The translations under genes were made by a program, and so were the position numbers. The notes under the pieces were generated by a model. The model was not told the origin of the DNA. It searched no databases and saw only the letters and a program-made list of their open reading frames with translations. This document shows positions 1 through 64,000 of a DNA stretch of 64,000 bases, in pieces (positions within the stretch are counted from its first letter, which is position 1; each line of letters starts with the position of its first letter). Location of the stretch: positions 1-64,000 of the forward strand of contig NZ_FOQO01000004.1 of the NCBI RefSeq assembly GCF_900113765.1. The letters are read 5' to 3'. The stretch is from Parapedobacter indicus (GTDB lineage: Bacteria; Bacteroidota; Bacteroidia; Sphingobacteriales; Sphingobacteriaceae).

Positions 1-12
1 AAACTTTTCTAA

Positions 13-31
13 TATACTGAATTTCAGTATA
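13..31. promoter_or_regulatory. Perfect 19-bp palindrome, operator-like
   Basis: TATACTGAATTTCAGTATA is a perfect inverted repeat (9-bp arms around a single central T). It is AT-rich with no T-tract on either side, so it looks more like a protein-binding operator than a terminator. It lies 230 bases upstream of the first gene and may equally belong to a gene left of the window. No regulator can be assigned. The rest of 1-260 shows only a possible -7 element next to the first gene. Confidence 0.35.
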
Positions 32-239
32 GTGCACAACTTATTTGTTAATTTAACTGCCATAAACTATAACTTCCTCAAACCGCACAACGGGTTTAAT
101 TTATTAAAAGCCAAATGTCCTAAACTTTCGCATGATAGAGAACCTGGCTCATTTTACATGGTGAAACTCTCGTAATTAGTGGAACTTGTTTAAACTTTTA
201 ACCAAATAAGGCGAATGGAGCGAAATACTACATTTTACT

Positions 240-247
240 TAAATTTG
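240..247 (+). promoter_or_regulatory. Candidate -7 element (TAAATTTG)
   Basis: The octamer fits the Bacteroidota -7 consensus TAnnTTTG and sits 13 bases before the GTG start at 261. No clear TTTG -33 element is found 19-21 bases upstream and the leader would be very short, so this is a weak call. Confidence 0.25.
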
Positions 248-260
248 CAAAAAAAGCGAC

Positions 261-1157
261 GTGTTTTCATTCGATTTCCATAGCCCTATTGAAGCTCTTA
301 ATTTCCCGCTATTCAGCGACAAAAGGCTTACCCTTCATATCAAGCGCGACGATCTTATACATCCCTTTATATCAGGTAATAAGTGGCGAAAACTGAAATA
401 TATACTGCAAGAAGCCGCTGCTCAACAGAAGACACGTCTTGTCACTTTTGGTGGTGCTTGGTCTAACCACCTGTTGGCTACCGCCTGTGCCGGTGCCAAG
501 TTCGGTTTCAACACGACCGCGTTTGTCCGTGGCGAAGAAGTATCGAACGCAAACCTGTCGCTGTGCAAATTGTTCGGAATGGAATTGCGGTTTGTGGACC
601 GCACGGCCTACAAAGATAAACAGGCGTTGTTCCATCAAAACTTCGGCAGCGATAAACAAGCCTATTTCATTGATGAAGGGGGCTATTCACGGGAAGGAGC
701 CAAGGGATGTGGCGACATTCTGGATGAACTTTCCCACGCCTATAGTCACATCTTCTGCGCAGCCGGTACAGGCACTACCCTCGCAGGAATAGCTGAAGCG
801 CTGGCAGCAAAAAAATCAGCCATACAGTTGCATGGAGTCCCCGTGTTAACAGGCGGAGCATTCATCCGAAATCGTATTGCGGAGTTAAGTACGGATTCGG
901 TGGCAAACACATGTGTACTACACACCGATTATCACTTTGGTGGATATGCGAAGACCAAACCAGAACTCACAGACTTCATCAAATACTTCTGCACACAAAC
1001 CGGCATCTTGATAGAGCCGGTGTATACCGGCAAATTGTGTTATGCGGTCTTTGACCTCGCAAAAGACAACTACTTTGCCAACGGCGACAACATTCTTATT
1101 ATCCACACCGGTGGGCTTGTCGGCTTACTAGGTATGGAAAAAAGTTTGCACCTGTAA
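261..1157 (+). CDS. PLP-dependent deaminase, ACC deaminase/D-cysteine desulfhydrase family
   Basis: Fold-type II PLP enzyme related to 1-aminocyclopropane-1-carboxylate deaminase and D-cysteine desulfhydrase. The PLP-binding lysine is K41 in SGNKWRKLKY; the Ser-Asn-His segment GGAWSNH (about 74-80) follows, and the glycine-rich phosphate-binding loop AAGTGTTLAG is near residue 175. Length (298 aa) is typical of the short Bacteroidota members. The start must be GTG at 261: an in-frame TAA lies at 240-242 and no ATG intervenes. The gene stands alone and is convergent with guaB. The sequence does not decide between ACC deaminase and D-Cys desulfhydrase; many close relatives are annotated only as 'pyridoxal-phosphate dependent enzyme'. 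Confidence 0.85.
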   Translation: MFSFDFHSPIEALNFPLFSDKRLTLHIKRDDLIHPFISGNKWRKLKYILQEAAAQQKTRLVTFGGAWSNHLLATACAGAKFGFNTTAFVRGEEVSNANLSLCKLFGMELRFVDRTAYKDKQALFHQNFGSDKQAYFIDEGGYSREGAKGCGDILDELSHAYSHIFCAAGTGTTLAGIAEALAAKKSAIQLHGVPVLTGGAFIRNRIAELSTDSVANTCVLHTDYHFGGYAKTKPELTDFIKYFCTQTGILIEPVYTGKLCYAVFDLAKDNYFANGDNILIIHTGGLVGLLGMEKSLHL

Positions 1158-1230
1158 GCAGCAGAAGTTATTTACGAATTATATCATCCTAAAGATGGCT
1201 TCTTGCCGCCATGGAGACAATGCATATTAC

Positions 1231-2724
<1,494 letters not shown>

Positions 2725-2739
2725 TTACTATTTGCCGGG

Positions 2740-2770
2740 CAAAATTACTGAATTTTTGTGTCTTTTACAA
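2740..2770 (-). promoter_or_regulatory. guaB promoter (TTG-N20-TAATTTTG)
   Basis: Read on the minus strand: a TTG -33 element (2770-2768), a 20-base spacer and TAATTTTG (2747-2740), matching the Bacteroidota vegetative promoter. Predicted leader is about 27-30 bases before the guaB ATG at 2706. Confidence 0.6.
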
Positions 2771-2825
2771 GTAAAAAAAGTTCTTTGGACTTACCCCGGA
2801 ATTTGGAAGGCTCATGGTCAAAAGA

Positions 2826-2850
2826 AACCCGTTATCGAAAAGATAACGGG
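2826..2850 (-). terminator. Rho-independent terminator of the first Sus operon
   Basis: Perfect 10-bp stem (ACCCGTTATC / GATAACGGGT) with a 5-base loop. On the minus strand it is followed by the T-rich tract TTTCTTTTG. It lies 37 bases after the stop of the glycoside-hydrolase-like gene and separates that operon from guaB. Confidence 0.8.
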
Positions 2851-2886
2851 TCTGATAGAGAAACTCAACTTTATGAATTTCAGGAT

Positions 2887-4875
2887 TTATCTGATTTCTA
2901 TGATTTGGTGGATTTTTAACTCAGGCAACGCAAAGTTGATTTTACCATCCGTGAATTCAAAATCAAGGGGAGTTCCCTCCGGCTGTACCAAGACTGCACG
3001 GGGTTTTTGGGACGCCGCTACGGTAAAAGCCAGGTCATGCAGGGCAGGAATTTCGTCGAACGCTTTTACCTGTGCGTTCGCGTGATCTCCGGAAACATTG
3101 ACCACCTGAAGCAATAAGCGCGCTTCTTTTTCGGTGACGACAACGTTCAGTTTATGTGAACCTTCGACATGAACCCGCAGTGCCGGATTCAGCTGAGTAA
3201 TCACTTCTTCAAGCAGATCGCGGATGACTGGCGATGTGGAAGTCAGGTACGAACTTCCCAAGGCAGCATAAATCCCCGCTATTTTCCCCTTACCGAAACT
3301 GCTTACCGTGGTGGCAATCCCCTTTGGATACCGCAGATCATTTGTCGAATACATGTGGGAAAGTACCTCAGTGCCGGGGAGGCTCTGCACTTCACGATAG
3401 GCCCCTTCCAAATGGAAAAAGCGCTCCTCAAATGCCAGCGATTGGCTAGTTGAGGATGCTGGGGCTTGCTGCTGCACCCCCAAAATATCGTCAAAGTAGC
3501 CAGTAGAAGTCGCTCCTATGACCAAAAGCTTTCCGCCTTCATCAACGTATTTCTTCAACTGCTCGACCGCATCCGCTTCCAGAGTCTGCCATTCGGGGAC
3601 CACAATAAGTGGATATCGGTCTATCCGATCCATTAGTTGGTGGGTCATGAGAATCTCCACCGATTGCTGCCCATCTAAAAGTGCATTCATCACCCCTCTG
3701 ATGTCATCCACTCCAAAAGGACGGTACACGTCATCTACCTGGCTTTTCCAGCCCGCTGTGGAATAAAACACCCCGACCTGTGGCACAATTGAAATGCCTT
3801 TGCAAAATGGCTTTCGGGGTAGGATAAAGTCGGCCACATCCCTCATGATCTCAAAAGATTCCGGCTGGAACGACAGGTCTTGGTTTTGCCGGAAATAGAT
3901 CTGGCATCCCCCTCCTACACTGATTACCGATGCGGCTTCCTGACAGAGCTGCAGGGCGGTCTTCGGCGTGTTGGGACGCACGAAACTCCACGCCATTAAA
4001 TCAAAGGGTTTGCCTTGGCCAGCAAGGCATCGGGCGTTCCAGTTGGCGGTGTACAATGCGTTGTCAGGATCATAATCGCCGGAAAGAAAATCCAACTGGA
4101 GGTCTGCTGGAACGGGTTCGGGCATCATGGCGCTGAATGCCCAGTTCGAGCAAATCTGAAAATCAGGTGCCACCTGATGAACTTCGTCAGTATAATGCTT
4201 GATATAATCCTTAAAACGAGTCCGGGTAAACTCCAGCAGCGCTTTATAGGCCGGATGTTTTGGATCGGTCGGAACGGTACGGATTCCCATCTCACTCCTA
4301 AACTCCATCAGAGCTGCTGGCTGATAGTCGGGATATATTCCCCAGCTCTCACCATCGATCCAGGCGCCGTCCACATTGTAGTTTAACGCGATCTCTTTGA
4401 GTTGGGGAATCAGCAAAGAATCTGAATAATTGCCAAAAAAACTGGTAAGCATGGGGTCAGGAGTTCCGTCCGGACCAAATCGGGCTTCTTCCGGGAAATT
4501 GGTTACATAATTAGCATCTAGCGCACCCGAGTGATGAACAAATAGGGACACGTTGTGCTTTTCGGTAACCCGTCTGATCAAGGCAAGTGGATCCTTGTCG
4601 TATCCGGCGGCCTGTTGTCCCACCTGTGTCGGATACGAGGAAACGCCCGAATGCCCCTTCGAGTCCACCTGTATGTAATCTGGTCTTGCCATCGACAACA
4701 TGGAATCTACCATACCATCGGTTAGCGTAGCTCCGATGTGGTCATCGGTTAACTGCGAATGACGGTCAAAGTGCAGTCCCCAAAAGGATTCGGCACGAGA
4801 TAATTTATGCTGGTGCTGAGCCGTTGCGTTAAACGCCGTAAGACAGCTCAGTAAAATCACTATTAATTTATTCAT
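2887..4875 (-). CDS. Exported TIM-barrel glycoside-hydrolase-like protein
   Basis: 662 aa with a Sec signal peptide (residues 1-19, ending AFNATA-Q). Residues about 28-330 look like a glycosidase TIM barrel: SFWGLHFDRH near the start, FVHHSGALD at about 112, and VDGAWIDGESWG at about 168-179, where D174 or E176 could be catalytic. Residues about 380-480 resemble the flavodoxin-like, GATase-like 'beta-galactosidase trimerisation' domain (PLIVVPEWQTLEADAVEQL, then GGKLLVIGAT), followed by a beta-rich tail. This order recalls GH42-like or alpha-fucosidase-like families, but I cannot assign a CAZy family or substrate. Last gene of the Sus operon; its start overlaps the upstream stop by 8 bases (ATGAATAA), so translation is probably coupled. 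Likely periplasmic. Confidence 0.7.
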   Translation of the reverse strand: MNKLIVILLSCLTAFNATAQHQHKLSRAESFWGLHFDRHSQLTDDHIGATLTDGMVDSMLSMARPDYIQVDSKGHSGVSSYPTQVGQQAAGYDKDPLALIRRVTEKHNVSLFVHHSGALDANYVTNFPEEARFGPDGTPDPMLTSFFGNYSDSLLIPQLKEIALNYNVDGAWIDGESWGIYPDYQPAALMEFRSEMGIRTVPTDPKHPAYKALLEFTRTRFKDYIKHYTDEVHQVAPDFQICSNWAFSAMMPEPVPADLQLDFLSGDYDPDNALYTANWNARCLAGQGKPFDLMAWSFVRPNTPKTALQLCQEAASVISVGGGCQIYFRQNQDLSFQPESFEIMRDVADFILPRKPFCKGISIVPQVGVFYSTAGWKSQVDDVYRPFGVDDIRGVMNALLDGQQSVEILMTHQLMDRIDRYPLIVVPEWQTLEADAVEQLKKYVDEGGKLLVIGATSTGYFDDILGVQQQAPASSTSQSLAFEERFFHLEGAYREVQSLPGTEVLSHMYSTNDLRYPKGIATTVSSFGKGKIAGIYAALGSSYLTSTSPVIRDLLEEVITQLNPALRVHVEGSHKLNVVVTEKEARLLLQVVNVSGDHANAQVKAFDEIPALHDLAFTVAASQKPRAVLVQPEGTPLDFEFTDGKINFALPELKIHQIIEIR

Positions 4876-6508
4876 GATGTTGAATGGAGGTATATTGTTT
4901 GTATAAATCTACCAGTTCACCCGGCGAGACGACGATCCAATCCGATGAAAGCGAATGGATGGTCTGGATGATGTCGCTGGGAGGAGTATAAACACACGCG
5001 ACACTGAAAAATGCAGGAGCCGGCCCGTTGTAAGCGGATATTTGCGCCATATCCTGGTAGCTGTAATTGATAAAGATAGGCTTGTCGTTATACAGCTCGT
5101 GTGACTTACTGTTTTCATCGACGGCAGGCCGCGCCGGATCAGCATGCCCGTATCCGCAAAACACTCCCTCCACATGAGGGATATCCGTAAGCGGCCGACC
5201 CGATTCAAAATGGTATTCCATCGTCCGGATGGTCCGGTATTTGGCTTTCTCCATGTATTCATCCGTCACTCGGAAATACGCTTCGTTGAACGCCTCGGGA
5301 AGCGGGTATTTATAATAACCCGCGCCGGTAACCGGATTCACATAGCTGTTCTGACCGATTTGGGTATAGAACCACCTGGCGGCAACCGGATCCAGTTCAC
5401 ATAAGGTACTGGCGATTTCCCACGCTATCGGGAAACCCCCTCGCTGCGGCGTGTCGAACCTAATCGGGAAAACTTGCTGGATAAACTCATAATTGTCGCC
5501 ATCCGTTTCTGTAAAACAGATGTATTTTTTGGAAGGGTCGAAAGTCAAGCCCCGTACGGTCTCACTTTTTTCGGGAACATACGGCGGCAAACCGCTGGTA
5601 TAGCTGATGTTGAAAGCTTCGAAATTCGGAATGCAGTATTTACCCCTGCTGTTTAGATAACGCATGAACGCATCTTCCCCCGGCGCTCCACCGGTGACAT
5701 TCCAAATGCCATACACCGGAGAAGGCCCTGGAACCCTGTCAAATATTTCATCCGTAAAGTTCTGCTCCAACAAAGAGGCGTCTCCCTTCATATTGATGAT
5801 AAACATCTTATTTTTGACAAGGAAATCAAACATTCCCAAACAATAGTGCGAGTTATTGGCAATCGAGGTTATGGCCGGCTCTGGATAGGCCACCTCCGCA
5901 GCGTAGCGATAGCATCCCAACCAACTATCGAATTTGTCGGTGGTTGTATTGTCAAGGATGGGTAGCTTAACTCCGTACACCGACGTTAACGTCTCGTATT
6001 GCCCCTTGGTTAATGCAATGGCTCCATAATGGGCACACAACATGGCCGTAACGTTCAATTTGGCGACAAGGTTATCATTGGGTTGCGGATGTCTTGCTCC
6101 ACTGACGTAGTCTCCAAACAAGTCATCGTCATAAAGCACGCACCCACGTATTCCGCGGTTTGCGAAATCCCTGACAAGCAGATAGGGGTCCTCGAATGCC
6201 ACCTTTTCCCGGTCGTTGATCGTGTTAAGCCAAAACGAACGGTCAACCATGGCGCCCGGCCCGTCATATTCGACAATCGGGTTTTTCAGAATCCATAGAT
6301 AAGGCGTTTCACGATTCACGTTGCCTTGTAAGGATACCACCATGAAGAGGTCGTAAAGATCCTTGCCTTCCATATCGATGTGGTAGATTGTCCCCGGATG
6401 AACCGTCACCGGTTCGGGAAGATCAGCCGGAGCGGATGGGCTGGTTTTCTTGCATCCCGACAAGCACAACACCGCGATCAATATTGATAAATACATTGAA
6501 TTAAACAT
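4868..6508 (-). CDS. GxGYxYP-family lipoprotein, putative glycoside hydrolase
   Basis: 546 aa. N-terminal lipoprotein signal ending LCLSGC (lipid-modified Cys19). The C-terminal half carries the family signatures FTETDGDNYEF (about 332-342) and GAGYYKYP (about 398-405), a form of the GxGYxYP motif with one extra residue. GxGYxYP proteins are a Bacteroidota-enriched, TIM-barrel-like 'putative glycoside hydrolase' family often found in polysaccharide utilisation loci; no reaction is firmly known to me. Lies 13 bases after susD and overlaps the next gene, so it is a core part of the locus, probably at the outer membrane or periplasmic face. Confidence 0.8.
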   Translation of the reverse strand: MFNSMYLSILIAVLCLSGCKKTSPSAPADLPEPVTVHPGTIYHIDMEGKDLYDLFMVVSLQGNVNRETPYLWILKNPIVEYDGPGAMVDRSFWLNTINDREKVAFEDPYLLVRDFANRGIRGCVLYDDDLFGDYVSGARHPQPNDNLVAKLNVTAMLCAHYGAIALTKGQYETLTSVYGVKLPILDNTTTDKFDSWLGCYRYAAEVAYPEPAITSIANNSHYCLGMFDFLVKNKMFIINMKGDASLLEQNFTDEIFDRVPGPSPVYGIWNVTGGAPGEDAFMRYLNSRGKYCIPNFEAFNISYTSGLPPYVPEKSETVRGLTFDPSKKYICFTETDGDNYEFIQQVFPIRFDTPQRGGFPIAWEIASTLCELDPVAARWFYTQIGQNSYVNPVTGAGYYKYPLPEAFNEAYFRVTDEYMEKAKYRTIRTMEYHFESGRPLTDIPHVEGVFCGYGHADPARPAVDENSKSHELYNDKPIFINYSYQDMAQISAYNGPAPAFFSVACVYTPPSDIIQTIHSLSSDWIVVSPGELVDLYKQYTSIQHHE

Positions 6509-6521
6509 GTGTTAACATTTT

Positions 6522-8264
6522 TCAATAGCCGGGGTTGTCCGGCGCCAGATTCGGATTATTTGCAATGCGCTGTGGCGTGATGGGAAAATAGTAGTGCTTT
6601 GCCAAAAAGCGGGATGGTGCCCCCTCATGCACATTGTCATTAAATTCGATTTTAAAGTTGCCTGTGTTGACATCATAAAACGTGTAAATTCCGGTAAATG
6701 TGCGGGTTATAGCATGTTCAGCTATCCGCCATCGCTTTAAATCCCACCAACGATGATCTTCAAAGGCCAATTCCACTTTACGCTCGTGGCGCACCTTCTC
6801 CCGGCTGATTTCGTCCAACAACTTTATGCCTGCACGGGCCCGCAGCAGGTTGGTCGCCTCCAGCGCTTCGTTAGATTTACCAAGTTCAAGTGCCGCCTCT
6901 GCTTTGTTCAATAAAATTTCACCCAGCCGAAAGACGATGAAATCAATTTTCGTCTTATTCTGATCTACGGGAATCAAGGTTTCATCAAGATATTTCAACA
7001 CATTAAAACCGGTTATGGCACCACCTGCGTAACCCGCGGCACTGTACGATCGCCCTTGGGCGGGCTTGCCTTCGTAATAACCACTGGTGATTTTGGTTCC
7101 ATCGGGTGCAATAATTCCGCCCCAATTCTCAATGGATTCTCCCTTCCACTCCACACCTTCGTAATAAACCGAAGCGTGAAAACGCGGGTCTTTATCTTTA
7201 AACAATTCCCGTAGATCCCACGGCTGACGGGTGGCCAATGCACGGTTCAGCTTTCCAGAAGAGCCGTCAATGTTTTCAAATTCATCAACCATTTCCAGAT
7301 AAACCGACGTATTGCTTCCCCCCCATCCGGGGCAAAACTGGAACGGCGACATGAAAAGATCATAATTGCTGGAAACGTTCTCTCCGGTCAACTGCCAAGA
7401 GAAGATAACCTCGCTGTTGTTTTCATCCACAAAAAGCTTTCTGAAATTCTCGGCTTTATCGTTCGGCAATGCATTGTAAAGGCTGTAAACACCCGAGTTG
7501 ATAATTTCCTGCGACGCGTCATACGATAACTGCCAGAAGCGGTCAGCCTCACTGGCCGGTATCCCGACAAGTCCATCCAGCGCGACTTCCCCCCAGGTCG
7601 CGATACTAGCTGCGTACAATGCTGCCCGACTTTTCAGCGCTAATGCGGCGTATTTTGACGGGTAACCGACCTTGGCCGATGGCGGCAGGTCGTCTACAAT
7701 TGCGTCCAGTTCATTAATAATGAAATTGTAAACGTCTACTTCCTTGTTTCTCGATACAAACAGTTCCTCTTCTGGCGCATCGATGGGCTGGGGCTTATCG
7801 ATAATCGGAATGCCTCCGTAACGTTTTGCCATGTAGAAGTAGATAAGGGCCCGTGCAAATTTCATTTGAGCGACCATCGGACCTTTCGTATCGTCCGGGA
7901 AACTGGATTTCTCCTCGATTTTCTCAAGAAAATCATTGATATTGCGCAGGTTTCCATATTCCCAGAGCTCCATCAACCCGCCATTTTCATTGAGCATTCC
8001 GGCTTTCCAGTGGTAATACAACGCATGCCAGCTCCGTCCCTGCCGCCCCTCATCGGCAAGGCCAGAGGTCGGATCCACGTTTTCGAATCCGTCGCCCTCC
8101 CGATTTAAAAACGACAGCTTGCTGTATATGTTGTTTACGTATGCCTGCGCCAAAACAGGATCGGTATACACCGCGTCTTCTGAAATAATATCCAGCGGCC
8201 CCTTGTCTAGTAGATCGCCGCAAGCAGCGAAAGCAAAGGCAACTATTAACAAATATTTTCTCAT
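6522..8264 (-). CDS. SusD/RagB-family glycan-binding lipoprotein (locus 1)
   Basis: 580 aa, the usual SusD size. Lipoprotein signal with lipobox FAAC (Cys15). SusD features: an early helical TPR-like segment (ALIYFYMAKRYGGIPII near 140-156), GEILLNKAEAALELG and ATNLLRARAG late in the protein, and a C-terminal WWDLKRWRIAE helix followed by FPITPQRIANNPNLAPDNPGY. Acts as the surface lid of the SusC channel and captures oligosaccharide. It follows susC by 23 bases, the standard pairing. Substrate cannot be inferred from sequence alone. Confidence 0.95.
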   Translation of the reverse strand: MRKYLLIVAFAFAACGDLLDKGPLDIISEDAVYTDPVLAQAYVNNIYSKLSFLNREGDGFENVDPTSGLADEGRQGRSWHALYYHWKAGMLNENGGLMELWEYGNLRNINDFLEKIEEKSSFPDDTKGPMVAQMKFARALIYFYMAKRYGGIPIIDKPQPIDAPEEELFVSRNKEVDVYNFIINELDAIVDDLPPSAKVGYPSKYAALALKSRAALYAASIATWGEVALDGLVGIPASEADRFWQLSYDASQEIINSGVYSLYNALPNDKAENFRKLFVDENNSEVIFSWQLTGENVSSNYDLFMSPFQFCPGWGGSNTSVYLEMVDEFENIDGSSGKLNRALATRQPWDLRELFKDKDPRFHASVYYEGVEWKGESIENWGGIIAPDGTKITSGYYEGKPAQGRSYSAAGYAGGAITGFNVLKYLDETLIPVDQNKTKIDFIVFRLGEILLNKAEAALELGKSNEALEATNLLRARAGIKLLDEISREKVRHERKVELAFEDHRWWDLKRWRIAEHAITRTFTGIYTFYDVNTGNFKIEFNDNVHEGAPSRFLAKHYYFPITPQRIANNPNLAPDNPGY

Positions 8265-8287
8265 GATATCTTTTGGATTACAGTGAA

Positions 8288-11200
8288 TTATAAGGTTAGA
8301 TTAAGTCCCAGCGAATACGTCTTTTGGATGGGGTATGTCCACCCTCTTGTTGCATCCGGAGATTCTGGATCGAGTCCGTATTTGCCCAGTGGATTCAGCG
8401 TCAGTAAATTCACACCGGCAAAGTAGATTCGGAGGCCCTTTATCCCGATTGACTGAACCATTTTCGCATCAAAGGTATAGCCGAATGACAGGTTTTTCAG
8501 CCTCAAATAAGATGCATCGCGGTTCCAAAAATCTGAATTCCAGTTATTGGTGGATTGGCCTAATTTCTGACGTGGAATGATGGCATTTGCATCGTTGTTT
8601 TCCGGTGTCCACCGCTCGTTCCAAATTACCATCATCGGGCTTCTTTCCGAATCTATATTGATGTTGCCGGCCTGAAGCATAACCGTGTAATTAGCCGCTC
8701 CTTGAAACAGTAGACTGAAATCAAAATTCTTGTACTGAAAATCCATATTAAGTCCATACATAATATGCGGTGTGCCTCCGTTGTTAATGACCATTTGATC
8801 CCGCCAGTCGATTTTCCCATCGTTATTAAGGTCGACAATTTTGATATCTCCAGGTCTCAAAGTACCATTCGCCTGCCCATCTATATCATAAGGTAGATCA
8901 TCAATTTCTGTTTGTGTGGTAAACAGGCCGTCACTTTTATAGCCGAAGCCAATATCGGTACGTTGACCGGTCTTTTTCATGATACGGATCTCATCGGGGT
9001 CGCTGTAGGTTACCTCGTCAAAATGGTTCCACCACGACTTGGAAAGCGACATGTTGACACTGACATCGTACCTGAAATCGCCGCTCGTGCCTCTGGATCC
9101 CAATTGAATCTCAAAACCTTTGGTAACCTGGCTGTTTATATTCTCACTGGGAAGGCTGGCGCCAAATGTGTTGGGCAATGAGGCTACCCGGCTTCCCAGC
9201 ATATCTTCTCTCAATCGTTTGAAGAAGTCTGCTTCGGTATAGATTTTACCACCTAGCACCGAAAGTTCCAAGCCTAAATTCGACAAAGTCATCGTTTCCC
9301 AGGTGATGTTCGGATTGGGCAGACCTGTGGTTACGAGCGCAGGAACTTCATCTCCATCCACGACATAGATGCCAGAAAAGCGGAAGCCGGTCAGGTATTG
9401 GTAGGCAGAGACATTGTCGTAGCCCGTCTGACTGATGCCGCCGCGCAATTTAAGGTGATCGATCCACGAAACGTGGTCTTTTATAAATGCTTCTTCGGAC
9501 ATCCTCCAGCCCAGGGACACACTGGGAAACAATCCCCAACGTTTATCAGCCGGAAAATTTGGAGAGCCGTCATACCTAACGGTTGCTTCGGCCAGATATT
9601 TATTTTGAAAACCATAATTTATACGACCGACGAGACTTTTACGACCCGATTGGCTGGCCGATCCATTGGATCGCTGATCCAATGTTCCTCCGGCAAAAAG
9701 CTGATCGATGGCCGTTGAGATATAGTACTGACGGAAAGCGGAAAAATTCTTCCCGCCATAATCGATGGCCTCAAACAACAATAGGCCATTTACAGCATGC
9801 TGCTCATTGAAAGTACGTTGGTAATTAGCAGATAGTTGTCCGGTTATAATCTGATTGTCATCATAAGCCTGGGTAAGCTGTGTGGGCTCGGAGGTACCAT
9901 GCAAGCTATAGGCGTTGGCACCGTAATCGTAATTCCATATCTGTGCTTGCTTTCGCCAATTTTTTTGCTCGATGGTTTGGTTGTAGTAGTTGACCTTCAG
10001 CCTAAAATCCAGTCCTTCAATCTGCTTTAGATTGTAATTGACCGTCAATGCCCCATTATAATAGCTTTTTACTCCTTTTGCATATCCCCCGATATCTTCG
10101 TGCGTATTAATAATGGCATTGTATGGACCGGGCGAAATGTTTGGCACTTTAGTTGGATCGGGATAAGAGGCTGGAGCTGTGGGTCTGCTGTCGAAAAAAT
10201 CCATCCAAAACCACTCCTCGGATGCGGGCCGGGAGGATTGGTTGACGATTTCCTTGATACCTGAAAGGTCCAATGAAACGGTGATAGCTGAAGTGACAGC
10301 GATATCCAGATTCGAGCGCACATTATACCGCGAGTAACCGGTGTTTCCCCCCTTAAACATCCCATCCTGATCCAAGTAATTTAAAAAAGTGTAGTATTTG
10401 GTCTTGTCGGTGCCTCCCGAGATTGATAGATTATGTTGTTGCTGTAAAGCAAGCTTTTTCATAATGATACCCATCCAATCCGTATTGGGATATTGGGGAT
10501 CGGTTCCAGCGCGGTACTTTTCAATATCCGCTTCGCTAAACTTAAATTGCGGATCGGGGATGCCGGCATTTATCTGTGCCTCTCGGTACAACGTCGCATA
10601 CCGCCATGCATTAACCGGTTCCGGAAAATTTGTAAAAGACTGGCCTGTAACTACTGAATTTACGGAGATGGTAGGTGTACCACTGGTGCCTCTTTTGGTG
10701 GTTACCAATATAACCCCATTGCCCGCGCGTGCTCCGTATATTGCTGCCGATGCATCTTTTAAAACCGAGATGGACTCAATCTCCTCTGGATTAATGTTAT
10801 TAAATGATTGCTCGACCCCATCCACAATAACCAAAGCCGCTCCGAAATTCCTGATATTAAACCGGGAGGCATCAAATCCCGGCTGACCACTGGTTTGCTT
10901 AATGACAAGCCCGGGTAAACGCCCTGCAAGTGTGTTCAATGTACTTGCCGCCGGATTACGTTTTAGCACTTCTCCCTTCACCGTTGCAACTGATCCGGTA
11001 ACATTGGCTCTTTTCTGTAGGCCATACCCCACAACGACCACTTCATCCAGATCACTTACAGACGCCTTCAAGACGACATTGATTGTCGACTCTGATCCGA
11101 TCGCTACCTCAATACGCTCAAACCCCACGATAGTAAACACCAATATATTTCCATTGTCAGGAAGTATTAAGTGATATTTTCCTCCACTATCGGTGGTGAC

Positions 11201-11626
11201 GGCCGACGAGGTTCCCGCGAGGGTTACGGTTACACCTTCCAATGGATTCCCCTGTTCATCTGTGACAAGGCCGCCCACGGTGCGCTGCAACCTAGCTACC
11301 GAGACCGATGGCTCATAGGCTTTCCGATCGCTTGATTTTGTCCGCACAAAAATTGTTTGCTCTTTGATCCGATAAAAAAGGTCACGCGGTCCCAACAATT
11401 CATCCAAAAATGCTTCCAAAGGCATGTCATTTGCAACGACCGTGACCTTTTGATTGGGATTGATTTTCTGGTCGTTGTAAATGACTCCGAATTGGGTCTG
11501 TTCATAAATTGCTTCAAAGATTTGTTTAATGGGTTTGTCCTTGGCATCCAGCGTGATGGTCTGCGACAAAGAACGGGCACTGACATGCAATGCTCCGAGG
11601 AGTAACAAAGCTGTAGTTATTTTCAT
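8288..11626 (-). CDS. SusC/RagA-family TonB-dependent transporter with STN domain (locus 1)
   Basis: Outer-membrane import channel, about 1112 aa from the chosen ATG, which opens a clean signal peptide (MKITTALLLLGALHVSARS); an in-frame ATG at 11689 would add 21 residues. Domains: STN (secretin/TonB short N-terminus, about 24-90 of the mature region), a carboxypeptidase-regulatory-like domain (VTDEQGNPLEGVTVTLAG), the SusC TonB-box/plug start DLDEVVVVGYG, the plug, then a long beta-barrel ending TYSLGLNLTL. The STN domain marks it as a signalling transducer that contacts the FecR protein encoded upstream. First gene of a four-gene operon with susD, the GxGYxYP gene and the hydrolase gene. Confidence 0.95.
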   Translation of the reverse strand: MKITTALLLLGALHVSARSLSQTITLDAKDKPIKQIFEAIYEQTQFGVIYNDQKINPNQKVTVVANDMPLEAFLDELLGPRDLFYRIKEQTIFVRTKSSDRKAYEPSVSVARLQRTVGGLVTDEQGNPLEGVTVTLAGTSSAVTTDSGGKYHLILPDNGNILVFTIVGFERIEVAIGSESTINVVLKASVSDLDEVVVVGYGLQKRANVTGSVATVKGEVLKRNPAASTLNTLAGRLPGLVIKQTSGQPGFDASRFNIRNFGAALVIVDGVEQSFNNINPEEIESISVLKDASAAIYGARAGNGVILVTTKRGTSGTPTISVNSVVTGQSFTNFPEPVNAWRYATLYREAQINAGIPDPQFKFSEADIEKYRAGTDPQYPNTDWMGIIMKKLALQQQHNLSISGGTDKTKYYTFLNYLDQDGMFKGGNTGYSRYNVRSNLDIAVTSAITVSLDLSGIKEIVNQSSRPASEEWFWMDFFDSRPTAPASYPDPTKVPNISPGPYNAIINTHEDIGGYAKGVKSYYNGALTVNYNLKQIEGLDFRLKVNYYNQTIEQKNWRKQAQIWNYDYGANAYSLHGTSEPTQLTQAYDDNQIITGQLSANYQRTFNEQHAVNGLLLFEAIDYGGKNFSAFRQYYISTAIDQLFAGGTLDQRSNGSASQSGRKSLVGRINYGFQNKYLAEATVRYDGSPNFPADKRWGLFPSVSLGWRMSEEAFIKDHVSWIDHLKLRGGISQTGYDNVSAYQYLTGFRFSGIYVVDGDEVPALVTTGLPNPNITWETMTLSNLGLELSVLGGKIYTEADFFKRLREDMLGSRVASLPNTFGASLPSENINSQVTKGFEIQLGSRGTSGDFRYDVSVNMSLSKSWWNHFDEVTYSDPDEIRIMKKTGQRTDIGFGYKSDGLFTTQTEIDDLPYDIDGQANGTLRPGDIKIVDLNNDGKIDWRDQMVINNGGTPHIMYGLNMDFQYKNFDFSLLFQGAANYTVMLQAGNINIDSERSPMMVIWNERWTPENNDANAIIPRQKLGQSTNNWNSDFWNRDASYLRLKNLSFGYTFDAKMVQSIGIKGLRIYFAGVNLLTLNPLGKYGLDPESPDATRGWTYPIQKTYSLGLNLTL

Positions 11627-11801
11627 AACCAAGAATAAAAGGCTTATCTGTTCGTTAGCTTTGGTACGCGAAAGAGGTGTGACTAGCATTACTTCTTTTT
11701 AGATACCGCGCCCACAAACCAAAGAATTTTCTTAAGTTTGTGTTCGGGTAGGTTTATAATAAACTGTTAACTCCGGTTTAAAAATTGGCTTATCCAAACT
11801 A

Positions 11802-11832
11802 AACAGGGTGGTGGCTCCAACACTTCCCTGTT
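11802..11832. other. Stem-loop between fecR and susC (locus 1)
   Basis: Perfect 7-bp arms AACAGGG / CCCTGTT with a 17-base loop. The plus-strand side is followed by GTTTTTTTG; on the transcribed minus strand only TTTAGTTTGG follows. It could be a weak terminator or attenuator separating the regulators from susC. Nothing else is evident in 11690-11905. Confidence 0.35.
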
Positions 11833-11905
11833 GTTTTTTTGCGCTGTATTATGTTGGTTTTCTATTCATAGTTAAGGGTCTAAAAATGGTTAGCGAAATA
11901 TGCAT

Positions 11906-13042
11906 TTAAAAGGTATCGGATTGGATGGTCAATGTCCGGCCCGTTAATGTAAACTGTGCCGTAGATTCATTCAGGAACTCGAGCAGGGTTTTGAGCGATA
12001 CTTGACGATTCATAACCCCGCTGAACGACGCCTGCGGCACGTCACCCGCATAGCGGATATCAACATTGTACCATCGGCTAACCTGCCGCATTAGCTCGGC
12101 AAAGCTGGTCTCATCAAAATAAAACACCCCCGATTTCCATGCTACTTCTTTTTTGAGGCTTACGTTAGCTTTATTTACTACCCCGTCTGCAGATATACTC
12201 GACTGCTCTCCCGGCGCGAGCACCAGCGACGGGTGTTTACCAGATGTGGCGGCTACGCGGACGCAGCCTTCTACCAATGTTGTTTTGACCAGGGGCTCGT
12301 CTGGGTATGATAAAATATTGAACTCCGTGCCTAGCACCTCAACAATCTGACCTGCGGACAAAACCTTAAATGGTATGTTTTGCCCGTTTTCCTTTTCACG
12401 GATCTTTGATACCGAAAAATAGGCTTCCCCTTCGAGCTCAACAAGGCGCGCATCGTCGCCAAAACGGCCGGGATATGTTAACGTAGATGCCGAGTTGAGC
12501 CAAACTTTGGAACCGTCTGGCAGCGTCACTTGGTAAGTTCCTCCCCTGGGGACCGTGAGGGTTTGAGCTTGGGTGGTCAGGGATCTATCATCAACCAAGG
12601 TACTTCCATTACCATACGAAACGCCATTGCTGCCAATGACGATCCCCGACTGTGCTTCGCTCAGTTGGAGGGTGCGCCCGTCGGCGAGGGTAAGGGAAGC
12701 ACGGTTGCCACCCGGAGGGATATCCTCAACGGAAACAACCATGGGACTGCTGTCTACCCACCACCGTTCACCGAATATCCACCAACCAGCAAGGCAGGCG
12801 ATCGTCAGGGCCGCGGCATACGGAAGGAAGCGACGGAATTTCTTTACGCGCTTATCTCCGATTATGGGCAACCTGTTCCGCAGGTTCTTGTCAACACGTA
12901 CATAATCAGACGCTGCAAGCTCAGCATCCTCCATTACTTCCGCCATATGCAGGTACCAACTTTCAACCTGTCGACGTTCGACATCGCTACACCTTCCCTG
13001 CCGATAACGTTCAAGAAGTTCCTTCGCCCGTCTTTCTTCCAT
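11906..13042 (-). CDS. FecR-family anti-sigma factor (locus 1)
   Basis: 378 aa. The N-terminal cytoplasmic anti-sigma region (residues 1-70) precedes one transmembrane segment at about 70-90 (RRFLPYAAALTIACLAGWWI), then the periplasmic FecR domain with LTVPRGGTYQVTLPDG, VWLNSASTLTYPGRF and VELEGEAYFSV, and the C-terminal STN-like SAD region (FDETSFAELMRQVSRWYNVDI). It should relay the occupied state of SusC to the adjacent sigma factor. Lies 72 bases after the sigma gene and upstream of susC, the standard order. Confidence 0.95.
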   Translation of the reverse strand: MEERRAKELLERYRQGRCSDVERRQVESWYLHMAEVMEDAELAASDYVRVDKNLRNRLPIIGDKRVKKFRRFLPYAAALTIACLAGWWIFGERWWVDSSPMVVSVEDIPPGGNRASLTLADGRTLQLSEAQSGIVIGSNGVSYGNGSTLVDDRSLTTQAQTLTVPRGGTYQVTLPDGSKVWLNSASTLTYPGRFGDDARLVELEGEAYFSVSKIREKENGQNIPFKVLSAGQIVEVLGTEFNILSYPDEPLVKTTLVEGCVRVAATSGKHPSLVLAPGEQSSISADGVVNKANVSLKKEVAWKSGVFYFDETSFAELMRQVSRWYNVDIRYAGDVPQASFSGVMNRQVSLKTLLEFLNESTAQFTLTGRTLTIQSDTF

Positions 13043-13114
13043 TTACTGTTTCACTATTTTAGTTAATGACGGTCGAGTCTGCCAAAAGTGGAAGAAAAAT
13101 TTTGGGTTTTTTCT

Positions 13115-13717
13115 TCAAAAAAAATGGCGGTACAAAAAAATCAGTACATACCAAAGCCCCATAAGAAATAAAACATGGAATTTTGACTTCATGAGCTTCA
13201 TCGCATTGTAAAGCTGTTTCTTAACGTTGCCTTCGGTGGTACCTATGGATTCGGCGATTTCCCGATAAGAATGCTGCGCCTCCTGCCGCATTGAAAAGAT
13301 GCGTTGCATCTTCTTTGGCAACTTGGCAACCTCCATTTCGATCCGTTGCGCGAGCTCGGAGGCGATCAATGCTTCGTCGGCGAGCGGTGCACCTTGCTTG
13401 AGGTAATCTTCTAAAGAATTCAGGTACTGCTGTTCCAGCTTATGACGGGCAATCCGATCAATTACTCGGTTGCGTGTTGCACGGTAGAGGTAACCTGCAA
13501 GTGACCCCGATAGGTTGAGCGCAGCCGCCTTTTCCCACAGTACGACAAAAATGTCTTGCACCACATCCGTGGCGTCATCTTCGTCGCGCAGCATGCGTAA
13601 CGCATGTCGGAACAACGTGGGCCAAAACCGTGTATAAATTTCGGTATAAGCTAACGTATCCCGCTTTTGCAGCAACTCTACGAGCTGGGTGTCGTCATAT
13701 TGAGCGTAATCTGTCAT
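13115..13717 (-). CDS. ECF RNA polymerase sigma-70 factor (locus 1)
   Basis: About 200 aa from the preferred ATG at 13717 (MTDYAQYDDTQLVELL); the longer in-frame start at 13741 adds eight unlikely residues. Region 2 contains DEDDATDVVQDIFVVLWEK, and region 4 the helix-turn-helix HSYREIAESIGTTEGNVKKQL. The C-terminus carries an extra hydrophobic stretch (VLFLMGLWYVLIFLYRHFF), a common tail of Bacteroidota FecI-like factors. It should activate the downstream susCD operon when released by the FecR protein. Confidence 0.95.
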   Translation of the reverse strand: MTDYAQYDDTQLVELLQKRDTLAYTEIYTRFWPTLFRHALRMLRDEDDATDVVQDIFVVLWEKAAALNLSGSLAGYLYRATRNRVIDRIARHKLEQQYLNSLEDYLKQGAPLADEALIASELAQRIEMEVAKLPKKMQRIFSMRQEAQHSYREIAESIGTTEGNVKKQLYNAMKLMKSKFHVLFLMGLWYVLIFLYRHFF

Positions 13718-13847
13718 ATTAGCGGGCGGGAAATTAAGCATTTTTTACCGAACCTACTAGCGGGTGAATACCGGTCGGAGACGCTGCTTGGCGGTCGAGA
13801 AATCCATCGGCAAGCTGAAAGCCGGAAAAAAAGTAGGCCTCCGAAGC

Positions 13848-14201
13848 TTACTCGATGGGTAGATTGTGGAGCTTCAGGAACGACAGTTTATCCCAATAAC
13901 CTCGCTGGAAAACGATTTTACCGTCCTGCACCTGAAAAAAACCGCAGCCGCGAAGGCCCAAGGGGTCCTTCCATTCCAGAATGGCCCATTCCCCGTCCTG
14001 AAAGATGTTTTCAGGAATACAAATCATTTCGGCAACGGCAAATTCACGAGCGAACATGTTTTGAATTGCTTCCTTTCCGATTACCGGGGCATTGGCCACC
14101 TGGTGGTTGACCGCATGGGAAGCATACAGTTCGGTGATCGCATCCACATCGGCGCGATTAAACGCGTCGATCCATTTTTCCAGTACTTTTTTCGGTGTCA
14201 T
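13848..14201 (-). CDS. SnoaL/NTF2-like protein
   Basis: 117 aa from ATG 14201 (MTPKKVLEKWIDAFNRADVD); the ORF extends to 14312 but that part overlaps the upstream gene. It has the small alpha+beta cone-fold layout: two N-terminal helices (AFNRADVDAITELYASHAVNH), then strands ending in WAILEWKDPLGLRGCGFFQV and DGKIVFQRGYWD. Members act as small-molecule isomerases/hydrolases or as unknown ligand binders; no substrate can be read from the sequence. Begins 4 bases after the stop of the DUF6965 gene, so the two are very probably cotranscribed. Confidence 0.8.
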   Translation of the reverse strand: MTPKKVLEKWIDAFNRADVDAITELYASHAVNHQVANAPVIGKEAIQNMFAREFAVAEMICIPENIFQDGEWAILEWKDPLGLRGCGFFQVQDGKIVFQRGYWDKLSFLKLHNLPIE

Positions 14202-14205
14202 TGTG

Positions 14206-14430
14206 TTATTCGTTATCTGTTGGGCCGGTCTCACCAGAAATGACGTTAGCGAGTTCACAAAGATGCCAATAGCTGGGGCATTTATCCAGATCCCGGTCCC
14301 ATTCTCGGACAACCGCGAGGTTTACCTCCAGAAATTTCTGGGGATTGCCGATGGTCGCTGCTGCATTCAACTGGGTGTTCGTTGGCACTGGATGGGTTCT
14401 GAAAAAGTCTTCGAGTTCCTGAATGGTCAT
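14206..14430 (-). CDS. Small DUF6965-type protein
   Basis: 74 aa from ATG 14430 (MTIQELEDFFRTHPVPTNTQ). The pattern 'ELEDFFR...P....LN.AATI.NP.KFLE.NLAVVREW' and a C-terminal CPSYWHLCELANVI helix match a small Bacteroidota-restricted family that I recognise as DUF6965; function unknown. No signal peptide or membrane segment. The longer ORF start at 14496 gives a poor N-terminus. Cotranscribed with the SnoaL-like gene. Confidence 0.7.
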   Translation of the reverse strand: MTIQELEDFFRTHPVPTNTQLNAAATIGNPQKFLEVNLAVVREWDRDLDKCPSYWHLCELANVISGETGPTDNE

Positions 14431-14520
14431 GGTGCAAAAATAGAAAATTAGGCAGGGTATTTCGAATACATTACCGGATTGTCGTCGCCACCCCATGATT
14501 TAATCGTTTATTTTGTTTGG

Positions 14521-15318
14521 TTAACGTGTAATCTTGGTGCCTTCCGGTTTGCCATAGACGATATCGGTAATGATGTTATCTTTTTTGCCATTGGCAATGA
14601 AAGTTGGGATATTGAGCTTCGCCGTCTGTTTCGCCACGCGCAGCTTGGATTCCATACCACCGCGGCCTTCGGCTTCCCCTTTGGTGGTTTTCTGGATGTA
14701 CTGCTCCACGGGATCATCTACACTAAGATATGGAATCAGCTGACTATTAGGATCTTCCGGATGCCCATTAAACAACCCATCTGTATCAGTGAGCAAAATC
14801 AACATGTCGGCTTTGACCAATTCGGCCACCAAACTGGCGAGTTCATCGTTATCGGTAAACGTCGACATGGATAACGACACTGCGTCATCCTCGTTGGCGA
14901 TGGGAATGACCCCTTCGGCCAATAAGCCTTCGTAGCAATTGACCATGTTTTCGCGGTGCTTACCTAGATCGAAATCGCGTTTTGTTGCTAACACCTGTGC
15001 ACAACGCATGCCGTGATCCTGAAAAAGGTTGTAGTAATGCCGCATCATGCGTGGCTGACCAATAGCGGAGAAAATCTGGCGACGGGTAATCTTATCCGTC
15101 GCTTTCAATCCCCGGCTCATGACTTCCTTACCGGCGATGACCGAACCGGATGACACCAACACTGAGCATATCCCGTGTTCGTAAAGGTAAGCGATCTGCT
15201 CGACCAACTTCGCTAGAATTTTACCGACGATGCGGTTATCTTTATTGGTGATTACATGGGTGCCTACTTTGACGACGACGCGCCGGATAGGTTTGGCTAG
15301 GCGGGGTTGATCAGGCAT
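14521..15318 (-). CDS. proB: Glutamate 5-kinase
   Basis: Phosphorylates the gamma-carboxyl of glutamate, the first step of proline synthesis. About 265 aa from ATG 15318; an earlier in-frame start at 15378 would lie deep inside proC. Amino-acid-kinase fold: KPIRRVVVKVGTHVITN at the N-terminus, VSSGSVIAGKEV substrate loop, IPIANEDDAV, LLTDTDGLF and GGMESKLRVAK. There is no C-terminal PUA domain, so this is the short form. Its start overlaps the proC stop by 8 bases (ATGCCTGA). proA is not in the window. Confidence 0.95.
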   Translation of the reverse strand: MPDQPRLAKPIRRVVVKVGTHVITNKDNRIVGKILAKLVEQIAYLYEHGICSVLVSSGSVIAGKEVMSRGLKATDKITRRQIFSAIGQPRMMRHYYNLFQDHGMRCAQVLATKRDFDLGKHRENMVNCYEGLLAEGVIPIANEDDAVSLSMSTFTDNDELASLVAELVKADMLILLTDTDGLFNGHPEDPNSQLIPYLSVDDPVEQYIQKTTKGEAEGRGGMESKLRVAKQTAKLNIPTFIANGKKDNIITDIVYGKPEGTKITR

Positions 15319-16141
15319 GAACAGCCTCCTTTCCGCCGGTTTGCTTACCCAATTCTTCCGCACGGCGGAAAGCAGCATACGCGGCCTCCTGGATCAGGGC
15401 ATTGACATTGTTATCGTCCATCGAATCCAACGCCGCACGGGTGGTTCCTCCCTTGGAAGCAACCTTGGCCATCCAAGCTTCAGGACTTAGGTCTGACGAA
15501 TTAAACAGTTCAACCGCTCCCGCAAAGGTCTGTCCAACCAATAGCCGCGCATTCTCTTCGTGGAAGCCCATTTTCAGTGCTGCGTCCATCAACGCCTGCA
15601 TAAAATAAAAGATATATGCAGGTCCGCTTCCTGATATCCCGGTGGATGCATCGATTTCTGATTCGGACGATAAGTTAATTGAACGTCCGGTGGTATCCAA
15701 CAGCCGTTCAACGGCCGCAAGTTCCAACCGGGACACTTGTTCCGAAGCGGTAAAAGACGTCATCCCCAATCCCACCAGCGCCGGCAGGTTGGGCATGGCG
15801 CGCACGACTTTCCCGATACCAAGCCCCTGTTTAATCGTATCAATGGTTACCCCCGCCATGATGGATACAAACAATTGCCCGGCCGACACCATCGGCTTCA
15901 TTTCTGCCATGAGCCCGGAAGCGTGTATGGGCTTGACGGCGATCAGCACCACATCTGCCGCCGGCAAACAAGTGTTCAATTGTGCATGCACCACAAAAAG
16001 GTTGCTGGCTCGCAATTCAGCTTGCTTTTCTTCACTTTTGTCAAAAATCATCAAACTTCCGGAGGTTAAAAAATTGGATTTGGCGATCGCCTCCGCATAC
16101 GTCATTCCCATGTTCCCTCCTCCAATTACAAGTACGTTCAT
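15311..16141 (-). CDS. proC: Pyrroline-5-carboxylate reductase
   Basis: NAD(P)H-dependent last step of proline synthesis. 276 aa. Rossmann start VLVIGGGNMGMTYAEAIAKS, AVKPIHASGLMAEM, VVRAMPNLPALVGLGMTSF, and the C-terminal signature GISGSGPAYIFYFMQALMDAALKMG followed by SKGGTTRAALDSM. First gene of a proC-proB pair with an 8-base overlap. No clear promoter is seen in 16142-16369, which otherwise shows nothing recognisable. Confidence 0.97.
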   Translation of the reverse strand: MNVLVIGGGNMGMTYAEAIAKSNFLTSGSLMIFDKSEEKQAELRASNLFVVHAQLNTCLPAADVVLIAVKPIHASGLMAEMKPMVSAGQLFVSIMAGVTIDTIKQGLGIGKVVRAMPNLPALVGLGMTSFTASEQVSRLELAAVERLLDTTGRSINLSSESEIDASTGISGSGPAYIFYFMQALMDAALKMGFHEENARLLVGQTFAGAVELFNSSDLSPEAWMAKVASKGGTTRAALDSMDDNNVNALIQEAAYAAFRRAEELGKQTGGKEAVHA

Positions 16142-16369
16142 GTTTTCTTTCTTTATTCAATTAAAAATTAATGTTTGCCTTAGTTGACACAACCTTCATG
16201 CAGGCATGCCAATTTTTGCCAGATTGTTAGTTAGGTCTTGGAAAAAACTGTCGTGTTACCGGCTTCCGAACGGACGAAGCACTGCTATCTTTCTTCAAAG
16301 ACATTTTTTTAGCAGCTGCGGTAAATGTGTCAGTTATGAAATTCCAATCGCGCATTGACTGTAAAACTG

Positions 16370-17983
16370 TCACGGTTTTTCGTTTGCCCGCTGTTTTATG
16401 TTTACGCTGATCGCATTCAGGTAGCGGGCAAGTTCCTTCCTGACCTTTGGGGCGAGCAGGAATAAACCGATTATATTCGGAAAGGTCATCGCTAGAATCA
16501 TTGCGTCCGAAAACTTGATGACAGAATCTAAGGTCGCTGCCGCTCCGATAACCACAAATAGTAAAAACAAAACCTTATAAGACAGGTCAGCCCACCTTGA
16601 CCGGCCGAATAGAAATTTCCATGACTGGATACCGTAATAAGACCACGAAAGCATGGTCGAAAATGCAAATAGAAAAACGGCAACGGTAAGCACCACCGAA
16701 AAGTGAGGGATGACACTCTCAAAGGCCATGCTGGTCAGTTCAACCCCTCCCACTGCCTGTTTCCCATCCCCGATCAACACATTCCCCCACTGGTCCTGAA
16801 TACCGTACGTAAAGACTCCTTGGCTATTAAAGAAAATGATCGTTAGCGCGGTCAGCGTACAAATAACTACCGTATCAACGAAGGGTTCCAGTAGACCAAC
16901 TAACCCTTCACTTGCCGGATAGCGGGTTTTTACGGCGGAGTGCGCAATGGCTGCGGAGCCGATTCCCGCTTCGTTCGAGAAACTCGCCCGGCGGAAACCG
17001 GTAATTAAAACGCCTACAACACCTCCCAAGCCCGCAGTGGGAGAAAATGCCTGGCCAATAATGAGGCCGAATGCCTCGCCGATATAGGCGTAATGCACCG
17101 CTACGACCGTTAAACTTCCCAATAAATAGACGATGCCCATAAAAGGCACCAGTTTTTCGGTAATCCGGCCAATACGCTTAATTCCGCCAATGATGACGAT
17201 GCCCACCAATAGCGCCAAGCCGACTCCAAACGAGGTCTTGACGAAACTCCCCTCGATACCCAGGGTTGAAGTTAGTTGAGCAATTGCCTGATTCGATTGA
17301 AGCGCGTTTCCACCACCCAAGGAGGCTCCTACACACATGATGGCAAAAATTACAGCCAACACCTTTCCCAGTCGGCCTACGCCAATTTCCCGGAGTCCCT
17401 TGGTCAGGTAATACATCGGTCCGCCGTAGGTCTGACCATCTTCACCCACATCGCGGTATTTCACGCCGAGGGTACACTCCACAAATTTGGTGGTCATGCC
17501 GAGCAGTCCGGAAACAATCATCCAAAAAGTAGCGCCCGGACCACCGATAGCAATTGCTACGGAAACTCCGGCTATGTTGCCGAGGCCAACGGTACCGGAG
17601 AGTGCCGCCGTCAAGGCTTGAAAATGCGTCAACTCGCCTGCGACGGGAGTTCCATCGGCCGATGGTTGCTGTTCGATCTCATCGTATTTACCCTGTATCG
17701 CCCGTAATGCTACTGGTAGTTTCCGGATATTCACTAGTCTGAAATAAATCGTAAAGAAAATACCCCCACACACCAACAAAATCAGCACCATTGGAATGGA
17801 AATACCCTCAGCCAACGGAACGGTAAAAAAGACGACCCGCTCCCACCAGTCTGCAATCGGTGTGAACCACTCATCAATCTGTTTATCAATACCGGCGGCC
17901 CACGCCGGCAAGGGTACGAGCAAGGCTGTTAACGAAAATGTAAATAATAACAATAGAGACGTAGTCTTTTTGAATAAAAACAT
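16370..17983 (-). CDS. AGCS-family sodium:alanine symporter
   Basis: 537 aa, inner-membrane symporter importing alanine or glycine with Na+. The N-terminal 60 residues contain a signal-like hydrophobic stretch and a long periplasmic-looking segment (GIDKQIDEWFTPIADWWERV), common in Bacteroidota members. The family core is clear: VNIRKLPVALRAIQGKYD, LSGTVGLGNIAGVSVAIAIGGPGATFWM, GMTTKFVECTLGVKYRD, YGGPMYYLTKGL, and GFRRASFSNEAGIGSAAIAHS, with about ten transmembrane helices. Placement beside proline genes may be coincidental. The terminator at 18054-18099 isolates it from upstream transcription. Confidence 0.93.
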   Translation of the reverse strand: MFLFKKTTSLLLLFTFSLTALLVPLPAWAAGIDKQIDEWFTPIADWWERVVFFTVPLAEGISIPMVLILLVCGGIFFTIYFRLVNIRKLPVALRAIQGKYDEIEQQPSADGTPVAGELTHFQALTAALSGTVGLGNIAGVSVAIAIGGPGATFWMIVSGLLGMTTKFVECTLGVKYRDVGEDGQTYGGPMYYLTKGLREIGVGRLGKVLAVIFAIMCVGASLGGGNALQSNQAIAQLTSTLGIEGSFVKTSFGVGLALLVGIVIIGGIKRIGRITEKLVPFMGIVYLLGSLTVVAVHYAYIGEAFGLIIGQAFSPTAGLGGVVGVLITGFRRASFSNEAGIGSAAIAHSAVKTRYPASEGLVGLLEPFVDTVVICTLTALTIIFFNSQGVFTYGIQDQWGNVLIGDGKQAVGGVELTSMAFESVIPHFSVVLTVAVFLFAFSTMLSWSYYGIQSWKFLFGRSRWADLSYKVLFLLFVVIGAAATLDSVIKFSDAMILAMTFPNIIGLFLLAPKVRKELARYLNAISVNIKQRANEKP

Positions 17984-18053
17984 AAAAATTGGGATTTTTT
18001 AAAGCGAGAAAAAGTTCAGGCCGCAAAATAAAAAGAACTGCCCGGTTACAAAA

Positions 18054-18099
18054 ACAAATTGCCCGAAAACTTGAAAAAAGCAGTTTTCGGGCAATTTGT
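18054..18099 (-). terminator. Strong Rho-independent terminator of Sus locus 2
   Basis: A 17-bp perfect stem (arms 18054-18070 and 18083-18099, CAAATTGCCCGAAAAC core) with a 12-base loop. On the minus strand the T-rich run TTTTTGT follows. It lies 57 bases after the stop of the FAD oxidoreductase gene and upstream of the symporter gene. Confidence 0.85.
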
Positions 18100-18155
18100 G
18101 CAGGCATTACTGAAAGTACCTTTCGGATTTACCCCCGTCTCCTCGGGCTTCCGAA

Positions 18156-19817
18156 TTATTTTTCTAAAATTTGCTGCTGGGCAATCAGCTGTTGCTCCAA
18201 TTCACTGTACTTGACGTCTTGCACAGCACACTGACGATCAATGGCCAATGAAGCTGCCAATGCAGCACTCTGCCCAAGAATCATGAATACGGGTTCCATC
18301 CGGATGCTGCCAAAGGCAATGTGCGAGCTGGAAACACATACCGGTACCAATAGATTTTCACATTCTTCTTTCTTCGGGATAACCGATCCATAGGAGATCC
18401 GATACGGTCCTTTCGTGGAAACCCCGATATCTCCCTCGTTTTGCACAAACCCATCCGGCTTCACATAACGCTGTGCATTGTGCGAATCGAGGGTATAAGA
18501 GCCCATGCCGATGGGATCAATGATCTCACGGTCGCTAAAGGTGTCGTGCTCGGTCATCACATACGCTCCCACCATGCGGCGGGCCTCCCGGATGTACAGT
18601 TGGTGCGGCCAGTTGCCATTATCAGTGAATTCATCTTTGGCCAACCCCCACTGCGCCATTTCCTCCCGTACCTCCGCCGGTACGCTTGGGTCATTGGCAA
18701 GAAAATACATCAACCCTTTTTGATAATCTTCGTGTTCTTTGATGATTTCACGGCGCCGTTCGTAGCGAGCCTCGGGATAGTCGTAGTTCATGCCGATGAA
18801 ATCCGTACTGAAGGGCCCGTGATTGTTCGTGTCGGTCTTGCGGTTGGGAATGGGATCGAACTTCTCGAAGGTTTCCCGCCAACCCGAGGCAAACACCCGG
18901 GCCAACAGTTCGTAGTTTTCCGGATTGTACCCATCCGGTTTCGGGAAAGCCACCCGGTTATCCGGGTGGTTACTTAAGCACATGCGGAAGCAATAGGCTT
19001 GCAGGCGATGATCACCCTCGCCATACGCACCCGGGAGCTCGGCCGATATGCCATATAGCAACCCGCTGGTACTGTCGCCGGGTATTTTGTAGGGGCTGAT
19101 GTCTGACGCGAACCAATGTTTATGGTGCAGTACGCCGGTCTGGATGCCGTTCCACTTTTCGCCGTAAACGCTGTTTGCTTCTCGTCCCACGTGGTAGCTT
19201 ACTCCAGCTGCGGCCATCAGGTCGCCTTCATAGGTGGCGTCGATAAACATCTTCCCACGGTATGTTACCCCGCTCAACGTGGTAATCGAAACGATTTGTC
19301 CTTTTTCCATCCTCACTCCAGCGTCGCGGTCCAGCCATTCGTCCCTGCGCACGTCGATTTCGAATTCCTTTACGTAGTCTTCGAATACCTGCTCGGCTAC
19401 ATGCGGCTCGAAAATCCACATGGTGCGTGCATCGCCGTCCATGGCCGGTGTGCCCTGCCCCTTATTTCCATATTCCGAATGCTGCTGCCAGCGCCAGGCC
19501 GCGCTGTCTTCGTAATGCAGGTATACCCGGTGATAAAAATCTCGGGCCAACCCGCCGATGGTCGATTTGTCCCCCGTGTCGGTGAACCCCAGTCCTCCGG
19601 AAGATAAACCTCCCAAGTGTTTGTCGGGTGATACCACGATGACCGATTTGCCCGATTGCTTTGCCTGTACCGCCGCGATAACTGCCGACGCGGTGCCTCC
19701 GTAGATAACAATATCGGCCTCAAGGTCCGGCTGGCTAGACGTGCTGCATGACAGGCAGCTGAAAGAAAACAGCACAATCCACGTTAATTTACTTATCATT
19801 TTGCTTTTTTTATTCAT
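18156..19817 (-). CDS. Exported FAD-dependent oxidoreductase (FAD_oxidored family), Sus locus 2
   Basis: About 553 aa from ATG 19817. Hydrophobic N-terminus with a lipobox-like CLSC, so a probable lipoprotein or periplasmic protein; there is no twin-arginine motif. Dinucleotide-binding start ADIVIYGGTASAVIAAVQAKQ, then LGGLSSGGLGFTD, MFIDATYEGDLMAAAGV and the C-terminal FAD contact GSIRMEPVFMILGQSAALAASLA. Known members oxidise or act around sugars and glycosides, but the substrate here is unknown. It follows susD by 17 bases and is the only enzyme of this locus. Confidence 0.85.
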   Translation of the reverse strand: MNKKSKMISKLTWIVLFSFSCLSCSTSSQPDLEADIVIYGGTASAVIAAVQAKQSGKSVIVVSPDKHLGGLSSGGLGFTDTGDKSTIGGLARDFYHRVYLHYEDSAAWRWQQHSEYGNKGQGTPAMDGDARTMWIFEPHVAEQVFEDYVKEFEIDVRRDEWLDRDAGVRMEKGQIVSITTLSGVTYRGKMFIDATYEGDLMAAAGVSYHVGREANSVYGEKWNGIQTGVLHHKHWFASDISPYKIPGDSTSGLLYGISAELPGAYGEGDHRLQAYCFRMCLSNHPDNRVAFPKPDGYNPENYELLARVFASGWRETFEKFDPIPNRKTDTNNHGPFSTDFIGMNYDYPEARYERRREIIKEHEDYQKGLMYFLANDPSVPAEVREEMAQWGLAKDEFTDNGNWPHQLYIREARRMVGAYVMTEHDTFSDREIIDPIGMGSYTLDSHNAQRYVKPDGFVQNEGDIGVSTKGPYRISYGSVIPKKEECENLLVPVCVSSSHIAFGSIRMEPVFMILGQSAALAASLAIDRQCAVQDVKYSELEQQLIAQQQILEK

Positions 19818-19834
19818 ACGACAATCCATTCTTA

Positions 19835-21526
19835 TTAGTTGTATCCCGGATTCTGTTCCAGTTTTGCCCCGATGTTAGCATCGATTTCACTTTGCGGAAT
19901 CGGGAAAATCTGGTGGTGTTCCTGGATGTCATCTGCATTATAGCGATTATATTTCCTGATATTCGAATACATACGGCCCGTCCGGCTTAGGGTCAGTCGC
20001 CTTTTCTCCTCGATACCCAGTTCCCGGAGACGTTCATCCAGAATGAAATCCAGGTCAACAGCCGAAGCATCCACCGATACGGCGCCCGCACGGTTTCTTA
20101 CCGTGTTGATGTCCTCCGCAGCTAATGCCGTATTTCCTATCCCCAAATAAGCTTCTGCACGCAATAAATAAGTTTCCGCCAGCCGCATATCGTACCAATC
20201 CGCATACGTTACACCACCGATGTCGCGAAGCTGCATGGTTGCCGGATTAAGAATCAGGTTCGATGGATGGTCTCCAGGGGTGGTTGCCTTCGTCTGGTAA
20301 GGATAAGCGCCGCGCGACCAGATGCCCTTTGTACTCAGCATGTACTGGTTTTCGTCGGTGTCGATATCAAAATAGACGCCTTGGTATTTCGCCGGCCCTG
20401 CGGGGTTATTGTACAAAACACCTCGGGGAAAGTTGTATTCCGAAACACGCATATCCCGGTAGTCGATATTATCCGTTTCGTCATACCATATCTCATTGGT
20501 AAAATGGAATGTTGGCATGAGCCACCCCGCGCCCCGACCGACGATGGAGGTGGGGAGGAAACCACTTGCAATGAGATTCCGGTCATCCGGATCGGTGGCC
20601 AGCGGTACATTAGGCATATGCCACCGCTCCATTTGATATCCTTTCCGCGCGGTAGTCGATTGCCCCCCTCCAGGAACATCCGGTTCAAATTGGATCACAA
20701 AGATGCCTTCCGTGTTCCCGCTGCTCCGGTTCTGGTTGTTCCGCTGGAACAGATCCCAGTACACATCACCGGGCTGGTCGCGGCGCGACCCAAACCGGCT
20801 GGTCATCAGTGCGAGGGCGGGATTGCCAATTACCTGGCTGCTGGCCTCGATGGCTAACTCGTTTTCTCCGATCGCCAATGCCGATTCGGCCAACAAATGG
20901 TTTGCCGCTTCCTTGGATACCTGGCCTTCCGGTAAATTGGGGATGCTCGGTAAGTTTGCTGCAGCAAATTGCAGATCTTCGATCATCTGCCGGATGACTT
21001 CTTCCTTCGATTTACGTACAAAGTCATTCTTTGCGGAAGTCGTCTCTTCCAATATCAACGGGACGCCTCCATAAAAATACACCAAGTAACGATAGGCCAA
21101 TGCCCTGAAAAAGCGGGCCTCTCCTTCTACCTGTGGTTGTTTTTCGGTGGGAACTTCCGATACCGGCAATCGCTCGATAATGGTATTGGCATTGGCGATA
21201 ATCTTGTAATTGCCCCGCCAATGATACAATACTTTTGCGGCGGTCGGATCGAGTGTCGCTGGGTAATCGCTGAAGAATCGGACAATGCCATCTTGGCCCG
21301 CGTGTGACAAATCCGTAGCTAACTGCAAATCAAACGAATTGTCATCGCCACCATAATACAGGTCGCGATAGTTCTGATACAACATATTCAACGCAGACCG
21401 GAAGTGAGCCTCGGTAACATACATGTTGTCCGCCGTATAGATACCCGAAGGATTCTCCCGGAGTATATCGGCTTCCTGGCATGCTACAAAAGGAATTATA
21501 AGGAAAACTATAAAAAGTCTTTTCAT
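19835..21526 (-). CDS. SusD/RagB-family lipoprotein (locus 2)
   Basis: 563 aa. Lipoprotein signal with lipobox FVAC (Cys16). SusD hallmarks: EARFFRALAYRYLVYFYGGVPLI at about 130-155, DMRLAETYLLRAEAYLGIGN and INTVRNRAGA late, and a C-terminal IFPIPQSEIDANIGAKLEQNPGYN. It is clearly diverged from the locus-1 SusD, so the two loci probably take different substrates. Sits 10 bases after its partner susC. Confidence 0.95.
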   Translation of the reverse strand: MKRLFIVFLIIPFVACQEADILRENPSGIYTADNMYVTEAHFRSALNMLYQNYRDLYYGGDDNSFDLQLATDLSHAGQDGIVRFFSDYPATLDPTAAKVLYHWRGNYKIIANANTIIERLPVSEVPTEKQPQVEGEARFFRALAYRYLVYFYGGVPLILEETTSAKNDFVRKSKEEVIRQMIEDLQFAAANLPSIPNLPEGQVSKEAANHLLAESALAIGENELAIEASSQVIGNPALALMTSRFGSRRDQPGDVYWDLFQRNNQNRSSGNTEGIFVIQFEPDVPGGGQSTTARKGYQMERWHMPNVPLATDPDDRNLIASGFLPTSIVGRGAGWLMPTFHFTNEIWYDETDNIDYRDMRVSEYNFPRGVLYNNPAGPAKYQGVYFDIDTDENQYMLSTKGIWSRGAYPYQTKATTPGDHPSNLILNPATMQLRDIGGVTYADWYDMRLAETYLLRAEAYLGIGNTALAAEDINTVRNRAGAVSVDASAVDLDFILDERLRELGIEEKRRLTLSRTGRMYSNIRKYNRYNADDIQEHHQIFPIPQSEIDANIGAKLEQNPGYN

Positions 21527-21536
21527 GATCTATAAG

Positions 21537-24500
21537 TTAAAATGTTAATGCTAAACCGATGGAATAATGGCGCATAACCGGACGGCTTCCATAACCCAAG
21601 CCACTACCCGTTTCCGGATCCCAACCGTTCCAATCCGTTAAGGTAAAGAGGTTCTTGCCGGCCAAGGTAACGCTCAGGCCCGATAGTTTGAGTTTCGAGA
21701 GCAGCTCCGTGTCAAAACGGTAAGACAGGATTACATCCTGCAAGCGGAGGAAACTACGCCGCCCATATAGCATGGGGTTGATGGAACTGGTGCTTGCCGG
21801 GCTCCGGAATTGCCCACCCGGATTACGGGGTGTCCAGAAATCTACCTCTTCCCAGATGCCCATATCCGAGATGGCATCGGCACTTCTAGCTGCGAACGGC
21901 TCATTTTCACCCAAATACCCCGTTTTTCCACCTTGGATGGAATTAAGAAAAACCTTTAACGAAAACCCTTTGTATTGGAAATGGTTATGGATACCAAACC
22001 GGTATAACGGATCGGTCATCCCCAGAATAACCCGGTCTGCCGCAGACAGCACCCCGTCTCCCGTGCGGTCTACGATGCGGTAGCTTCCTACGTAATAACC
22101 GGTGGGTACCTCGTCGCCAAATTGGTAGATACCATCAATATCATACCCAAAAACTGCACCGATGGGCTCGCCGATGAATAGGTTGCTGGTCATCAGGTCA
22201 TCTTCTTCTCCATCACCATCAATGTCGCCAAGCAGCTTCTCTATCCGGTTCCGGTTCAACGAAAAGTTGCCGGTGATTTTCCACTGAAAATCGGTGCCCC
22301 GTACGGCAGTAGCCGTGATGCTGGCCTCAAAGCCACGGTTCCCGATCTGGCCGATGTTGCTGATGATGGAATTGAAACCCGTAAGGATGGGAAGATCACG
22401 GCTCCAGATCAGGTCGCGGGTGGTCGTCTGATAGTACTCCAGGTTACCTACAATGCGGTCGTCGAAAATATCAAAATCAAGTCCGAGATTCGACCCATAG
22501 GTTTTCTCCCACCTAAGATCCGTATTGGGCAGGCTCGAGGGTGCGTGGCCATACGCGGTCGATCCGCCGTCTCCGAATACATAAGAGGGTGACGAGCCCA
22601 CGCTTGCCAGCGAACTGTACCGCTGCACCAGGTTCCCATTTACACCGTAACTGAACCGAAGTTTCAGGTGGTTCAGCCAAGTGACGGGGCGCAAGAAGGC
22701 TTCCTCCGAAATCGTCCAACCAATTCCTACCGACGGGAAATAGGCAGTTTTTTCATTTTCGGCAAATCCCGAAAACCCGTCGCGGCGGAGCGTTGCGGTG
22801 AAGTAATACTTGGAAAATGCAGCATAGTTGACCCGGAACATCTGATACAGGGAAGTTTCTTCCCAAGATCCGGAAGTGGTAAATTGGTTGATACCCTGCG
22901 ACAGGTCATTGTAACCCAACGTTTGGTTGGCCAAACTGGTGGCGCGTGCGGTTGTCGACTCAGCTTCCCGATGGCTCTTTCCAAGCACAAGTGTCGCGTC
23001 AATGTGATGGCCTTCACCCAACTCCTTCGTGTAGTTCAGGATGTTATCAAACGTATAGCTGTAGAGCTCGTAATTATATTTCTGCGCTTCGCCGGTTTCC
23101 ACACTCGCATAGGGATTGGAATTGAACTGCCGTAGCCATTGGAGTGTGTTTCCATAGTTGATATCCCACGTAAATCCGGGAAGAAAGGGCACTTTTATTT
23201 TGGCATATAAGTTACCGAATAGCTCATTCCGTTGGTCTAGATCATCGGTATTGACCGCGATTAGTGGATTGTTGAGCCCCCCGAATTCGGTAATCAGTTT
23301 ACCCGTTTCATCGTAAGGCATCCGCAGTGGACCTGCTTGGGTTAATTGGCTAAGATTCGGCGACGCGCCCGACAGGTCTGCAAACGTACCAAATGTCTGT
23401 ACACCTACATTCAACCAATCGGCCAATTGCGTTTCGATGTTGATCCGTGCCGCCTTTCGATTTAGTTTATCGTTGATAATGTAGTTCTGCTGCTTGTCAT
23501 AGGCCAATGACAGGTAGTAGTTTGTTCGCGCCGATGCGCCTTGTATTCCCACGTTATGCTGCTGAATCGAAGCGTTGGTCGTTCCTAGGTCCCACCAGTC
23601 GATATCTGCCCCTGTTTCGTATCCTTTGACCGCAAGCACTCTGGAAAACGGATTGGTTTCCAGTATATTGAAGTTTTCATCCAACTGCAAGTAGCCGGAT
23701 TCTTCCGTGTACGCGTCTTTCCAAAAGATATCTTGTATCATCTGGAGGTATGATTCCCGGTTACGTGTGTGCAACCGATTCGATGGCCCCCCAATTGCAT
23801 ACGAACCGGTATAAGTGATCTGTGGCTTCTGCTCTCCCCGGCCACTCTTCGTGGTAATCAGGATTACGCCGTTGGCAGCCTGAGCTCCATAAATAGCTTT
23901 GCTGCTGGCATCTTTCAAAATATCTAAGGTTTTGATGTCATTCGGATTGATGCTGGCCAGATTCCCGTAGAAGATAATTCCATCTAAGATAATCAGTGGA
24001 TTTTGGTTGCCGGATAGGCTCGTCCTACCCCGGATCGAAATGGAAGGGGTTTCTCCTGCCTCGTCTACCATCCCAATGTTGAGTCCCGGAACCGTTCCCT
24101 GTACACTTTGGAAGATATTGAGATTAGGCGTACCGCTCAATGCCTCCAGATCGGCCGAAGCGATCGATCCGGTCAGGTCTCCGCGTTTTTGCGTTCCGTA
24201 GCCCACTACCACGACTTCCTCTAAATCGCTTATCGACGTTGTCATAGCGACATCCAGTTTTAAACGGTTGCCAATCGCCCGTTCGGCAGCTTCAAATCCT
24301 ACAATCGTAAAAATCAATGTTCCCCCACTTTGGGAAATGGGAATGCGGTAATCACCGTTGGCGTCTGTGGTAACAGCGGAAGAGGTGCCCTTAAGGGTTA
24401 CGGTTACTCCCTCTAGCGGATTCCCATCAATATCCGTTACCCGGCCGTCGAGGGTTCGTTGCTGAAGATGCTCCGTCGTTTGGTCACCGGAACGTGAAGG

Positions 24501-24851
24501 CATTGGTACGATGGTAATGATCCCCTCATCCAAAGACCAATTCAATCCTTGTTCATTCAGAATCATATTCATAGCATCCGCGAATTCCACCTGTTTCAGC
24601 TCCGCATCTACGCGGATATCTGCGATGTGTTTGCCATGGAATAAAAATGAATACCCTTGTTGTTTCTGAAGTTCCTGCATCACCTCACGGAGCGGGGCGT
24701 TTTTTACATGAAGCGTAATCTTCTGTGCCTTACTTTCGGCGACGGCATGAAGCGCAAAGGCAATCGTTAAGAAAATCGCTAATTTCATAATCAGTAATAA
24801 TCGGTACTTAAAAGACCAACAGCGGTCTCTTACACATGGTGTAAAAATCAT
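21537..24851 (-). CDS. SusC/RagA-family TonB-dependent transporter with STN domain (locus 2)
   Basis: About 1104 aa from ATG 24851 (MIFTPCVRDRCWSFKYRLLL); starts at 24788 (MKLAIFLTIAFALHAVAES) or 24932 are possible. Domains in order: signal peptide, STN (ITLHVKNAPLREVMQELQKQQGYSFLF), carboxypeptidase-regulatory-like (VTDIDGNPLEGVTVTLKG), plug beginning DLEEVVVVGYGTQKRGDLTG, barrel ending HYSIGLALTF. The barrel contains a Ca-loop-like DIDGDGEEDDL. The STN domain implies signalling to the adjacent FecR protein. First gene of a susC-susD-oxidoreductase operon. Confidence 0.95.
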   Translation of the reverse strand: MIFTPCVRDRCWSFKYRLLLIMKLAIFLTIAFALHAVAESKAQKITLHVKNAPLREVMQELQKQQGYSFLFHGKHIADIRVDAELKQVEFADAMNMILNEQGLNWSLDEGIITIVPMPSRSGDQTTEHLQQRTLDGRVTDIDGNPLEGVTVTLKGTSSAVTTDANGDYRIPISQSGGTLIFTIVGFEAAERAIGNRLKLDVAMTTSISDLEEVVVVGYGTQKRGDLTGSIASADLEALSGTPNLNIFQSVQGTVPGLNIGMVDEAGETPSISIRGRTSLSGNQNPLIILDGIIFYGNLASINPNDIKTLDILKDASSKAIYGAQAANGVILITTKSGRGEQKPQITYTGSYAIGGPSNRLHTRNRESYLQMIQDIFWKDAYTEESGYLQLDENFNILETNPFSRVLAVKGYETGADIDWWDLGTTNASIQQHNVGIQGASARTNYYLSLAYDKQQNYIINDKLNRKAARINIETQLADWLNVGVQTFGTFADLSGASPNLSQLTQAGPLRMPYDETGKLITEFGGLNNPLIAVNTDDLDQRNELFGNLYAKIKVPFLPGFTWDINYGNTLQWLRQFNSNPYASVETGEAQKYNYELYSYTFDNILNYTKELGEGHHIDATLVLGKSHREAESTTARATSLANQTLGYNDLSQGINQFTTSGSWEETSLYQMFRVNYAAFSKYYFTATLRRDGFSGFAENEKTAYFPSVGIGWTISEEAFLRPVTWLNHLKLRFSYGVNGNLVQRYSSLASVGSSPSYVFGDGGSTAYGHAPSSLPNTDLRWEKTYGSNLGLDFDIFDDRIVGNLEYYQTTTRDLIWSRDLPILTGFNSIISNIGQIGNRGFEASITATAVRGTDFQWKITGNFSLNRNRIEKLLGDIDGDGEEDDLMTSNLFIGEPIGAVFGYDIDGIYQFGDEVPTGYYVGSYRIVDRTGDGVLSAADRVILGMTDPLYRFGIHNHFQYKGFSLKVFLNSIQGGKTGYLGENEPFAARSADAISDMGIWEEVDFWTPRNPGGQFRSPASTSSINPMLYGRRSFLRLQDVILSYRFDTELLSKLKLSGLSVTLAGKNLFTLTDWNGWDPETGSGLGYGSRPVMRHYSIGLALTF

Positions 24852-25055
24852 ATATTTGTTCTGTTTGGATAATGTAATTAATTGGTTTTCGGCTTGGCCG
24901 TCTCTGTGCTTGCCGTTTATCAATCCAGACAAATCAAACGGGTGATGGGATCAGCATCATCCGTTTTTTTTGCGGATATTCCGGAATTTCGTTTTGTCTA
25001 CATCGCAATCACTCCTTTTTAGATTTAAAAATTGGTATCACATTAGTTTAATTCG

Positions 25056-26192
25056 TTACTTAGTTGGTTGCTTTGTTTCCTCCCTAACCAGCAATTGTTT
25101 CTTCAAGCCATCCTGTCTGATCTCAAAATCAAGCCCGCTTTTAGCAAGTGATTTTAAAACCGCACTTAACAACTTGGTACGGTCAATCATCCCGAAAACT
25201 AACGTCGCAGGCATGGTACCCTCGTACACCACCTCAAGGTCGTACCATCGGGCCACCTGTTCAATAGCCGCTCGGGGCGGCACATTGTCAAAGTAAAAAA
25301 AGCCATCTTTCCACGCAGTGAAAGACTCAACATTTACAGTTGCGATATTCATCGTTGGGCCGGAAACGACCGCCTGCTCTCCGGGTTTTAACAATTTTGA
25401 AGTTTGAGATTTGAGATTTGAGATTTTTACCTCCCCTTTCACCAAGGTGGTTTTGGTTTGGTTTTCGGCTGGATAAGCCGTAATATTGAACTCCGTGCCG
25501 AGTACTTCAACGGTTTGGCCATTGCTATTCACCTTGAAGGGACTGCTTTTATCTTTCGCCACAGCAAAATACGCCTCGCCGGAAATTTCAACCACCCGTG
25601 CTGCTTTAGTAAACCGGCTGGGATACGTTAATGTAGAGGCCGCGTTTAACCAGACTTTCGTCCCATCGGATAAGGTGATTTGGTAGGTGCCACCCTTCGG
25701 TACAGTAAGTACGAGGGTTTCGGACGGTTCCAACAACAGGGTATCACCGTCGTTGTAGGTAATATTTTCTTCCGCTATCACAATACCTGTTTTTGTTTCG
25801 CTCAAATCAATCATCCTTCCATTAGCGAGGGTGAGTGTGGCGCGATTACCGCCGGGAAGGATTTCTTCACCAGCAAGTTTCGGAGCAGTAGGTAGCGGTC
25901 GACTATCGCCCGAAAAGAAAAGCCATGTACCGCCCAGCACTACCAAAATAGCAGCTGCGGCTGCATAAGGGAGCCACTTCCGGAAACGAATAGCGTCTTT
26001 CTGTTGTATGTGTGTTTGTATCCCTTGGTCAATGTGGTTACGAAGTGCTGTTTGCTCCGCAGGGGTTAACACCTCTTCATGGTCTTTTACGTGATCAAAC
26101 GCATCGTAATAGGTGTCCATGAAGCGTTGTTCTGCATCAGTAGCGGAACCATGCAGGATTTTTTTCGCTAGCTTACGCAATGTATTTCCCAT
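25056..26192 (-). CDS. FecR-family anti-sigma factor (locus 2)
   Basis: 378 aa, same length and layout as the locus-1 paralogue: cytoplasmic region 1-75, transmembrane segment about 76-98 (WLPYAAAAAILVVLGGTWLFF), FecR domain with LTVPKGGTYQITLSDG, VWLNAASTLTYPSRF and VEISGEAYFAV, and the C-terminal SAD domain (FDNVPPRAAIEQVARWYDLEV). Oddity: a loop rich in Ser, Lys and Leu (ISNLKSQTSKLLKPGEQ) is encoded by a triplicated heptanucleotide, absent from the other FecR. Separated from the sigma gene by 82 bases. Confidence 0.95.
   Translation of the reverse strand: MGNTLRKLAKKILHGSATDAEQRFMDTYYDAFDHVKDHEEVLTPAEQTALRNHIDQGIQTHIQQKDAIRFRKWLPYAAAAAILVVLGGTWLFFSGDSRPLPTAPKLAGEEILPGGNRATLTLANGRMIDLSETKTGIVIAEENITYNDGDTLLLEPSETLVLTVPKGGTYQITLSDGTKVWLNAASTLTYPSRFTKAARVVEISGEAYFAVAKDKSSPFKVNSNGQTVEVLGTEFNITAYPAENQTKTTLVKGEVKISNLKSQTSKLLKPGEQAVVSGPTMNIATVNVESFTAWKDGFFYFDNVPPRAAIEQVARWYDLEVVYEGTMPATLVFGMIDRTKLLSAVLKSLAKSGLDFEIRQDGLKKQLLVREETKQPTK
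25403..25423. repeat. Triplicated heptanucleotide TTTGAGA inside fecR
   Basis: Three exact tandem copies of TTTGAGA, followed by a further TTT, inside the second fecR gene. Unit length 7 is not a multiple of three, so gain or loss of one copy would shift the reading frame; the current 21 bases keep it. Confidence 0.85.
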
Positions 26193-26274
26193 AGGTTGTA
26201 ATATCCGTTTAAAAATGGCCTTTACGGATATTGTCTACAAATCCCGGAAAACTCCCAAAAAAATTTAAACTTTT

Positions 26275-26847
26275 TTAATTCAGGAATACCAATCCCATGA
26301 TCATGGTCTTTAACAGCAATGCCCGAAGGCTGGTACTCGCTGTGTTAAGCTGGTTTTGGACGGTCTTTTGTGACACCTGGAGTTCTTCAGCGATTTGCTG
26401 GGTACTGCGCCCTTCGAAATAGTGCAATTCAAAAATCCGACGCCGCTTACGCGGCAGCGTTTCCAGCCAAGTCGCTAATATCCGCCGCGTTTCCTGTTCG
26501 CCGAACGGGCCATCGGCGGTGAACGGCGATACCAGCATTTGTTCAAAAGGTTCCACAAATGCAGGTAATGCTTTGCCTTTGGCAAGCAACGTATATATTT
26601 TATAACGCACAGCGGTATGCAGATACGGTTCCAGCTGCTGGATCGTTTTATTGCCCCGTTGTTCCCACAAGTCGATAAATACATCCTGTACAATGTCACT
26701 GCATTGCTCGCGGTCGGCTAAACGCCTGTAAGCTGTTTGATATAAGGCATGCCAATGACGTTCGTAAATGCAGTTAAAAGCCTCTTGGCGCCCTTCTTTA
26801 AGTAAGGGCACCAATTCTTCATCTGTATAGTCTGCATAGTTTGCCAA
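26275..26847 (-). CDS. ECF RNA polymerase sigma-70 factor (locus 2)
   Basis: 190 aa. Region 2: REQCSDIVQDVFIDLWEQRGN; region 4 helix-turn-helix: FEGRSTQQIAEELQVSQKTVQNQL. Like its locus-1 counterpart it ends in a hydrophobic tail (LRALLLKTMIMGLVFLN). It should be held by the downstream FecR protein and drive the susC-susD-oxidoreductase operon. A good vegetative promoter lies 19 bases upstream of the ATG. Confidence 0.95.
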   Translation of the reverse strand: MANYADYTDEELVPLLKEGRQEAFNCIYERHWHALYQTAYRRLADREQCSDIVQDVFIDLWEQRGNKTIQQLEPYLHTAVRYKIYTLLAKGKALPAFVEPFEQMLVSPFTADGPFGEQETRRILATWLETLPRKRRRIFELHYFEGRSTQQIAEELQVSQKTVQNQLNTASTSLRALLLKTMIMGLVFLN

Positions 26848-26865
26848 TTGATGTAGTTACTTGGC

Positions 26866-26895
26866 AAAGGTAGCGGATTGTGCGAAGAAAGCAAA
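26866..26895 (-). promoter_or_regulatory. Promoter of the locus-2 sigma factor gene
   Basis: Minus strand TTTG (26895-26892), 18-base spacer, TACCTTTG (26873-26866), the Bacteroidota -33/-7 pair with a slightly short spacer. It lies in the 63-base gap between the catalase stop and the sigma start. Confidence 0.5.
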
Positions 26896-26910
26896 GGGAG
26901 GTTGTTCGCA

Positions 26911-29127
26911 TTATGCTGGCACCTGGCGTGGTTTTTCACGTTCCCAGAAGCGGTGCTGTGCGATTGCTGCCTTAAATTGCGTTGCCAGCATCGCTGTATC
27001 CGCATTAACAATAACCCCTTCCTTCACTACTTCGGAGCTGCCGCCCTCGGGAAGCTTGGGAGCAAAATAAGTAGCTTCCAGTACTTGCAGGGCCTTGGCA
27101 TCTACAGCGATTGCCTTGCAATGCTTGAATGCCTCATTCAAAAAATGGATGGCGTTGGGCTCGCCTTCGATTGTCGCAGCACTGTTTATTCCACCGGGCA
27201 CGTATACTGCGTCGTATAATACAGAGGCTGCTGTCAATAGGCTATGGTGTACGGCGATTTCGGCACCACTTTCAGAAAGCAAAAAGCCTTGCCTCGGCGC
27301 AATGATTTCCACGATGGCTCCGGCGCCCTCCAGATCGGCTCTTACCGCATGCAACGATACATCATCCACACCATCTGCGGCCAACACCGCAATTTTTCGT
27401 GTTGCAATGGTATCTTTGCGGGTATTGGCCATACTCAAAGCTTCGGATTTTGCTAATGAAGATGTGGCCTGTATCGGCTGGTATTCGTTGGGATCAGCGT
27501 CTGCCGGAATACTGTGGTTTAGCGGTTGGCCTGTGTCTTTAGGTATAGACAAACTCAGGGCATAAGCCACCGCAGCCGCCAATGACTGGTCGATTTGCGA
27601 GAGGATAGCGATCATGCGCTTGCGCACCTCGATCGTTTTTACTTTGCCCAATTCGAAGCTGAATGCATCAATCATATGATTCCGCTCCGGCTCGGACTGG
27701 CTGTGGTAAAACAGCCGCGCTTGGCTGAAATGATCGAAGAAACTCTTACTTCTGGCCCGGATTTTACGCCCGTCTATACGTTCGGGATACGAAGTAAAAC
27801 CACCTTCGGCGGCAGGTGCCTGCGCTGGATAACCACCCCCCAAACTATTGGGATTGTAGCTGGACTTTCCCTGGTTAATCATTTGCCGCATGTACCCGTC
27901 ACGCTGATTATTATGCACTTGCGCAAGAGGTCTGTTAATAGGGATTTCCTGGAAATTGGGGCCGCCCAGGCGGATCAGTTGCGTATCGGTGTAGGAAAAC
28001 AGCCGACCTTGCAACAGCGGATCGTTGGTAAAATCTATACCGGGTACAACATGTCCCACGTGGAAGGCCGCCTGCTCTGTTTCCGCAAAAAAGTTGTCCG
28101 GATTGCGGTTCAATGTCAGTTTGCCAACACGCTGTACAGGCACCAGTTCTTCGGGGATGATTTTAGTGGGATCAAGCAGGTCGAACGCAAACCGATGTTC
28201 ATCTGCTTCAGGGACCACCTGTATCCCCAATTCCCACTCGGGGAATGCACCGCTTTCGATCGCATCCCAAAGATCGCGTCTGTGAAAATCAGGGTCCTTT
28301 CCCGAAATGTTCTGCGCTTCATCCCACGCTACGGAGTGCACTCCCAGAAGCGGCTTCCAATGGAATTTCACAAAATTCGATTCGCCCCGTTCATTTATGA
28401 ATCGGAACGTATGTACTCCGAACCCTTCCATCATCCGATAGCTGCGCGGTATCGCGCGGTCGCTCATCAGCCACATGATCATATGTGCCGACTCAGGCAT
28501 CAACGATATAAAATCCCAAAAAGTATCGTGCGCAGACGCTGCCTGCGGTATCTCGTTGTCTGGCTCGGGTTTTACCGCATGTACCAAATCTGGAAATTTT
28601 AAGGCGTCCTGTATGAAAAAAATGGGCATGTTATTACCCACAAGGTCAAAGTTTCCTTGGCGCGTATAGAATTTCACGGCGAAGCCGCGGACGTCCCTGG
28701 CAAGGTCAGTGGATCCCCGCGAACCGGCTACCGTAGAAAAGCGAACAAAGACCGGCGTCTCTAATTCGGCGTCCTGGAGAAAATCTGCTTTGGTTAGATG
28801 TGCCAGCGATTTATACACCTTGAAAATGCCATGTGCTCCCGATCCGCGGGCATGAACTACGCGCTCGGGAATACGTTCGTGATCAAAATGCGTAATTTTC
28901 TCACGCAGAAGGAAGTCTTCCAGTAGAGACGCTCCCCGTTCGCCCGCTTTTAGTGAATCTTGGTCGTTGTTTATTCGTACACCCTGATTAGCAGACATAA
29001 ATTCGCCATCCGATACTTCACGGTTGGGCTGCATCTCTTCGGTCTTTGCATTGGTAGGTTGCCCTTTCTTTATCTCGGGCGGCATCCGCTTGTTATTACC
29101 CGCAACCGGTTTTGTTTTCCTGGCCAT
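26911..29127 (-). CDS. katE: Large-subunit (clade 2) heme catalase
   Basis: 738 aa. Decomposes hydrogen peroxide. The catalase core has distal His92 in RVVHARGSGAHG, the Asn region (DLVGNNMPIFFIQDA) and the proximal heme ligand Tyr379 in RLFSYTDTQ. After a linker (about 560-595) comes the HPII-type C-terminal flavodoxin/DJ-1-like domain (KIAVLAADGVDDVSLHAVRADL), whose nucleophile-elbow Cys is absent (AVDAKALQ), as usual for this clade. Length and N-terminal extension fit the KatE/HPII type. Divergent from an ankyrin-repeat gene. Confidence 0.97.
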   Translation of the reverse strand: MARKTKPVAGNNKRMPPEIKKGQPTNAKTEEMQPNREVSDGEFMSANQGVRINNDQDSLKAGERGASLLEDFLLREKITHFDHERIPERVVHARGSGAHGIFKVYKSLAHLTKADFLQDAELETPVFVRFSTVAGSRGSTDLARDVRGFAVKFYTRQGNFDLVGNNMPIFFIQDALKFPDLVHAVKPEPDNEIPQAASAHDTFWDFISLMPESAHMIMWLMSDRAIPRSYRMMEGFGVHTFRFINERGESNFVKFHWKPLLGVHSVAWDEAQNISGKDPDFHRRDLWDAIESGAFPEWELGIQVVPEADEHRFAFDLLDPTKIIPEELVPVQRVGKLTLNRNPDNFFAETEQAAFHVGHVVPGIDFTNDPLLQGRLFSYTDTQLIRLGGPNFQEIPINRPLAQVHNNQRDGYMRQMINQGKSSYNPNSLGGGYPAQAPAAEGGFTSYPERIDGRKIRARSKSFFDHFSQARLFYHSQSEPERNHMIDAFSFELGKVKTIEVRKRMIAILSQIDQSLAAAVAYALSLSIPKDTGQPLNHSIPADADPNEYQPIQATSSLAKSEALSMANTRKDTIATRKIAVLAADGVDDVSLHAVRADLEGAGAIVEIIAPRQGFLLSESGAEIAVHHSLLTAASVLYDAVYVPGGINSAATIEGEPNAIHFLNEAFKHCKAIAVDAKALQVLEATYFAPKLPEGGSSEVVKEGVIVNADTAMLATQFKAAIAQHRFWEREKPRQVPA

Positions 29128-29212
29128 ATTGTTTCGTTAGTTTGTCTGTAAATAGGCTTACACGTTAGCCTTGTCATGGATACTTGACTACCCTTTTTTA
29201 GCGCATTATTCT

Positions 29213-29236
29213 AACAAATGCGACTTGTCATTTGTT
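29213..29236. promoter_or_regulatory. Dyad-symmetric site between catalase and ankyrin genes
   Basis: AACAAATG and CATTTGTT form 8-bp inverted repeats separated by 8 bases (centre-to-centre 16). No T-tract follows, so a regulator site is more likely than a terminator. It is in the 220-base divergent intergenic region; no clean TAnnTTTG element is seen for either gene. Confidence 0.35.
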
Positions 29237-29347
29237 TTCCCTTTTTGAGCGTTGTTCAATGAGAATGCAAAAACTTTTATGGCTATTTGTTGGTTAAGCA
29301 TAACAACGGTCAGTACACGTGTTAATAAACGCAGAAAATATAGAACA

Positions 29348-29854
29348 ATGGAAAACGTCAACGATTACGTTATACCCGCAGCGCGGCTAGGAGATGCAGC
29401 AATAATCCGTGAATTGATAGAGCAAGGTGCAGACGTCAATGTCCGAAATGAGCTCGGTCACACGCCCTTAATTATTGCTTGCTATCACGGCCATTACGAG
29501 ATCGCAAGGTTACTCTTAGCAACAGGTTCGGATGTCAACGCCAGCGATAATGGCGGCAACACGGCGTTGATGGGAGTATCGTTTAAAGGCTATGCAGACT
29601 TGACAGAATTACTCATCCATCACGGAGCCGACCTGAACGCACAACATGGAAACGGCGGTTCCGCACTCATGTTTGCTGTTATGTTTGGTAGGAATGCGGT
29701 AGCAAAACTGCTTCTGGAAAACGGTGCGGATCATACGTTACGTGATATACGCGGTTTAACGGCAGCGGATCACGCCAACCAGCAGGGTAATGTGGAAGCA
29801 GAACGGCTTATCCACGCCTTTTCAATACAGCCAGAGCATAAAGACGTATATTAA
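29348..29854 (+). CDS. Ankyrin-repeat protein
   Basis: 168 aa from ATG 29348; the ORF extends back to a TTG at 29252, but those 32 residues are unlike the repeats. About four ankyrin repeats: IIRELIEQGADVNVRNELGHTPL, ARLLLATGSDVNASDNGGNTAL, ELLIHHGADLNAQHGNGGSAL, KLLLENGADHTLRDIRGLTA. No signal peptide, so probably cytoplasmic. Ankyrin proteins encoded beside catalases are known from other bacteria (AnkB/KatB in Pseudomonas, Cj1386/KatA in Campylobacter) and support catalase activity there; a similar role here is inference. Its stop overlaps the convergent VOC gene by 4 bases. Confidence 0.88.
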   Translation: MENVNDYVIPAARLGDAAIIRELIEQGADVNVRNELGHTPLIIACYHGHYEIARLLLATGSDVNASDNGGNTALMGVSFKGYADLTELLIHHGADLNAQHGNGGSALMFAVMFGRNAVAKLLLENGADHTLRDIRGLTAADHANQQGNVEAERLIHAFSIQPEHKDVY

Positions 29855-30228
29855 AATTGATCCTTATCCGATTCTGCGGGCTGCCCGAATGTCAGCAAGT
29901 TGCTATCGGGATCGAGTAGGGAGAATTCCCGCTGTCCCCAAGGTTTAATTTCCAACGGCCCGGCGGAATGGATGTCCACCTGATTGGCTAGCAGGAACCG
30001 GTACCATTCTTCGATGTCATTTGTTCGGATATAGACCTGTCCGTAATTCTCTTTCGGGTCAAGCGCCTCGAACTTAAAAAAATGGATCTGGATGTCGTCC
30101 TTTTGCACCATCAGGTAGTCGTCGTAGTTGGGGCTACCGAACAGTCGGAAATCCAGTTTGTTGATGTAGTAGTCCAGCGTGACCGCTTTGTTCCGCATAG
30201 GTAATTTGGGGACGATGTCATTAAGCAT
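29851..30228 (-). CDS. VOC-superfamily protein (glyoxalase/bleomycin-resistance-like)
   Basis: 125 aa from ATG 30228 (MLNDIVPKLPMRNKAV); the ORF extends to 30264 but includes the predicted promoter. Single betaalphabetabetabeta pair arrangement: NKAVTLDYYINKLDFRLFG, DDIQIHFFKFE, GQVYIRTNDIEEWYRFL, then GQREFSLLDPDSNLLTFGQP. This matches bleomycin-resistance-type VOC proteins; the Glu of REFSLLDPDSN-like motifs is often a ligand. Enzymatic role unknown. A perfect Fnr-type box lies upstream. Confidence 0.85.
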   Translation of the reverse strand: MLNDIVPKLPMRNKAVTLDYYINKLDFRLFGSPNYDDYLMVQKDDIQIHFFKFEALDPKENYGQVYIRTNDIEEWYRFLLANQVDIHSAGPLEIKPWGQREFSLLDPDSNLLTFGQPAESDKDQF

Positions 30229-30252
30229 ATTGATTTCAATTAGTAACTGCCA

Positions 30253-30260
30253 CAAAGGTG
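30253..30260 (-). promoter_or_regulatory. Candidate -7 element of the VOC gene (CACCTTTG)
   Basis: One mismatch to TAnnTTTG, 24 bases before the ATG at 30228. The expected -33 position is occupied by the Fnr-type box rather than by TTTG, as in activator-dependent promoters. Confidence 0.4.
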
Positions 30261-30283
30261 GCATTTTCCACCCAGAATCCTAC

Positions 30284-30297
30284 TTGATTGAAATCAA
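30284..30297. promoter_or_regulatory. Fnr-type box TTGAT-N4-ATCAA
   Basis: TTGATTGAAATCAA is an exact match to the classical Fnr consensus. Its centre is about 40 bases upstream of the start point predicted from the -7 element of the VOC gene, the spacing of a class II activator site. The neighbouring Crp/Fnr regulator has the matching recognition-helix residues (see its entry). Confidence 0.6.
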
Positions 30298-30305
30298 GAA
30301 ATCAA

Positions 30306-30866
30306 TTAAATGGCGGCCCGTACCCGGCTCAGGGTCTCGGGTGTAATCTTCAGATACGAAGCGATGTACTTCAAGGGGAATATCTGGATCAACTGCGGTT
30401 TGTCGTCTAGGACACGGTGATATTTTTCAGCGGGTGTCATCGCGTTATCGTAAAATTCTGCCCGCAGCGTGGATACTTGCAGTAGTTTCGCCAATTGCAG
30501 AAACGCGGGCGACAAAGCGATCAGTCGGTGCAGGGATTGAATGGTCAACACCAAGAGTTCGCTGTTCTCATAGGCTGCTATGGTTTCGTTCGACGGCTGT
30601 TGCGATATGAAACTGAGTTGGTTAACTACACAATCTCCAGCTAGGTGCAGATCGATAATGTTTGGATCCGCATCGGTTTTCCGGAATTGATAGCATGCAC
30701 CGGTTAACAGGAATAAGAAGGCATTGCAAACCTGTCCAGCCGCAAGCAGCGTCTCCTGTTTGTTAACTTTCAGGAACGCACAATGTTCACCGATTAGGGC
30801 CGACTGTTGCTGAGAAAAGTCTCCAATACCTTTCAGCGCCCTGTTTAATGTTTGTTGGTGATTCAT
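30306..30866 (-). CDS. Crp/Fnr-family transcription regulator
   Basis: 186 aa. N-terminal cyclic-nucleotide-binding-like beta-barrel (KQETLLAAGQVCNAFLFLLTGACYQF, then LSFISQQPSNETIAAYENSELLVL), a dimer helix, and a C-terminal helix-turn-helix FPLKYIASYLKITPETLSRVRAAI. The recognition helix ETLSR has the E-x-x-S-R pattern by which Fnr contacts TTGAT. There is no N-terminal Cys cluster of the Fnr [4Fe-4S] type and no clear cAMP pocket, so the signal is unknown. Same strand as, and upstream of, the VOC gene. Confidence 0.9.
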   Translation of the reverse strand: MNHQQTLNRALKGIGDFSQQQSALIGEHCAFLKVNKQETLLAAGQVCNAFLFLLTGACYQFRKTDADPNIIDLHLAGDCVVNQLSFISQQPSNETIAAYENSELLVLTIQSLHRLIALSPAFLQLAKLLQVSTLRAEFYDNAMTPAEKYHRVLDDKPQLIQIFPLKYIASYLKITPETLSRVRAAI

Positions 30867-31090
30867 ACCTAAGTTTACCGATTTTAACTGGCATTAAAGA
30901 TACTAAACGTTTTGGACGGACAGACTGGATACTGCCACATCTCATTTCACCGTAAGACAACTTGCGAAGGATTTTGTTTTCGATAATCAATAGGCCATAA
31001 CATATCCATAACAATACATACCTTTATCCTGCAATAACGCTGTAATTGGGCAACGGCAAAACCTTTTACTATTCGGGCGGTTAACTTGGT

Positions 31091-31327
31091 ATGGAATATG
31101 AATTTAACGATATTCCGGTAGAGATTGACGGCGAAGCGCATGCCGTTGATTACCGGTATAGGGAAAGCGGGAAATATGGGCTGGCATGTTACATTACCTC
31201 TGAAGGAAAGCAACTCGTGGTCGACGAGGATTTTGAGGTGCTGGAGAGTACGATGCCGAAGCATTGGAAGCAACCCATGATCGATAGGTTGGTGGCGTTG
31301 CTGGCTGTGCGGAGGCGAAACGTGTAA
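31091..31327 (+). CDS. Small conserved-type hypothetical protein
   Basis: 78 aa, not recognised. Acidic N-terminal half with alternating polar/hydrophobic residues that would form a small beta-sheet (EFNDIPVEIDGEAHAV, YGLACYITSEGKQLVV), then a helix ending in a basic tail (LLAVRRRNV). No signal peptide. It is convergent with the outer-membrane protein gene, ending 4 bases before that gene's stop. The tight convergent spacing and sensible start argue that it is real; function unknown. Confidence 0.55.
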   Translation: MEYEFNDIPVEIDGEAHAVDYRYRESGKYGLACYITSEGKQLVVDEDFEVLESTMPKHWKQPMIDRLVALLAVRRRNV

Positions 31328-31330
31328 GAC

Positions 31331-31939
31331 TTAAAAGGAGTAGCTCAGGCCAACTTGGAATACGCGGTTGAGTGAAACATCATCCGGATCATCAAATATA
31401 CCCAAAAAATAGTCGTTATTAAATGCATCCAATAATCCGGTTTTGAAGCGACCTTCCACCGTCAGGCCGAATGGCAACGTATAACCAAGCCCAAGCGCAA
31501 TCCCCAAGTCTACTCCTCCATAATCGTCATCCTCGAAATCAATACGGGGAAAATTCTTTCCGATTTTCACATCAAGTGACGGTCCAACTAATCCATGAAA
31601 TCCTTCTACGAAATAGAATTTATTGATCACACCCAACGAGAGGTATTGAATCGTTACATTTTCCTCCTTATTCGGTTCCCCGGTATCCTCATCTACAAAG
31701 ACAACATTATTTGCTCCCTGTCGCGTATAGGTCAACTCAGGCTGTAGTGTATATCGTTGGGCCAGATTGAGGCTAAGGATACCTCCTGCATAAAAATCTG
31801 CCTTGAAATCAGCATGGATATTGCTTAAGGTCGTTACATTGACTCCGGCGCGTATGCCAGGTGAGACCCGTTTTTGCGCATACAATGGTGCGGCCGCAAG
31901 TATTGCGACCGCCACCAATAAAAATGCATTTCTATTCAT
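31331..31939 (-). CDS. Outer-membrane beta-barrel protein, PorT/OmpW-like size class
   Basis: 202 aa with a signal peptide (residues 1-21, ending APLYA-Q). Repeating amphipathic strands typical of an eight-stranded barrel: VSPGIRAGVNVTTLSN, QRYTLQPELTYTRQGAN, IQYLSLGVINKFYFV, GYTLPFGLTVEGRFKTG, and the C-terminal strand FQVGLSYSF ending in Phe. This is the pattern of the Bacteroidota 'porin family/outer membrane beta-barrel' (PorT-like) proteins. No enzymatic function expected. Cotranscribed with the next gene upstream (16-base gap). Confidence 0.85.
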   Translation of the reverse strand: MNRNAFLLVAVAILAAAPLYAQKRVSPGIRAGVNVTTLSNIHADFKADFYAGGILSLNLAQRYTLQPELTYTRQGANNVVFVDEDTGEPNKEENVTIQYLSLGVINKFYFVEGFHGLVGPSLDVKIGKNFPRIDFEDDDYGGVDLGIALGLGYTLPFGLTVEGRFKTGLLDAFNNDYFLGIFDDPDDVSLNRVFQVGLSYSF

Positions 31940-31955
31940 CAGAAATCCGAGTCGG

Positions 31956-32462
31956 TTAGTTTAAGGTAAACTTAAATCCTAACGAGAAGCGTGCCGGTTC
32001 AAAATCGCTGTTATTGGTCAGGTTCCACCACGGTTTCCAATCAAAATGAAAAGCTAGGGGCGCAGAGGGAATTTTGAACTCCAATCCTACCGCCGGACGA
32101 AGTGCAAAAAAAGTTTCGTTACCATCCCAGTCGTCGTCGCCAAACCACCAACGGCCATTGTCTATAAAGGCCAATTGTGGGCCAATACCTACATACCAGC
32201 TCAAGCCATTTGCACCGCTGATGGCTTGGTTGTACGAATAGTCTACGCCTAGTATGGTAATGTCATTACCAAATAATACCTGTGCATTGCCCGCATTCGT
32301 AGCATCAAAAAAATGCTTAACCTGCGGTCCCACCAACGTCGGACCGTCCCCAAGATCAATTCCCAAACCTAATGCGGTTCTGTAGCGACTTTGCGCAGTT
32401 GCGTCCTGCATGCCTACCGTCAGAATCGAAGCGACCAAAAAGAGTAAAAATAAGTTTTTCAT
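31956..32462 (-). CDS. Small outer-membrane beta-barrel protein
   Basis: 168 aa with a signal peptide (residues 1-23, ending ATAQ). Glycine-rich amphipathic strands (SRYRTALGLGIDLGDG, LSWYVGIGPQLAFID, RPAVGLEFKIPSAPLAFHFDWKPWW, FSLGFKFTLN) suggest a small barrel. Function not recognised. First gene of a two-gene operon; divergent from secDF. The 287 bases between them hold the secDF -7 element and nothing else that I can identify. Confidence 0.75.
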   Translation of the reverse strand: MKNLFLLFLVASILTVGMQDATAQSRYRTALGLGIDLGDGPTLVGPQVKHFFDATNAGNAQVLFGNDITILGVDYSYNQAISGANGLSWYVGIGPQLAFIDNGRWWFGDDDWDGNETFFALRPAVGLEFKIPSAPLAFHFDWKPWWNLTNNSDFEPARFSLGFKFTLN

Positions 32463-32682
32463 CTGTATAATTGTTTTTTTAACTATAATGAAGCTTGCAT
32501 GGATTATTGATGCCCTTTATGAATGGCAATTCAAGTACGCAAGCACACCGCTGATAGTAAGCAAATAGTTTGCCAAACTCATCCTTCTTACGACGGCGGC
32601 CAGCGTTGCTCAACCCCATTCCGACCACAAAACAGCCTTGTTAATAAACTGTAAAATACACTTTCATTATACAAAAATTTTA

Positions 32683-32690
32683 TACCTTTG
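32683..32690 (+). promoter_or_regulatory. secDF -7 element (TACCTTTG)
   Basis: Exact TAnnTTTG match 60 bases before the secDF ATG. The -33 region has only a TTTC-like match (about 32661-32665), so the call rests on the -7 element and position. Confidence 0.45.
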
Positions 32691-32749
32691 CCGTCTTAAC
32701 TAAATTTTGTAAGGAAATAGATAGATTAATACTAAGCTAACGTAAGAAC

Positions 32750-35700
32750 ATGCAAGGTAAAGGGCTGATTAAATTTTTGGTGGTAGTAGTCACGATCGCG
32801 TGCCTCTATTCCCTATCGTTCACATTCGTCACCCGCAAGGTGGAACGGGATGCCGCGGCGTATGCCAAAGGTGATTTTGCGAAAGAGAAGGCATATTTGG
32901 ATTCCATGGCCGGGGAAGTGGTGTACAATTTAGGTATTGCCAAATACACCTACCGTGAGGCGAAAGGAAATGAAATCGCTTTGGGATTGGATTTGAAGGG
33001 CGGCATGAACGTGACGATGGAAGTGTCGTTGCAGGAATTGGTGCGTAACCTAGCTAACAACCCAAAAGACGAGAACTTCAATAAAGCGCTGGAAAATGCG
33101 AATGTTCGGAGTAGAACCAGCCAAAGCGGATACGTAAGTCTCTTTGTCGAGGAATTTAAAAAACTTAGTCCAAACGCAACGTTAGCAAGCTTTTTTGCCA
33201 CAAAAGATAACAGTGCTTATGTGACAGCAAACAGCACGGATAGTCAGGTGGAGAGTTTCCTCCAACGGGAGTCTACCAACGCCATCGACAATTCATTCAA
33301 AGTGTTGCGCACCCGTATTGATAAATTTGGCGTTACTTCACCCAATATTCAATTACAGCAGGGAACCAACCGCATCCTTATTGAACTGCCTGGCGTTACG
33401 GACGAAGATCGTGTGCGGAAACTTCTGCAGGGCTCTGCAAGGTTGGAGTTCTGGGAGACTTATCACAATGTGGAAATTTATCCAATGCTGGAAAACGTAA
33501 ACGGTGCATTGGCGGCCACATTGAAAGAAACAGAAAAAGCGACCGGAACTACTGCCGATACAACCCAGGCAGATAGTACAGATGCAGGTCTGTTGGCGAC
33601 ATTGGGGGCAAGCCAAGACTCGCTGGATGCTTCGGATTCCTCAGCCAACCAACTGGCGCTCCAAAACCCATTGTTTAACGTCTTGCGTCCGGCCACGGCC
33701 ATGGGACCAAACAACCAACCCATGTTGGCGCCGGGACCCATCGTCGGATATGCGCAATTGCGGGATACAGCCAAAGTAAATCGCTACTTAGCAAGCTCGG
33801 CGGTAAAACAGATTATTCCGGCAAACGTTAAGTTGCTCTGGGGCGTAAAACCCAACCCGCAAACGCCGGAGCAATTGGAACTGTATGCCGTTAAGCCGAG
33901 TGGCGTAGATGCAGGTCCTATCTTAGGAGGCAATGTGATCACGGATGCAAAAGATGATTTTGATCCGCAGTCTAATAGCCCCATGGTAACCATGTACATG
34001 AACAGCGAAGGTGCCCGCGAATGGCGAAGGATTACTGCTACAGCGTCTGCCGACGCCAACAATAAGCAAGCCATCGCCATCGTCCTCGACGGTGTCGTGT
34101 ACTCCGCTCCCACCGTACAGGGCGAAATACCCAATGGCGTTTCCCAGATTACCGGAAACTTCACCATTGAAGACACGAAAGACCTCGCCAATGTGCTGAA
34201 GGCGGGACGCCTACCAACTACTGCTAAAATCGTGGAAGAAGCGGTTGTCGGGCCATCTTTAGGACAAGCTGCCATAGATGCTGGTATCAATTCGTCAGTT
34301 ATTGGCCTGTTGGTTGTCTTAATTTTTATGATTGTCTATTACAATCGGGCCGGATTGGTTGCAAACATTGCTGTTGTTTTCAACGTCTTTTTCATCATGG
34401 GTGTGTTGGCGTCACTTAACGCGGTCTTAACTCTCCCTGGAATTGCGGGTATTGTGCTTACAATCGGCACGGCGGTAGATGCAAACGTGCTAATTTATGA
34501 GCGGATCCGTGAGGAATTGAGGCTCGGAAAATCGATCCGGCAGGCGATTTCCGATGGGTATCAACATGCCATGTCGTCCATCCTGGATTCGCAGATAACA
34601 ACCTTTTTGACGGGTGCCATCCTTTTCTTCTTCGGAAGCGGCCCGATTCTCGGATTTGCGACTACGTTAATGATTGGTATTATCACTTCACTATTTACTT
34701 CGATATTTATTTCGCGGATTATCTTCGAATGGATGCTTACCAAGGGTTGGTCGATTACCGTATCCCGTCCTTGGAGTAACCACACATTTCAAAATGCCAA
34801 CTACGGATTCGTTCGAAACCGGAGGAAGTTTTACGTTATATCTGCGGCAGTTGTCCTTATCGGAATTATTTCCATCTTTACCAAAGGGTTTAGCTTAGGA
34901 GTAGACTTCCAGGGCGGAAGAACTTATACCGTTCGTTTTGAACAACCGGTCAATCTGGAAGAAGTCCGGTCGAATCTGAACGAGGCGTTTGAAATGAACA
35001 CCGAAGTAAAAACGTTTGGTGGCGATAGTCAGGTGCGCGTTACGACCGCTTATCAAATCGAAGAGACAAGCGACGAAGCTGATCAGGCAGTCTTGGAAAA
35101 ATTGAATAGCGGACTCGCCAAGATTCAGGGAAATGACTACGAAATTGCCAGTTCGCAAAAGGTAGGTCCTACCATTGCAAACGATATGAAAACAAGAGCC
35201 ATTTATGCTGGCATTGCATCAATCGTTGTCATTGCGCTCTATATCTTACTTCGTTTCCGCAAGTGGCAGTTTAGTGTAGCTGCTGCGATTACCACGGTTC
35301 ATGATATCGTAATCATCCTCGCATTGTTTTCGATCTTGGATGGCATCGTGCCGTTTGCTTTAGACGTTGATCAACATTTTGTCGCCGCCATACTAACGGT
35401 AGTTGGGTATTCCATTAATGACACCGTGGTGGTATTCGACCGTCTACGTGAATACCTGGGACTATCCAAATATAAAAAGGAAGATGAAGGTGAAACAATT
35501 AACCTCGCCATCAATAAAACATTAAGCCGGACCGTGATCACGTCGTTGACTGTTATTTTTGTCTTAGGGGTTCTGTTTGTCTTTGGCGGTGAAGTGATCA
35601 GAGGTTTTTCGTTTGCCATCTTAGTCGGTATCATTGTAGCAACCTATTCGTCCATATTTCTGGCTGCTCCGTTGATCGCCGATTTGGATACTAAAAAACT

Positions 35701-35761
35701 AGACGAGTCACCTGCGGCAGACCCGAGAAGTAAGGCGCCGCTGAAACCCGCAAAAGCCTAA
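32750..35761 (+). CDS. secDF: Fused protein translocase subunit SecDF
   Basis: 1003 aa, a fusion of SecD and SecF, as is usual in Bacteroidota. It uses proton motive force to complete Sec-dependent export. SecD half: transmembrane helix 1 (10-30), the motif ALGLDLKGGMNV, the P1 head (about 170-480, with RIDKFGVTSPNIQLQQGTNRILIELPG), then five helices with GIAGIVLTIGTAVDANVLIYERIREE. SecF half: LGVDFQGGRTYTVRF, and ILTVVGYSINDTVVVFDRLRE near 870-890. An insertion rich in Thr, Ala and Ser at about 260-300 (TGTTADTTQADSTDAG) is low-complexity. Followed by a terminator. Confidence 0.98.
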   Translation: MQGKGLIKFLVVVVTIACLYSLSFTFVTRKVERDAAAYAKGDFAKEKAYLDSMAGEVVYNLGIAKYTYREAKGNEIALGLDLKGGMNVTMEVSLQELVRNLANNPKDENFNKALENANVRSRTSQSGYVSLFVEEFKKLSPNATLASFFATKDNSAYVTANSTDSQVESFLQRESTNAIDNSFKVLRTRIDKFGVTSPNIQLQQGTNRILIELPGVTDEDRVRKLLQGSARLEFWETYHNVEIYPMLENVNGALAATLKETEKATGTTADTTQADSTDAGLLATLGASQDSLDASDSSANQLALQNPLFNVLRPATAMGPNNQPMLAPGPIVGYAQLRDTAKVNRYLASSAVKQIIPANVKLLWGVKPNPQTPEQLELYAVKPSGVDAGPILGGNVITDAKDDFDPQSNSPMVTMYMNSEGAREWRRITATASADANNKQAIAIVLDGVVYSAPTVQGEIPNGVSQITGNFTIEDTKDLANVLKAGRLPTTAKIVEEAVVGPSLGQAAIDAGINSSVIGLLVVLIFMIVYYNRAGLVANIAVVFNVFFIMGVLASLNAVLTLPGIAGIVLTIGTAVDANVLIYERIREELRLGKSIRQAISDGYQHAMSSILDSQITTFLTGAILFFFGSGPILGFATTLMIGIITSLFTSIFISRIIFEWMLTKGWSITVSRPWSNHTFQNANYGFVRNRRKFYVISAAVVLIGIISIFTKGFSLGVDFQGGRTYTVRFEQPVNLEEVRSNLNEAFEMNTEVKTFGGDSQVRVTTAYQIEETSDEADQAVLEKLNSGLAKIQGNDYEIASSQKVGPTIANDMKTRAIYAGIASIVVIALYILLRFRKWQFSVAAAITTVHDIVIILALFSILDGIVPFALDVDQHFVAAILTVVGYSINDTVVVFDRLREYLGLSKYKKEDEGETINLAINKTLSRTVITSLTVIFVLGVLFVFGGEVIRGFSFAILVGIIVATYSSIFLAAPLIADLDTKKLDESPAADPRSKAPLKPAKA

Positions 35762-35786
35762 TCTAATTGAGTATCTCATAAAAGAT

Positions 35787-35824
35787 AAAGAGGTTGCTGA
35801 ACAACACAGCAGCCTCTTTTTTTT
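35787..35824 (+). terminator. secDF terminator
   Basis: Stem AAAGAGGTTGCTG / CAGCAGCCTCTTT with one G-T pair and a 7-base loop, followed by eight T. Lies 26 bases after the secDF stop. Confidence 0.85.
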
Positions 35825-35855
35825 GAATAACAAGTGCCATTCCCGAATATAATTC

Positions 35856-35863
35856 TATTTTTG
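35856..35863 (+). promoter_or_regulatory. Candidate -7 element of the symporter gene (TATTTTTG)
   Basis: Exact TAnnTTTG match between the secDF terminator and the symporter ATG at 35930, giving a leader of about 60 bases. No TTTG at the correct -33 spacing. Confidence 0.4.
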
Positions 35864-35929
35864 TGGCACTGCTGTTCATAAAAATTATTCGTTAATCGTT
35901 GCAGTATTACCTAAAAGCTAGTTATCTGA

Positions 35930-37234
35930 ATGAAGTTACACACAAAGATTTTTATTGGCATGATTTTCGGCATCGTGGCCGGATTAATCGTCAAAAACCT
36001 CGGACTTTCAGCAGAAACCTTATCCAGTATTGTAAGATGGGTCGAACCAATCGGGAAGATTTTCATGAATTTAATTTTCATGATGGTCATTCCCCTGATT
36101 CTTTCAGCGTTAATATTAGGCATTGCCGAAATCGGTGATGTGAAGAAATTGGGCCGCATGGGAATCAAGCTGTTGATTTACACGGTTATCGTGAGTTTCA
36201 TTGCCGTACTTATCGGAATCACGATGGTGAATGTATTCAATCCGGGCAAACATATATCGGACGAAACCAGGGACTATCTGGTCACGGAGTTTGGTGCCGA
36301 GGCCGCCAATGCTGCGACTCAGGCAAAAGCGATTGAAGCCGATGAGCGGACAGCGGGTGATATTTTGGCCCAGATTATTCCACGGAATCCGTTTGACGAA
36401 ATGGCAAATGCATTCAATTCCAACCACACAGGAGGCGGTTTACTGTCCGTCATGTTTTTTGCATTAATCTTCGGAGTGGCCATGGCTGCCGTAGGCGAGG
36501 AAAAGACCGCAACGCTGAAAAGTTTCCTGGAGGGTTTGTATGAAGTGGTTATCAAAGTGATCGGTTATGCCATGGCGCTGGCCCCCTATGGAGTGGCTGC
36601 ATTGTTATTTAACATGGTACTCAATGTCGGTGCGGACTTTCTGGTTTCGTTGCTTTGGTATGTACTCATTGTACTCGGCGCATTGGCAATCCATCAGTTT
36701 GTAGTATATTCTATTGTCTTGAAATATTTTGCCAACCGCAACCCGGTGCAGTTCATGAAGGATATGGGCGAAGTGACTCTCACTGCTTTTTCGACCAGTT
36801 CCAGCAATGCCACCCTTCCAACCGCTATACGGGTAAGTATCGAAAAGCTTAAAATACCCAAGCCCATCGCCCATTTTGTGTTAACGATCGGCAGCACAGG
36901 CAACCAGAATGGTACGGCATTATTTGAAGGGATAACGGTGCTCTTTCTGGCACAGGTATTCAACGTTGAACTTACTCTCGGGTCACAGATTACAGTGGTA
37001 TTGCTTTGCATACTGGCTGGAGTGGGTACAGCTGGTGTGCCAGGGGGATCGCTACCTGTTATCGTGACCATATTAGTTTCCATCGGCGTACCCGGCGAAG
37101 CCATAGCCCTGATTTATGGGGTAGACCGTATTTTGGATATGTCGCGTACCACACTTAACGTGAATGGCGATATCACCGCCGCGGCTTACATCCAACATGT
37201 GGAGGAGAAAGCCGGCAGGATGTATCACGAATAA
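35930..37234 (+). CDS. Dicarboxylate/amino acid:cation symporter (DAACS family)
   Basis: 434 aa inner-membrane transporter of the GltP/DctA family importing glutamate, aspartate or C4-dicarboxylates with Na+ or H+. N-terminal helix KIFIGMIFGIVAGLIV, then FMNLIFMMVIPLILSALILGIAEIGD, the reentrant-loop Ser-rich motif TAFSTSSSNATLPTAI, GSTGNQNGTALFEG (helix 7 substrate/Na site) and the last motif VDRILDMSRTTLNVNGD. All key motifs are intact. Monocistronic between terminators. Confidence 0.96.
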   Translation: MKLHTKIFIGMIFGIVAGLIVKNLGLSAETLSSIVRWVEPIGKIFMNLIFMMVIPLILSALILGIAEIGDVKKLGRMGIKLLIYTVIVSFIAVLIGITMVNVFNPGKHISDETRDYLVTEFGAEAANAATQAKAIEADERTAGDILAQIIPRNPFDEMANAFNSNHTGGGLLSVMFFALIFGVAMAAVGEEKTATLKSFLEGLYEVVIKVIGYAMALAPYGVAALLFNMVLNVGADFLVSLLWYVLIVLGALAIHQFVVYSIVLKYFANRNPVQFMKDMGEVTLTAFSTSSSNATLPTAIRVSIEKLKIPKPIAHFVLTIGSTGNQNGTALFEGITVLFLAQVFNVELTLGSQITVVLLCILAGVGTAGVPGGSLPVIVTILVSIGVPGEAIALIYGVDRILDMSRTTLNVNGDITAAAYIQHVEEKAGRMYHE

Positions 37235-37256
37235 GTACAAAAGTTATCCCATTGAG

Positions 37257-37291
37257 AAGCAGGCCGCATTGCCAAACGGCTTGCTTTTTTT
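37257..37291 (+). terminator. Symporter terminator
   Basis: Arms AAGCAGGCCG / CGGCTTGCTT (10 bp with one G-T pair), 10-base loop, then a run of T. The right arm overlaps the -33 element of the marR promoter. Confidence 0.8.
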
Positions 37292-37311
37292 ATAACTATT
37301 CCGTATATTTG
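37281..37311 (+). promoter_or_regulatory. Promoter of the marR redox operon (TTG-N20-TATATTTG)
   Basis: TTG at 37281-37283, 20-base spacer, TATATTTG at 37304-37311, with the ATG at 37335. The -33 element lies inside the right arm of the preceding terminator. Confidence 0.65.
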
Positions 37312-37334
37312 TCATACTAATTATTATTGTGCTA

Positions 37335-37790
37335 ATGGAGCAATACAATGCATATTCCTTTTTATTGGATCGCACCGCACGGCGTGTAAAACAGTATGCC
37401 CAATATCAATTCAATTGCCAACAATTTGGTATTACCGTAGATCAATGGGCCATCCTGAAAAATTTAAATCAACATACGGATCTTTCTCAGAAAGAATTAG
37501 CTGAATATTGTGGAAAGGACCAGCCGACCCTTACCCGCATCGTGGACCTGTTAGTGAGCAAAGATCTGGTGGAGCGCCGGGCAAATCCCACCGATAGACG
37601 CAGTTTTGTGGTTCACCTCACAACGGCCGGAAAACGTAAAATTGAAACTCTTTCCGGTGAAGTCAACAAAATCCGCATGCAGGCGTGGCAAAACCTTAAC
37701 GAGGAAGATTTTGAGCATTTAAAGCGGATATTGGATACGATATATACTAATTTGGAAATTGACAATGGAAGCACAGGAAATCTACGCTGA
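37335..37790 (+). CDS. MarR-family transcription regulator
   Basis: 151 aa from ATG 37335 (MEQYNAYSFLLDRTARRVKQ); a GTG two codons earlier is possible. Winged helix-turn-helix: VDQWAILKNLNQHTDLSQKELAEYCGKDQPTLTRIVDLLVSKDL, then wing RRANPTDRRSFVVHLT, flanked by dimerisation helices. Two cysteines, C28 and C59, the latter inside the HTH; C59 in the DNA-binding domain could make it redox-sensitive (inference). Its 3' end overlaps the start of the reductase gene by 26 bases, so it heads the redox operon and probably regulates it. Confidence 0.93.
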   Translation: MEQYNAYSFLLDRTARRVKQYAQYQFNCQQFGITVDQWAILKNLNQHTDLSQKELAEYCGKDQPTLTRIVDLLVSKDLVERRANPTDRRSFVVHLTTAGKRKIETLSGEVNKIRMQAWQNLNEEDFEHLKRILDTIYTNLEIDNGSTGNLR

Positions 37791-38820
37791 TCGCCGCGGA
37801 TCGGTTACCGATCATCGGATAAAAACAGACATTTGCATCATTGGAGCGGGCCCCGTGGGTTTATTCGCTGTATTTGAGGCCGGATTGCTCAAGATGCGAT
37901 GCCACCTGATCGATGCGTTGCCGCAAGTGGGTGGACAACTATCGGAAATCTATCCACACAAACCGATATACGACATCCCGGGGTATCCCGCTATCAACGC
38001 GCAAGAACTCGTAAATAACCTGGTAGAACAGATCAGTCCCTTTCAACCCTCTTTTACGCTGGGTGAGCGCGTGGAAGCAGTGGAACGGCAGGCCGACGGT
38101 TCCTATTATGTTGTCGGCAGCGAAAACACAATCATCCACGCACAGGTGATCGTTATTGCAGGTGGGCTGGGTTCCTTTGAACCACGGAAGCCTGAAATAC
38201 CCGGATTATCAGACTTTGAAGGCCGTGGAGTAAGCTATATGGTAAAAAATCCGGAGCACTATCGGGACAAACGCATTGTCATTGCCGGAGGTGGCGACTC
38301 AGCCTTGGACTGGACCGTATTTCTAAGTGATATCGCCCGTGAGGTAACCTTGATTCACCGGAGCGACAGTTTTCGTGGGGCTCCGGACTCGGCCGAAAAG
38401 GTCTTTGCGCTCGCCGCAAGCGGAAAAATCCAACTGCTCTTACAACGGAATCTTAGCAGCGTACGTGGCAACGGTATATTGAATCAAGTGGGAGTAACCG
38501 ATAAACACAAACAGGAGCAATTGATTGAAACCGATGCGCTCATCCCTTTGTTTGGACTGAGCCCTAAACTGGGGCCCATCGCCGATTGGGGACTGAATAT
38601 TGACAAATCTGCCATTACCGTAGATACAACGGATTATTCCACAGGTATTGAACGAATTTACGCCATCGGTGATATCAACACGTATCCCGGCAAACTGAAA
38701 CTCATCCTCTGCGGTTTTCATGAAGCCGCACTAATGGCTCAAAGTGCGTTCAAATACGTACATCCAGCAGAAAAATTAAGCTTTAAATACACCACTGTCA
38801 ATGGTGTAAATACATTTTAA
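37765..38820 (+). CDS. Ferredoxin--NADP+ reductase, thioredoxin-reductase-like type
   Basis: 351 aa from ATG 37765. Two-dinucleotide-binding-domain flavoprotein: FAD motif DICIIGAGPVGLFAVFEAG, then PQVGGQLSEIYPHKPIYDIPGYP, NADP motif IVIAGGGDSALDWTVFLSDIA, and the C-terminal FAD contact IYAIGDINTYPGKLKLILCGFHEAALMAQSAF. It lacks the CxxC redox motif of thioredoxin reductases, so it fits the YumC-type ferredoxin/flavodoxin NADP reductase. Transfers electrons between NADPH and the ferredoxin encoded 11 bases downstream. Confidence 0.92.
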   Translation: MEAQEIYADRRGSVTDHRIKTDICIIGAGPVGLFAVFEAGLLKMRCHLIDALPQVGGQLSEIYPHKPIYDIPGYPAINAQELVNNLVEQISPFQPSFTLGERVEAVERQADGSYYVVGSENTIIHAQVIVIAGGLGSFEPRKPEIPGLSDFEGRGVSYMVKNPEHYRDKRIVIAGGGDSALDWTVFLSDIAREVTLIHRSDSFRGAPDSAEKVFALAASGKIQLLLQRNLSSVRGNGILNQVGVTDKHKQEQLIETDALIPLFGLSPKLGPIADWGLNIDKSAITVDTTDYSTGIERIYAIGDINTYPGKLKLILCGFHEAALMAQSAFKYVHPAEKLSFKYTTVNGVNTF

Positions 38821-38831
38821 CTTATTGTAAA

Positions 38832-39158
38832 ATGGAAGAAATCATTCATATCACGGTGGAGGATCCACAAGGCGGCATCCGCCAACTTGAGATCCCCGAG
38901 GGGATCAGCCTCAGCTTAATGGAAGTATTAAGAGCTTCAGAATACGATATTCTAGCCACCTGCGGTGGCATGGCGTTATGTGCTACGTGTCATATCGAAG
39001 TATTGGAAGGCAGCGAAAATCTCGATCCGCTCAGTGACGCGGAACTGGATATGCTGGATACATTACCGGATGCAGGTGATCAAAGCCGGTTGGCCTGCCA
39101 GATACGCTTAAATCCGGCACTGGATGGGCTAAAAATCAGGGTTTTCGGAAACAATTAA
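38832..39158 (+). CDS. [2Fe-2S] ferredoxin, adrenodoxin type
   Basis: 108 aa. Cluster ligands C44, C50, C53 and C89 in TCGGMALCATCH and RLACQI (C-x5-C-x2-C-xn-C), the adrenodoxin/Isc-ferredoxin arrangement. The acidic helix SENLDPLSDAELDMLDTLPD between the third and fourth Cys is typical of the partner-binding surface. It is the natural partner of the upstream reductase. Final electron acceptor unknown; no P450 or Rieske oxygenase lies nearby. Confidence 0.95.
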   Translation: MEEIIHITVEDPQGGIRQLEIPEGISLSLMEVLRASEYDILATCGGMALCATCHIEVLEGSENLDPLSDAELDMLDTLPDAGDQSRLACQIRLNPALDGLKIRVFGNN

Positions 39159-39205
39159 TACCTTCAACCGTTCGTATTAGTAATCGGATTTTAATTAGCT
39201 AACTG

Positions 39206-40510
39206 ATGAATACACAATATTCCAATCATAAATTTCCACGGGTTGTCATCATTGGTGGTGGTTTCGGCGGCATCGAAGTGGCCAAAGCCCTTAAAAACAA
39301 GGAAGTTGAAGTGATGCTGCTAGACCGCAACAATCACCATACGTTTCAACCCCTACTGTATCAGGTTGCGACTGGTACGCTGGACGCGCCTTCCATCGCA
39401 TTTCCACTGCGTAAGATGTTCAGGAAACAGGAAAATTTCACCTTCCGCATTGCTGATGTGCTGGGAATCGATGCAACCAACAAAACGCTTGATACGGACA
39501 TCGGATCCATTTCATACGATTACCTGATTATAGCTACCGGTGCAACTACTAATTTCTTCGGAAACCAGGACATCGCACACAACGCGATGCCGATGAAGAA
39601 CGTGAAGGAAGCCGTGAGCATTCGCAGCTTCATTCTGCAAAACATTGAGGATTCGCTATTGAAAACGGATACCGAAGAGCGTTCTGCTTACCTCAATTTC
39701 GTGGTAGTAGGCGGGGGTCCTACCGGTGTGGAACTTTCGGGTGCTATTGCGGAAATTCGCAACCACATCCTTACCAAAGATTATCCGGAGCTAAAAAAGG
39801 AAGACATGAATGTGTACCTCGTGGAGGGGCTCCCAAAGATACTGGCCAACCTATCGCCCCAAGCATCCGAAAAAGCGGAATTATACCTGAAAGAATTGGG
39901 TGTAAAGGTGTTGTTGAACGTACAGGTAACGGGCTATGATGGTGATATCATTACCTTTGCCGACGGCAACCGCATCAAAACCAAAACCGTACTTTGGTCG
40001 GCCGGAGTAATGGGACAGTTTCCATCCGGCATCAATCCCGATATTGTGGTGCGTGGCAACCGGATACGCACCGACGAAGAATGCCGTGTGATCGGGATGA
40101 AAGACGTGTTTGCGATTGGCGACGTAGCGGCCATGATTACGGACGAACTGCCGCGGGGTCATCCCGGCGTAGCTCCAGTGGCCCAACAGCAGGGGCGGTT
40201 CTTGGCAAAGAACATTATCCGCATGCTATCTGGGCAACCTACGGAAAAATTCAACTATTTCGACAAAGGGTCCATGGCAACTATTGGCCGTAACAAAGCC
40301 GTCGTTGACATCGGAAAAATACGCTTCCAGGGCTTCTTTGCCTGGTGGGTATGGATGTTTGTGCACCTCATGTCGCTGGTTGGATTCCGTAATCGGGTAG
40401 TTACGTTTATTAACTGGGCAATCAATTACCTCACCTTCAATGCGGGGATCCGACTGATTATCCATAAATACAGGCGGCCGGAACGCGTGCGGGAGCCAGT
40501 GAATGAGTGA
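39206..40510 (+). CDS. ndh: Type II NADH:quinone dehydrogenase-like flavoprotein
   Basis: 434 aa. FAD motif RVVIIGGGFGGIEVAKAL, the NDH-2 quinone-side segment NNHHTFQPLLYQVATG, NADH motif NFVVVGGGPTGVELSGAIAE, and the second FAD contact DVFAIGDVAAM with GVAPVAQQQGRFLAKNI. A C-terminal amphipathic/hydrophobic stretch (FFAWWVWMFVHLMSLVGFRNRVVTFINW) anchors it to the inner membrane. Oxidises NADH and reduces menaquinone without pumping protons. Lies 47 bases after the ferredoxin gene on the same strand. Confidence 0.92.
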   Translation: MNTQYSNHKFPRVVIIGGGFGGIEVAKALKNKEVEVMLLDRNNHHTFQPLLYQVATGTLDAPSIAFPLRKMFRKQENFTFRIADVLGIDATNKTLDTDIGSISYDYLIIATGATTNFFGNQDIAHNAMPMKNVKEAVSIRSFILQNIEDSLLKTDTEERSAYLNFVVVGGGPTGVELSGAIAEIRNHILTKDYPELKKEDMNVYLVEGLPKILANLSPQASEKAELYLKELGVKVLLNVQVTGYDGDIITFADGNRIKTKTVLWSAGVMGQFPSGINPDIVVRGNRIRTDEECRVIGMKDVFAIGDVAAMITDELPRGHPGVAPVAQQQGRFLAKNIIRMLSGQPTEKFNYFDKGSMATIGRNKAVVDIGKIRFQGFFAWWVWMFVHLMSLVGFRNRVVTFINWAINYLTFNAGIRLIIHKYRRPERVREPVNE

Positions 40511-40563
40511 ATGAGGGCGTAAAAAACTTTGTGATCTTTATGCTAAACGCGTAATTTGCGGCA

Positions 40564-42243
40564 ATGGATAACAAAACGATCGCAAAAACCATCAGGCGAT
40601 ATGCCCAGCTGATGGAACTACACGGAGAGAATGCATTTCGAACCAAAGCCATTGCGGCCGCGGCCTTTAAATTGGATAAACTGCCTTTTCGGATTACGCC
40701 GGAATCGCTCGAAAAGCTCAGTGAAGTACCAGGCGTCGGAAAGAGTACGGCCGATAAGATTTCGGCGCTGCTTGCCACCGGGTCATTTCCCGAACTGGAG
40801 CGACTGCTAACTGCCACTCCAGCGGGGATACGAGAAATGCTAACCATCAAGGGGCTCGGCCCTAAAAAAATCCAAGTAATCTGGCGGGAGCTCGGTATCG
40901 AAACCGTGGGCGAGTTGTTTTATGCCTGTAACGAAAACCGCCTGATTGAGGCTAAAGGATTCGGCTTCAAAACCCAGGAGGAGATCAAGAAAGCCATTGA
41001 GTTTGCGATTGCCAATCAAGGCTGGTTTCTCTATGCCAACGTGGAGAAACTTGCAGATGAAATCATGTTTTCTCTGCAAAATCTGTTGCCCAACGACAGA
41101 AAAATTTCCTATACGGGTGATTTCCGTCGCAAGTGTGAAGTCCTTCAATCGGTGGATCTATTGATTGAAGCCTCACTTCATGAACTCACCGCGGCCCTTG
41201 TAACCCTAACAGGGCTTTCTATCCAGTCGCCGACCAACTCCCAGCCACTGGAAGCACGTACGGATACGGGTATACTTTTCCGATTCATCCCTACTGATCC
41301 AAGATCATTTTATAGGCAATTGGTCATTTCGACAGGTTCGGACGAACATTTGCGGCTGTTGGAGGATCGACTGACGGAATCCCAGTTGCCAGAATTTGAT
41401 TCAGAGGAGGCGATTTACCGATCATTGAAGCTTGCATACATCGAACCGGAACTCCGTGAAGGTACAAATGAACTCGCACTGGCGGAAACGGGCACCCTCC
41501 CTACCCTTGTCAATTACACGGACCTCCGCGGCGCACTTCACAACCACAGCACGTATAGTGATGGTGTCAATACGTTGGAAGAAATGGCTTTGTATTGCCG
41601 AGACGAATTGCGTCTGGAATACTTAGGCATAAGCGACCACTCCAAAACAGCCATATATGCCAAGGGGTTGACCATTGAACGCGTACAGGAGCAGTGGGCT
41701 GAAATTGACGCGCTCAACGCCCGCCTGGCTCCTTTCTATATCTTCAAGGGCATCGAATCCGATATTTTGAGCGACGGTTCGTTGGATTATCCCGACGAGG
41801 TCCTCGCCGGATTCGACTTTGTGGTGGCATCGATCCACGCCAATCTCCGGATGGATATCGAGAAAGCGACCGCGCGACTGCTTCGCGCCATTGAAAACCC
41901 CTATACCACCATCCTGGGCCATCCTACCGGACGGTTATTGCTCAGCCGGTCGGGATATCCCATCGATTATGCGCGCGTGATAGATGCTTGTGCGGCAAAT
42001 GGCGTTGCCATTGAAATTAATGCAAATCCACTGCGGTTGGACTTAGACTGGCGATGGCATCGGTATGCGGTTGAAAAAGGTATTTTGCTGTCCATCAATC
42101 CCGATGCCCACCGCAACAGCGGATTCCAGGATATGCAATACGGCGTACATGTAGCCCGAAAGGGTGGCCTTACTGCCGGTAATTGCCTCAATACCTTTCC
42201 ATTGGAACGGATAAAGGAGTATTTCCATCGTCAACGCTCATAA
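40564..42243 (+). CDS. PolX-like protein with intact PHP domain and decayed polymerase site
   Basis: 559 aa, the layout of bacterial DNA polymerase X: helix-hairpin-helix N-terminus (LSEVPGVGKSTADKISALL; IKGLGPKKIQVIW), a nucleotidyltransferase domain (about 150-310), then a C-terminal PHP domain (about 325-555). The PHP metal ligands look intact: LHNHSTYSDG, GISDHS, GIESDI, SIH, GHPTGRLL, EINA, NPDAH. In the polymerase part, the usual GDxD pair reads QSVD (S196, D198), and the third catalytic Asp is missing from GILFRFIP (236-243). So the protein is probably a 3'-5' exonuclease or phosphatase rather than an active polymerase (inference). Confidence 0.88.
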   Translation: MDNKTIAKTIRRYAQLMELHGENAFRTKAIAAAAFKLDKLPFRITPESLEKLSEVPGVGKSTADKISALLATGSFPELERLLTATPAGIREMLTIKGLGPKKIQVIWRELGIETVGELFYACNENRLIEAKGFGFKTQEEIKKAIEFAIANQGWFLYANVEKLADEIMFSLQNLLPNDRKISYTGDFRRKCEVLQSVDLLIEASLHELTAALVTLTGLSIQSPTNSQPLEARTDTGILFRFIPTDPRSFYRQLVISTGSDEHLRLLEDRLTESQLPEFDSEEAIYRSLKLAYIEPELREGTNELALAETGTLPTLVNYTDLRGALHNHSTYSDGVNTLEEMALYCRDELRLEYLGISDHSKTAIYAKGLTIERVQEQWAEIDALNARLAPFYIFKGIESDILSDGSLDYPDEVLAGFDFVVASIHANLRMDIEKATARLLRAIENPYTTILGHPTGRLLLSRSGYPIDYARVIDACAANGVAIEINANPLRLDLDWRWHRYAVEKGILLSINPDAHRNSGFQDMQYGVHVARKGGLTAGNCLNTFPLERIKEYFHRQRS

Positions 42244-42246
42244 CCC

Positions 42247-43902
42247 ATGAAACGACTGCTTCTTTTATTCCTCTTCCTATCGTTAACCATCACCGGTTAC
42301 AGCCAATTACTGAAAGCTCGTGAAATTTTCAGCCGGGCCGACTCGTTGCGCGGGCAATTGACTCCGTTACGCACCTGTTACGATATCAATTATTACCACC
42401 TCGATGTGCGCGTGAATCCCGATGAACGCTATATCAGTGGTTCCAACCGCTTCGAGTTTACAGCGGTCGACGATTTTTCACGGTTGCAATTTGATCTGTT
42501 TGATAACCTTTCCATTGACAAGGTTGTATACCAAGGGCAGGAACTTCCTTTCAAACGCGAATACAATGCCGTGTTTATCGATTTTCCACAGACCATCCAT
42601 AAAAGGCAGCGGGATTCTTTCACGGTTTATTATTCGGGGCACCCGGTACAGGCCAAGCGGGCACCGTGGGATGGCGGATTTGATTTCAAGAAAGATAGCA
42701 ACGGCAAGCACTGGATCGCTACGGCTTGCCAGGGTTTGGGCGCAAGTGTATGGTGGCCCAATAAAGATCACTTGTCGGACGAGGTGGACAGCATGCTGAT
42801 CAGCATCAGTGTTCCTACCGGCCTCACCAATGTGTCTAACGGCCGATTCAGAGGCAGCGAAGACCTCGGGGATGGCTATACGCGCTTTAACTGGTTTGTC
42901 AGCAATCCAATTAACAATTACAATGTGGCCGCTAACATTGGCGACTACGTCCATTTTGCCGATACCTTTCGTGGCGAAAAAGGTGTACTCGATCTCGATT
43001 ATTGGGTACTCCGTGAGAATGCGGCCAAAGCAAAGCCGCATTTCGATGCCAATGTTAAACCCATGTTACGTGCCTTTGAGTACTGGTTTGGCCCCTATCC
43101 CTTCTACGCCGACGGCTACAAACTCGTCGAAACCGCCCACCTCGGCATGGAGCATCAAAGTGCCATTGCCTACGGCAACAAATACCAAAACGGCTACTTA
43201 GGCAGGGACGGCTCGGGCACCGGCTGGGGAAACAAGTGGGATTTCATCATCATCCACGAATCGGGCCATGAATGGTTCGGAAACAACCTAACAGCCGCCG
43301 ATCTTGCGGATATGTGGATCCATGAAAGTTTCACCAACTATTCCGAGGCACTTTACATTGACTATCACTATGGCAAACGGGCCGGCCAGGAGTATATACA
43401 TGGAAACCGCGGCGGCATCCAGAATCTTGCGCCGCTTGTCGGCAGCTATGGCGTCAACCACGAAGGTTCTGCCGATATGTATAACAAAGGGGGGGTGCTG
43501 CATAACATGGTACGTACTATCATTGACGATGATGAAAAATGGCGACAGCTATTGCGCGGATTGAATAGGCAATTTTATCACAAGACGGTTAGCTATCAAG
43601 ACATCGTAGACTATATCAGCAAGCAATCGGACCGAAACTTCGCGCCGATGTTTGCCCAATATGTGCGTCACCCGAACATCCCCACCCTAGAGTTCTATTT
43701 CCATCCCGATGGAAAGGCCTATTGCCGATGGATTGCCGATGAATCTGACTTTGACATGCCCGTACGTATCCGAATTAAAGGCGATAAGTATCGTTTCATC
43801 TACCCCAAACGCCATCTTACGGCCATTGATATACCCGGACTGACGCGCAACAACCTGGAGGTTGACACGTTCAACTTTTACATCGGTGTACTCGTCGAAT
43901 AA
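42247..43902 (+). CDS. M1-family zinc aminopeptidase
   Basis: 551 aa with a signal peptide (residues 1-20, ending GYSQ). Zinc site HESGH followed 18 residues later by Glu in MWIHESFTNYSE (HExxH-x18-E), and the exopeptidase motif GMEHQSAIAYGNKY, a variant of GAMEN. N-terminal beta-saddle domain (YYHLDVRVNPDERYISG) is complete; no C-terminal helical domain, so this is the short Bacteroidota form. Probably periplasmic, trimming peptides. Begins 3 bases after the PolX-like stop, implying cotranscription. Confidence 0.95.
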   Translation: MKRLLLLFLFLSLTITGYSQLLKAREIFSRADSLRGQLTPLRTCYDINYYHLDVRVNPDERYISGSNRFEFTAVDDFSRLQFDLFDNLSIDKVVYQGQELPFKREYNAVFIDFPQTIHKRQRDSFTVYYSGHPVQAKRAPWDGGFDFKKDSNGKHWIATACQGLGASVWWPNKDHLSDEVDSMLISISVPTGLTNVSNGRFRGSEDLGDGYTRFNWFVSNPINNYNVAANIGDYVHFADTFRGEKGVLDLDYWVLRENAAKAKPHFDANVKPMLRAFEYWFGPYPFYADGYKLVETAHLGMEHQSAIAYGNKYQNGYLGRDGSGTGWGNKWDFIIIHESGHEWFGNNLTAADLADMWIHESFTNYSEALYIDYHYGKRAGQEYIHGNRGGIQNLAPLVGSYGVNHEGSADMYNKGGVLHNMVRTIIDDDEKWRQLLRGLNRQFYHKTVSYQDIVDYISKQSDRNFAPMFAQYVRHPNIPTLEFYFHPDGKAYCRWIADESDFDMPVRIRIKGDKYRFIYPKRHLTAIDIPGLTRNNLEVDTFNFYIGVLVE

Positions 43903-43908
43903 CGACTA

Positions 43909-45813
43909 TCACCTCGATAACACAGCCTTGCGGTTGTCAAGCGTATATACCCGATTGATGAACGTGCTGAATTCCGCATATTGGTCCGCCGGGAAAGTAC
44001 CTTCGTGGAGGAGGAACTTCCGATGGTACGTAAGCTGATTTCCTGTTTGCTCAACCGTAGCGTGATATTGGCCGAAAGGACTATCGATTGTCTCCTCCCA
44101 ACTTCCCGAAACCAATGTACAGCCGCCGGGCAAAGTGAAAACGATATGATCTTCATCAAGGTATCCCCTATTGATGTAAACTGGTAGCATCCGGTTCTTC
44201 AGCACCGGGATGGTATTGCGACGGTTGAACACGTTTGCGATGAGGAATACCTGCTCATTGTTGGCAGGCGCATAACCCGCCAATGTAACATCAAAAGTTT
44301 CCGTCAGGGTCGGTATATCCAATTCCCCTTTCCGGTAAGCGATGTTGTGGAAGCCGATGTGATCGATATCGTAGGTATCTTTCAGGAGATTCATCTGTTC
44401 AATATTGCTGCTTTCGGCAATTTCGAGGTGGTTGTCATACTGAGCAGCAGCAAATTCCGTTGTCACGGTCCCGATAAGCATACCGTCATCCTTCAGCGTT
44501 AATGTGGCTTGGCGCCGTTGGAGATTCGCCTCCTCCGCGTAGCGTGGCGTCCGCAGGAGTTTGCCTCCCTGCTGTGTACATGCAAGCACCGTCCTGTCGT
44601 CAGTAAATGAACCCAAAAAACCAAAGGGTGTGCGTTGACTGGTGCATTCCAACCAGGTAGTATCGTTTTCGAATGGCAAGCATAGGATAACATGGTTGCC
44701 TTGCTCCATTCCTGCAAAATCGGGCTGCATGTCACGCTTGGCACTTCCCGCCTCCACTACGCAATAGTAGGAAGAGATTCCTACCACATTCAGGAGCGCC
44801 TGCATGTAGTTGACCAGTCCCTTACAATCGCCATATCCAAGCCTGTCCACTTCGCTTGCCGCTGTGGGTTTGAAGCCGCCGATACCGATCTGGACACTGA
44901 CGTACCTTGTTTTCCGCTGAAGATACGCATATAGGGTTCGTGCTTTTTCCTTATCGGATGCCTTATCGGCTACCAATTGCCTGACTTCCTGAATGGTACT
45001 TTCGGGGAGTGTCAATCCATCAGCCAAAAGCGCTTTGTGAACCCAACGGCCCAACTCGGACCAATCGGCATACTGCCCCCGGTGTTTATAATAAACAAAA
45101 TCGACCGGAGCAACCCGCACCCAAATACAATAAGTATCCGGATTGGGACTATAAGGTTCCTGTCGTCGTGCCACAAGGTTGGATACCTCCCACGTCAGGG
45201 CTTTCCGGCCATCAAGATCCTCTGAAATGGGTTCACCCCCGTAATTCATGGCCTTGATACGCACCTTGTCGGCTGCCTCGCATAGGAACGTGTACCGACT
45301 ATGCTCAACCGAAACATCCGGATAAGCATCTGGTCGCCAAATCGGTATGATCAGATTTTGCTTCAGTTCCAATTCATATTCGTATTCCACCGTATACGGA
45401 TAGTGGGTCACCGCGGGAAGGAAATGTTTCATCCTGCTATCTTCATACAATGAGAAACTGCTCACCGCACTTTCATCCATGAAATCGCGGTGTGTGAATT
45501 TGCCGGTCTGGAAACCGTTGGCGTCAAACACCCGTCCAGCGATACGCTTTATTACTGTACTTTTGTCGTAGTGAATAACCAGTCTGGCCTTGCCCTCACC
45601 GCCTTTGTTGAAGACCGTAATAGCCTGCTTTACATGGTAGTTCACTTTGGTGGGCGCCTGCATGTCGACGACGATGGTTTCATGCCGCACTACCGCATCT
45701 GCCCGGGCTTTGAGCGCCGTGGGAATGTCGGCGATGGCATAATCGGATTGCGCTTGATTCCCGTAAGTGGCGATCACTGTCGCCATCATCACGATGCAAC
45801 CTATTATCCTCAT
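43909..45813 (-). CDS. DUF3857/transglutaminase-like protein with intact catalytic Cys
   Basis: 634 aa with a signal peptide (residues 1-21). DUF3857 beta-sandwich domain (about 30-240), then a transglutaminase-like domain with RLGYGDCKGLVNYMQALLNVVG (Cys near 330) and a His in GNHVILCLPF; the third position of the triad, usually Asp, is Glu in WLECTS. A DUF3858-like tail follows. Substrate unknown; periplasmic protein cross-linking or peptidase activity is possible. Its start overlaps the upstream stop by 4 bases, so it is coupled to the Cys-less paralogue. Convergent with the M1 peptidase gene, 6 bases away. Confidence 0.88.
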   Translation of the reverse strand: MRIIGCIVMMATVIATYGNQAQSDYAIADIPTALKARADAVVRHETIVVDMQAPTKVNYHVKQAITVFNKGGEGKARLVIHYDKSTVIKRIAGRVFDANGFQTGKFTHRDFMDESAVSSFSLYEDSRMKHFLPAVTHYPYTVEYEYELELKQNLIIPIWRPDAYPDVSVEHSRYTFLCEAADKVRIKAMNYGGEPISEDLDGRKALTWEVSNLVARRQEPYSPNPDTYCIWVRVAPVDFVYYKHRGQYADWSELGRWVHKALLADGLTLPESTIQEVRQLVADKASDKEKARTLYAYLQRKTRYVSVQIGIGGFKPTAASEVDRLGYGDCKGLVNYMQALLNVVGISSYYCVVEAGSAKRDMQPDFAGMEQGNHVILCLPFENDTTWLECTSQRTPFGFLGSFTDDRTVLACTQQGGKLLRTPRYAEEANLQRRQATLTLKDDGMLIGTVTTEFAAAQYDNHLEIAESSNIEQMNLLKDTYDIDHIGFHNIAYRKGELDIPTLTETFDVTLAGYAPANNEQVFLIANVFNRRNTIPVLKNRMLPVYINRGYLDEDHIVFTLPGGCTLVSGSWEETIDSPFGQYHATVEQTGNQLTYHRKFLLHEGTFPADQYAEFSTFINRVYTLDNRKAVLSR

Positions 45814-47798
45814 TTTCCGTTGGTTTTACTGAGCATCACATCAATTTTCTCTTGCCGGATGATCCGGCCGAAAAGTTCTTTCAATGCAAAATAACTTTCG
45901 GGTGGATAAGTGGTGTGGTTAAGCGTCAGTAGTTGCGAAAACGAGAATGTATCGCCGACCAGTTGCGTTTGCGTGACATACCTGCCGCCGTTATCTTCCA
46001 AAGTCAGGTTAGAATCGTCAGGTTTCGATTTCAACACATAGCCGTGGGGCAGCTTAATCGTCATGACCACGCGATCCTCGCGCACTGCTCCTATGTCTAC
46101 GGGATAAGTGCGCTCATCCAGGTTGAATGGGTTTTTGCCGATCCGGTTGAGAAAAAATGGATTGAAGAAAACTGTTTCTGAAGCTAGGCTATCATACAAT
46201 TTCATCTCCACCTCATACCGCTCCGTCAACGGTACGTCTACGTCTTCCCTTCCGTCGATCTCGCCAGCAAGCATATCGAAACCGATAAGCTGTTCATTTC
46301 TATGCTCCATATATTCTTCCACCGTGGTATATTCTGCAAGTTCCCGCCGTTTGCGATGCGCTGCGTAGCCAAGGCTTTGGATTAGCAATCGTCCCTTAAG
46401 CATTCCGTTCGGAAATAACTCTGCCATCAGTGTATATCGGACGATCGATTTCTGCGACGAGGTAAGCGCAATCCAATAGGAAGGTTTCTTGAGGTTAATC
46501 ACGCGGGCCTTTCCATTGATGCAATGCAGGGGAAGCAGACCGAACGGCAGTAATGGATCGGTGGCATCCAACAGGTAATAGCTGTCCCCGATGTTCACCT
46601 TAGCCACTACATAGTTGAAATTAGTCAAGACCGGATGGACATCATTGACCAAGCCGTTATCACGTGTCGATAGGATGACCGCTTCGGCATCCAACCCCGC
46701 GGCGCTCAATCCGGCAATCAGCGCGAGGTTGATGTCGCCTATGTTTCCAGACCGCTCTTCAAGTGCTTCCTTGATGCCATTTTCACTATACTTGCCTAAG
46801 TAGCGGTTCCATTTGATATGCTGCTGAATATAGCGGTAAAGCGCTTTTGCTTTTCCGAGGTCGTCCGCCGCTCCTTTCAGGATTTCCGGCAGCAGCGATT
46901 TGAACACATTGTCGCGTTTCATTTGACTTCCAAAGCTGGCGTCGGTTGCTAACTCGCGGTCTACGTTCCGCCATTCCTTGGTGATTTTCAGGTTAGCTCC
47001 ATTAAGTCGATACACATCAGATAGCTCAAAATAAATAGCTGATTTAAAATTACTTGCAGCTGTCATGTAATCTTCCGATACGAAAGCCGGAATATGTTGC
47101 ATTCCATAGGTCATGTGCGAGCAATCGATATCTCGGCCTGCAATTCGGAAGGCACCCCGGTCCAGCTTGGCATCCTGCGTAGTTAGCTTATAGGGGCCGC
47201 GCAATGTCACGTTGTAGGTGTACATACCTGGTATAATCGCTTCGAACTGGCTGTTGATTTTGGGGATATCATCCTGGAACTGCCACGTCTTGAAATTGAA
47301 AATATACGGAGATACCAATCGATAGCTGTATTCGATGATGCTTCCGTCTTGCAAATCGGGGAAAGTGAATTTCGTGTGCGTGACGTATTTACTTACATTT
47401 TCCTTGTAAATGCGGGCCTTATCCAAGGGTATGGAAACGATACGTCCATCCACGATATTGATGGTTACGGCCTTAATTTCCAACAACGCATCTGTTCGCC
47501 CACCACTTTCGTCCCTATAGGTCGGCAACTCGATATCCGCGTATCGATATCCGTCCCGATTGAATAGTTTGATACGCACATGATAGTCTACGATCAACTC
47601 GGTATAGCCCCTTGTATCGTTATACGCCATGTATGCTTTGCCGTATTCATTCAGTACTGCCGCATTGGAAAAGCTATCCAGATCGTTTTTGACAAGTTTG
47701 TTGTCTTCCGGTGTGATCGAACCGAATGCAAAATCTTGCGCTACCAGGCACCAGGGAAGCAAAACGAAAGAGATAAAGGCTAAGTAGGATTTTAACAT
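45810..47798 (-). CDS. DUF3857 protein with inactive transglutaminase domain
   Basis: 662 aa with a signal peptide (residues 1-20). Same layout as the downstream gene: DUF3857 (about 35-250), transglutaminase-like domain, C-terminal beta-rich domain. The catalytic Cys position reads RSGNIGDINLALIAGL (Ile instead of Cys) and the His position reads NFNYVVA (Tyr), while the Asp survives in YYLLDATDP. So this is a predicted pseudoenzyme. Divergent from mreB. Function unknown; a structural or substrate-presenting role for its coupled partner is inference. Confidence 0.88.
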   Translation of the reverse strand: MLKSYLAFISFVLLPWCLVAQDFAFGSITPEDNKLVKNDLDSFSNAAVLNEYGKAYMAYNDTRGYTELIVDYHVRIKLFNRDGYRYADIELPTYRDESGGRTDALLEIKAVTINIVDGRIVSIPLDKARIYKENVSKYVTHTKFTFPDLQDGSIIEYSYRLVSPYIFNFKTWQFQDDIPKINSQFEAIIPGMYTYNVTLRGPYKLTTQDAKLDRGAFRIAGRDIDCSHMTYGMQHIPAFVSEDYMTAASNFKSAIYFELSDVYRLNGANLKITKEWRNVDRELATDASFGSQMKRDNVFKSLLPEILKGAADDLGKAKALYRYIQQHIKWNRYLGKYSENGIKEALEERSGNIGDINLALIAGLSAAGLDAEAVILSTRDNGLVNDVHPVLTNFNYVVAKVNIGDSYYLLDATDPLLPFGLLPLHCINGKARVINLKKPSYWIALTSSQKSIVRYTLMAELFPNGMLKGRLLIQSLGYAAHRKRRELAEYTTVEEYMEHRNEQLIGFDMLAGEIDGREDVDVPLTERYEVEMKLYDSLASETVFFNPFFLNRIGKNPFNLDERTYPVDIGAVREDRVVMTIKLPHGYVLKSKPDDSNLTLEDNGGRYVTQTQLVGDTFSFSQLLTLNHTTYPPESYFALKELFGRIIRQEKIDVMLSKTNGK

Positions 47799-47846
47799 GT
47801 CAGGAATAAATCAATTGTTGCTGGCTAAAGTTATCAGTTTTTTTGG

Positions 47847-47854
47847 TAGGTTTG
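47847..47854 (+). promoter_or_regulatory. mreB -7 element (TAGGTTTG)
   Basis: Exact TAnnTTTG match 35 bases before the mreB ATG; TTG triplets upstream (47815-47820) are too far for the standard spacing. Shared divergent region with the DUF3857 operon. Confidence 0.4.
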
Positions 47855-47888
47855 CACCTAATTTAAAAATCTTATCATATTTTGCCGG

Positions 47889-48911
47889 ATGGGCTTATTT
47901 AACTGGTTTACACAAGAAGTTGCTATTGATTTGGGGACCGCCAACACGCTTATTATCCATAATGACAAGGTGGTAGTGGACGAACCTTCCATTGTTGCGT
48001 TTGACCGTACCACCAACAAGGTCATCGCGATCGGCCGGCAGGCCATGCAAATGGAAGGCAAGACACACGACAATATCCGTACGGTGCGGCCGCTGAAAGA
48101 CGGTGTGATTGCCGACTTTAACGCTGCCGAACACATGATCCGGGGTATGATTAAGATGGTCAACAATGGCAAGGGTTGGTTTTTCCCTTCCCTGCGCATG
48201 GTTATCTGTATCCCTTCGGGCATCACAGAGGTGGAGAAACGGGCCGTTCGCGACTCGGCAGAGATAGCAGGTGCCAAAGAAGTATACCTGGTGCATGAAC
48301 CGATGGCTGCGGCGGTAGGTATCGGTATCGATGTAGAAGAACCCATGGGCAATATGGTTATTGATATTGGCGGTGGTACCACCGAAATCGCGGTTATTGC
48401 CCTTTCGGGAATTGTGTGTGACCAATCGATCCGTGTAGCTGGAGATAATTTCGATTCGGACATTGTCCAATATATCCGTCGGCAACACAACATCATGATT
48501 GGCGATCGTACAGCAGAGAAAATTAAGATAGAAGTTGGGTCGGCGTTACCGGAATTGCAGGATCCGCCTGCCGATTTTGCGGTGCAAGGCCGGGATTTGA
48601 TGACAGGAGTACCTAAACAGATCACCGTTTCTTATACTGAGATTGCACATTGCTTGGATAAATCCATTTCCAAAATCGAGGAAGCAATTCTAAAAGCGCT
48701 GGAAATCACGCCACCTGAGCTTTCGGCCGACATTTACCAAACCGGCATCTACCTGACTGGCGGCGGAGCGCTGTTACGCGGTTTGGACAAACGTATTCAG
48801 GCCAAAACCAAATTACCTGTGCATGTTGCCGAAGATCCGTTGCGCGCCGTAGTGCGTGGTACCGGTATCGCCTTGAAAAACATCGGTACGTTCAAATTTT
48901 TGATGCAGTAA
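47889..48911 (+). CDS. mreB: Rod shape-determining actin MreB
   Basis: 340 aa, usual length. Actin-like ATPase forming membrane-bound filaments that guide lateral wall synthesis. N-terminal amphipathic membrane anchor GLFNWF, phosphate-1 motif AIDLGTANTLI, SGITEVEKRAVRDSAEIAGA, phosphate-2 motif MVIDIGGGTTEIAVIAL, and adenosine motif ITGGGALLRGLDKR-like (LTGGGALLRGLD). First gene of the mreBCD-mrdA-rodA operon. Confidence 0.98.
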   Translation: MGLFNWFTQEVAIDLGTANTLIIHNDKVVVDEPSIVAFDRTTNKVIAIGRQAMQMEGKTHDNIRTVRPLKDGVIADFNAAEHMIRGMIKMVNNGKGWFFPSLRMVICIPSGITEVEKRAVRDSAEIAGAKEVYLVHEPMAAAVGIGIDVEEPMGNMVIDIGGGTTEIAVIALSGIVCDQSIRVAGDNFDSDIVQYIRRQHNIMIGDRTAEKIKIEVGSALPELQDPPADFAVQGRDLMTGVPKQITVSYTEIAHCLDKSISKIEEAILKALEITPPELSADIYQTGIYLTGGGALLRGLDKRIQAKTKLPVHVAEDPLRAVVRGTGIALKNIGTFKFLMQ

Positions 48912-48992
48912 TTAGGTCCGAAAGACGGAAAGTAAGAAAATTCGGCACGGGCTGACGTAAAACACTTCGCTCATTGCGAATAATATCGGGTT

Positions 48993-49826
48993 ATGAAGAA
49001 CCTTTGGCTAATTCTTACTAGATATAATGCGTTTTTTTTGTTTATCGTGTTTTTTGGTTTTGCCTACTACCTGGTTGTCCAAAACAACACGTTTCAACGG
49101 GCATCAGCGGTAAATACTTCCAATCAACTCGTTGGCGCTGCTTACGCAAAAATCAATGGGTGGAAAAGTTACCTCCACCTTAGTGAAGACAATGCGCTGT
49201 TGGCGGAAGAAAATGCACGGCTCAAGGAGCAATTGCAACGGGTGATGGCCCCCGACAGCTTGGCACAGGGCACGGTAGTGGATTCCATAGAAAATGTGCA
49301 ATACCATTACATCGTGGCCAAGGTGACCAACAACAGCATCCACCAGAAAAACAATTACATCACGTTGGATAAAGGGCGTGTACATGGCATCCAAAAAGGC
49401 ATGGGTGTTATATCGGCCAGCGGAATCGTAGGCATTGTTCTCAATGTGTCTGACCATTTTTCCACAGTCCAGTCGCTGCTGCATAGCGAAACCCGGGTCA
49501 GCGCAGCATTGGAAGACAGCAAGGCTTTCGGATCCATGACATGGGGAGAGGGCTACGATGCCCGCGTCGGGATGCTGAAAGACATCCCCAACCATGTGAA
49601 AGTTAGAAAGGGTGAAGCGGTCTTAACCTCCGGGTTTTCTCTCTTTCCTCCCGGCATTCCCATTGGCAAGGTAATTGAAACAGGCATATCGGGCGGCGAC
49701 AGTTTCTTGGACATTAAGGTTGAGCTAAGCACTCCATTTCATAATCTCCAGCACGTTTACGTTGTTGACGACCTCTTAGCCGGCGAGCGTACCGAGTTGG
49801 AATCCCAAAACGAGAACAATGGCTAA
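48993..49826 (+). CDS. mreC: Rod shape-determining protein MreC
   Basis: 277 aa. Short cytoplasmic tail, one transmembrane helix (about 12-29, FFLFIVFFGFAYYLVV), a coiled-coil (LAEENARLKEQLQRV, about 70-85) and the periplasmic beta-sandwich pair (VTNNSIHQKNNYITLDKG; GIVGIVLNVSDHFSTVQSLLH; GEAVLTSGFSLFPPGIPIGKV). Scaffold linking MreB to PBP2/RodA. Starts 81 bases after mreB and its stop overlaps mreD by 8 bases. Confidence 0.96.
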   Translation: MKNLWLILTRYNAFFLFIVFFGFAYYLVVQNNTFQRASAVNTSNQLVGAAYAKINGWKSYLHLSEDNALLAEENARLKEQLQRVMAPDSLAQGTVVDSIENVQYHYIVAKVTNNSIHQKNNYITLDKGRVHGIQKGMGVISASGIVGIVLNVSDHFSTVQSLLHSETRVSAALEDSKAFGSMTWGEGYDARVGMLKDIPNHVKVRKGEAVLTSGFSLFPPGIPIGKVIETGISGGDSFLDIKVELSTPFHNLQHVYVVDDLLAGERTELESQNENNG

Positions 49827-50334
49827 AATTTTTGTATATAATGCTGTCCGTTTCCTTGTTTTGGTTATTTTGCAGGTATTCTTATTCAAGAATATCGGCT
49901 ATTACAATTTAGCCACTCCCTTTCCTTACATCCTGTTTATTCTGCTCCTTCCCGTCGGTATCCCCAATTTTCTACTATACTGCATTGCCTTTTCCACCGG
50001 CATCACCGTAGATGCATTTTACGATACGCTGGGCGTCAATGCCGCCGCGTGTGTTGCATTAGCATGGGCACGTATCATTTTCGTCCGTATCACGCTGCAA
50101 ACCGATCATTATGAAAGTTATTTGACCCCCCTGTGGGGCAATGTGCCATTCCGGTGGTATTTCTTGTACGTATCCGTAATTACCTTGTTCCACCATGCCG
50201 TCCTGTTCATGATGGAGACCTTTTCTTTCCATCAATTCCATTACACCGTCGTCCGTGTCTTATTAAGTTGTATATTTACGGTCGTTATCATTTTATTGTT
50301 CAGTTTGCTGTTTTATCGAAAAAAGCAGCGTTAA
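49819..50334 (+). CDS. mreD: Rod shape-determining protein MreD
   Basis: 171 aa with five to six predicted transmembrane helices (FLVLVILQVFLFKNIGYY; TPFPYILFILLLPVGIPNFLLY; FTVVIILLFSLLFY). The family is low in sequence identity; the call rests on size, topology and position between mreC and mrdA. Membrane partner of MreC. Start overlaps mreC by 8 bases (ATGGCTAA). Confidence 0.9.
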   Translation: MAKIFVYNAVRFLVLVILQVFLFKNIGYYNLATPFPYILFILLLPVGIPNFLLYCIAFSTGITVDAFYDTLGVNAAACVALAWARIIFVRITLQTDHYESYLTPLWGNVPFRWYFLYVSVITLFHHAVLFMMETFSFHQFHYTVVRVLLSCIFTVVIILLFSLLFYRKKQR

Positions 50335-50362
50335 CACTACCGGGAAAGTCTACTGTGGGTAA

Positions 50363-52315
50363 ATGAATAGTTTTTTTGAGCGGAAGTACATTATTCAAGG
50401 CGTTTTTATTGCGGTGGCAATTGTTATTGCTGCTAGGCTTTTTTACCTGCAACTGATCGATGAGTCGTACCTGCTGTCGGCCAATAACAACGTACTGAGA
50501 AAGATGGTCATTTACCCCGCCCGGGGCGTCATTCTTGACCGCAATGGGCAGGTGCTTGTCCAGAACGAACCCGTTTATGACCTGTTGGTAACGCCACGGG
50601 AGGTGAAAGACATTGATACGGCATTATTGTGTGAGCTGGTAGGGATCGACAAAGCAGGCTTCGACCGTCGGATGGCAACCGCACGCAGCTATTCTCCCTA
50701 TAAGGCATCTCAGTTTGAAAAGCAGATACCTTCCACCGCTTATGCCAAGTTACAGGAACACCTCTATAAATTCCGAGGATTTTATGTGCAGAACCGCACG
50801 GTGCGCAGCTACCCGGATAGCATTGCTGCTCAATTTCTAGGCTATATCCAGGAAGTCAATGACCGCGATATCGAACGATCCAAGGGCTTCTACCGGCCGG
50901 GCGACTACATTGGCGCCAGTGGCGTGGAAAGCGCCTACGAAGAGCTATTACGGGGCCAGCGGGGGGTAAAGAACGTAATGGTGGATGCCTTCAACCGGCC
51001 GCAGGGCGTTTTTGCCGATGGCAAATATGACACATTGGCCGTGGCGGGAGACGGATTGGTTTCGTCGTTGGACAAAGATTTACAAATCCTTGCCGAAAAG
51101 CTGATGCGCAACAAAATCGGCAGTGTTGTTGCCATTGAACCTTCTACAGGTGAAATCCTGACATTTGTAAGCAGTCCGAGTTACGACCCGAACATGATGG
51201 TGGGCCGCGAGCGCGGAAACAACTACATGAAACTGTTGTATGATCCCCATAAACCGATGTTTATCCGTCCCATACAAGCGCAGTATCCTCCGGGATCTGT
51301 CTTTAAGGTAGTCAGTGCCCTAACTGCCCAACAGGCCGGTTTGATCGATCAGCATACCGTATTCAACTGCCCCGGCGGCTATCGTTACGGCGGTGGCCGG
51401 GCGATTATGCGCTGTACGCACGTAGACGGTCCCATTCCATTAATTACCGCCATTCAGCGTTCGTGCAACACCTACTTCGGTTATACCTATGCCCGGATGA
51501 TCGATCATCGCGGAATGCCGACCAGCGAAGCGTATACCCTGTGGCGGGAGGCTTCCATGAAGTTCGGTATTGGGCATGCCTTGGGAATTGACTTACCCGG
51601 TGAAAAAAGTGGGCTTCTGCCTACGTCGGATTTCTATACCAAACGTTATGGAAATGCAAAATGGGGCTCCGGCTATAACATATCACTGTCTATTGGTCAA
51701 GGTGAAATGGGCATAACCCCCTTACAGATGGCCAACATTATGGCGATTGTAGCCAACCGGGGTTTCTATTACCGGCCGCACCTCATTAAGGGAATTGGCG
51801 AAAAGAAAATTGTCAAACCCGAATTTACCGAAAAAATTTCCGCCGGTGTTGATGAAAAATATTATGAACCCGTGGTCGAAGGGTTGAGCCGGGCAGTGAA
51901 TGTGCCTGGGGGCACGGGATACGCTGTTCGGATTGCAGACATCGAAATGTGCGGAAAGACGGGAACAGCGCAAAACCCGCACGGAGCCGACCATGCCGTT
52001 TTCTTTGCATTTGCACCCCGGGAAAACCCGAAGATAGCCATTGCGGTGGTTGTGGAAAATGCAGGATACGGCGGAGTATGGGCCGGCCCCATTGCCAGTA
52101 TGCTGGTTGAGCAATACCTCAAAGACACCATTACACTTCCAAAGTACATTCAGGACCGCATCCATAATGCCGACCTGTTACCCAAGCCGAAGGTTGAAAA
52201 GCCGAAGGAAACGGTTCGAACAGCGCCACAGCGGGATCCGATGCCACCCAGGAAACCCGACGAAGACGTTCAATTTATTCACCACAGTCTAGTAGCAATA
52301 AACCGATATGACTAA
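50363..52315 (+). CDS. mrdA: Penicillin-binding protein 2, elongasome transpeptidase
   Basis: 650 aa. Single N-terminal transmembrane helix (about 10-30), PBP dimerisation domain (ARGVILDRNGQVLVQNEP), transpeptidase domain with SxxK in PPGSVFKVVSAL, SxN in RSCNTYFGYTY, and KTG in MCGKTGTAQNPHG. A Pro/Arg-rich C-terminal extension (PRKPDEDVQ region) follows. It cross-links lateral peptidoglycan with RodA as glycosyltransferase partner. Starts 28 bases after mreD and overlaps rodA by 8 bases. Confidence 0.98.
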   Translation: MNSFFERKYIIQGVFIAVAIVIAARLFYLQLIDESYLLSANNNVLRKMVIYPARGVILDRNGQVLVQNEPVYDLLVTPREVKDIDTALLCELVGIDKAGFDRRMATARSYSPYKASQFEKQIPSTAYAKLQEHLYKFRGFYVQNRTVRSYPDSIAAQFLGYIQEVNDRDIERSKGFYRPGDYIGASGVESAYEELLRGQRGVKNVMVDAFNRPQGVFADGKYDTLAVAGDGLVSSLDKDLQILAEKLMRNKIGSVVAIEPSTGEILTFVSSPSYDPNMMVGRERGNNYMKLLYDPHKPMFIRPIQAQYPPGSVFKVVSALTAQQAGLIDQHTVFNCPGGYRYGGGRAIMRCTHVDGPIPLITAIQRSCNTYFGYTYARMIDHRGMPTSEAYTLWREASMKFGIGHALGIDLPGEKSGLLPTSDFYTKRYGNAKWGSGYNISLSIGQGEMGITPLQMANIMAIVANRGFYYRPHLIKGIGEKKIVKPEFTEKISAGVDEKYYEPVVEGLSRAVNVPGGTGYAVRIADIEMCGKTGTAQNPHGADHAVFFAFAPRENPKIAIAVVVENAGYGGVWAGPIASMLVEQYLKDTITLPKYIQDRIHNADLLPKPKVEKPKETVRTAPQRDPMPPRKPDEDVQFIHHSLVAINRYD

Positions 52316-53579
52316 CCACCCCCGACATCGATTATTTGGAGGTGACGTTGATTGGTTCACCGTACTATTGTGGTTTTCACTGTGTATTATTGGTTGGTTT
52401 AACATCCATGCTGCTGTATTTGATCCGGAATATCCGAGCTTATTCAACCTGAACACCAACTATGGCAAGCAGTCTATCTACATTTTTTCGGCGATGATCC
52501 TGGCGATTACCATTCTCATCGTGGATGCGAAATTTTACAGCTCCATCTCGCCTATCTTATACGCCATCACGATCTTACTACTGATTACCGTACTCATTGT
52601 TGGGCGCAACGTTGGCGGCAATCAGGCATGGATACCGATTGGCTCTTTCAGGTTGCAGCCTTCCGAGTTTGCTAAACTGGCTACTTGTCTGCTTCTGGCG
52701 CGGTATCTCAGCGCACAAAGTACAAAGAGCCCTAATCTCAAAAATCTATTTTTGGGTGCAATCATCATTTTTTTACCGGTCATCCTGGTATTAATGCAGC
52801 CAGATACCGGATCCGCATTAGCATTTTTCGCGCTGGTGTTCGTTTTCTATCGCGAAGGCTACATCTCGGGAGCGTGGATGTTGTTTGGTGCACTGGCCAT
52901 TCTGCTATTTGTACTTGCACTGGCCTTCAATCCATGGATTGTCGTGTTAACCTTGGCCGCAATCTGTGGACTGGCTATCTATTATTTCCGGAAAAAGATT
53001 AAAATTATTATTAATGTTGTCATCTTGTTTGCACTGTCTACCATCTATGTTTTCAGTGTCGAATTTGCGTATAAAAATGTATTGCAATCGCATCAACGGA
53101 ACCGTATTGATGTCATATTAGGAAAAATAGATGATCCACGCGGGGAAGGATACAACCTCAATCAATCCATGATTGCCATTGGCTCAGGGCAGTTTTGGGG
53201 TAAGGGCTACCTACAGGGCACGCAAACAAAATACAATTTTGTGCCTGAACAAAGCACTGATTTTATCTTTTGCACCATCGGAGAGGAATGGGGATTCGTG
53301 GGTTGTATGGTGGTCATTGGTATTTACCTGACGCTGTTACTGCGCATTATCAATATTGCCGAACGTCAACGTACGGCTTTTGCCCGTATTTACGCTTACG
53401 GAGTGGCCTGCATCCTGTTTTTTCACTTTGCCATCAATATTGGTATGACCATCGGTATCGTGCCAATTATTGGTATTCCCCTGCCCTTCATCAGCTACGG
53501 AGGATCGTCTTTATGGAGCTTCACTATTCTCCTGTTTATTATGATTAAGTTTGATTCAAATCGGAAGGGAATTGTTTAG
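52308..53579 (+). CDS. rodA: SEDS peptidoglycan glycosyltransferase RodA
   Basis: 423 aa, about ten transmembrane helices. SEDS features: NVGGNQAWIPIGSFRLQPSEFAK, LMQPDTGSALAFFALVFVF, HQRNRIDVILGKIDDPRGEGYNLNQSMIAIGSGQFWGKGY, EQSTDFIFCTIGEEWGF, and the C-terminal PLPFISYGGSSLW. Polymerises lipid II for wall elongation with PBP2. Start overlaps mrdA (ATGACTAA). Confidence 0.98.
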   Translation: MTNHPRHRLFGGDVDWFTVLLWFSLCIIGWFNIHAAVFDPEYPSLFNLNTNYGKQSIYIFSAMILAITILIVDAKFYSSISPILYAITILLLITVLIVGRNVGGNQAWIPIGSFRLQPSEFAKLATCLLLARYLSAQSTKSPNLKNLFLGAIIIFLPVILVLMQPDTGSALAFFALVFVFYREGYISGAWMLFGALAILLFVLALAFNPWIVVLTLAAICGLAIYYFRKKIKIIINVVILFALSTIYVFSVEFAYKNVLQSHQRNRIDVILGKIDDPRGEGYNLNQSMIAIGSGQFWGKGYLQGTQTKYNFVPEQSTDFIFCTIGEEWGFVGCMVVIGIYLTLLLRIINIAERQRTAFARIYAYGVACILFFHFAINIGMTIGIVPIIGIPLPFISYGGSSLWSFTILLFIMIKFDSNRKGIV

Positions 53580-53593
53580 TTACCAAATGCGCG

Positions 53594-53614
53594 GCCCTGC
53601 AAGGGTCGCAGGGC
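53594..53614. other. GC-rich stem-loop after rodA
   Basis: Perfect 7-bp arms GCCCTGC / GCAGGGC with a 7-base loop, 15 bases after the rodA stop, without a following T-tract. It may stabilise the 3' end of the operon mRNA. The rest of 53580-53714 is AT-rich with no recognisable feature. Confidence 0.35.
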
Positions 53615-53714
53615 ACTACGCAAATGGCTGCACACATGAATGACAACAAATTTAAGAGATTAATAATAAAATCCTAAATTTTTTGAAATTTTTTTATTGA
53701 TCTTTCCCAATCGC

Positions 53715-54047
53715 TTATAAATCTTCTTGTTCATTTACCGGAACATCCCGAATAAAGTCGTCATAGAACGGATTATCTTGATCGGAATAAGTGCCGTAAG
53801 CGTTGAGTAGGTAACCTTTTTGGCCGTCGTCAGCCCGAATGGCATAAATGACAGACATATCTGCCGGATCGGATTCACCTTCAAATCGGTACACCTTGAT
53901 AATCGTCAGTGAAGACGGCTGGTACACCGTAGGTTGTCCTTCAAAGTACGCGCCCTCGCTCTTAATAATTAGCTCCCGACCGTATTCTTTTTCTCGAAGA
54001 CGTTCCAATACAACAGATAGCGGGGTCATGGATCTCGATGTGCTCAT
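53715..54047 (-). CDS. Small conserved Bacteroidota protein of unknown function
   Basis: 110 aa; ATG 54029 (MTPLSVVLERLREKEYG) is an equally good start. N-terminal helix, then a beta-rich part with VYRFEGESDPADMSVIYAIRADDGQKGYLLNAYGTYSD. That RFEG-SDP...YAI...KG...AYG pattern belongs to a small family common in Sphingobacteriia; relatives sometimes carry a 'phosphoribosylpyrophosphate synthetase' label, which this short sequence does not support. No signal peptide. Possibly cotranscribed with the membrane-protein gene 43 bases upstream. Confidence 0.7.
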   Translation of the reverse strand: MSTSRSMTPLSVVLERLREKEYGRELIIKSEGAYFEGQPTVYQPSSLTIIKVYRFEGESDPADMSVIYAIRADDGQKGYLLNAYGTYSDQDNPFYDDFIRDVPVNEQEDL

Positions 54048-54090
54048 AATATCTCTTTTTTCTTACTAAACAAGAGATCCCTTGTAATGT

Positions 54091-54456
54091 TTACAAAGAC
54101 GAGCGTATGAGCTGCCGGATCTTTACGCCCGCAAGGCCTGCGAATCCGCTTACGGGCGCGACCACCAATGTGGCAAGGATCACTACCAGAGCAATAGCCG
54201 GCATATCCGCTAAGGCAGGAACTCCGGCGGTAAAAATGCCCGCCACCCGAGCCGTCAGATCCGTATCGGCCCCTATGTGCAGGTAAACGGAATAACCCAC
54301 CCAAAGGGTGACGCCCGCGAATGCCGAGGTCCAAAATGCAGCACTCGGTTTCTGGGGTAAGCAGAAGCAAATGACAAAGCTAACCGGAGCGATTGTCCAC
54401 CACGGTCCGAAATAGGAGAATGCCCCTCCAAGCAAGAGAATTAAGATATACAGCAT
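54091..54456 (-). CDS. Small integral membrane protein, unknown
   Basis: 121 aa, four predicted hydrophobic segments (MLYILILLLGGAFSYFGPWW; IAPVSFVICFCLPQ; AFWTSAFAGVTLWVGYSVYL; IALVVILATLVVAPVSGFAGLAG). Family not recognised. Starts 2 bases after the penicillin-acylase stop, so it is cotranscribed with that gene. Function unknown. Confidence 0.7.
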   Translation of the reverse strand: MLYILILLLGGAFSYFGPWWTIAPVSFVICFCLPQKPSAAFWTSAFAGVTLWVGYSVYLHIGADTDLTARVAGIFTAGVPALADMPAIALVVILATLVVAPVSGFAGLAGVKIRQLIRSSL

Positions 54457-54458
54457 GG

Positions 54459-56915
54459 CTATTGATTTTTAGGTTTCAATGAAGTACGGTGCAGTAGCCT
54501 CTCCGATTGCTCGTCCACACGTTTCATAAACAACAATGTATCCAATTGACCAGCCGCCCAGCGGTCTATCATATTGTCATAATATTTACTTCCTGGGTTG
54601 CCCGATTGTCCGCCGGGATATAAACCGTATGCCACCGGCCAATCGGTATCCAGCTGTACCACCATGCGCCATGACGGACCATGTGTGCGCGAGGTTGCAT
54701 TAACAACGCCGCTTCCTCCCCCATTTAATATATTTTTGCGGCCAAACGACGTAAAATTAGGAACGAGGTGCGCAATGCGGGTTTGCTTGACGTTGGCCCA
54801 GGCCCAGGTACGTGCCGATAATTCGCCAAAGCGTTCGCGCAATTTTGCCATAGCTGTTTTAAAGCTTCCGTGAACAATGTCGTCGATAGTCTCGATTGTA
54901 TCCGGCGTATCCACCCGGTCAAACCACTTAGCCCCGGGTTCGTTGTTGATGAGTTCAAACGTACGGTCCAAACTCGGATATAGTAGACGTTTTTCTGCCG
55001 GAAACTCATCACCCCATATTCCCCTGAGCAGATCGTCCAGCCAGTTTTCAAAAATAGACGCCCCCACGGCGTCGGCATCGTTGCGGTAATTCCATCGTGC
55101 GAGCGCAGCGTATTCCGCCGACTGCCTGATGGAATCATTCAAGGCTAATGAAGTCAATAGGCGGGGTAATATGCGCCGTGCATCCACATTGTAATTGTCG
55201 TTCTGCAATACGCGCAGACTATCTGCAGTAGCGTGCATCATGGCATCCAATCGCTCATTGATGCGTATTGCCCGGCTGGAGTGCGCAAAACGCCAGTCGA
55301 GGTAATAAGGATACGTAGTGTCCGCAGGAAATTGGTTGGCCGAGCTAACGAATCCCCTGGGCGGGTTTTTCACCCCCGGATTTTGCTCCCGGGGAATCCA
55401 CCCTTGCCAATCGTGCGCCCCGAGGGTACCGTCCAGCAGGTATTTTCCCTGCTCCTTCCATTTCAAAGGCAATTTTCCATTCGATACGATTGCAATATCT
55501 CCCCCATTGCTCGAAAACACAAAATTCTGCGCTGGGGCGGTAAAGTAGGTTAATGCTTCGCGATAGTCTTCATAGTCCGTCGCGCGGTTTAAGTAGTGAA
55601 AAGTTAACAGATCCGCACCGTCGGTTTCGTTGGCGATCCACCGCATGGCATACCCTACGGGGATGTTTGACGAGTAGTTAGTAGACCGCTTTTCGTGGTA
55701 AACGATAGGTCCCTGATGCGTGTAGTACAAGGTATCTAGCACCTTGGAGCCATCTTTCATCCGATAGGTTTCAATATACCGGGTTGTCGGCTTCCACTGT
55801 CCATCGTGCCAATAGGTACGCAACGTGGCATCACGGAATCGGATTCGATAGAAATCCATTACATCGGACCCGGTGTTGGTTACTCCCCAGGCAACATCTT
55901 TATTAAATCCGATGATGATGGCCGGTGTGCCAGGCAGGGCAACGCCATATACATTTTCATTGGGAGACGACAGCTGCATCTGATACCAAATGGAAGGCAG
56001 CGTGAGTTGGAGGTGCGGATCATTGGCTAAAATAGGCAAACCGGTGGCCGACTTGCGCCCGCCCACAGCCCAGTTATTACTTCCAACTTCTGGACGTGGC
56101 TCAGGCACGTGAAAAGCCAGCAAGGTAGTATCCGGGGGGGCTGCCACCACATTAGGTGCTGCAGGCACGGCCAATGGCGAAAATGCCCATGGAGTTCCTT
56201 GAGGTACGATGGGCGACTCGATGGCCGGATAGTCCGGAAAAAGGTCGGCCATGACATCCGGACCATATTCAGTCAGCACATTGGTAAGGCGGTAATCGTA
56301 ACTTCCCCCGCTCAACGTGTGGCGCATGTTCATCAACATCAGAATGGATTTATACGGCGACCAACGCTCGGGCTTGTAGTTGAGCAGCTTGTATTCCACC
56401 GGAAGATCTCTCGCTGCCAATTGGTCAATATACGCATTTACTCCGGCGGCATAGGCTGTCAATATCCTGTTGGCAACGGTATCGTTTTTCAGCTTTTCGG
56501 TAATATTAGCTGCAGTCCGCGCCATTCCGATGCGTCGGTTGTACCGATCGTATTCCAGCGCGCCTGGCCCGACCACTTCCGTGAGCCTTCCTGCAGCTAC
56601 CAACGAATAAAACTCCATTTGCCAAAGACGGTCCTTTGCGATGACGTATCCCTGTGCAAAGTAAAGGTCATCGTCATTCTGTGCAAAAATATGTGGAACG
56701 GCGTTGTCGTCGTACCATACGGTGACCGCTCCGCGTAATCCCGCCAATACGATTTCCCCATCGCGGATACCCGAACCTTGTTCCGCATTCTGAAGAAATC
56801 CAACGAAGGGGTTAAACAGTTTACCGAGCGGAGGGATTACTCCCCATGAGCGGTGGAACATATACATCAGCATCAGCGCAACTAACAAGGGCCAAAGGTG
56901 TCTGACTAACTTCAT
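54459..56915 (-). CDS. Penicillin-acylase-family Ntn hydrolase
   Basis: 818 aa with an N-terminal membrane/signal segment (5-22). Alpha chain (about 50-270) starts VTVWYDDNAVPHIFAQNDDDLYFAQGYV; self-processing yields a beta chain beginning at the nucleophile Ser in GSNNWAVGG (about 275). Downstream motifs ANDPHLQLTLPSIWYQMQL, GTPAIIIGFNKDVAWGVTN and the C-terminal GLYPGGQSGNPGSKYY are conserved in the family. Such enzymes cleave amides, including acyl-homoserine lactones and beta-lactam side chains; the substrate here is unknown. Periplasmic. It has a strong promoter upstream. Confidence 0.95.
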   Translation of the reverse strand: MKLVRHLWPLLVALMLMYMFHRSWGVIPPLGKLFNPFVGFLQNAEQGSGIRDGEIVLAGLRGAVTVWYDDNAVPHIFAQNDDDLYFAQGYVIAKDRLWQMEFYSLVAAGRLTEVVGPGALEYDRYNRRIGMARTAANITEKLKNDTVANRILTAYAAGVNAYIDQLAARDLPVEYKLLNYKPERWSPYKSILMLMNMRHTLSGGSYDYRLTNVLTEYGPDVMADLFPDYPAIESPIVPQGTPWAFSPLAVPAAPNVVAAPPDTTLLAFHVPEPRPEVGSNNWAVGGRKSATGLPILANDPHLQLTLPSIWYQMQLSSPNENVYGVALPGTPAIIIGFNKDVAWGVTNTGSDVMDFYRIRFRDATLRTYWHDGQWKPTTRYIETYRMKDGSKVLDTLYYTHQGPIVYHEKRSTNYSSNIPVGYAMRWIANETDGADLLTFHYLNRATDYEDYREALTYFTAPAQNFVFSSNGGDIAIVSNGKLPLKWKEQGKYLLDGTLGAHDWQGWIPREQNPGVKNPPRGFVSSANQFPADTTYPYYLDWRFAHSSRAIRINERLDAMMHATADSLRVLQNDNYNVDARRILPRLLTSLALNDSIRQSAEYAALARWNYRNDADAVGASIFENWLDDLLRGIWGDEFPAEKRLLYPSLDRTFELINNEPGAKWFDRVDTPDTIETIDDIVHGSFKTAMAKLRERFGELSARTWAWANVKQTRIAHLVPNFTSFGRKNILNGGGSGVVNATSRTHGPSWRMVVQLDTDWPVAYGLYPGGQSGNPGSKYYDNMIDRWAAGQLDTLLFMKRVDEQSERLLHRTSLKPKNQ

Positions 56916-56951
56916 ATTTAGGTGTTTTGTTTAAAAGGTCGCAATGCATTT

Positions 56952-56983
56952 CAAACTTAAGGAAACGCGGCGACATCCACAAA
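56952..56983 (-). promoter_or_regulatory. Promoter of the penicillin-acylase gene
   Basis: Minus strand TTTG (56983-56980), 20-base spacer, TAAGTTTG (56959-56952), a full match to the Bacteroidota vegetative promoter, 37 bases before the ATG at 56915. Confidence 0.7.
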
Positions 56984-57064
56984 TCTGCCCGCAAATTTAG
57001 TAAGCTACGACGTTGAAATACAATGATGAGTAGCTATAAGCATATTAAGTCTACCAATTTTATA

Positions 57065-57072
57065 TATATTTG
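57065..57072 (+). promoter_or_regulatory. pst operon -7 element (TATATTTG)
   Basis: Exact TAnnTTTG match 22 bases before ATG 57095. It fixes the pstS start: the longer ORF start at 57023 lies upstream of this promoter. No TTTG -33 element at the right spacing, and I see no clear Pho box. Confidence 0.5.
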
Positions 57073-57094
57073 CGACTTCAAATGTGATAAAGAT

Positions 57095-58084
57095 ATGGCG
57101 ATTACCTTTCGGAAATGTTTGACAGCAACATCGCTTATCGTATTCGTATTGCTCAGTATTCTTCAAGAGGGATGCGCGCCCAAAAACTCGTCCGGTTGGG
57201 ATCCGGAGAAAGGACTTCAGGGTACGCTCAGTATATCGGGTGCTTTTGCGCTTTATCCGCTGGTGGTACTATGGAGCGAGCAGTTTAAAGAGGTTCATCC
57301 CCACGTACGATTCAATATTTCGGCAGGAGGCGCGGGCAAGGGTATTGCGGATGCCTTGACCGGCATGGTCGACATCGGTTTGGTATCTAGAGACATACAC
57401 CAACAGGAATTTGAGCGAGGCGGCTACGTTATCCACGTAGCACGAGATGCCGTTGTCGCGACGGTCAGTGATCAGAACCCGAACCTGGGCTTCCTTCTTC
57501 GGCAGGGGATCAAGCAAGATGAATTCAGGCGGCTTTTTGTAGACGGAACTGCCGCCGCGTGGAACCAGATCAATCCGTCGTTTTCCGATGACGATCTGCA
57601 TGTATATGTTCGTTCGGACGCTGCCGGTGCGGCGGAAACCTGGGCTGCTTACTTAGGCCACTCACAGGAAGACCTCAAAGGTATCGGGATTTTCGGCGAT
57701 CCCGGCATGGCCGAAGCCATTCAGAAAAATCCGCATGCCATCGGATTCAACAACATCAACTATGTATACAATATTAAAACCGGTAAGCAGTTCCCGGGGA
57801 TCCGTGTGGTGCCCATCGACCTGAATGGTGACGGCACACTCGCGCCCGATGAGAATTTCTACGATAACCTTGACAGCCTGACAAATGCGGTAGCAACGGG
57901 GAAGTACCCCTCTCCCCCTTCGCGCAACCTGTCCTTTCTGGTAAAGGGCAAGCCGAAAGATACAGTCCTTATTGAGTTTATTAAATTCGTACTTACCCAC
58001 GAATCCCAATCTCTGTTATTGGAAAACGGCTATATTCCCCTGAATGAAGAACAACTATTGGAAGAACGTACAAAACTGAACTAA
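57095..58084 (+). CDS. pstS: PstS-like phosphate-binding lipoprotein
   Basis: 329 aa from ATG 57095. Lipoprotein signal with lipobox QEGC (Cys27). Mature protein opens with LSISGAFALYPLVVLWSEQF, then SAGGAGKGIADALTGMVDIGLVSRDI and VRSDAAGAAETWAAYLG: the Bacteroidota 'SGAFALYP' PstS subfamily, whose anion-contact loops differ from the E. coli SGT type. An EF-hand-like loop, DLNGDGTLAPDE (D-x-N-x-DG-x5-E), lies near residue 250. Binds phosphate outside the inner membrane and delivers it to PstCA. First gene of pstSCAB. Confidence 0.9.
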   Translation: MAITFRKCLTATSLIVFVLLSILQEGCAPKNSSGWDPEKGLQGTLSISGAFALYPLVVLWSEQFKEVHPHVRFNISAGGAGKGIADALTGMVDIGLVSRDIHQQEFERGGYVIHVARDAVVATVSDQNPNLGFLLRQGIKQDEFRRLFVDGTAAAWNQINPSFSDDDLHVYVRSDAAGAAETWAAYLGHSQEDLKGIGIFGDPGMAEAIQKNPHAIGFNNINYVYNIKTGKQFPGIRVVPIDLNGDGTLAPDENFYDNLDSLTNAVATGKYPSPPSRNLSFLVKGKPKDTVLIEFIKFVLTHESQSLLLENGYIPLNEEQLLEERTKLN

Positions 58085-58085
58085 G

Positions 58086-58979
58086 TTGAATTTTAGGATA
58101 GTAAAAGACAAGCTGATAGCCAATGTGATGTTGATCCTCTCGATCTCATCGGTGTCGTTTGTTTTTCTTATTGGCATCGGTCTATACCTTCGGGCGGCAC
58201 CGTTATTCGAAGAGCACACCTTGCTTTCTCTATTCCGTGGGAGCAATTGGGCGCCCTCCAAAAACCAGTTTGGATTTTATCCATTTATTATGGGCACGCT
58301 ATCGGTTACACTGATTGCCATCGTGGTTGCGTTGCCCCTATGTCTTCTGACAGCCATCTACCTAACTGAATATGCCAAGCCGGGCATCCGGAAGGTCATG
58401 TTGCCTTTAATGAATATTCTTGCCGGCATTCCCCCTGTGATATACGGTGTATGGGGAATTTTCTTTGTGGTACCTATTGTACGTGAATACATTGCACCGC
58501 AGTTTATGGAGTATTCCAGCGGCTATACAGTACTTACGGGGGGCGTCGTGTTGGCGGTCATGATATTTCCCATCCTGGTGAGCATTGTTTCCGAAGTACT
58601 GAGCACCATTCCGAAGGAGTTGAAAGATGCTTCACTTTCTTTGGGAGCCACCAAGTGGGAGACCATCAAAAAAGTCGTCGTAAAGCGTGCCCGTCCCGGC
58701 ATTGTGGCGGCCATGGTGCTGGCTGTTTCCAGAGCCTTTGGTGAAACCATTGCCGTTTTGATGGTGTGCGGGAACGTACCGGTGGCACCCACGTCGGTAT
58801 TCGACGGGGGCTATCCGCTGCCCGCGCTGATTGCCAATAATTTCGGAGAGATGATGTCCATACCCTTGTATGACTCCGCGCTGATGTTTGCCGCCCTATT
58901 ACTGTTTGTCATCATTTTCCTTTTTAACCTGATTTCACGTATCATTCTCAATCGCATCGAACACAAATACAGCTCGTAA
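58086..58979 (+). CDS. pstC: Phosphate ABC transporter permease PstC
   Basis: 297 aa, six transmembrane helices, binding-protein-dependent permease. TTG start, one base after the pstS stop. Motifs: GIPPVIYGVWGIFFV, and the EAA loop ELKDASLSLGATKWETIKKVV followed by RARPGIVAAMVLAVSRAFGETIAVLMV. Pairs with PstA to form the channel. Confidence 0.96.
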   Translation: MNFRIVKDKLIANVMLILSISSVSFVFLIGIGLYLRAAPLFEEHTLLSLFRGSNWAPSKNQFGFYPFIMGTLSVTLIAIVVALPLCLLTAIYLTEYAKPGIRKVMLPLMNILAGIPPVIYGVWGIFFVVPIVREYIAPQFMEYSSGYTVLTGGVVLAVMIFPILVSIVSEVLSTIPKELKDASLSLGATKWETIKKVVVKRARPGIVAAMVLAVSRAFGETIAVLMVCGNVPVAPTSVFDGGYPLPALIANNFGEMMSIPLYDSALMFAALLLFVIIFLFNLISRIILNRIEHKYSS

Positions 58980-59827
58980 TGGGTATCAAAAGAAGAAAAG
59001 CCGAAGAAACGATTTTTAAGATACTGATGGTAATGGCGTGCCTAATTGTGGGGTCCAGTTTATTTTTGATTGTAGGTACCATTGTGGTCAAGGGTGTTCC
59101 ATATCTTACCTGGGACATGGTATCCAAGGCTCCGCAGGGAGGTTTTTACATCGGCAAAGAAGGCGGGGTACTTAATGCGATCATCGGATCTTTGTATGTA
59201 GCTGGGGGTGCTACGGTATTGGGATTACTCATTAGCATCCCTATTTCTATTTACCTCAATATTTACCTGAAAGGTGGAAGCCTATTGAGTAAATCGGCCA
59301 AACTGGCTTACGACGTACTCTTTGGCATCCCTTCCATCGTATACGGTGCCTTTGCATTCAGCATCATGATCTGGCTGGGCGTTCGAGCATCCCTGTTAGG
59401 TGGTGTCATCGCCGTCACGTTGCTCATTATTCCAATTTTGGTTCGCACGCTTGACGAGGTGATTGCTACGGTACCCAGGGAGTTAAAACATGCAGCTTTA
59501 TCGCTGGGTGCCACGCGGTGGGAAACGGCGCGGGTAATCCTACGACAGATTAAGCCGGGTATTTATACTGCCGTTTTATTATCGTTTGGCCGGGGGATTG
59601 GTGATGTCGCGGCCGTGCTGTTTACAGCCGGTTTCAGTGACAACATTCCGATATACATCGATGAGCCAGCAGCCACATTACCCTTAGCGATCTTTTTCCA
59701 ACTGAGCAGCCCGATACCCGAAGTACAGGGACGTGCATATGCATCGGCGCTTATACTCACCCTGATCATCCTGGTGATTGTTATCGTATCCCATATTCTG
59801 GCAACTAAACATAAACACAAACTATAA
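58979..59827 (+). CDS. pstA: Phosphate ABC transporter permease PstA
   Basis: 282 aa, six transmembrane helices. Start overlaps the pstC stop by one base (TAATG). Motifs GIPSIVYGAFAFSIM and EAA loop ELKHAALSLGATRWETARVIL, then IKPGIYTAVLLSFGRGIGDVAAVLF. Complements PstC. Confidence 0.96.
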   Translation: MGIKRRKAEETIFKILMVMACLIVGSSLFLIVGTIVVKGVPYLTWDMVSKAPQGGFYIGKEGGVLNAIIGSLYVAGGATVLGLLISIPISIYLNIYLKGGSLLSKSAKLAYDVLFGIPSIVYGAFAFSIMIWLGVRASLLGGVIAVTLLIIPILVRTLDEVIATVPRELKHAALSLGATRWETARVILRQIKPGIYTAVLLSFGRGIGDVAAVLFTAGFSDNIPIYIDEPAATLPLAIFFQLSSPIPEVQGRAYASALILTLIILVIVIVSHILATKHKHKL

Positions 59828-59829
59828 GC

Positions 59830-60591
59830 ATGACGCAGCATCCACTTATCCGTGTCAAGGACCTGAATGTGCATATTGACGGACACCATATCCTGAAGAA
59901 TATCAACATCAGTATTCCGGACAAGAGCGTGACCTCCATCATCGGCCCTTCGGGATGCGGCAAAACTACGCTACTGAAAACATTCAACCGACTGCTGGAT
60001 GATACGGCCAATGTAACGGTATCAGGCAGTGTGTTGGTAGACGATGAAGATATCTATGCGCCCGAGGCCGAGGTGACCCATATCCGCAAGAAGATGGGAT
60101 TGCTATCGCAGCGTCCCTATCCCCTTCCCATGTCAATTTATGACAACGTAGCTTATGGTCCGAGAATACACGGCACACGGGATAAAAGCACGCTGGATTC
60201 AATCGTCGAAAAACAATTGAAGGACACCGGTTTGTGGGATGAAGTGAAAGACCGCTTGCATGGTCCGGCGAACAGGCTTTCCATTGGACAGCAACAGCGG
60301 TTATGCCTGGCCCGCGGATTGGCGGTGAAGCCTGAAATTATCCTCGGCGACGAGTCAACATCGGCACTGGATCCAGTATCGACGCACACCATTGAAGATT
60401 TATTTGTTCGACTAAAAGCGCAGTACACCATTGTACTGGTTACTCACATTCTCCGGCAAGCACGCCGTATTTCGGATTACATCGTTTTTGTGTACATGGG
60501 CGAAATTGTCGAGTTCGGTCCTACGGATGAAGTGTTGCTCCATCCCAAAGAGGAGCTTACCCGTCAGTATGTGAAGGGGTTTATCAGTTGA
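59830..60591 (+). CDS. pstB: Phosphate ABC transporter ATPase PstB
   Basis: 253 aa. Walker A GPSGCGKTT, Q-loop LLSQRPYPLPMSIYDNVAYGP, signature LSIGQQQRLCLARGLA, Walker B/D-loop IILGDESTSALDP (Ser where Pro is usual), H-loop LVTHILRQARRISDY. Energises phosphate import. Two bases after pstA. No phoU gene follows, unlike many pst operons. Confidence 0.97.
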   Translation: MTQHPLIRVKDLNVHIDGHHILKNINISIPDKSVTSIIGPSGCGKTTLLKTFNRLLDDTANVTVSGSVLVDDEDIYAPEAEVTHIRKKMGLLSQRPYPLPMSIYDNVAYGPRIHGTRDKSTLDSIVEKQLKDTGLWDEVKDRLHGPANRLSIGQQQRLCLARGLAVKPEIILGDESTSALDPVSTHTIEDLFVRLKAQYTIVLVTHILRQARRISDYIVFVYMGEIVEFGPTDEVLLHPKEELTRQYVKGFIS

Positions 60592-60672
60592 AGAAGTCAG
60601 AAGCCTGATTCAAGTTTTACATCGATTTTGTTGAGAAAGTCCGTATTGAACTCAGCAAGAATAAGAAATAGT

Positions 60673-61107
60673 TTATTGTGATTCCTGAAAAGTCAGGCAA
60701 AGTTTTTCGGCAATGGCCTCTACGGTAGTGCACTTTGTGAAAAGGATGTCAATATCCGAAAGCTGCGACATGGTTTGCAGCTGATGTGAATTTTCCCGGT
60801 CGATAAACAGCGCAATTTTTGCCTCCTCATGTTTTCTACGAAGTTGTTTGACGTACAACTTATCAGCCTCATTTAGCAGTAGGCGCTCTTCCAGTATTAT
60901 GAGGTCGTAAGTGTGTTGATCTTGGTTCAGTTCTTCTTCCAATTCGTGTTGGTCCAGAGCGTTGGCGGTTGATTCAGGGAGGTAATGCCGTACGATTTCA
61001 AGAAAGGCAAGCTGCTCAATTACAAAGTCGTCAATAATTAATACCCTAAGTCCCTTTCTGGTATGTGATATGGCAGCGACATATCGGGTGATCGTATCTG
61101 AAAACAT
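60673..61107 (-). CDS. Receiver-like protein with Glu at the phosphorylation site
   Basis: 144 aa single domain of the CheY-like fold. VLIIDDFVIEQLAF supplies the acidic pair D26/D27 and K125 sits in ILFTKCTT, but the phosphoacceptor position in DLIILEERL is Glu (E73) and the Thr/Ser switch follows an unusual IALFID. Glu can mimic a phosphorylated Asp, so this is probably a constitutively active-like pseudo-receiver (inference). No output domain. Same strand as, and 48 bases after, the clostripain-like gene; convergent with pstB. Confidence 0.75.
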   Translation of the reverse strand: MFSDTITRYVAAISHTRKGLRVLIIDDFVIEQLAFLEIVRHYLPESTANALDQHELEEELNQDQHTYDLIILEERLLLNEADKLYVKQLRRKHEEAKIALFIDRENSHQLQTMSQLSDIDILFTKCTTVEAIAEKLCLTFQESQ

Positions 61108-61155
61108 GATCTGTTGTTCTTTTTAGTGCTTGATGTTTCAATTTTATTATCATTT

Positions 61156-62349
61156 TCATGGGTTATGACGTGTTTGTTTACACCAGGTAAGTTCGTTGTA
61201 TCGCTCGTTGAGCTTAGGGAACCGTTCCTGCAGAATATAGGTGGTGATGCCGCTGTGGTTGCTAATCTGAAAACCCAGCTGGCCGGGGATGAAAAAAGGC
61301 GTCGCGGCCTTATAGACTACGATCGTATTAAGCAATTCTTTCAATTTCGCTCTTCCCTCATCGTTCGTTTTCCGGCCGTAATAATCGGAAAAATCAAAAA
61401 ACAAGCGATGGTTTCGGTATCGATCGAAGTGCTGAATTTCGGGCAGGTTATCCTCTGGTACATGCTCGGTTGCGTATTGATTAGCCCAGTTTGCCAGCAG
61501 GGAGAGGCCTGATGTGCTGACCACGGTAACGGTGGCCGAGCGATAGTCTCCGGACTGTGCATTCCAAAAGTCAAAATAAGCCTTAGCAAATCCAGCGAGG
61601 TCGGGTTGTGGCTGATATAGCAGCGATAGTGCCTCCGAGTAGACCGGCAGGAAGCCGGGTGACACGATTTCCGCGGAGGATGAGAGGATGTAATCGGTTT
61701 TATCTTTGAGTTCATAGAGCACCTCAATGCCGGCCATGAAGCAGGCTTCAAAGGCGATAAAATCAAAAAAATGGTCGGGAATTACGGCAGCAAACTCGCT
61801 AAGGCTTAGTTCGTCTGAACCATCCATAGCGATGGTATAGGTTCGAATGGGAGTGATTCCCATTTGCCGGACAGTCGATTCGGGCCGAAGAAGGGCACCT
61901 CTCGGCAGCCAGCCTGAAGCATGGGAAAATAGGATCAGTCCGTAGGAATCTGCAGGAAATAAGCTTTGCACGTCGCCCAATACCTGCTGGAACGTTTCGC
62001 CGGTTGCGCTATTTTGCTCGGAATAGGTTTTGGTGGTACGGATCTGATTTTCTCCGTTTTCGTCGGTATAGATCTCCAGCAACTCTGGCGATTCATTGCG
62101 GGTATCCTTGTAGATCACGAGGTGATCGTCGCCACCGGGAAAACCGACGCGTAAGGCTTCGATTTTGTCGTCAGATTCTGAGTATAGGCTGTTATCGGCT
62201 CCCAAATAGTATACGATGGTGCGGTTTGGTGGGGCAGGTTCGGGTTTGATGGGATTTTCTTTGCTGCAAGCCAATACGGAAAGCAACGACCAAATCATCA
62301 AAGTAAGTTTTAATGCCGCCGTAGTTCTATTTGGGAGAAGATTGAACAT
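61156..62349 (-). CDS. Clostripain-family (C11) cysteine protease, lipoprotein
   Basis: 397 aa. Lipoprotein signal with lipobox VLAC (Cys28). Catalytic His in LILFSHASGWLP (about 143) and Cys in DFIAFEACFMAGIEVLYEL (about 200), the C11/caspase-like dyad; core strands TIVYYLGADNSLYSESDDKIEAL and HLVIYKDTRNE fit clostripain. Known family members prefer cleavage after Arg. Membrane-anchored, probably facing the periplasm or cell surface. Ten bases downstream of a fimbrial-type gene, so in the same operon. Confidence 0.9.
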   Translation of the reverse strand: MFNLLPNRTTAALKLTLMIWSLLSVLACSKENPIKPEPAPPNRTIVYYLGADNSLYSESDDKIEALRVGFPGGDDHLVIYKDTRNESPELLEIYTDENGENQIRTTKTYSEQNSATGETFQQVLGDVQSLFPADSYGLILFSHASGWLPRGALLRPESTVRQMGITPIRTYTIAMDGSDELSLSEFAAVIPDHFFDFIAFEACFMAGIEVLYELKDKTDYILSSSAEIVSPGFLPVYSEALSLLYQPQPDLAGFAKAYFDFWNAQSGDYRSATVTVVSTSGLSLLANWANQYATEHVPEDNLPEIQHFDRYRNHRLFFDFSDYYGRKTNDEGRAKLKELLNTIVVYKAATPFFIPGQLGFQISNHSGITTYILQERFPKLNERYNELTWCKQTRHNP

Positions 62350-62359
62350 GATTAGCTAT

Positions 62360-63571
62360 CTAATGAGTTTCATCAATCGCGGTAATAGTGTAATTTATTC
62401 CTCTGCCACCAGTAGAGACGATTTCTGTTCGCCTTTGGGATGGGGGTTTGATTAAGCGGCGTTCAAAAAAATAGTTTGGTCGTGTCCCACTCCCTCCCCA
62501 GTATAAAAACAAATTCGGTAATGATGGCTGTTCAAATGCATCATCTTCATGGTCCTCTGGTGATCCTGAATTATCTGCGCCCGTAATATTTATAACATAA
62601 TGATGGTTGCGAAGTAAAGGTATTAAATTATTAGCCGCATCCTTAAAATCTATACGATAGAAACATGGCGTAGATACATCTGCATTATAATAGCCCCCTA
62701 TTACTAATGCTGTGGCTGTAGGATCTGGATTTGCGGTTCCTGCAGTTGCTTCAAAAAGATAAATTTCTCTTTCTAATTTATTCCCGCTTACTTCATATTT
62801 GAGCGTACTGTTATTAGGTAGACCTAAACTTACAGGCAGACTCGGCTCATTATTTTCAAACTTATTCTTGTCTGGCATAATCAGTCCACTGCTTTTACTA
62901 TTATAAACATGTACCTCTGTAAGCGTAAAAATTCCGATCAATTGATCGGCTACTACATCTACACGTACAATACTACGCAATAAATCGATTTCTTCCGTGT
63001 GGATCATTGGAACATTCATGCCTGAAATAAGATCTGTCTCACCCCACATGGGCAGTGGAGTAAAAGGTCCTCCTTCTATTTTGGCCTGCCATTTATCGGA
63101 ATGCTCATAGATTAGATGCTTCTGCAGGCTTTCTTTAGTTTCTCCTAGATTAATACCATAAGTATCCAATTGCTGACGTGCATTAACCAGGATAACGAGC
63201 CTATATTCATTGCCTGTGTCTTCATCTCGGCGTAAGCTTGCTGTCAACTCTGCTTTGTCATTGTTAGGCGGTGGTAAAGGAACTACAATACCTGTGGCAC
63301 GATAACTAAATCGTTCTTTACCATCTATATCTTTTTTAAATACTAATACGTCCACTTCCTCTATCAAATTCTCATCTACTTCATTAATAGTATACGTTTT
63401 TAGCCCACTTGGAAGCGTGGGTAATTTCAACGAAAGGGTTACAGACACTTCTTCCTTCTTAGGAACAATATCTTCATCATCCGATTTTTGGCAGGAGCCA
63501 AAGCAAATGAACATCGCTAGCATACACACCAAAAATGGTTTTAGGTTAACGTACTTGCTATTACATTTCAT
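62360..63571 (-). CDS. FimA/Mfa-like type V fimbrial lipoprotein
   Basis: 403 aa. Lipoprotein signal with lipobox FGSC (Cys27). Fimbrillin-like pattern: N-terminal beta domain (VTLSLKLPTLPSGLKTYTINEVDENLIEEVDVLVF), LVILVNARQQL, the family motif PLPMWGETD, then LRSIVRVDVVADQ, and the C-terminal HHYVINITG segment. It belongs to the Mfa/Fim superfamily, whose members are exported as lipoproteins and processed at the surface to polymerise; whether this is shaft or accessory subunit is unclear. AT-richer than the neighbouring regions. 11 bases after the upstream gene. Confidence 0.82.
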   Translation of the reverse strand: MKCNSKYVNLKPFLVCMLAMFICFGSCQKSDDEDIVPKKEEVSVTLSLKLPTLPSGLKTYTINEVDENLIEEVDVLVFKKDIDGKERFSYRATGIVVPLPPPNNDKAELTASLRRDEDTGNEYRLVILVNARQQLDTYGINLGETKESLQKHLIYEHSDKWQAKIEGGPFTPLPMWGETDLISGMNVPMIHTEEIDLLRSIVRVDVVADQLIGIFTLTEVHVYNSKSSGLIMPDKNKFENNEPSLPVSLGLPNNSTLKYEVSGNKLEREIYLFEATAGTANPDPTATALVIGGYYNADVSTPCFYRIDFKDAANNLIPLLRNHHYVINITGADNSGSPEDHEDDAFEQPSLPNLFLYWGGSGTRPNYFFERRLIKPPSQRRTEIVSTGGRGINYTITAIDETH

Positions 63572-63582
63572 CGTGGTAGAAG

Positions 63583-64000
63583 TTACTGTAATTCGTAGTC
63601 ATTCTCGGTTACCAACCATTCATTGATATATATCCTGATTTTCAGGTCAACAGTGTAAAGAAATCCGATATCAAAACTATTGGCGCATTCTAAATTTAAT
63701 CCGGGCACGCGGTTAAGCAATTCGTAGAGGTTTTCATCCACCAGCTTATAACCTGTCTCGGGATTAATAACCTGTAATCTAGTAAAAGAGCCATCTTGTT
63801 TTAACGGCCAGTTAACCAGCGATCTTCCAAACAAAAATTTATCTTCGTTTTCTTCCAGTGGCACGTAAATTAACGGGTTTCCTGTTAAAAAAAATTGTTG
63901 ATCATTAAATGTATAATATCCAGCGTTACCTGCCAAGGCTACTTGGTATAACTCGCTTCCGTCTAAACCGTCCACAGAAACGTTCAATACCTTCGTGTGT
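63583..64000 (-). CDS. FimB/Mfa2-like fimbrial protein, 5' part outside the window
   Basis: Partial: the frame stays open through base 64000, so the true start is off the window; 139 codons are visible. The C-terminal part ELLNRVPGLNLECANSF then VDLKIRIYINEWLVTENDYEL has the 'strand - IYINEWLV' ending typical of FimB/Mfa2-type anchor or accessory subunits. Followed after 11 bases by the fimbrillin-like gene, so the same operon. Confidence 0.65.
   Translation of the reverse strand, partial: HTKVLNVSVDGLDGSELYQVALAGNAGYYTFNDQQFFLTGNPLIYVPLEENEDKFLFGRSLVNWPLKQDGSFTRLQVINPETGYKLVDENLYELLNRVPGLNLECANSFDIGFLYTVDLKIRIYINEWLVTENDYELQ

Follow-up and report, generated by a model that had tools for sequence, protein, structure and literature searches.

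RESULTS

A type V pilus operon that encodes a C11 protease

The window analyzed here, a stretch of 64,000 nucleotides from Parapedobacter indicus, opens a contig of 431 kb, and the genome measures 6.16 Mb. Four ORFs lie on the minus strand at its far end (Table 1), and their coordinates confirm the gaps of 11, 10, and 48 bases given in an earlier sequence-only reading of this DNA. That reading called the gene cut by the window end FimB/Mfa2-like, which is borne out: the part inside the window gives a Pfam Mfa2 match (E value, 2.6e-7), and the completed gene scores 104 bits against a PF08842 cut-off of 21. The check that it proposed past base 64000 uncovered the rest of a type V pilus operon, namely, the remainder of the Mfa2 gene, a shaft gene (NF038041 [fim_Mfa1_fam], 260 bits; cut-off, 130), and a DUF3575 gene. 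Shaft and anchor genes are side by side, and lipoboxes are present in both sequences. By its shaft and anchor members, the cluster is a type V (Mfa-type) pilus operon, with the order DUF3575 barrel, Mfa1-family shaft, Mfa2 anchor, second pilin, C11 protease, and receiver-like protein. A genome-wide profile search found one C11 and one strong Mfa2.

Table 1. Genes and sequence features of the pilus operon (contig positions; the window ends at 64000)
Feature	Position	Strand	Evidence
Receiver-like protein, 144 aa	60673..61107	minus	Weak NCBIfam PleD match
C11 (clostripain-family) protease, 397 aa, lipoprotein signal (Cys28)	61156..62349	minus	Pfam PF03415
Glu201-Ala-Cys203 of the C11 protease, Glu in place of the S1 Asp (PmC11 Asp177)	61741..61749	minus	Alignment of 63 C11s
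Activation-loop segment I168-R-T-Y-T-I-A-M-D176 of the C11 protease, at the place of PmC11 Lys147/Ala148 self-cleavage	61822..61848	minus	Alignments
Second fimbrillin lipoprotein (tip-type pilin family), 403 aa	62360..63571	minus	Weak family scores
K58-T59-Y60-T61 of the second fimbrillin, beta1-beta2 loop, predicted site TY/T	63389..63400	minus	13-pilin alignment, model
Mfa2/FimB-type anchor, 3' part	63583..64000, running off the window end	minus	Pfam PF08842
Mfa2 anchor, whole gene	To 64503, outside the window		PF08842, 104 bits
Mfa1-family shaft lipoprotein	64596-66071, outside the window		NCBIfam fim_Mfa1_fam
DUF3575 barrel protein	66135-66938, outside the window		PF12099, E 3e-45
Small HTH-like gene upstream of the operon	67337-67717	divergent	HTH Pfam scores below cut-off

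The remaining two products are less sharply defined. The 403-residue lipoprotein had been described as FimA/Mfa-like; it does match fimbrillin families, but all of the scores are weak and below cut-off (Pfam Fimbrillin_C, E 0.009; NCBIfam FimD_tip_adhes, E 4e-12, and fim_Mfa1_fam, E 4e-8). Its AlphaFold model is of moderate quality (mean pLDDT, 63), and only the position of a loop between two strands was used from it. The label "pseudo-receiver" for the 144-residue protein is in keeping with a weak PleD response-regulator match (NCBIfam, E 3e-4) and with Glu73 (LIILEE) where the phospho-acceptor Asp would be expected, but searches of Pfam and the PDB, and a profile comparison against two receiver domains, all gave no match. 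A pseudo-receiver is therefore plausible but weakly supported. Among the C11 loci compared, this protein is confined to the three Parapedobacter loci. At several Bacteroidales and Pedobacter loci, the C11 gene is adjoined by a gene for a DUF5106/thioredoxin-type lipoprotein, which might keep the catalytic Cys reduced; the Parapedobacter loci have the receiver-like protein instead.

The C11 protease has Glu in place of the primary S1 Asp

Assignment of the 397-residue lipoprotein to the C11 proteases proved correct. It matches PF03415 (Peptidase_C11; E 2.7e-24), and its catalytic residues, His143 and Cys203, are kept in all 63 aligned C11s. The closest fold to its AlphaFold model (mean pLDDT, 88) is 6mzo (Foldseek E 9e-34; TM, 0.75/0.86). 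In PmC11, which prefers Arg and Lys and cuts itself at Lys147, Asp177 is, according to the authors, conserved across the C11 family and the main S1 residue for basic substrates, and Asp207 also lines the S1 pocket (PMC4850288). The fold and the catalytic dyad place the window enzyme in C11, yet it has Glu201 at the position of the primary S1 Asp, and in the alignment the counterpart of Asp207 is Pro231.

The activation loop was compared with the self-cleavage site of PmC11. The three Parapedobacter C11s carry IRTYT in this loop; in an ungapped alignment the Tyr falls on PmC11 Lys147, and the Arg lies two residues earlier. Most C11s with the Glu have Arg (an R/S bond) at the presumed self-activation position, which implies either that Arg is accepted by these enzymes or that another protease activates them.

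The Glu marks a single C11 clade. A tree was built from 63 C11 domains found with Pfam, a sample free of motif bias, and the three Parapedobacter C11s grouped with four Bacteroidales C11s with support of 100/100. Two positions ahead of the catalytic Cys, 7/7 members of this clade have Glu, while the other C11s have Asp (55/56) or His (1/56). Confinement of the change to one clade points to a single event. Two of the four Bacteroidales members (G229 and G331) also sit in Mfa operons. When a genome collection was scanned for the clade, 75 loci were obtained from Pedobacter, Daejeonella, Dysgonomonas, Parabacteroides, Tannerella, Bacteroides, Alistipes, and other genera. The scan patterns contained FE[AT]C and hence the Glu itself, so the count of Glu was taken solely from the Pfam sample. 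Assignment of C11s to the Glu or Asp type was based on the 63-domain alignment.

Glu-type C11 genes are linked to pilus genes

C11 genes beside FimA/Mfa genes, for which a genome-wide search had been suggested, recur in this one clade. Fimbrial markers flank 37 of the 56 assessable Glu-type loci, compared with 1 of the 47 loci that hold other types of C11; the remaining 46 of those 47 have no fimbrial marker, and linkage to fimbriae as a general C11 trait was rejected. The same contrast was obtained from the Pfam sample, free of motif bias, where Mfa2 was near 5/7 Glu-type and 0/47 other C11s. At 19 of the Glu-type loci, no fimbrial marker was present although 5 kb or more of upstream sequence was available. 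The linkage of the Glu-type protease to pili is nonetheless real and recurrent.

Within the genus, nine Parapedobacter genomes were compared. A strong Mfa2 was present in three, and those same three have a C11, adjacent to it. The two further species (G004 and G006) keep the order DUF3575, Mfa1, Mfa2, C11, and receiver-like protein but lack the second fimbrillin at these loci, so the grouping of genes in the window exceeds chance. Since the second pilin comes and goes while the C11 stays, the protease is the more constant member of the operon. The supposition that the species lacks gingipains is likewise upheld: no C25 (gingipain-family) protease was detected in the three genomes (G000, G004, and G006) by a search that was positive in control Bacteroidales genomes. 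Fimbrial genes without a C11 gene in related genomes had been named as evidence against a dedicated protease. Many Bacteroidales loci do have no adjacent C11; their pilins mostly carry Arg or Lys at the site, a pattern that fits two parallel maturation routes.

Partner pilins carry T-Y at the predicted maturation site

Fimbrillin precursors of P. gingivalis are cut after Arg43-54 within the beta1-beta2 loop, and related pilin structures have an exposed Arg or Lys in this loop (PMC4789730). The P. indicus pilins have the loop, but its conserved residue is Tyr, standing where gingipain-processed pilins have the Arg of T-R/A. The model of the second fimbrillin places T59-Y60 in a loop between strands predicted at residues 41-49 and 73-80. 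The loop motif is QTYA in the P. indicus shaft, KTYT in the second pilin, and RTYA in the shafts of the congeners. Across 13 aligned tip-type pilins with a mean column identity of 25%, Y60 was found in 13/13 and T59 in 12/13, and the residue before TY varied (K, H, S, K, N, K, K, K, S, K, S, N, and Q). The motif also spans several pilin families (fim_Mfa1_fam shaft, tip-type, and DUF6562-type). Searches of solved structures that started from the pilin alignments yielded neither a usable template for the pilins nor a structure of a TY-type pilin.

To compare loci, 76 lipoprotein ORFs of Glu-type C11 loci were picked without use of the motif. T-Y-[AGST] was present in the N-terminal window of 48/76 (shuffle mean, 6; maximum, 14) and of 1/65 ORFs at control Mfa2 loci; the set of 76 includes lipoproteins that are not pilins, and 48/76 is thus a lower bound for pilins. 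The reverse held for T-R-[AGST], with 6/76 at the Glu-type loci and 24/65 at the control loci. The T-Y-[AGST] contrast gave a Fisher P value of 1e-16, a test that ignores relatedness.

Tyr state varies with the protease within the tip-pilin family and within genomes

Within the tip-pilin family, the Tyr state was found in 27/32 pilins beside a Glu-type C11 and in 8/40 located elsewhere in genomes that have one, counts in which two rows from locus L129 were shifted by hand into the adjacent class. In genomes with no Glu-type C11, Tyr was found in 2/16, both with Arg close by. Three of the pilins adjacent to a Glu-type C11 have retained Arg or Lys. On a tip-pilin tree made with the motif columns removed, the Tyr/non-Tyr state changes 16 times, and the label "adjacent with Tyr" must change 7 times or more on starred branches. 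Independent pilin pairs on starred branches gave 3.4 versus 0.5, in the expected direction and too small for significance. The protease and pilin changes are strongly associated, which is not proof of repeated coevolution.

Single genomes give a further view of this association. Bacteroides sp. 224 encodes one Asp-type and one Glu-type C11; its Glu-linked locus has TYA pilins, and Arg sites occur almost throughout its other fetched Mfa2 loci. Dysgonomonas genomes with Glu-type C11s only have Arg/Lys-type pilins at other loci, and the rule that a Glu-type C11 goes with TY pilins only was accordingly rejected. Parabacteroides and B. reticulotermitis have TY loci with no adjacent C11 and a Glu-type gene elsewhere in the genome.

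DISCUSSION

A proposed dedicated pilin maturase with an altered specificity

The sequence-only reading proposed a dedicated fimbrillin-processing enzyme that cuts after Arg. The first half fits a C11 that is a regular partner in pilus operons; the second does not, because Glu replaces the S1 Asp and Arg is missing from the canonical loop position of the P. indicus pilins, and strict Arg specificity was given up as the leading reading on both grounds. In dozens of related bacteria, the specificity pocket and the pilin site depart jointly from the usual Arg-based version, which suggests a maturation enzyme dedicated to these pili and tuned separately. With Glu at S1, and with T-Y-[AGST] replacing T-R-[AGS] in the partner pilins, we propose a cut after Tyr. 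On balance, we think it probable, judging from sequence comparisons, that the C11 is an operon-encoded pilin maturase with an altered P1 preference for Tyr, possibly also for Arg or Lys.

Such an enzyme would reach the outer surface as a lipoprotein, would activate itself by cutting its own loop, and would then cut pilin prepeptides between the first two beta strands. The cut would fall after Tyr (TY/A), the putative P1 residue, perhaps with Arg and Lys still accepted. Removal of the N-terminal strand would allow the subunits to polymerize by strand exchange. A bolder version, to which we give only tentative credence, is that Glu-type C11s are Tyr-specific at P1 and that protease and pilins together exchanged an Arg code for a Tyr code; two sets of type V pili could then mature within one cell, each by its own protease. 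Given the Arg at the presumed self-cleavage site, the Arg/Lys pilins, and the marker-free loci, the enzyme need not be purely Tyr-specific; it could accept both Tyr and Arg/Lys, or the Arg pilins could have a second protease of their own.

A dedicated maturase might instead still cut after Arg or Lys, with the Tyr as a neighboring recognition or structural residue and the cut at a basic residue before TY. The Arg in the activation loop of most clade members, the K or R before TY in several pilins (KTYT, and RTYA in the congeners), and the Arg/Lys preference of PmC11 (PMC4850288) agree with this. We regard it as unlikely, as the S1 Asp is lost throughout the clade and most pilins of Glu-type loci have no Arg in the loop; the variability of the residue ahead of TY, which is Q in the P. 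indicus shaft, further weakens the case for a cut there. It is also conceivable, though we consider it distinctly unlikely, that the C11 clips some other surface target (the anchor, the tip domain, or released lipoproteins), the TY pilins being matured by another protease or polymerizing untrimmed. Fragipain has many surface substrates (PMC12632263), some Glu-type C11s are away from fimbrial genes, and some TY loci have no adjacent C11; set against these are the strong linkage, the association of the site with the enzyme, and the location of the sole Parapedobacter C11 inside the pilus operon.

The association could in principle arise by hitch-hiking, with TY inherited in one pilin lineage that travels with the Glu-type C11 and no functional match between them. 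Descent of the Glu from a single event in one C11 clade and the nonsignificant pair test on starred branches are compatible with such a history. However, TY occurs in several pilin families, its state changes repeatedly within the tip family, the adjacent-with-Tyr changes recur on starred branches, and Arg and Tyr loci coexist within one genome, which makes hitch-hiking very improbable.

If the proposed maturase with altered P1 preference is correct, not all C11 enzymes are Arg/Lys proteases, the maturation site of many unstudied pilins becomes predictable, and protease specificity could keep the pilus systems of one cell apart. The maturation protease of type V pili outside Porphyromonas has so far largely been stated in reviews. 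The present comparison adds a protease whose gene lies with those of its pilins in two orders, one changed residue in the specificity pocket, and a predicted cutting motif that can be read from sequence.

Relation to known systems

A C11 pilin protease is not in itself a new idea, since a 2025 review states that a surface clostripain cuts type V pilins during assembly (PMC12632263). We found no report, in the open-access literature searched, of an operon-encoded C11 subfamily with this S1 change or of the TY site, and both the Glu-type clade carried in operons and the corresponding switch of the site from Arg to Tyr appear to be new. Fragipain and doripain (Bacteroides and Phocaeicola) are general, Arg-type enzymes with the S1 Asp. 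They are C11 surface lipoprotein peptidases (PMC12632263), and the window enzyme, also a C11 lipoprotein, is predicted to reach the surface. The window C11 differs from them in its pilus-operon gene, its separate clade, and its S1 Glu. PmC11 of Parabacteroides merdae (3UWS/4YEC) and the zymogen C11 of P. distasonis (6mzo) share its fold and catalytic dyad, but PmC11 has Asp177, Asp207, and self-cleavage at Lys147 (PMC4850288), in place of which the window enzyme has Glu201, Pro231, and an R-T-Y-T loop.

The FimA and Mfa1 fimbriae of P. gingivalis are built from a shaft, an Mfa2-type anchor, and tip-type pilins, as is encoded in the P. indicus operon. In P. gingivalis, a clan CD cysteine protease acts on the beta1-beta2 loop of the lipoprotein precursors to trim them (PMC4789730); here, the corresponding site is predicted from sequence. 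The gingipains responsible in P. gingivalis are C25 enzymes that cut after Arg43-54, whereas in Parapedobacter, with no C25 detected, a C11 protease is encoded in the pilus operon itself and the predicted site is T-Y-[AT].

Genomic neighborhoods of the pilus operon and C11 genes

The receiver-like protein was 60 to 62% identical across three Parapedobacter pilus loci and was conserved in these only. In both congeners (P. defluvii and P. pyrenivorans), the pilus locus was flanked by the same predicted phosphate ABC transporter neighbors as in the window. The pilus operon (minus strand) and the transporter set are convergent.

Housekeeping genes surrounded the Glu-type C11 genes (Glu replacing the S1 Asp) of Parabacteroides and termite-gut Tannerella (loci L114, L116, L117, L158, and L162); therefore, part of the Glu-type clade lacks operon linkage. 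Outside this clade, DUF3575/DUF3868 at L075 was the sole fimbrial marker seen near any C11 gene. The thioredoxin-like lipoproteins, two of three with DUF5106, are possibly redox partners of the C11 cysteine protease.

Features of the window and collected C11 loci (L, positions within locus)
Feature	Position	Strand	Remark
Phosphate ABC transporter set (PstS-like, two permeases, PstB-like ATPase)	57023-60591	plus	Named from sequence
Receiver-like protein	60673-61107		Glu at phospho-acceptor Asp place
Thioredoxin-like lipoprotein	L055:9806-10801		Adjoins Glu-type C11 gene
Thioredoxin-like lipoprotein	L074:7195-8043		Adjoins Glu-type C11 gene
Thioredoxin-like lipoprotein	L101:11136-12089		Adjoins Glu-type C11 gene
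Asp-type C11 (genome G303)	L075:9081-9653		Divergent from adjoining DUF3575/DUF3868 genes
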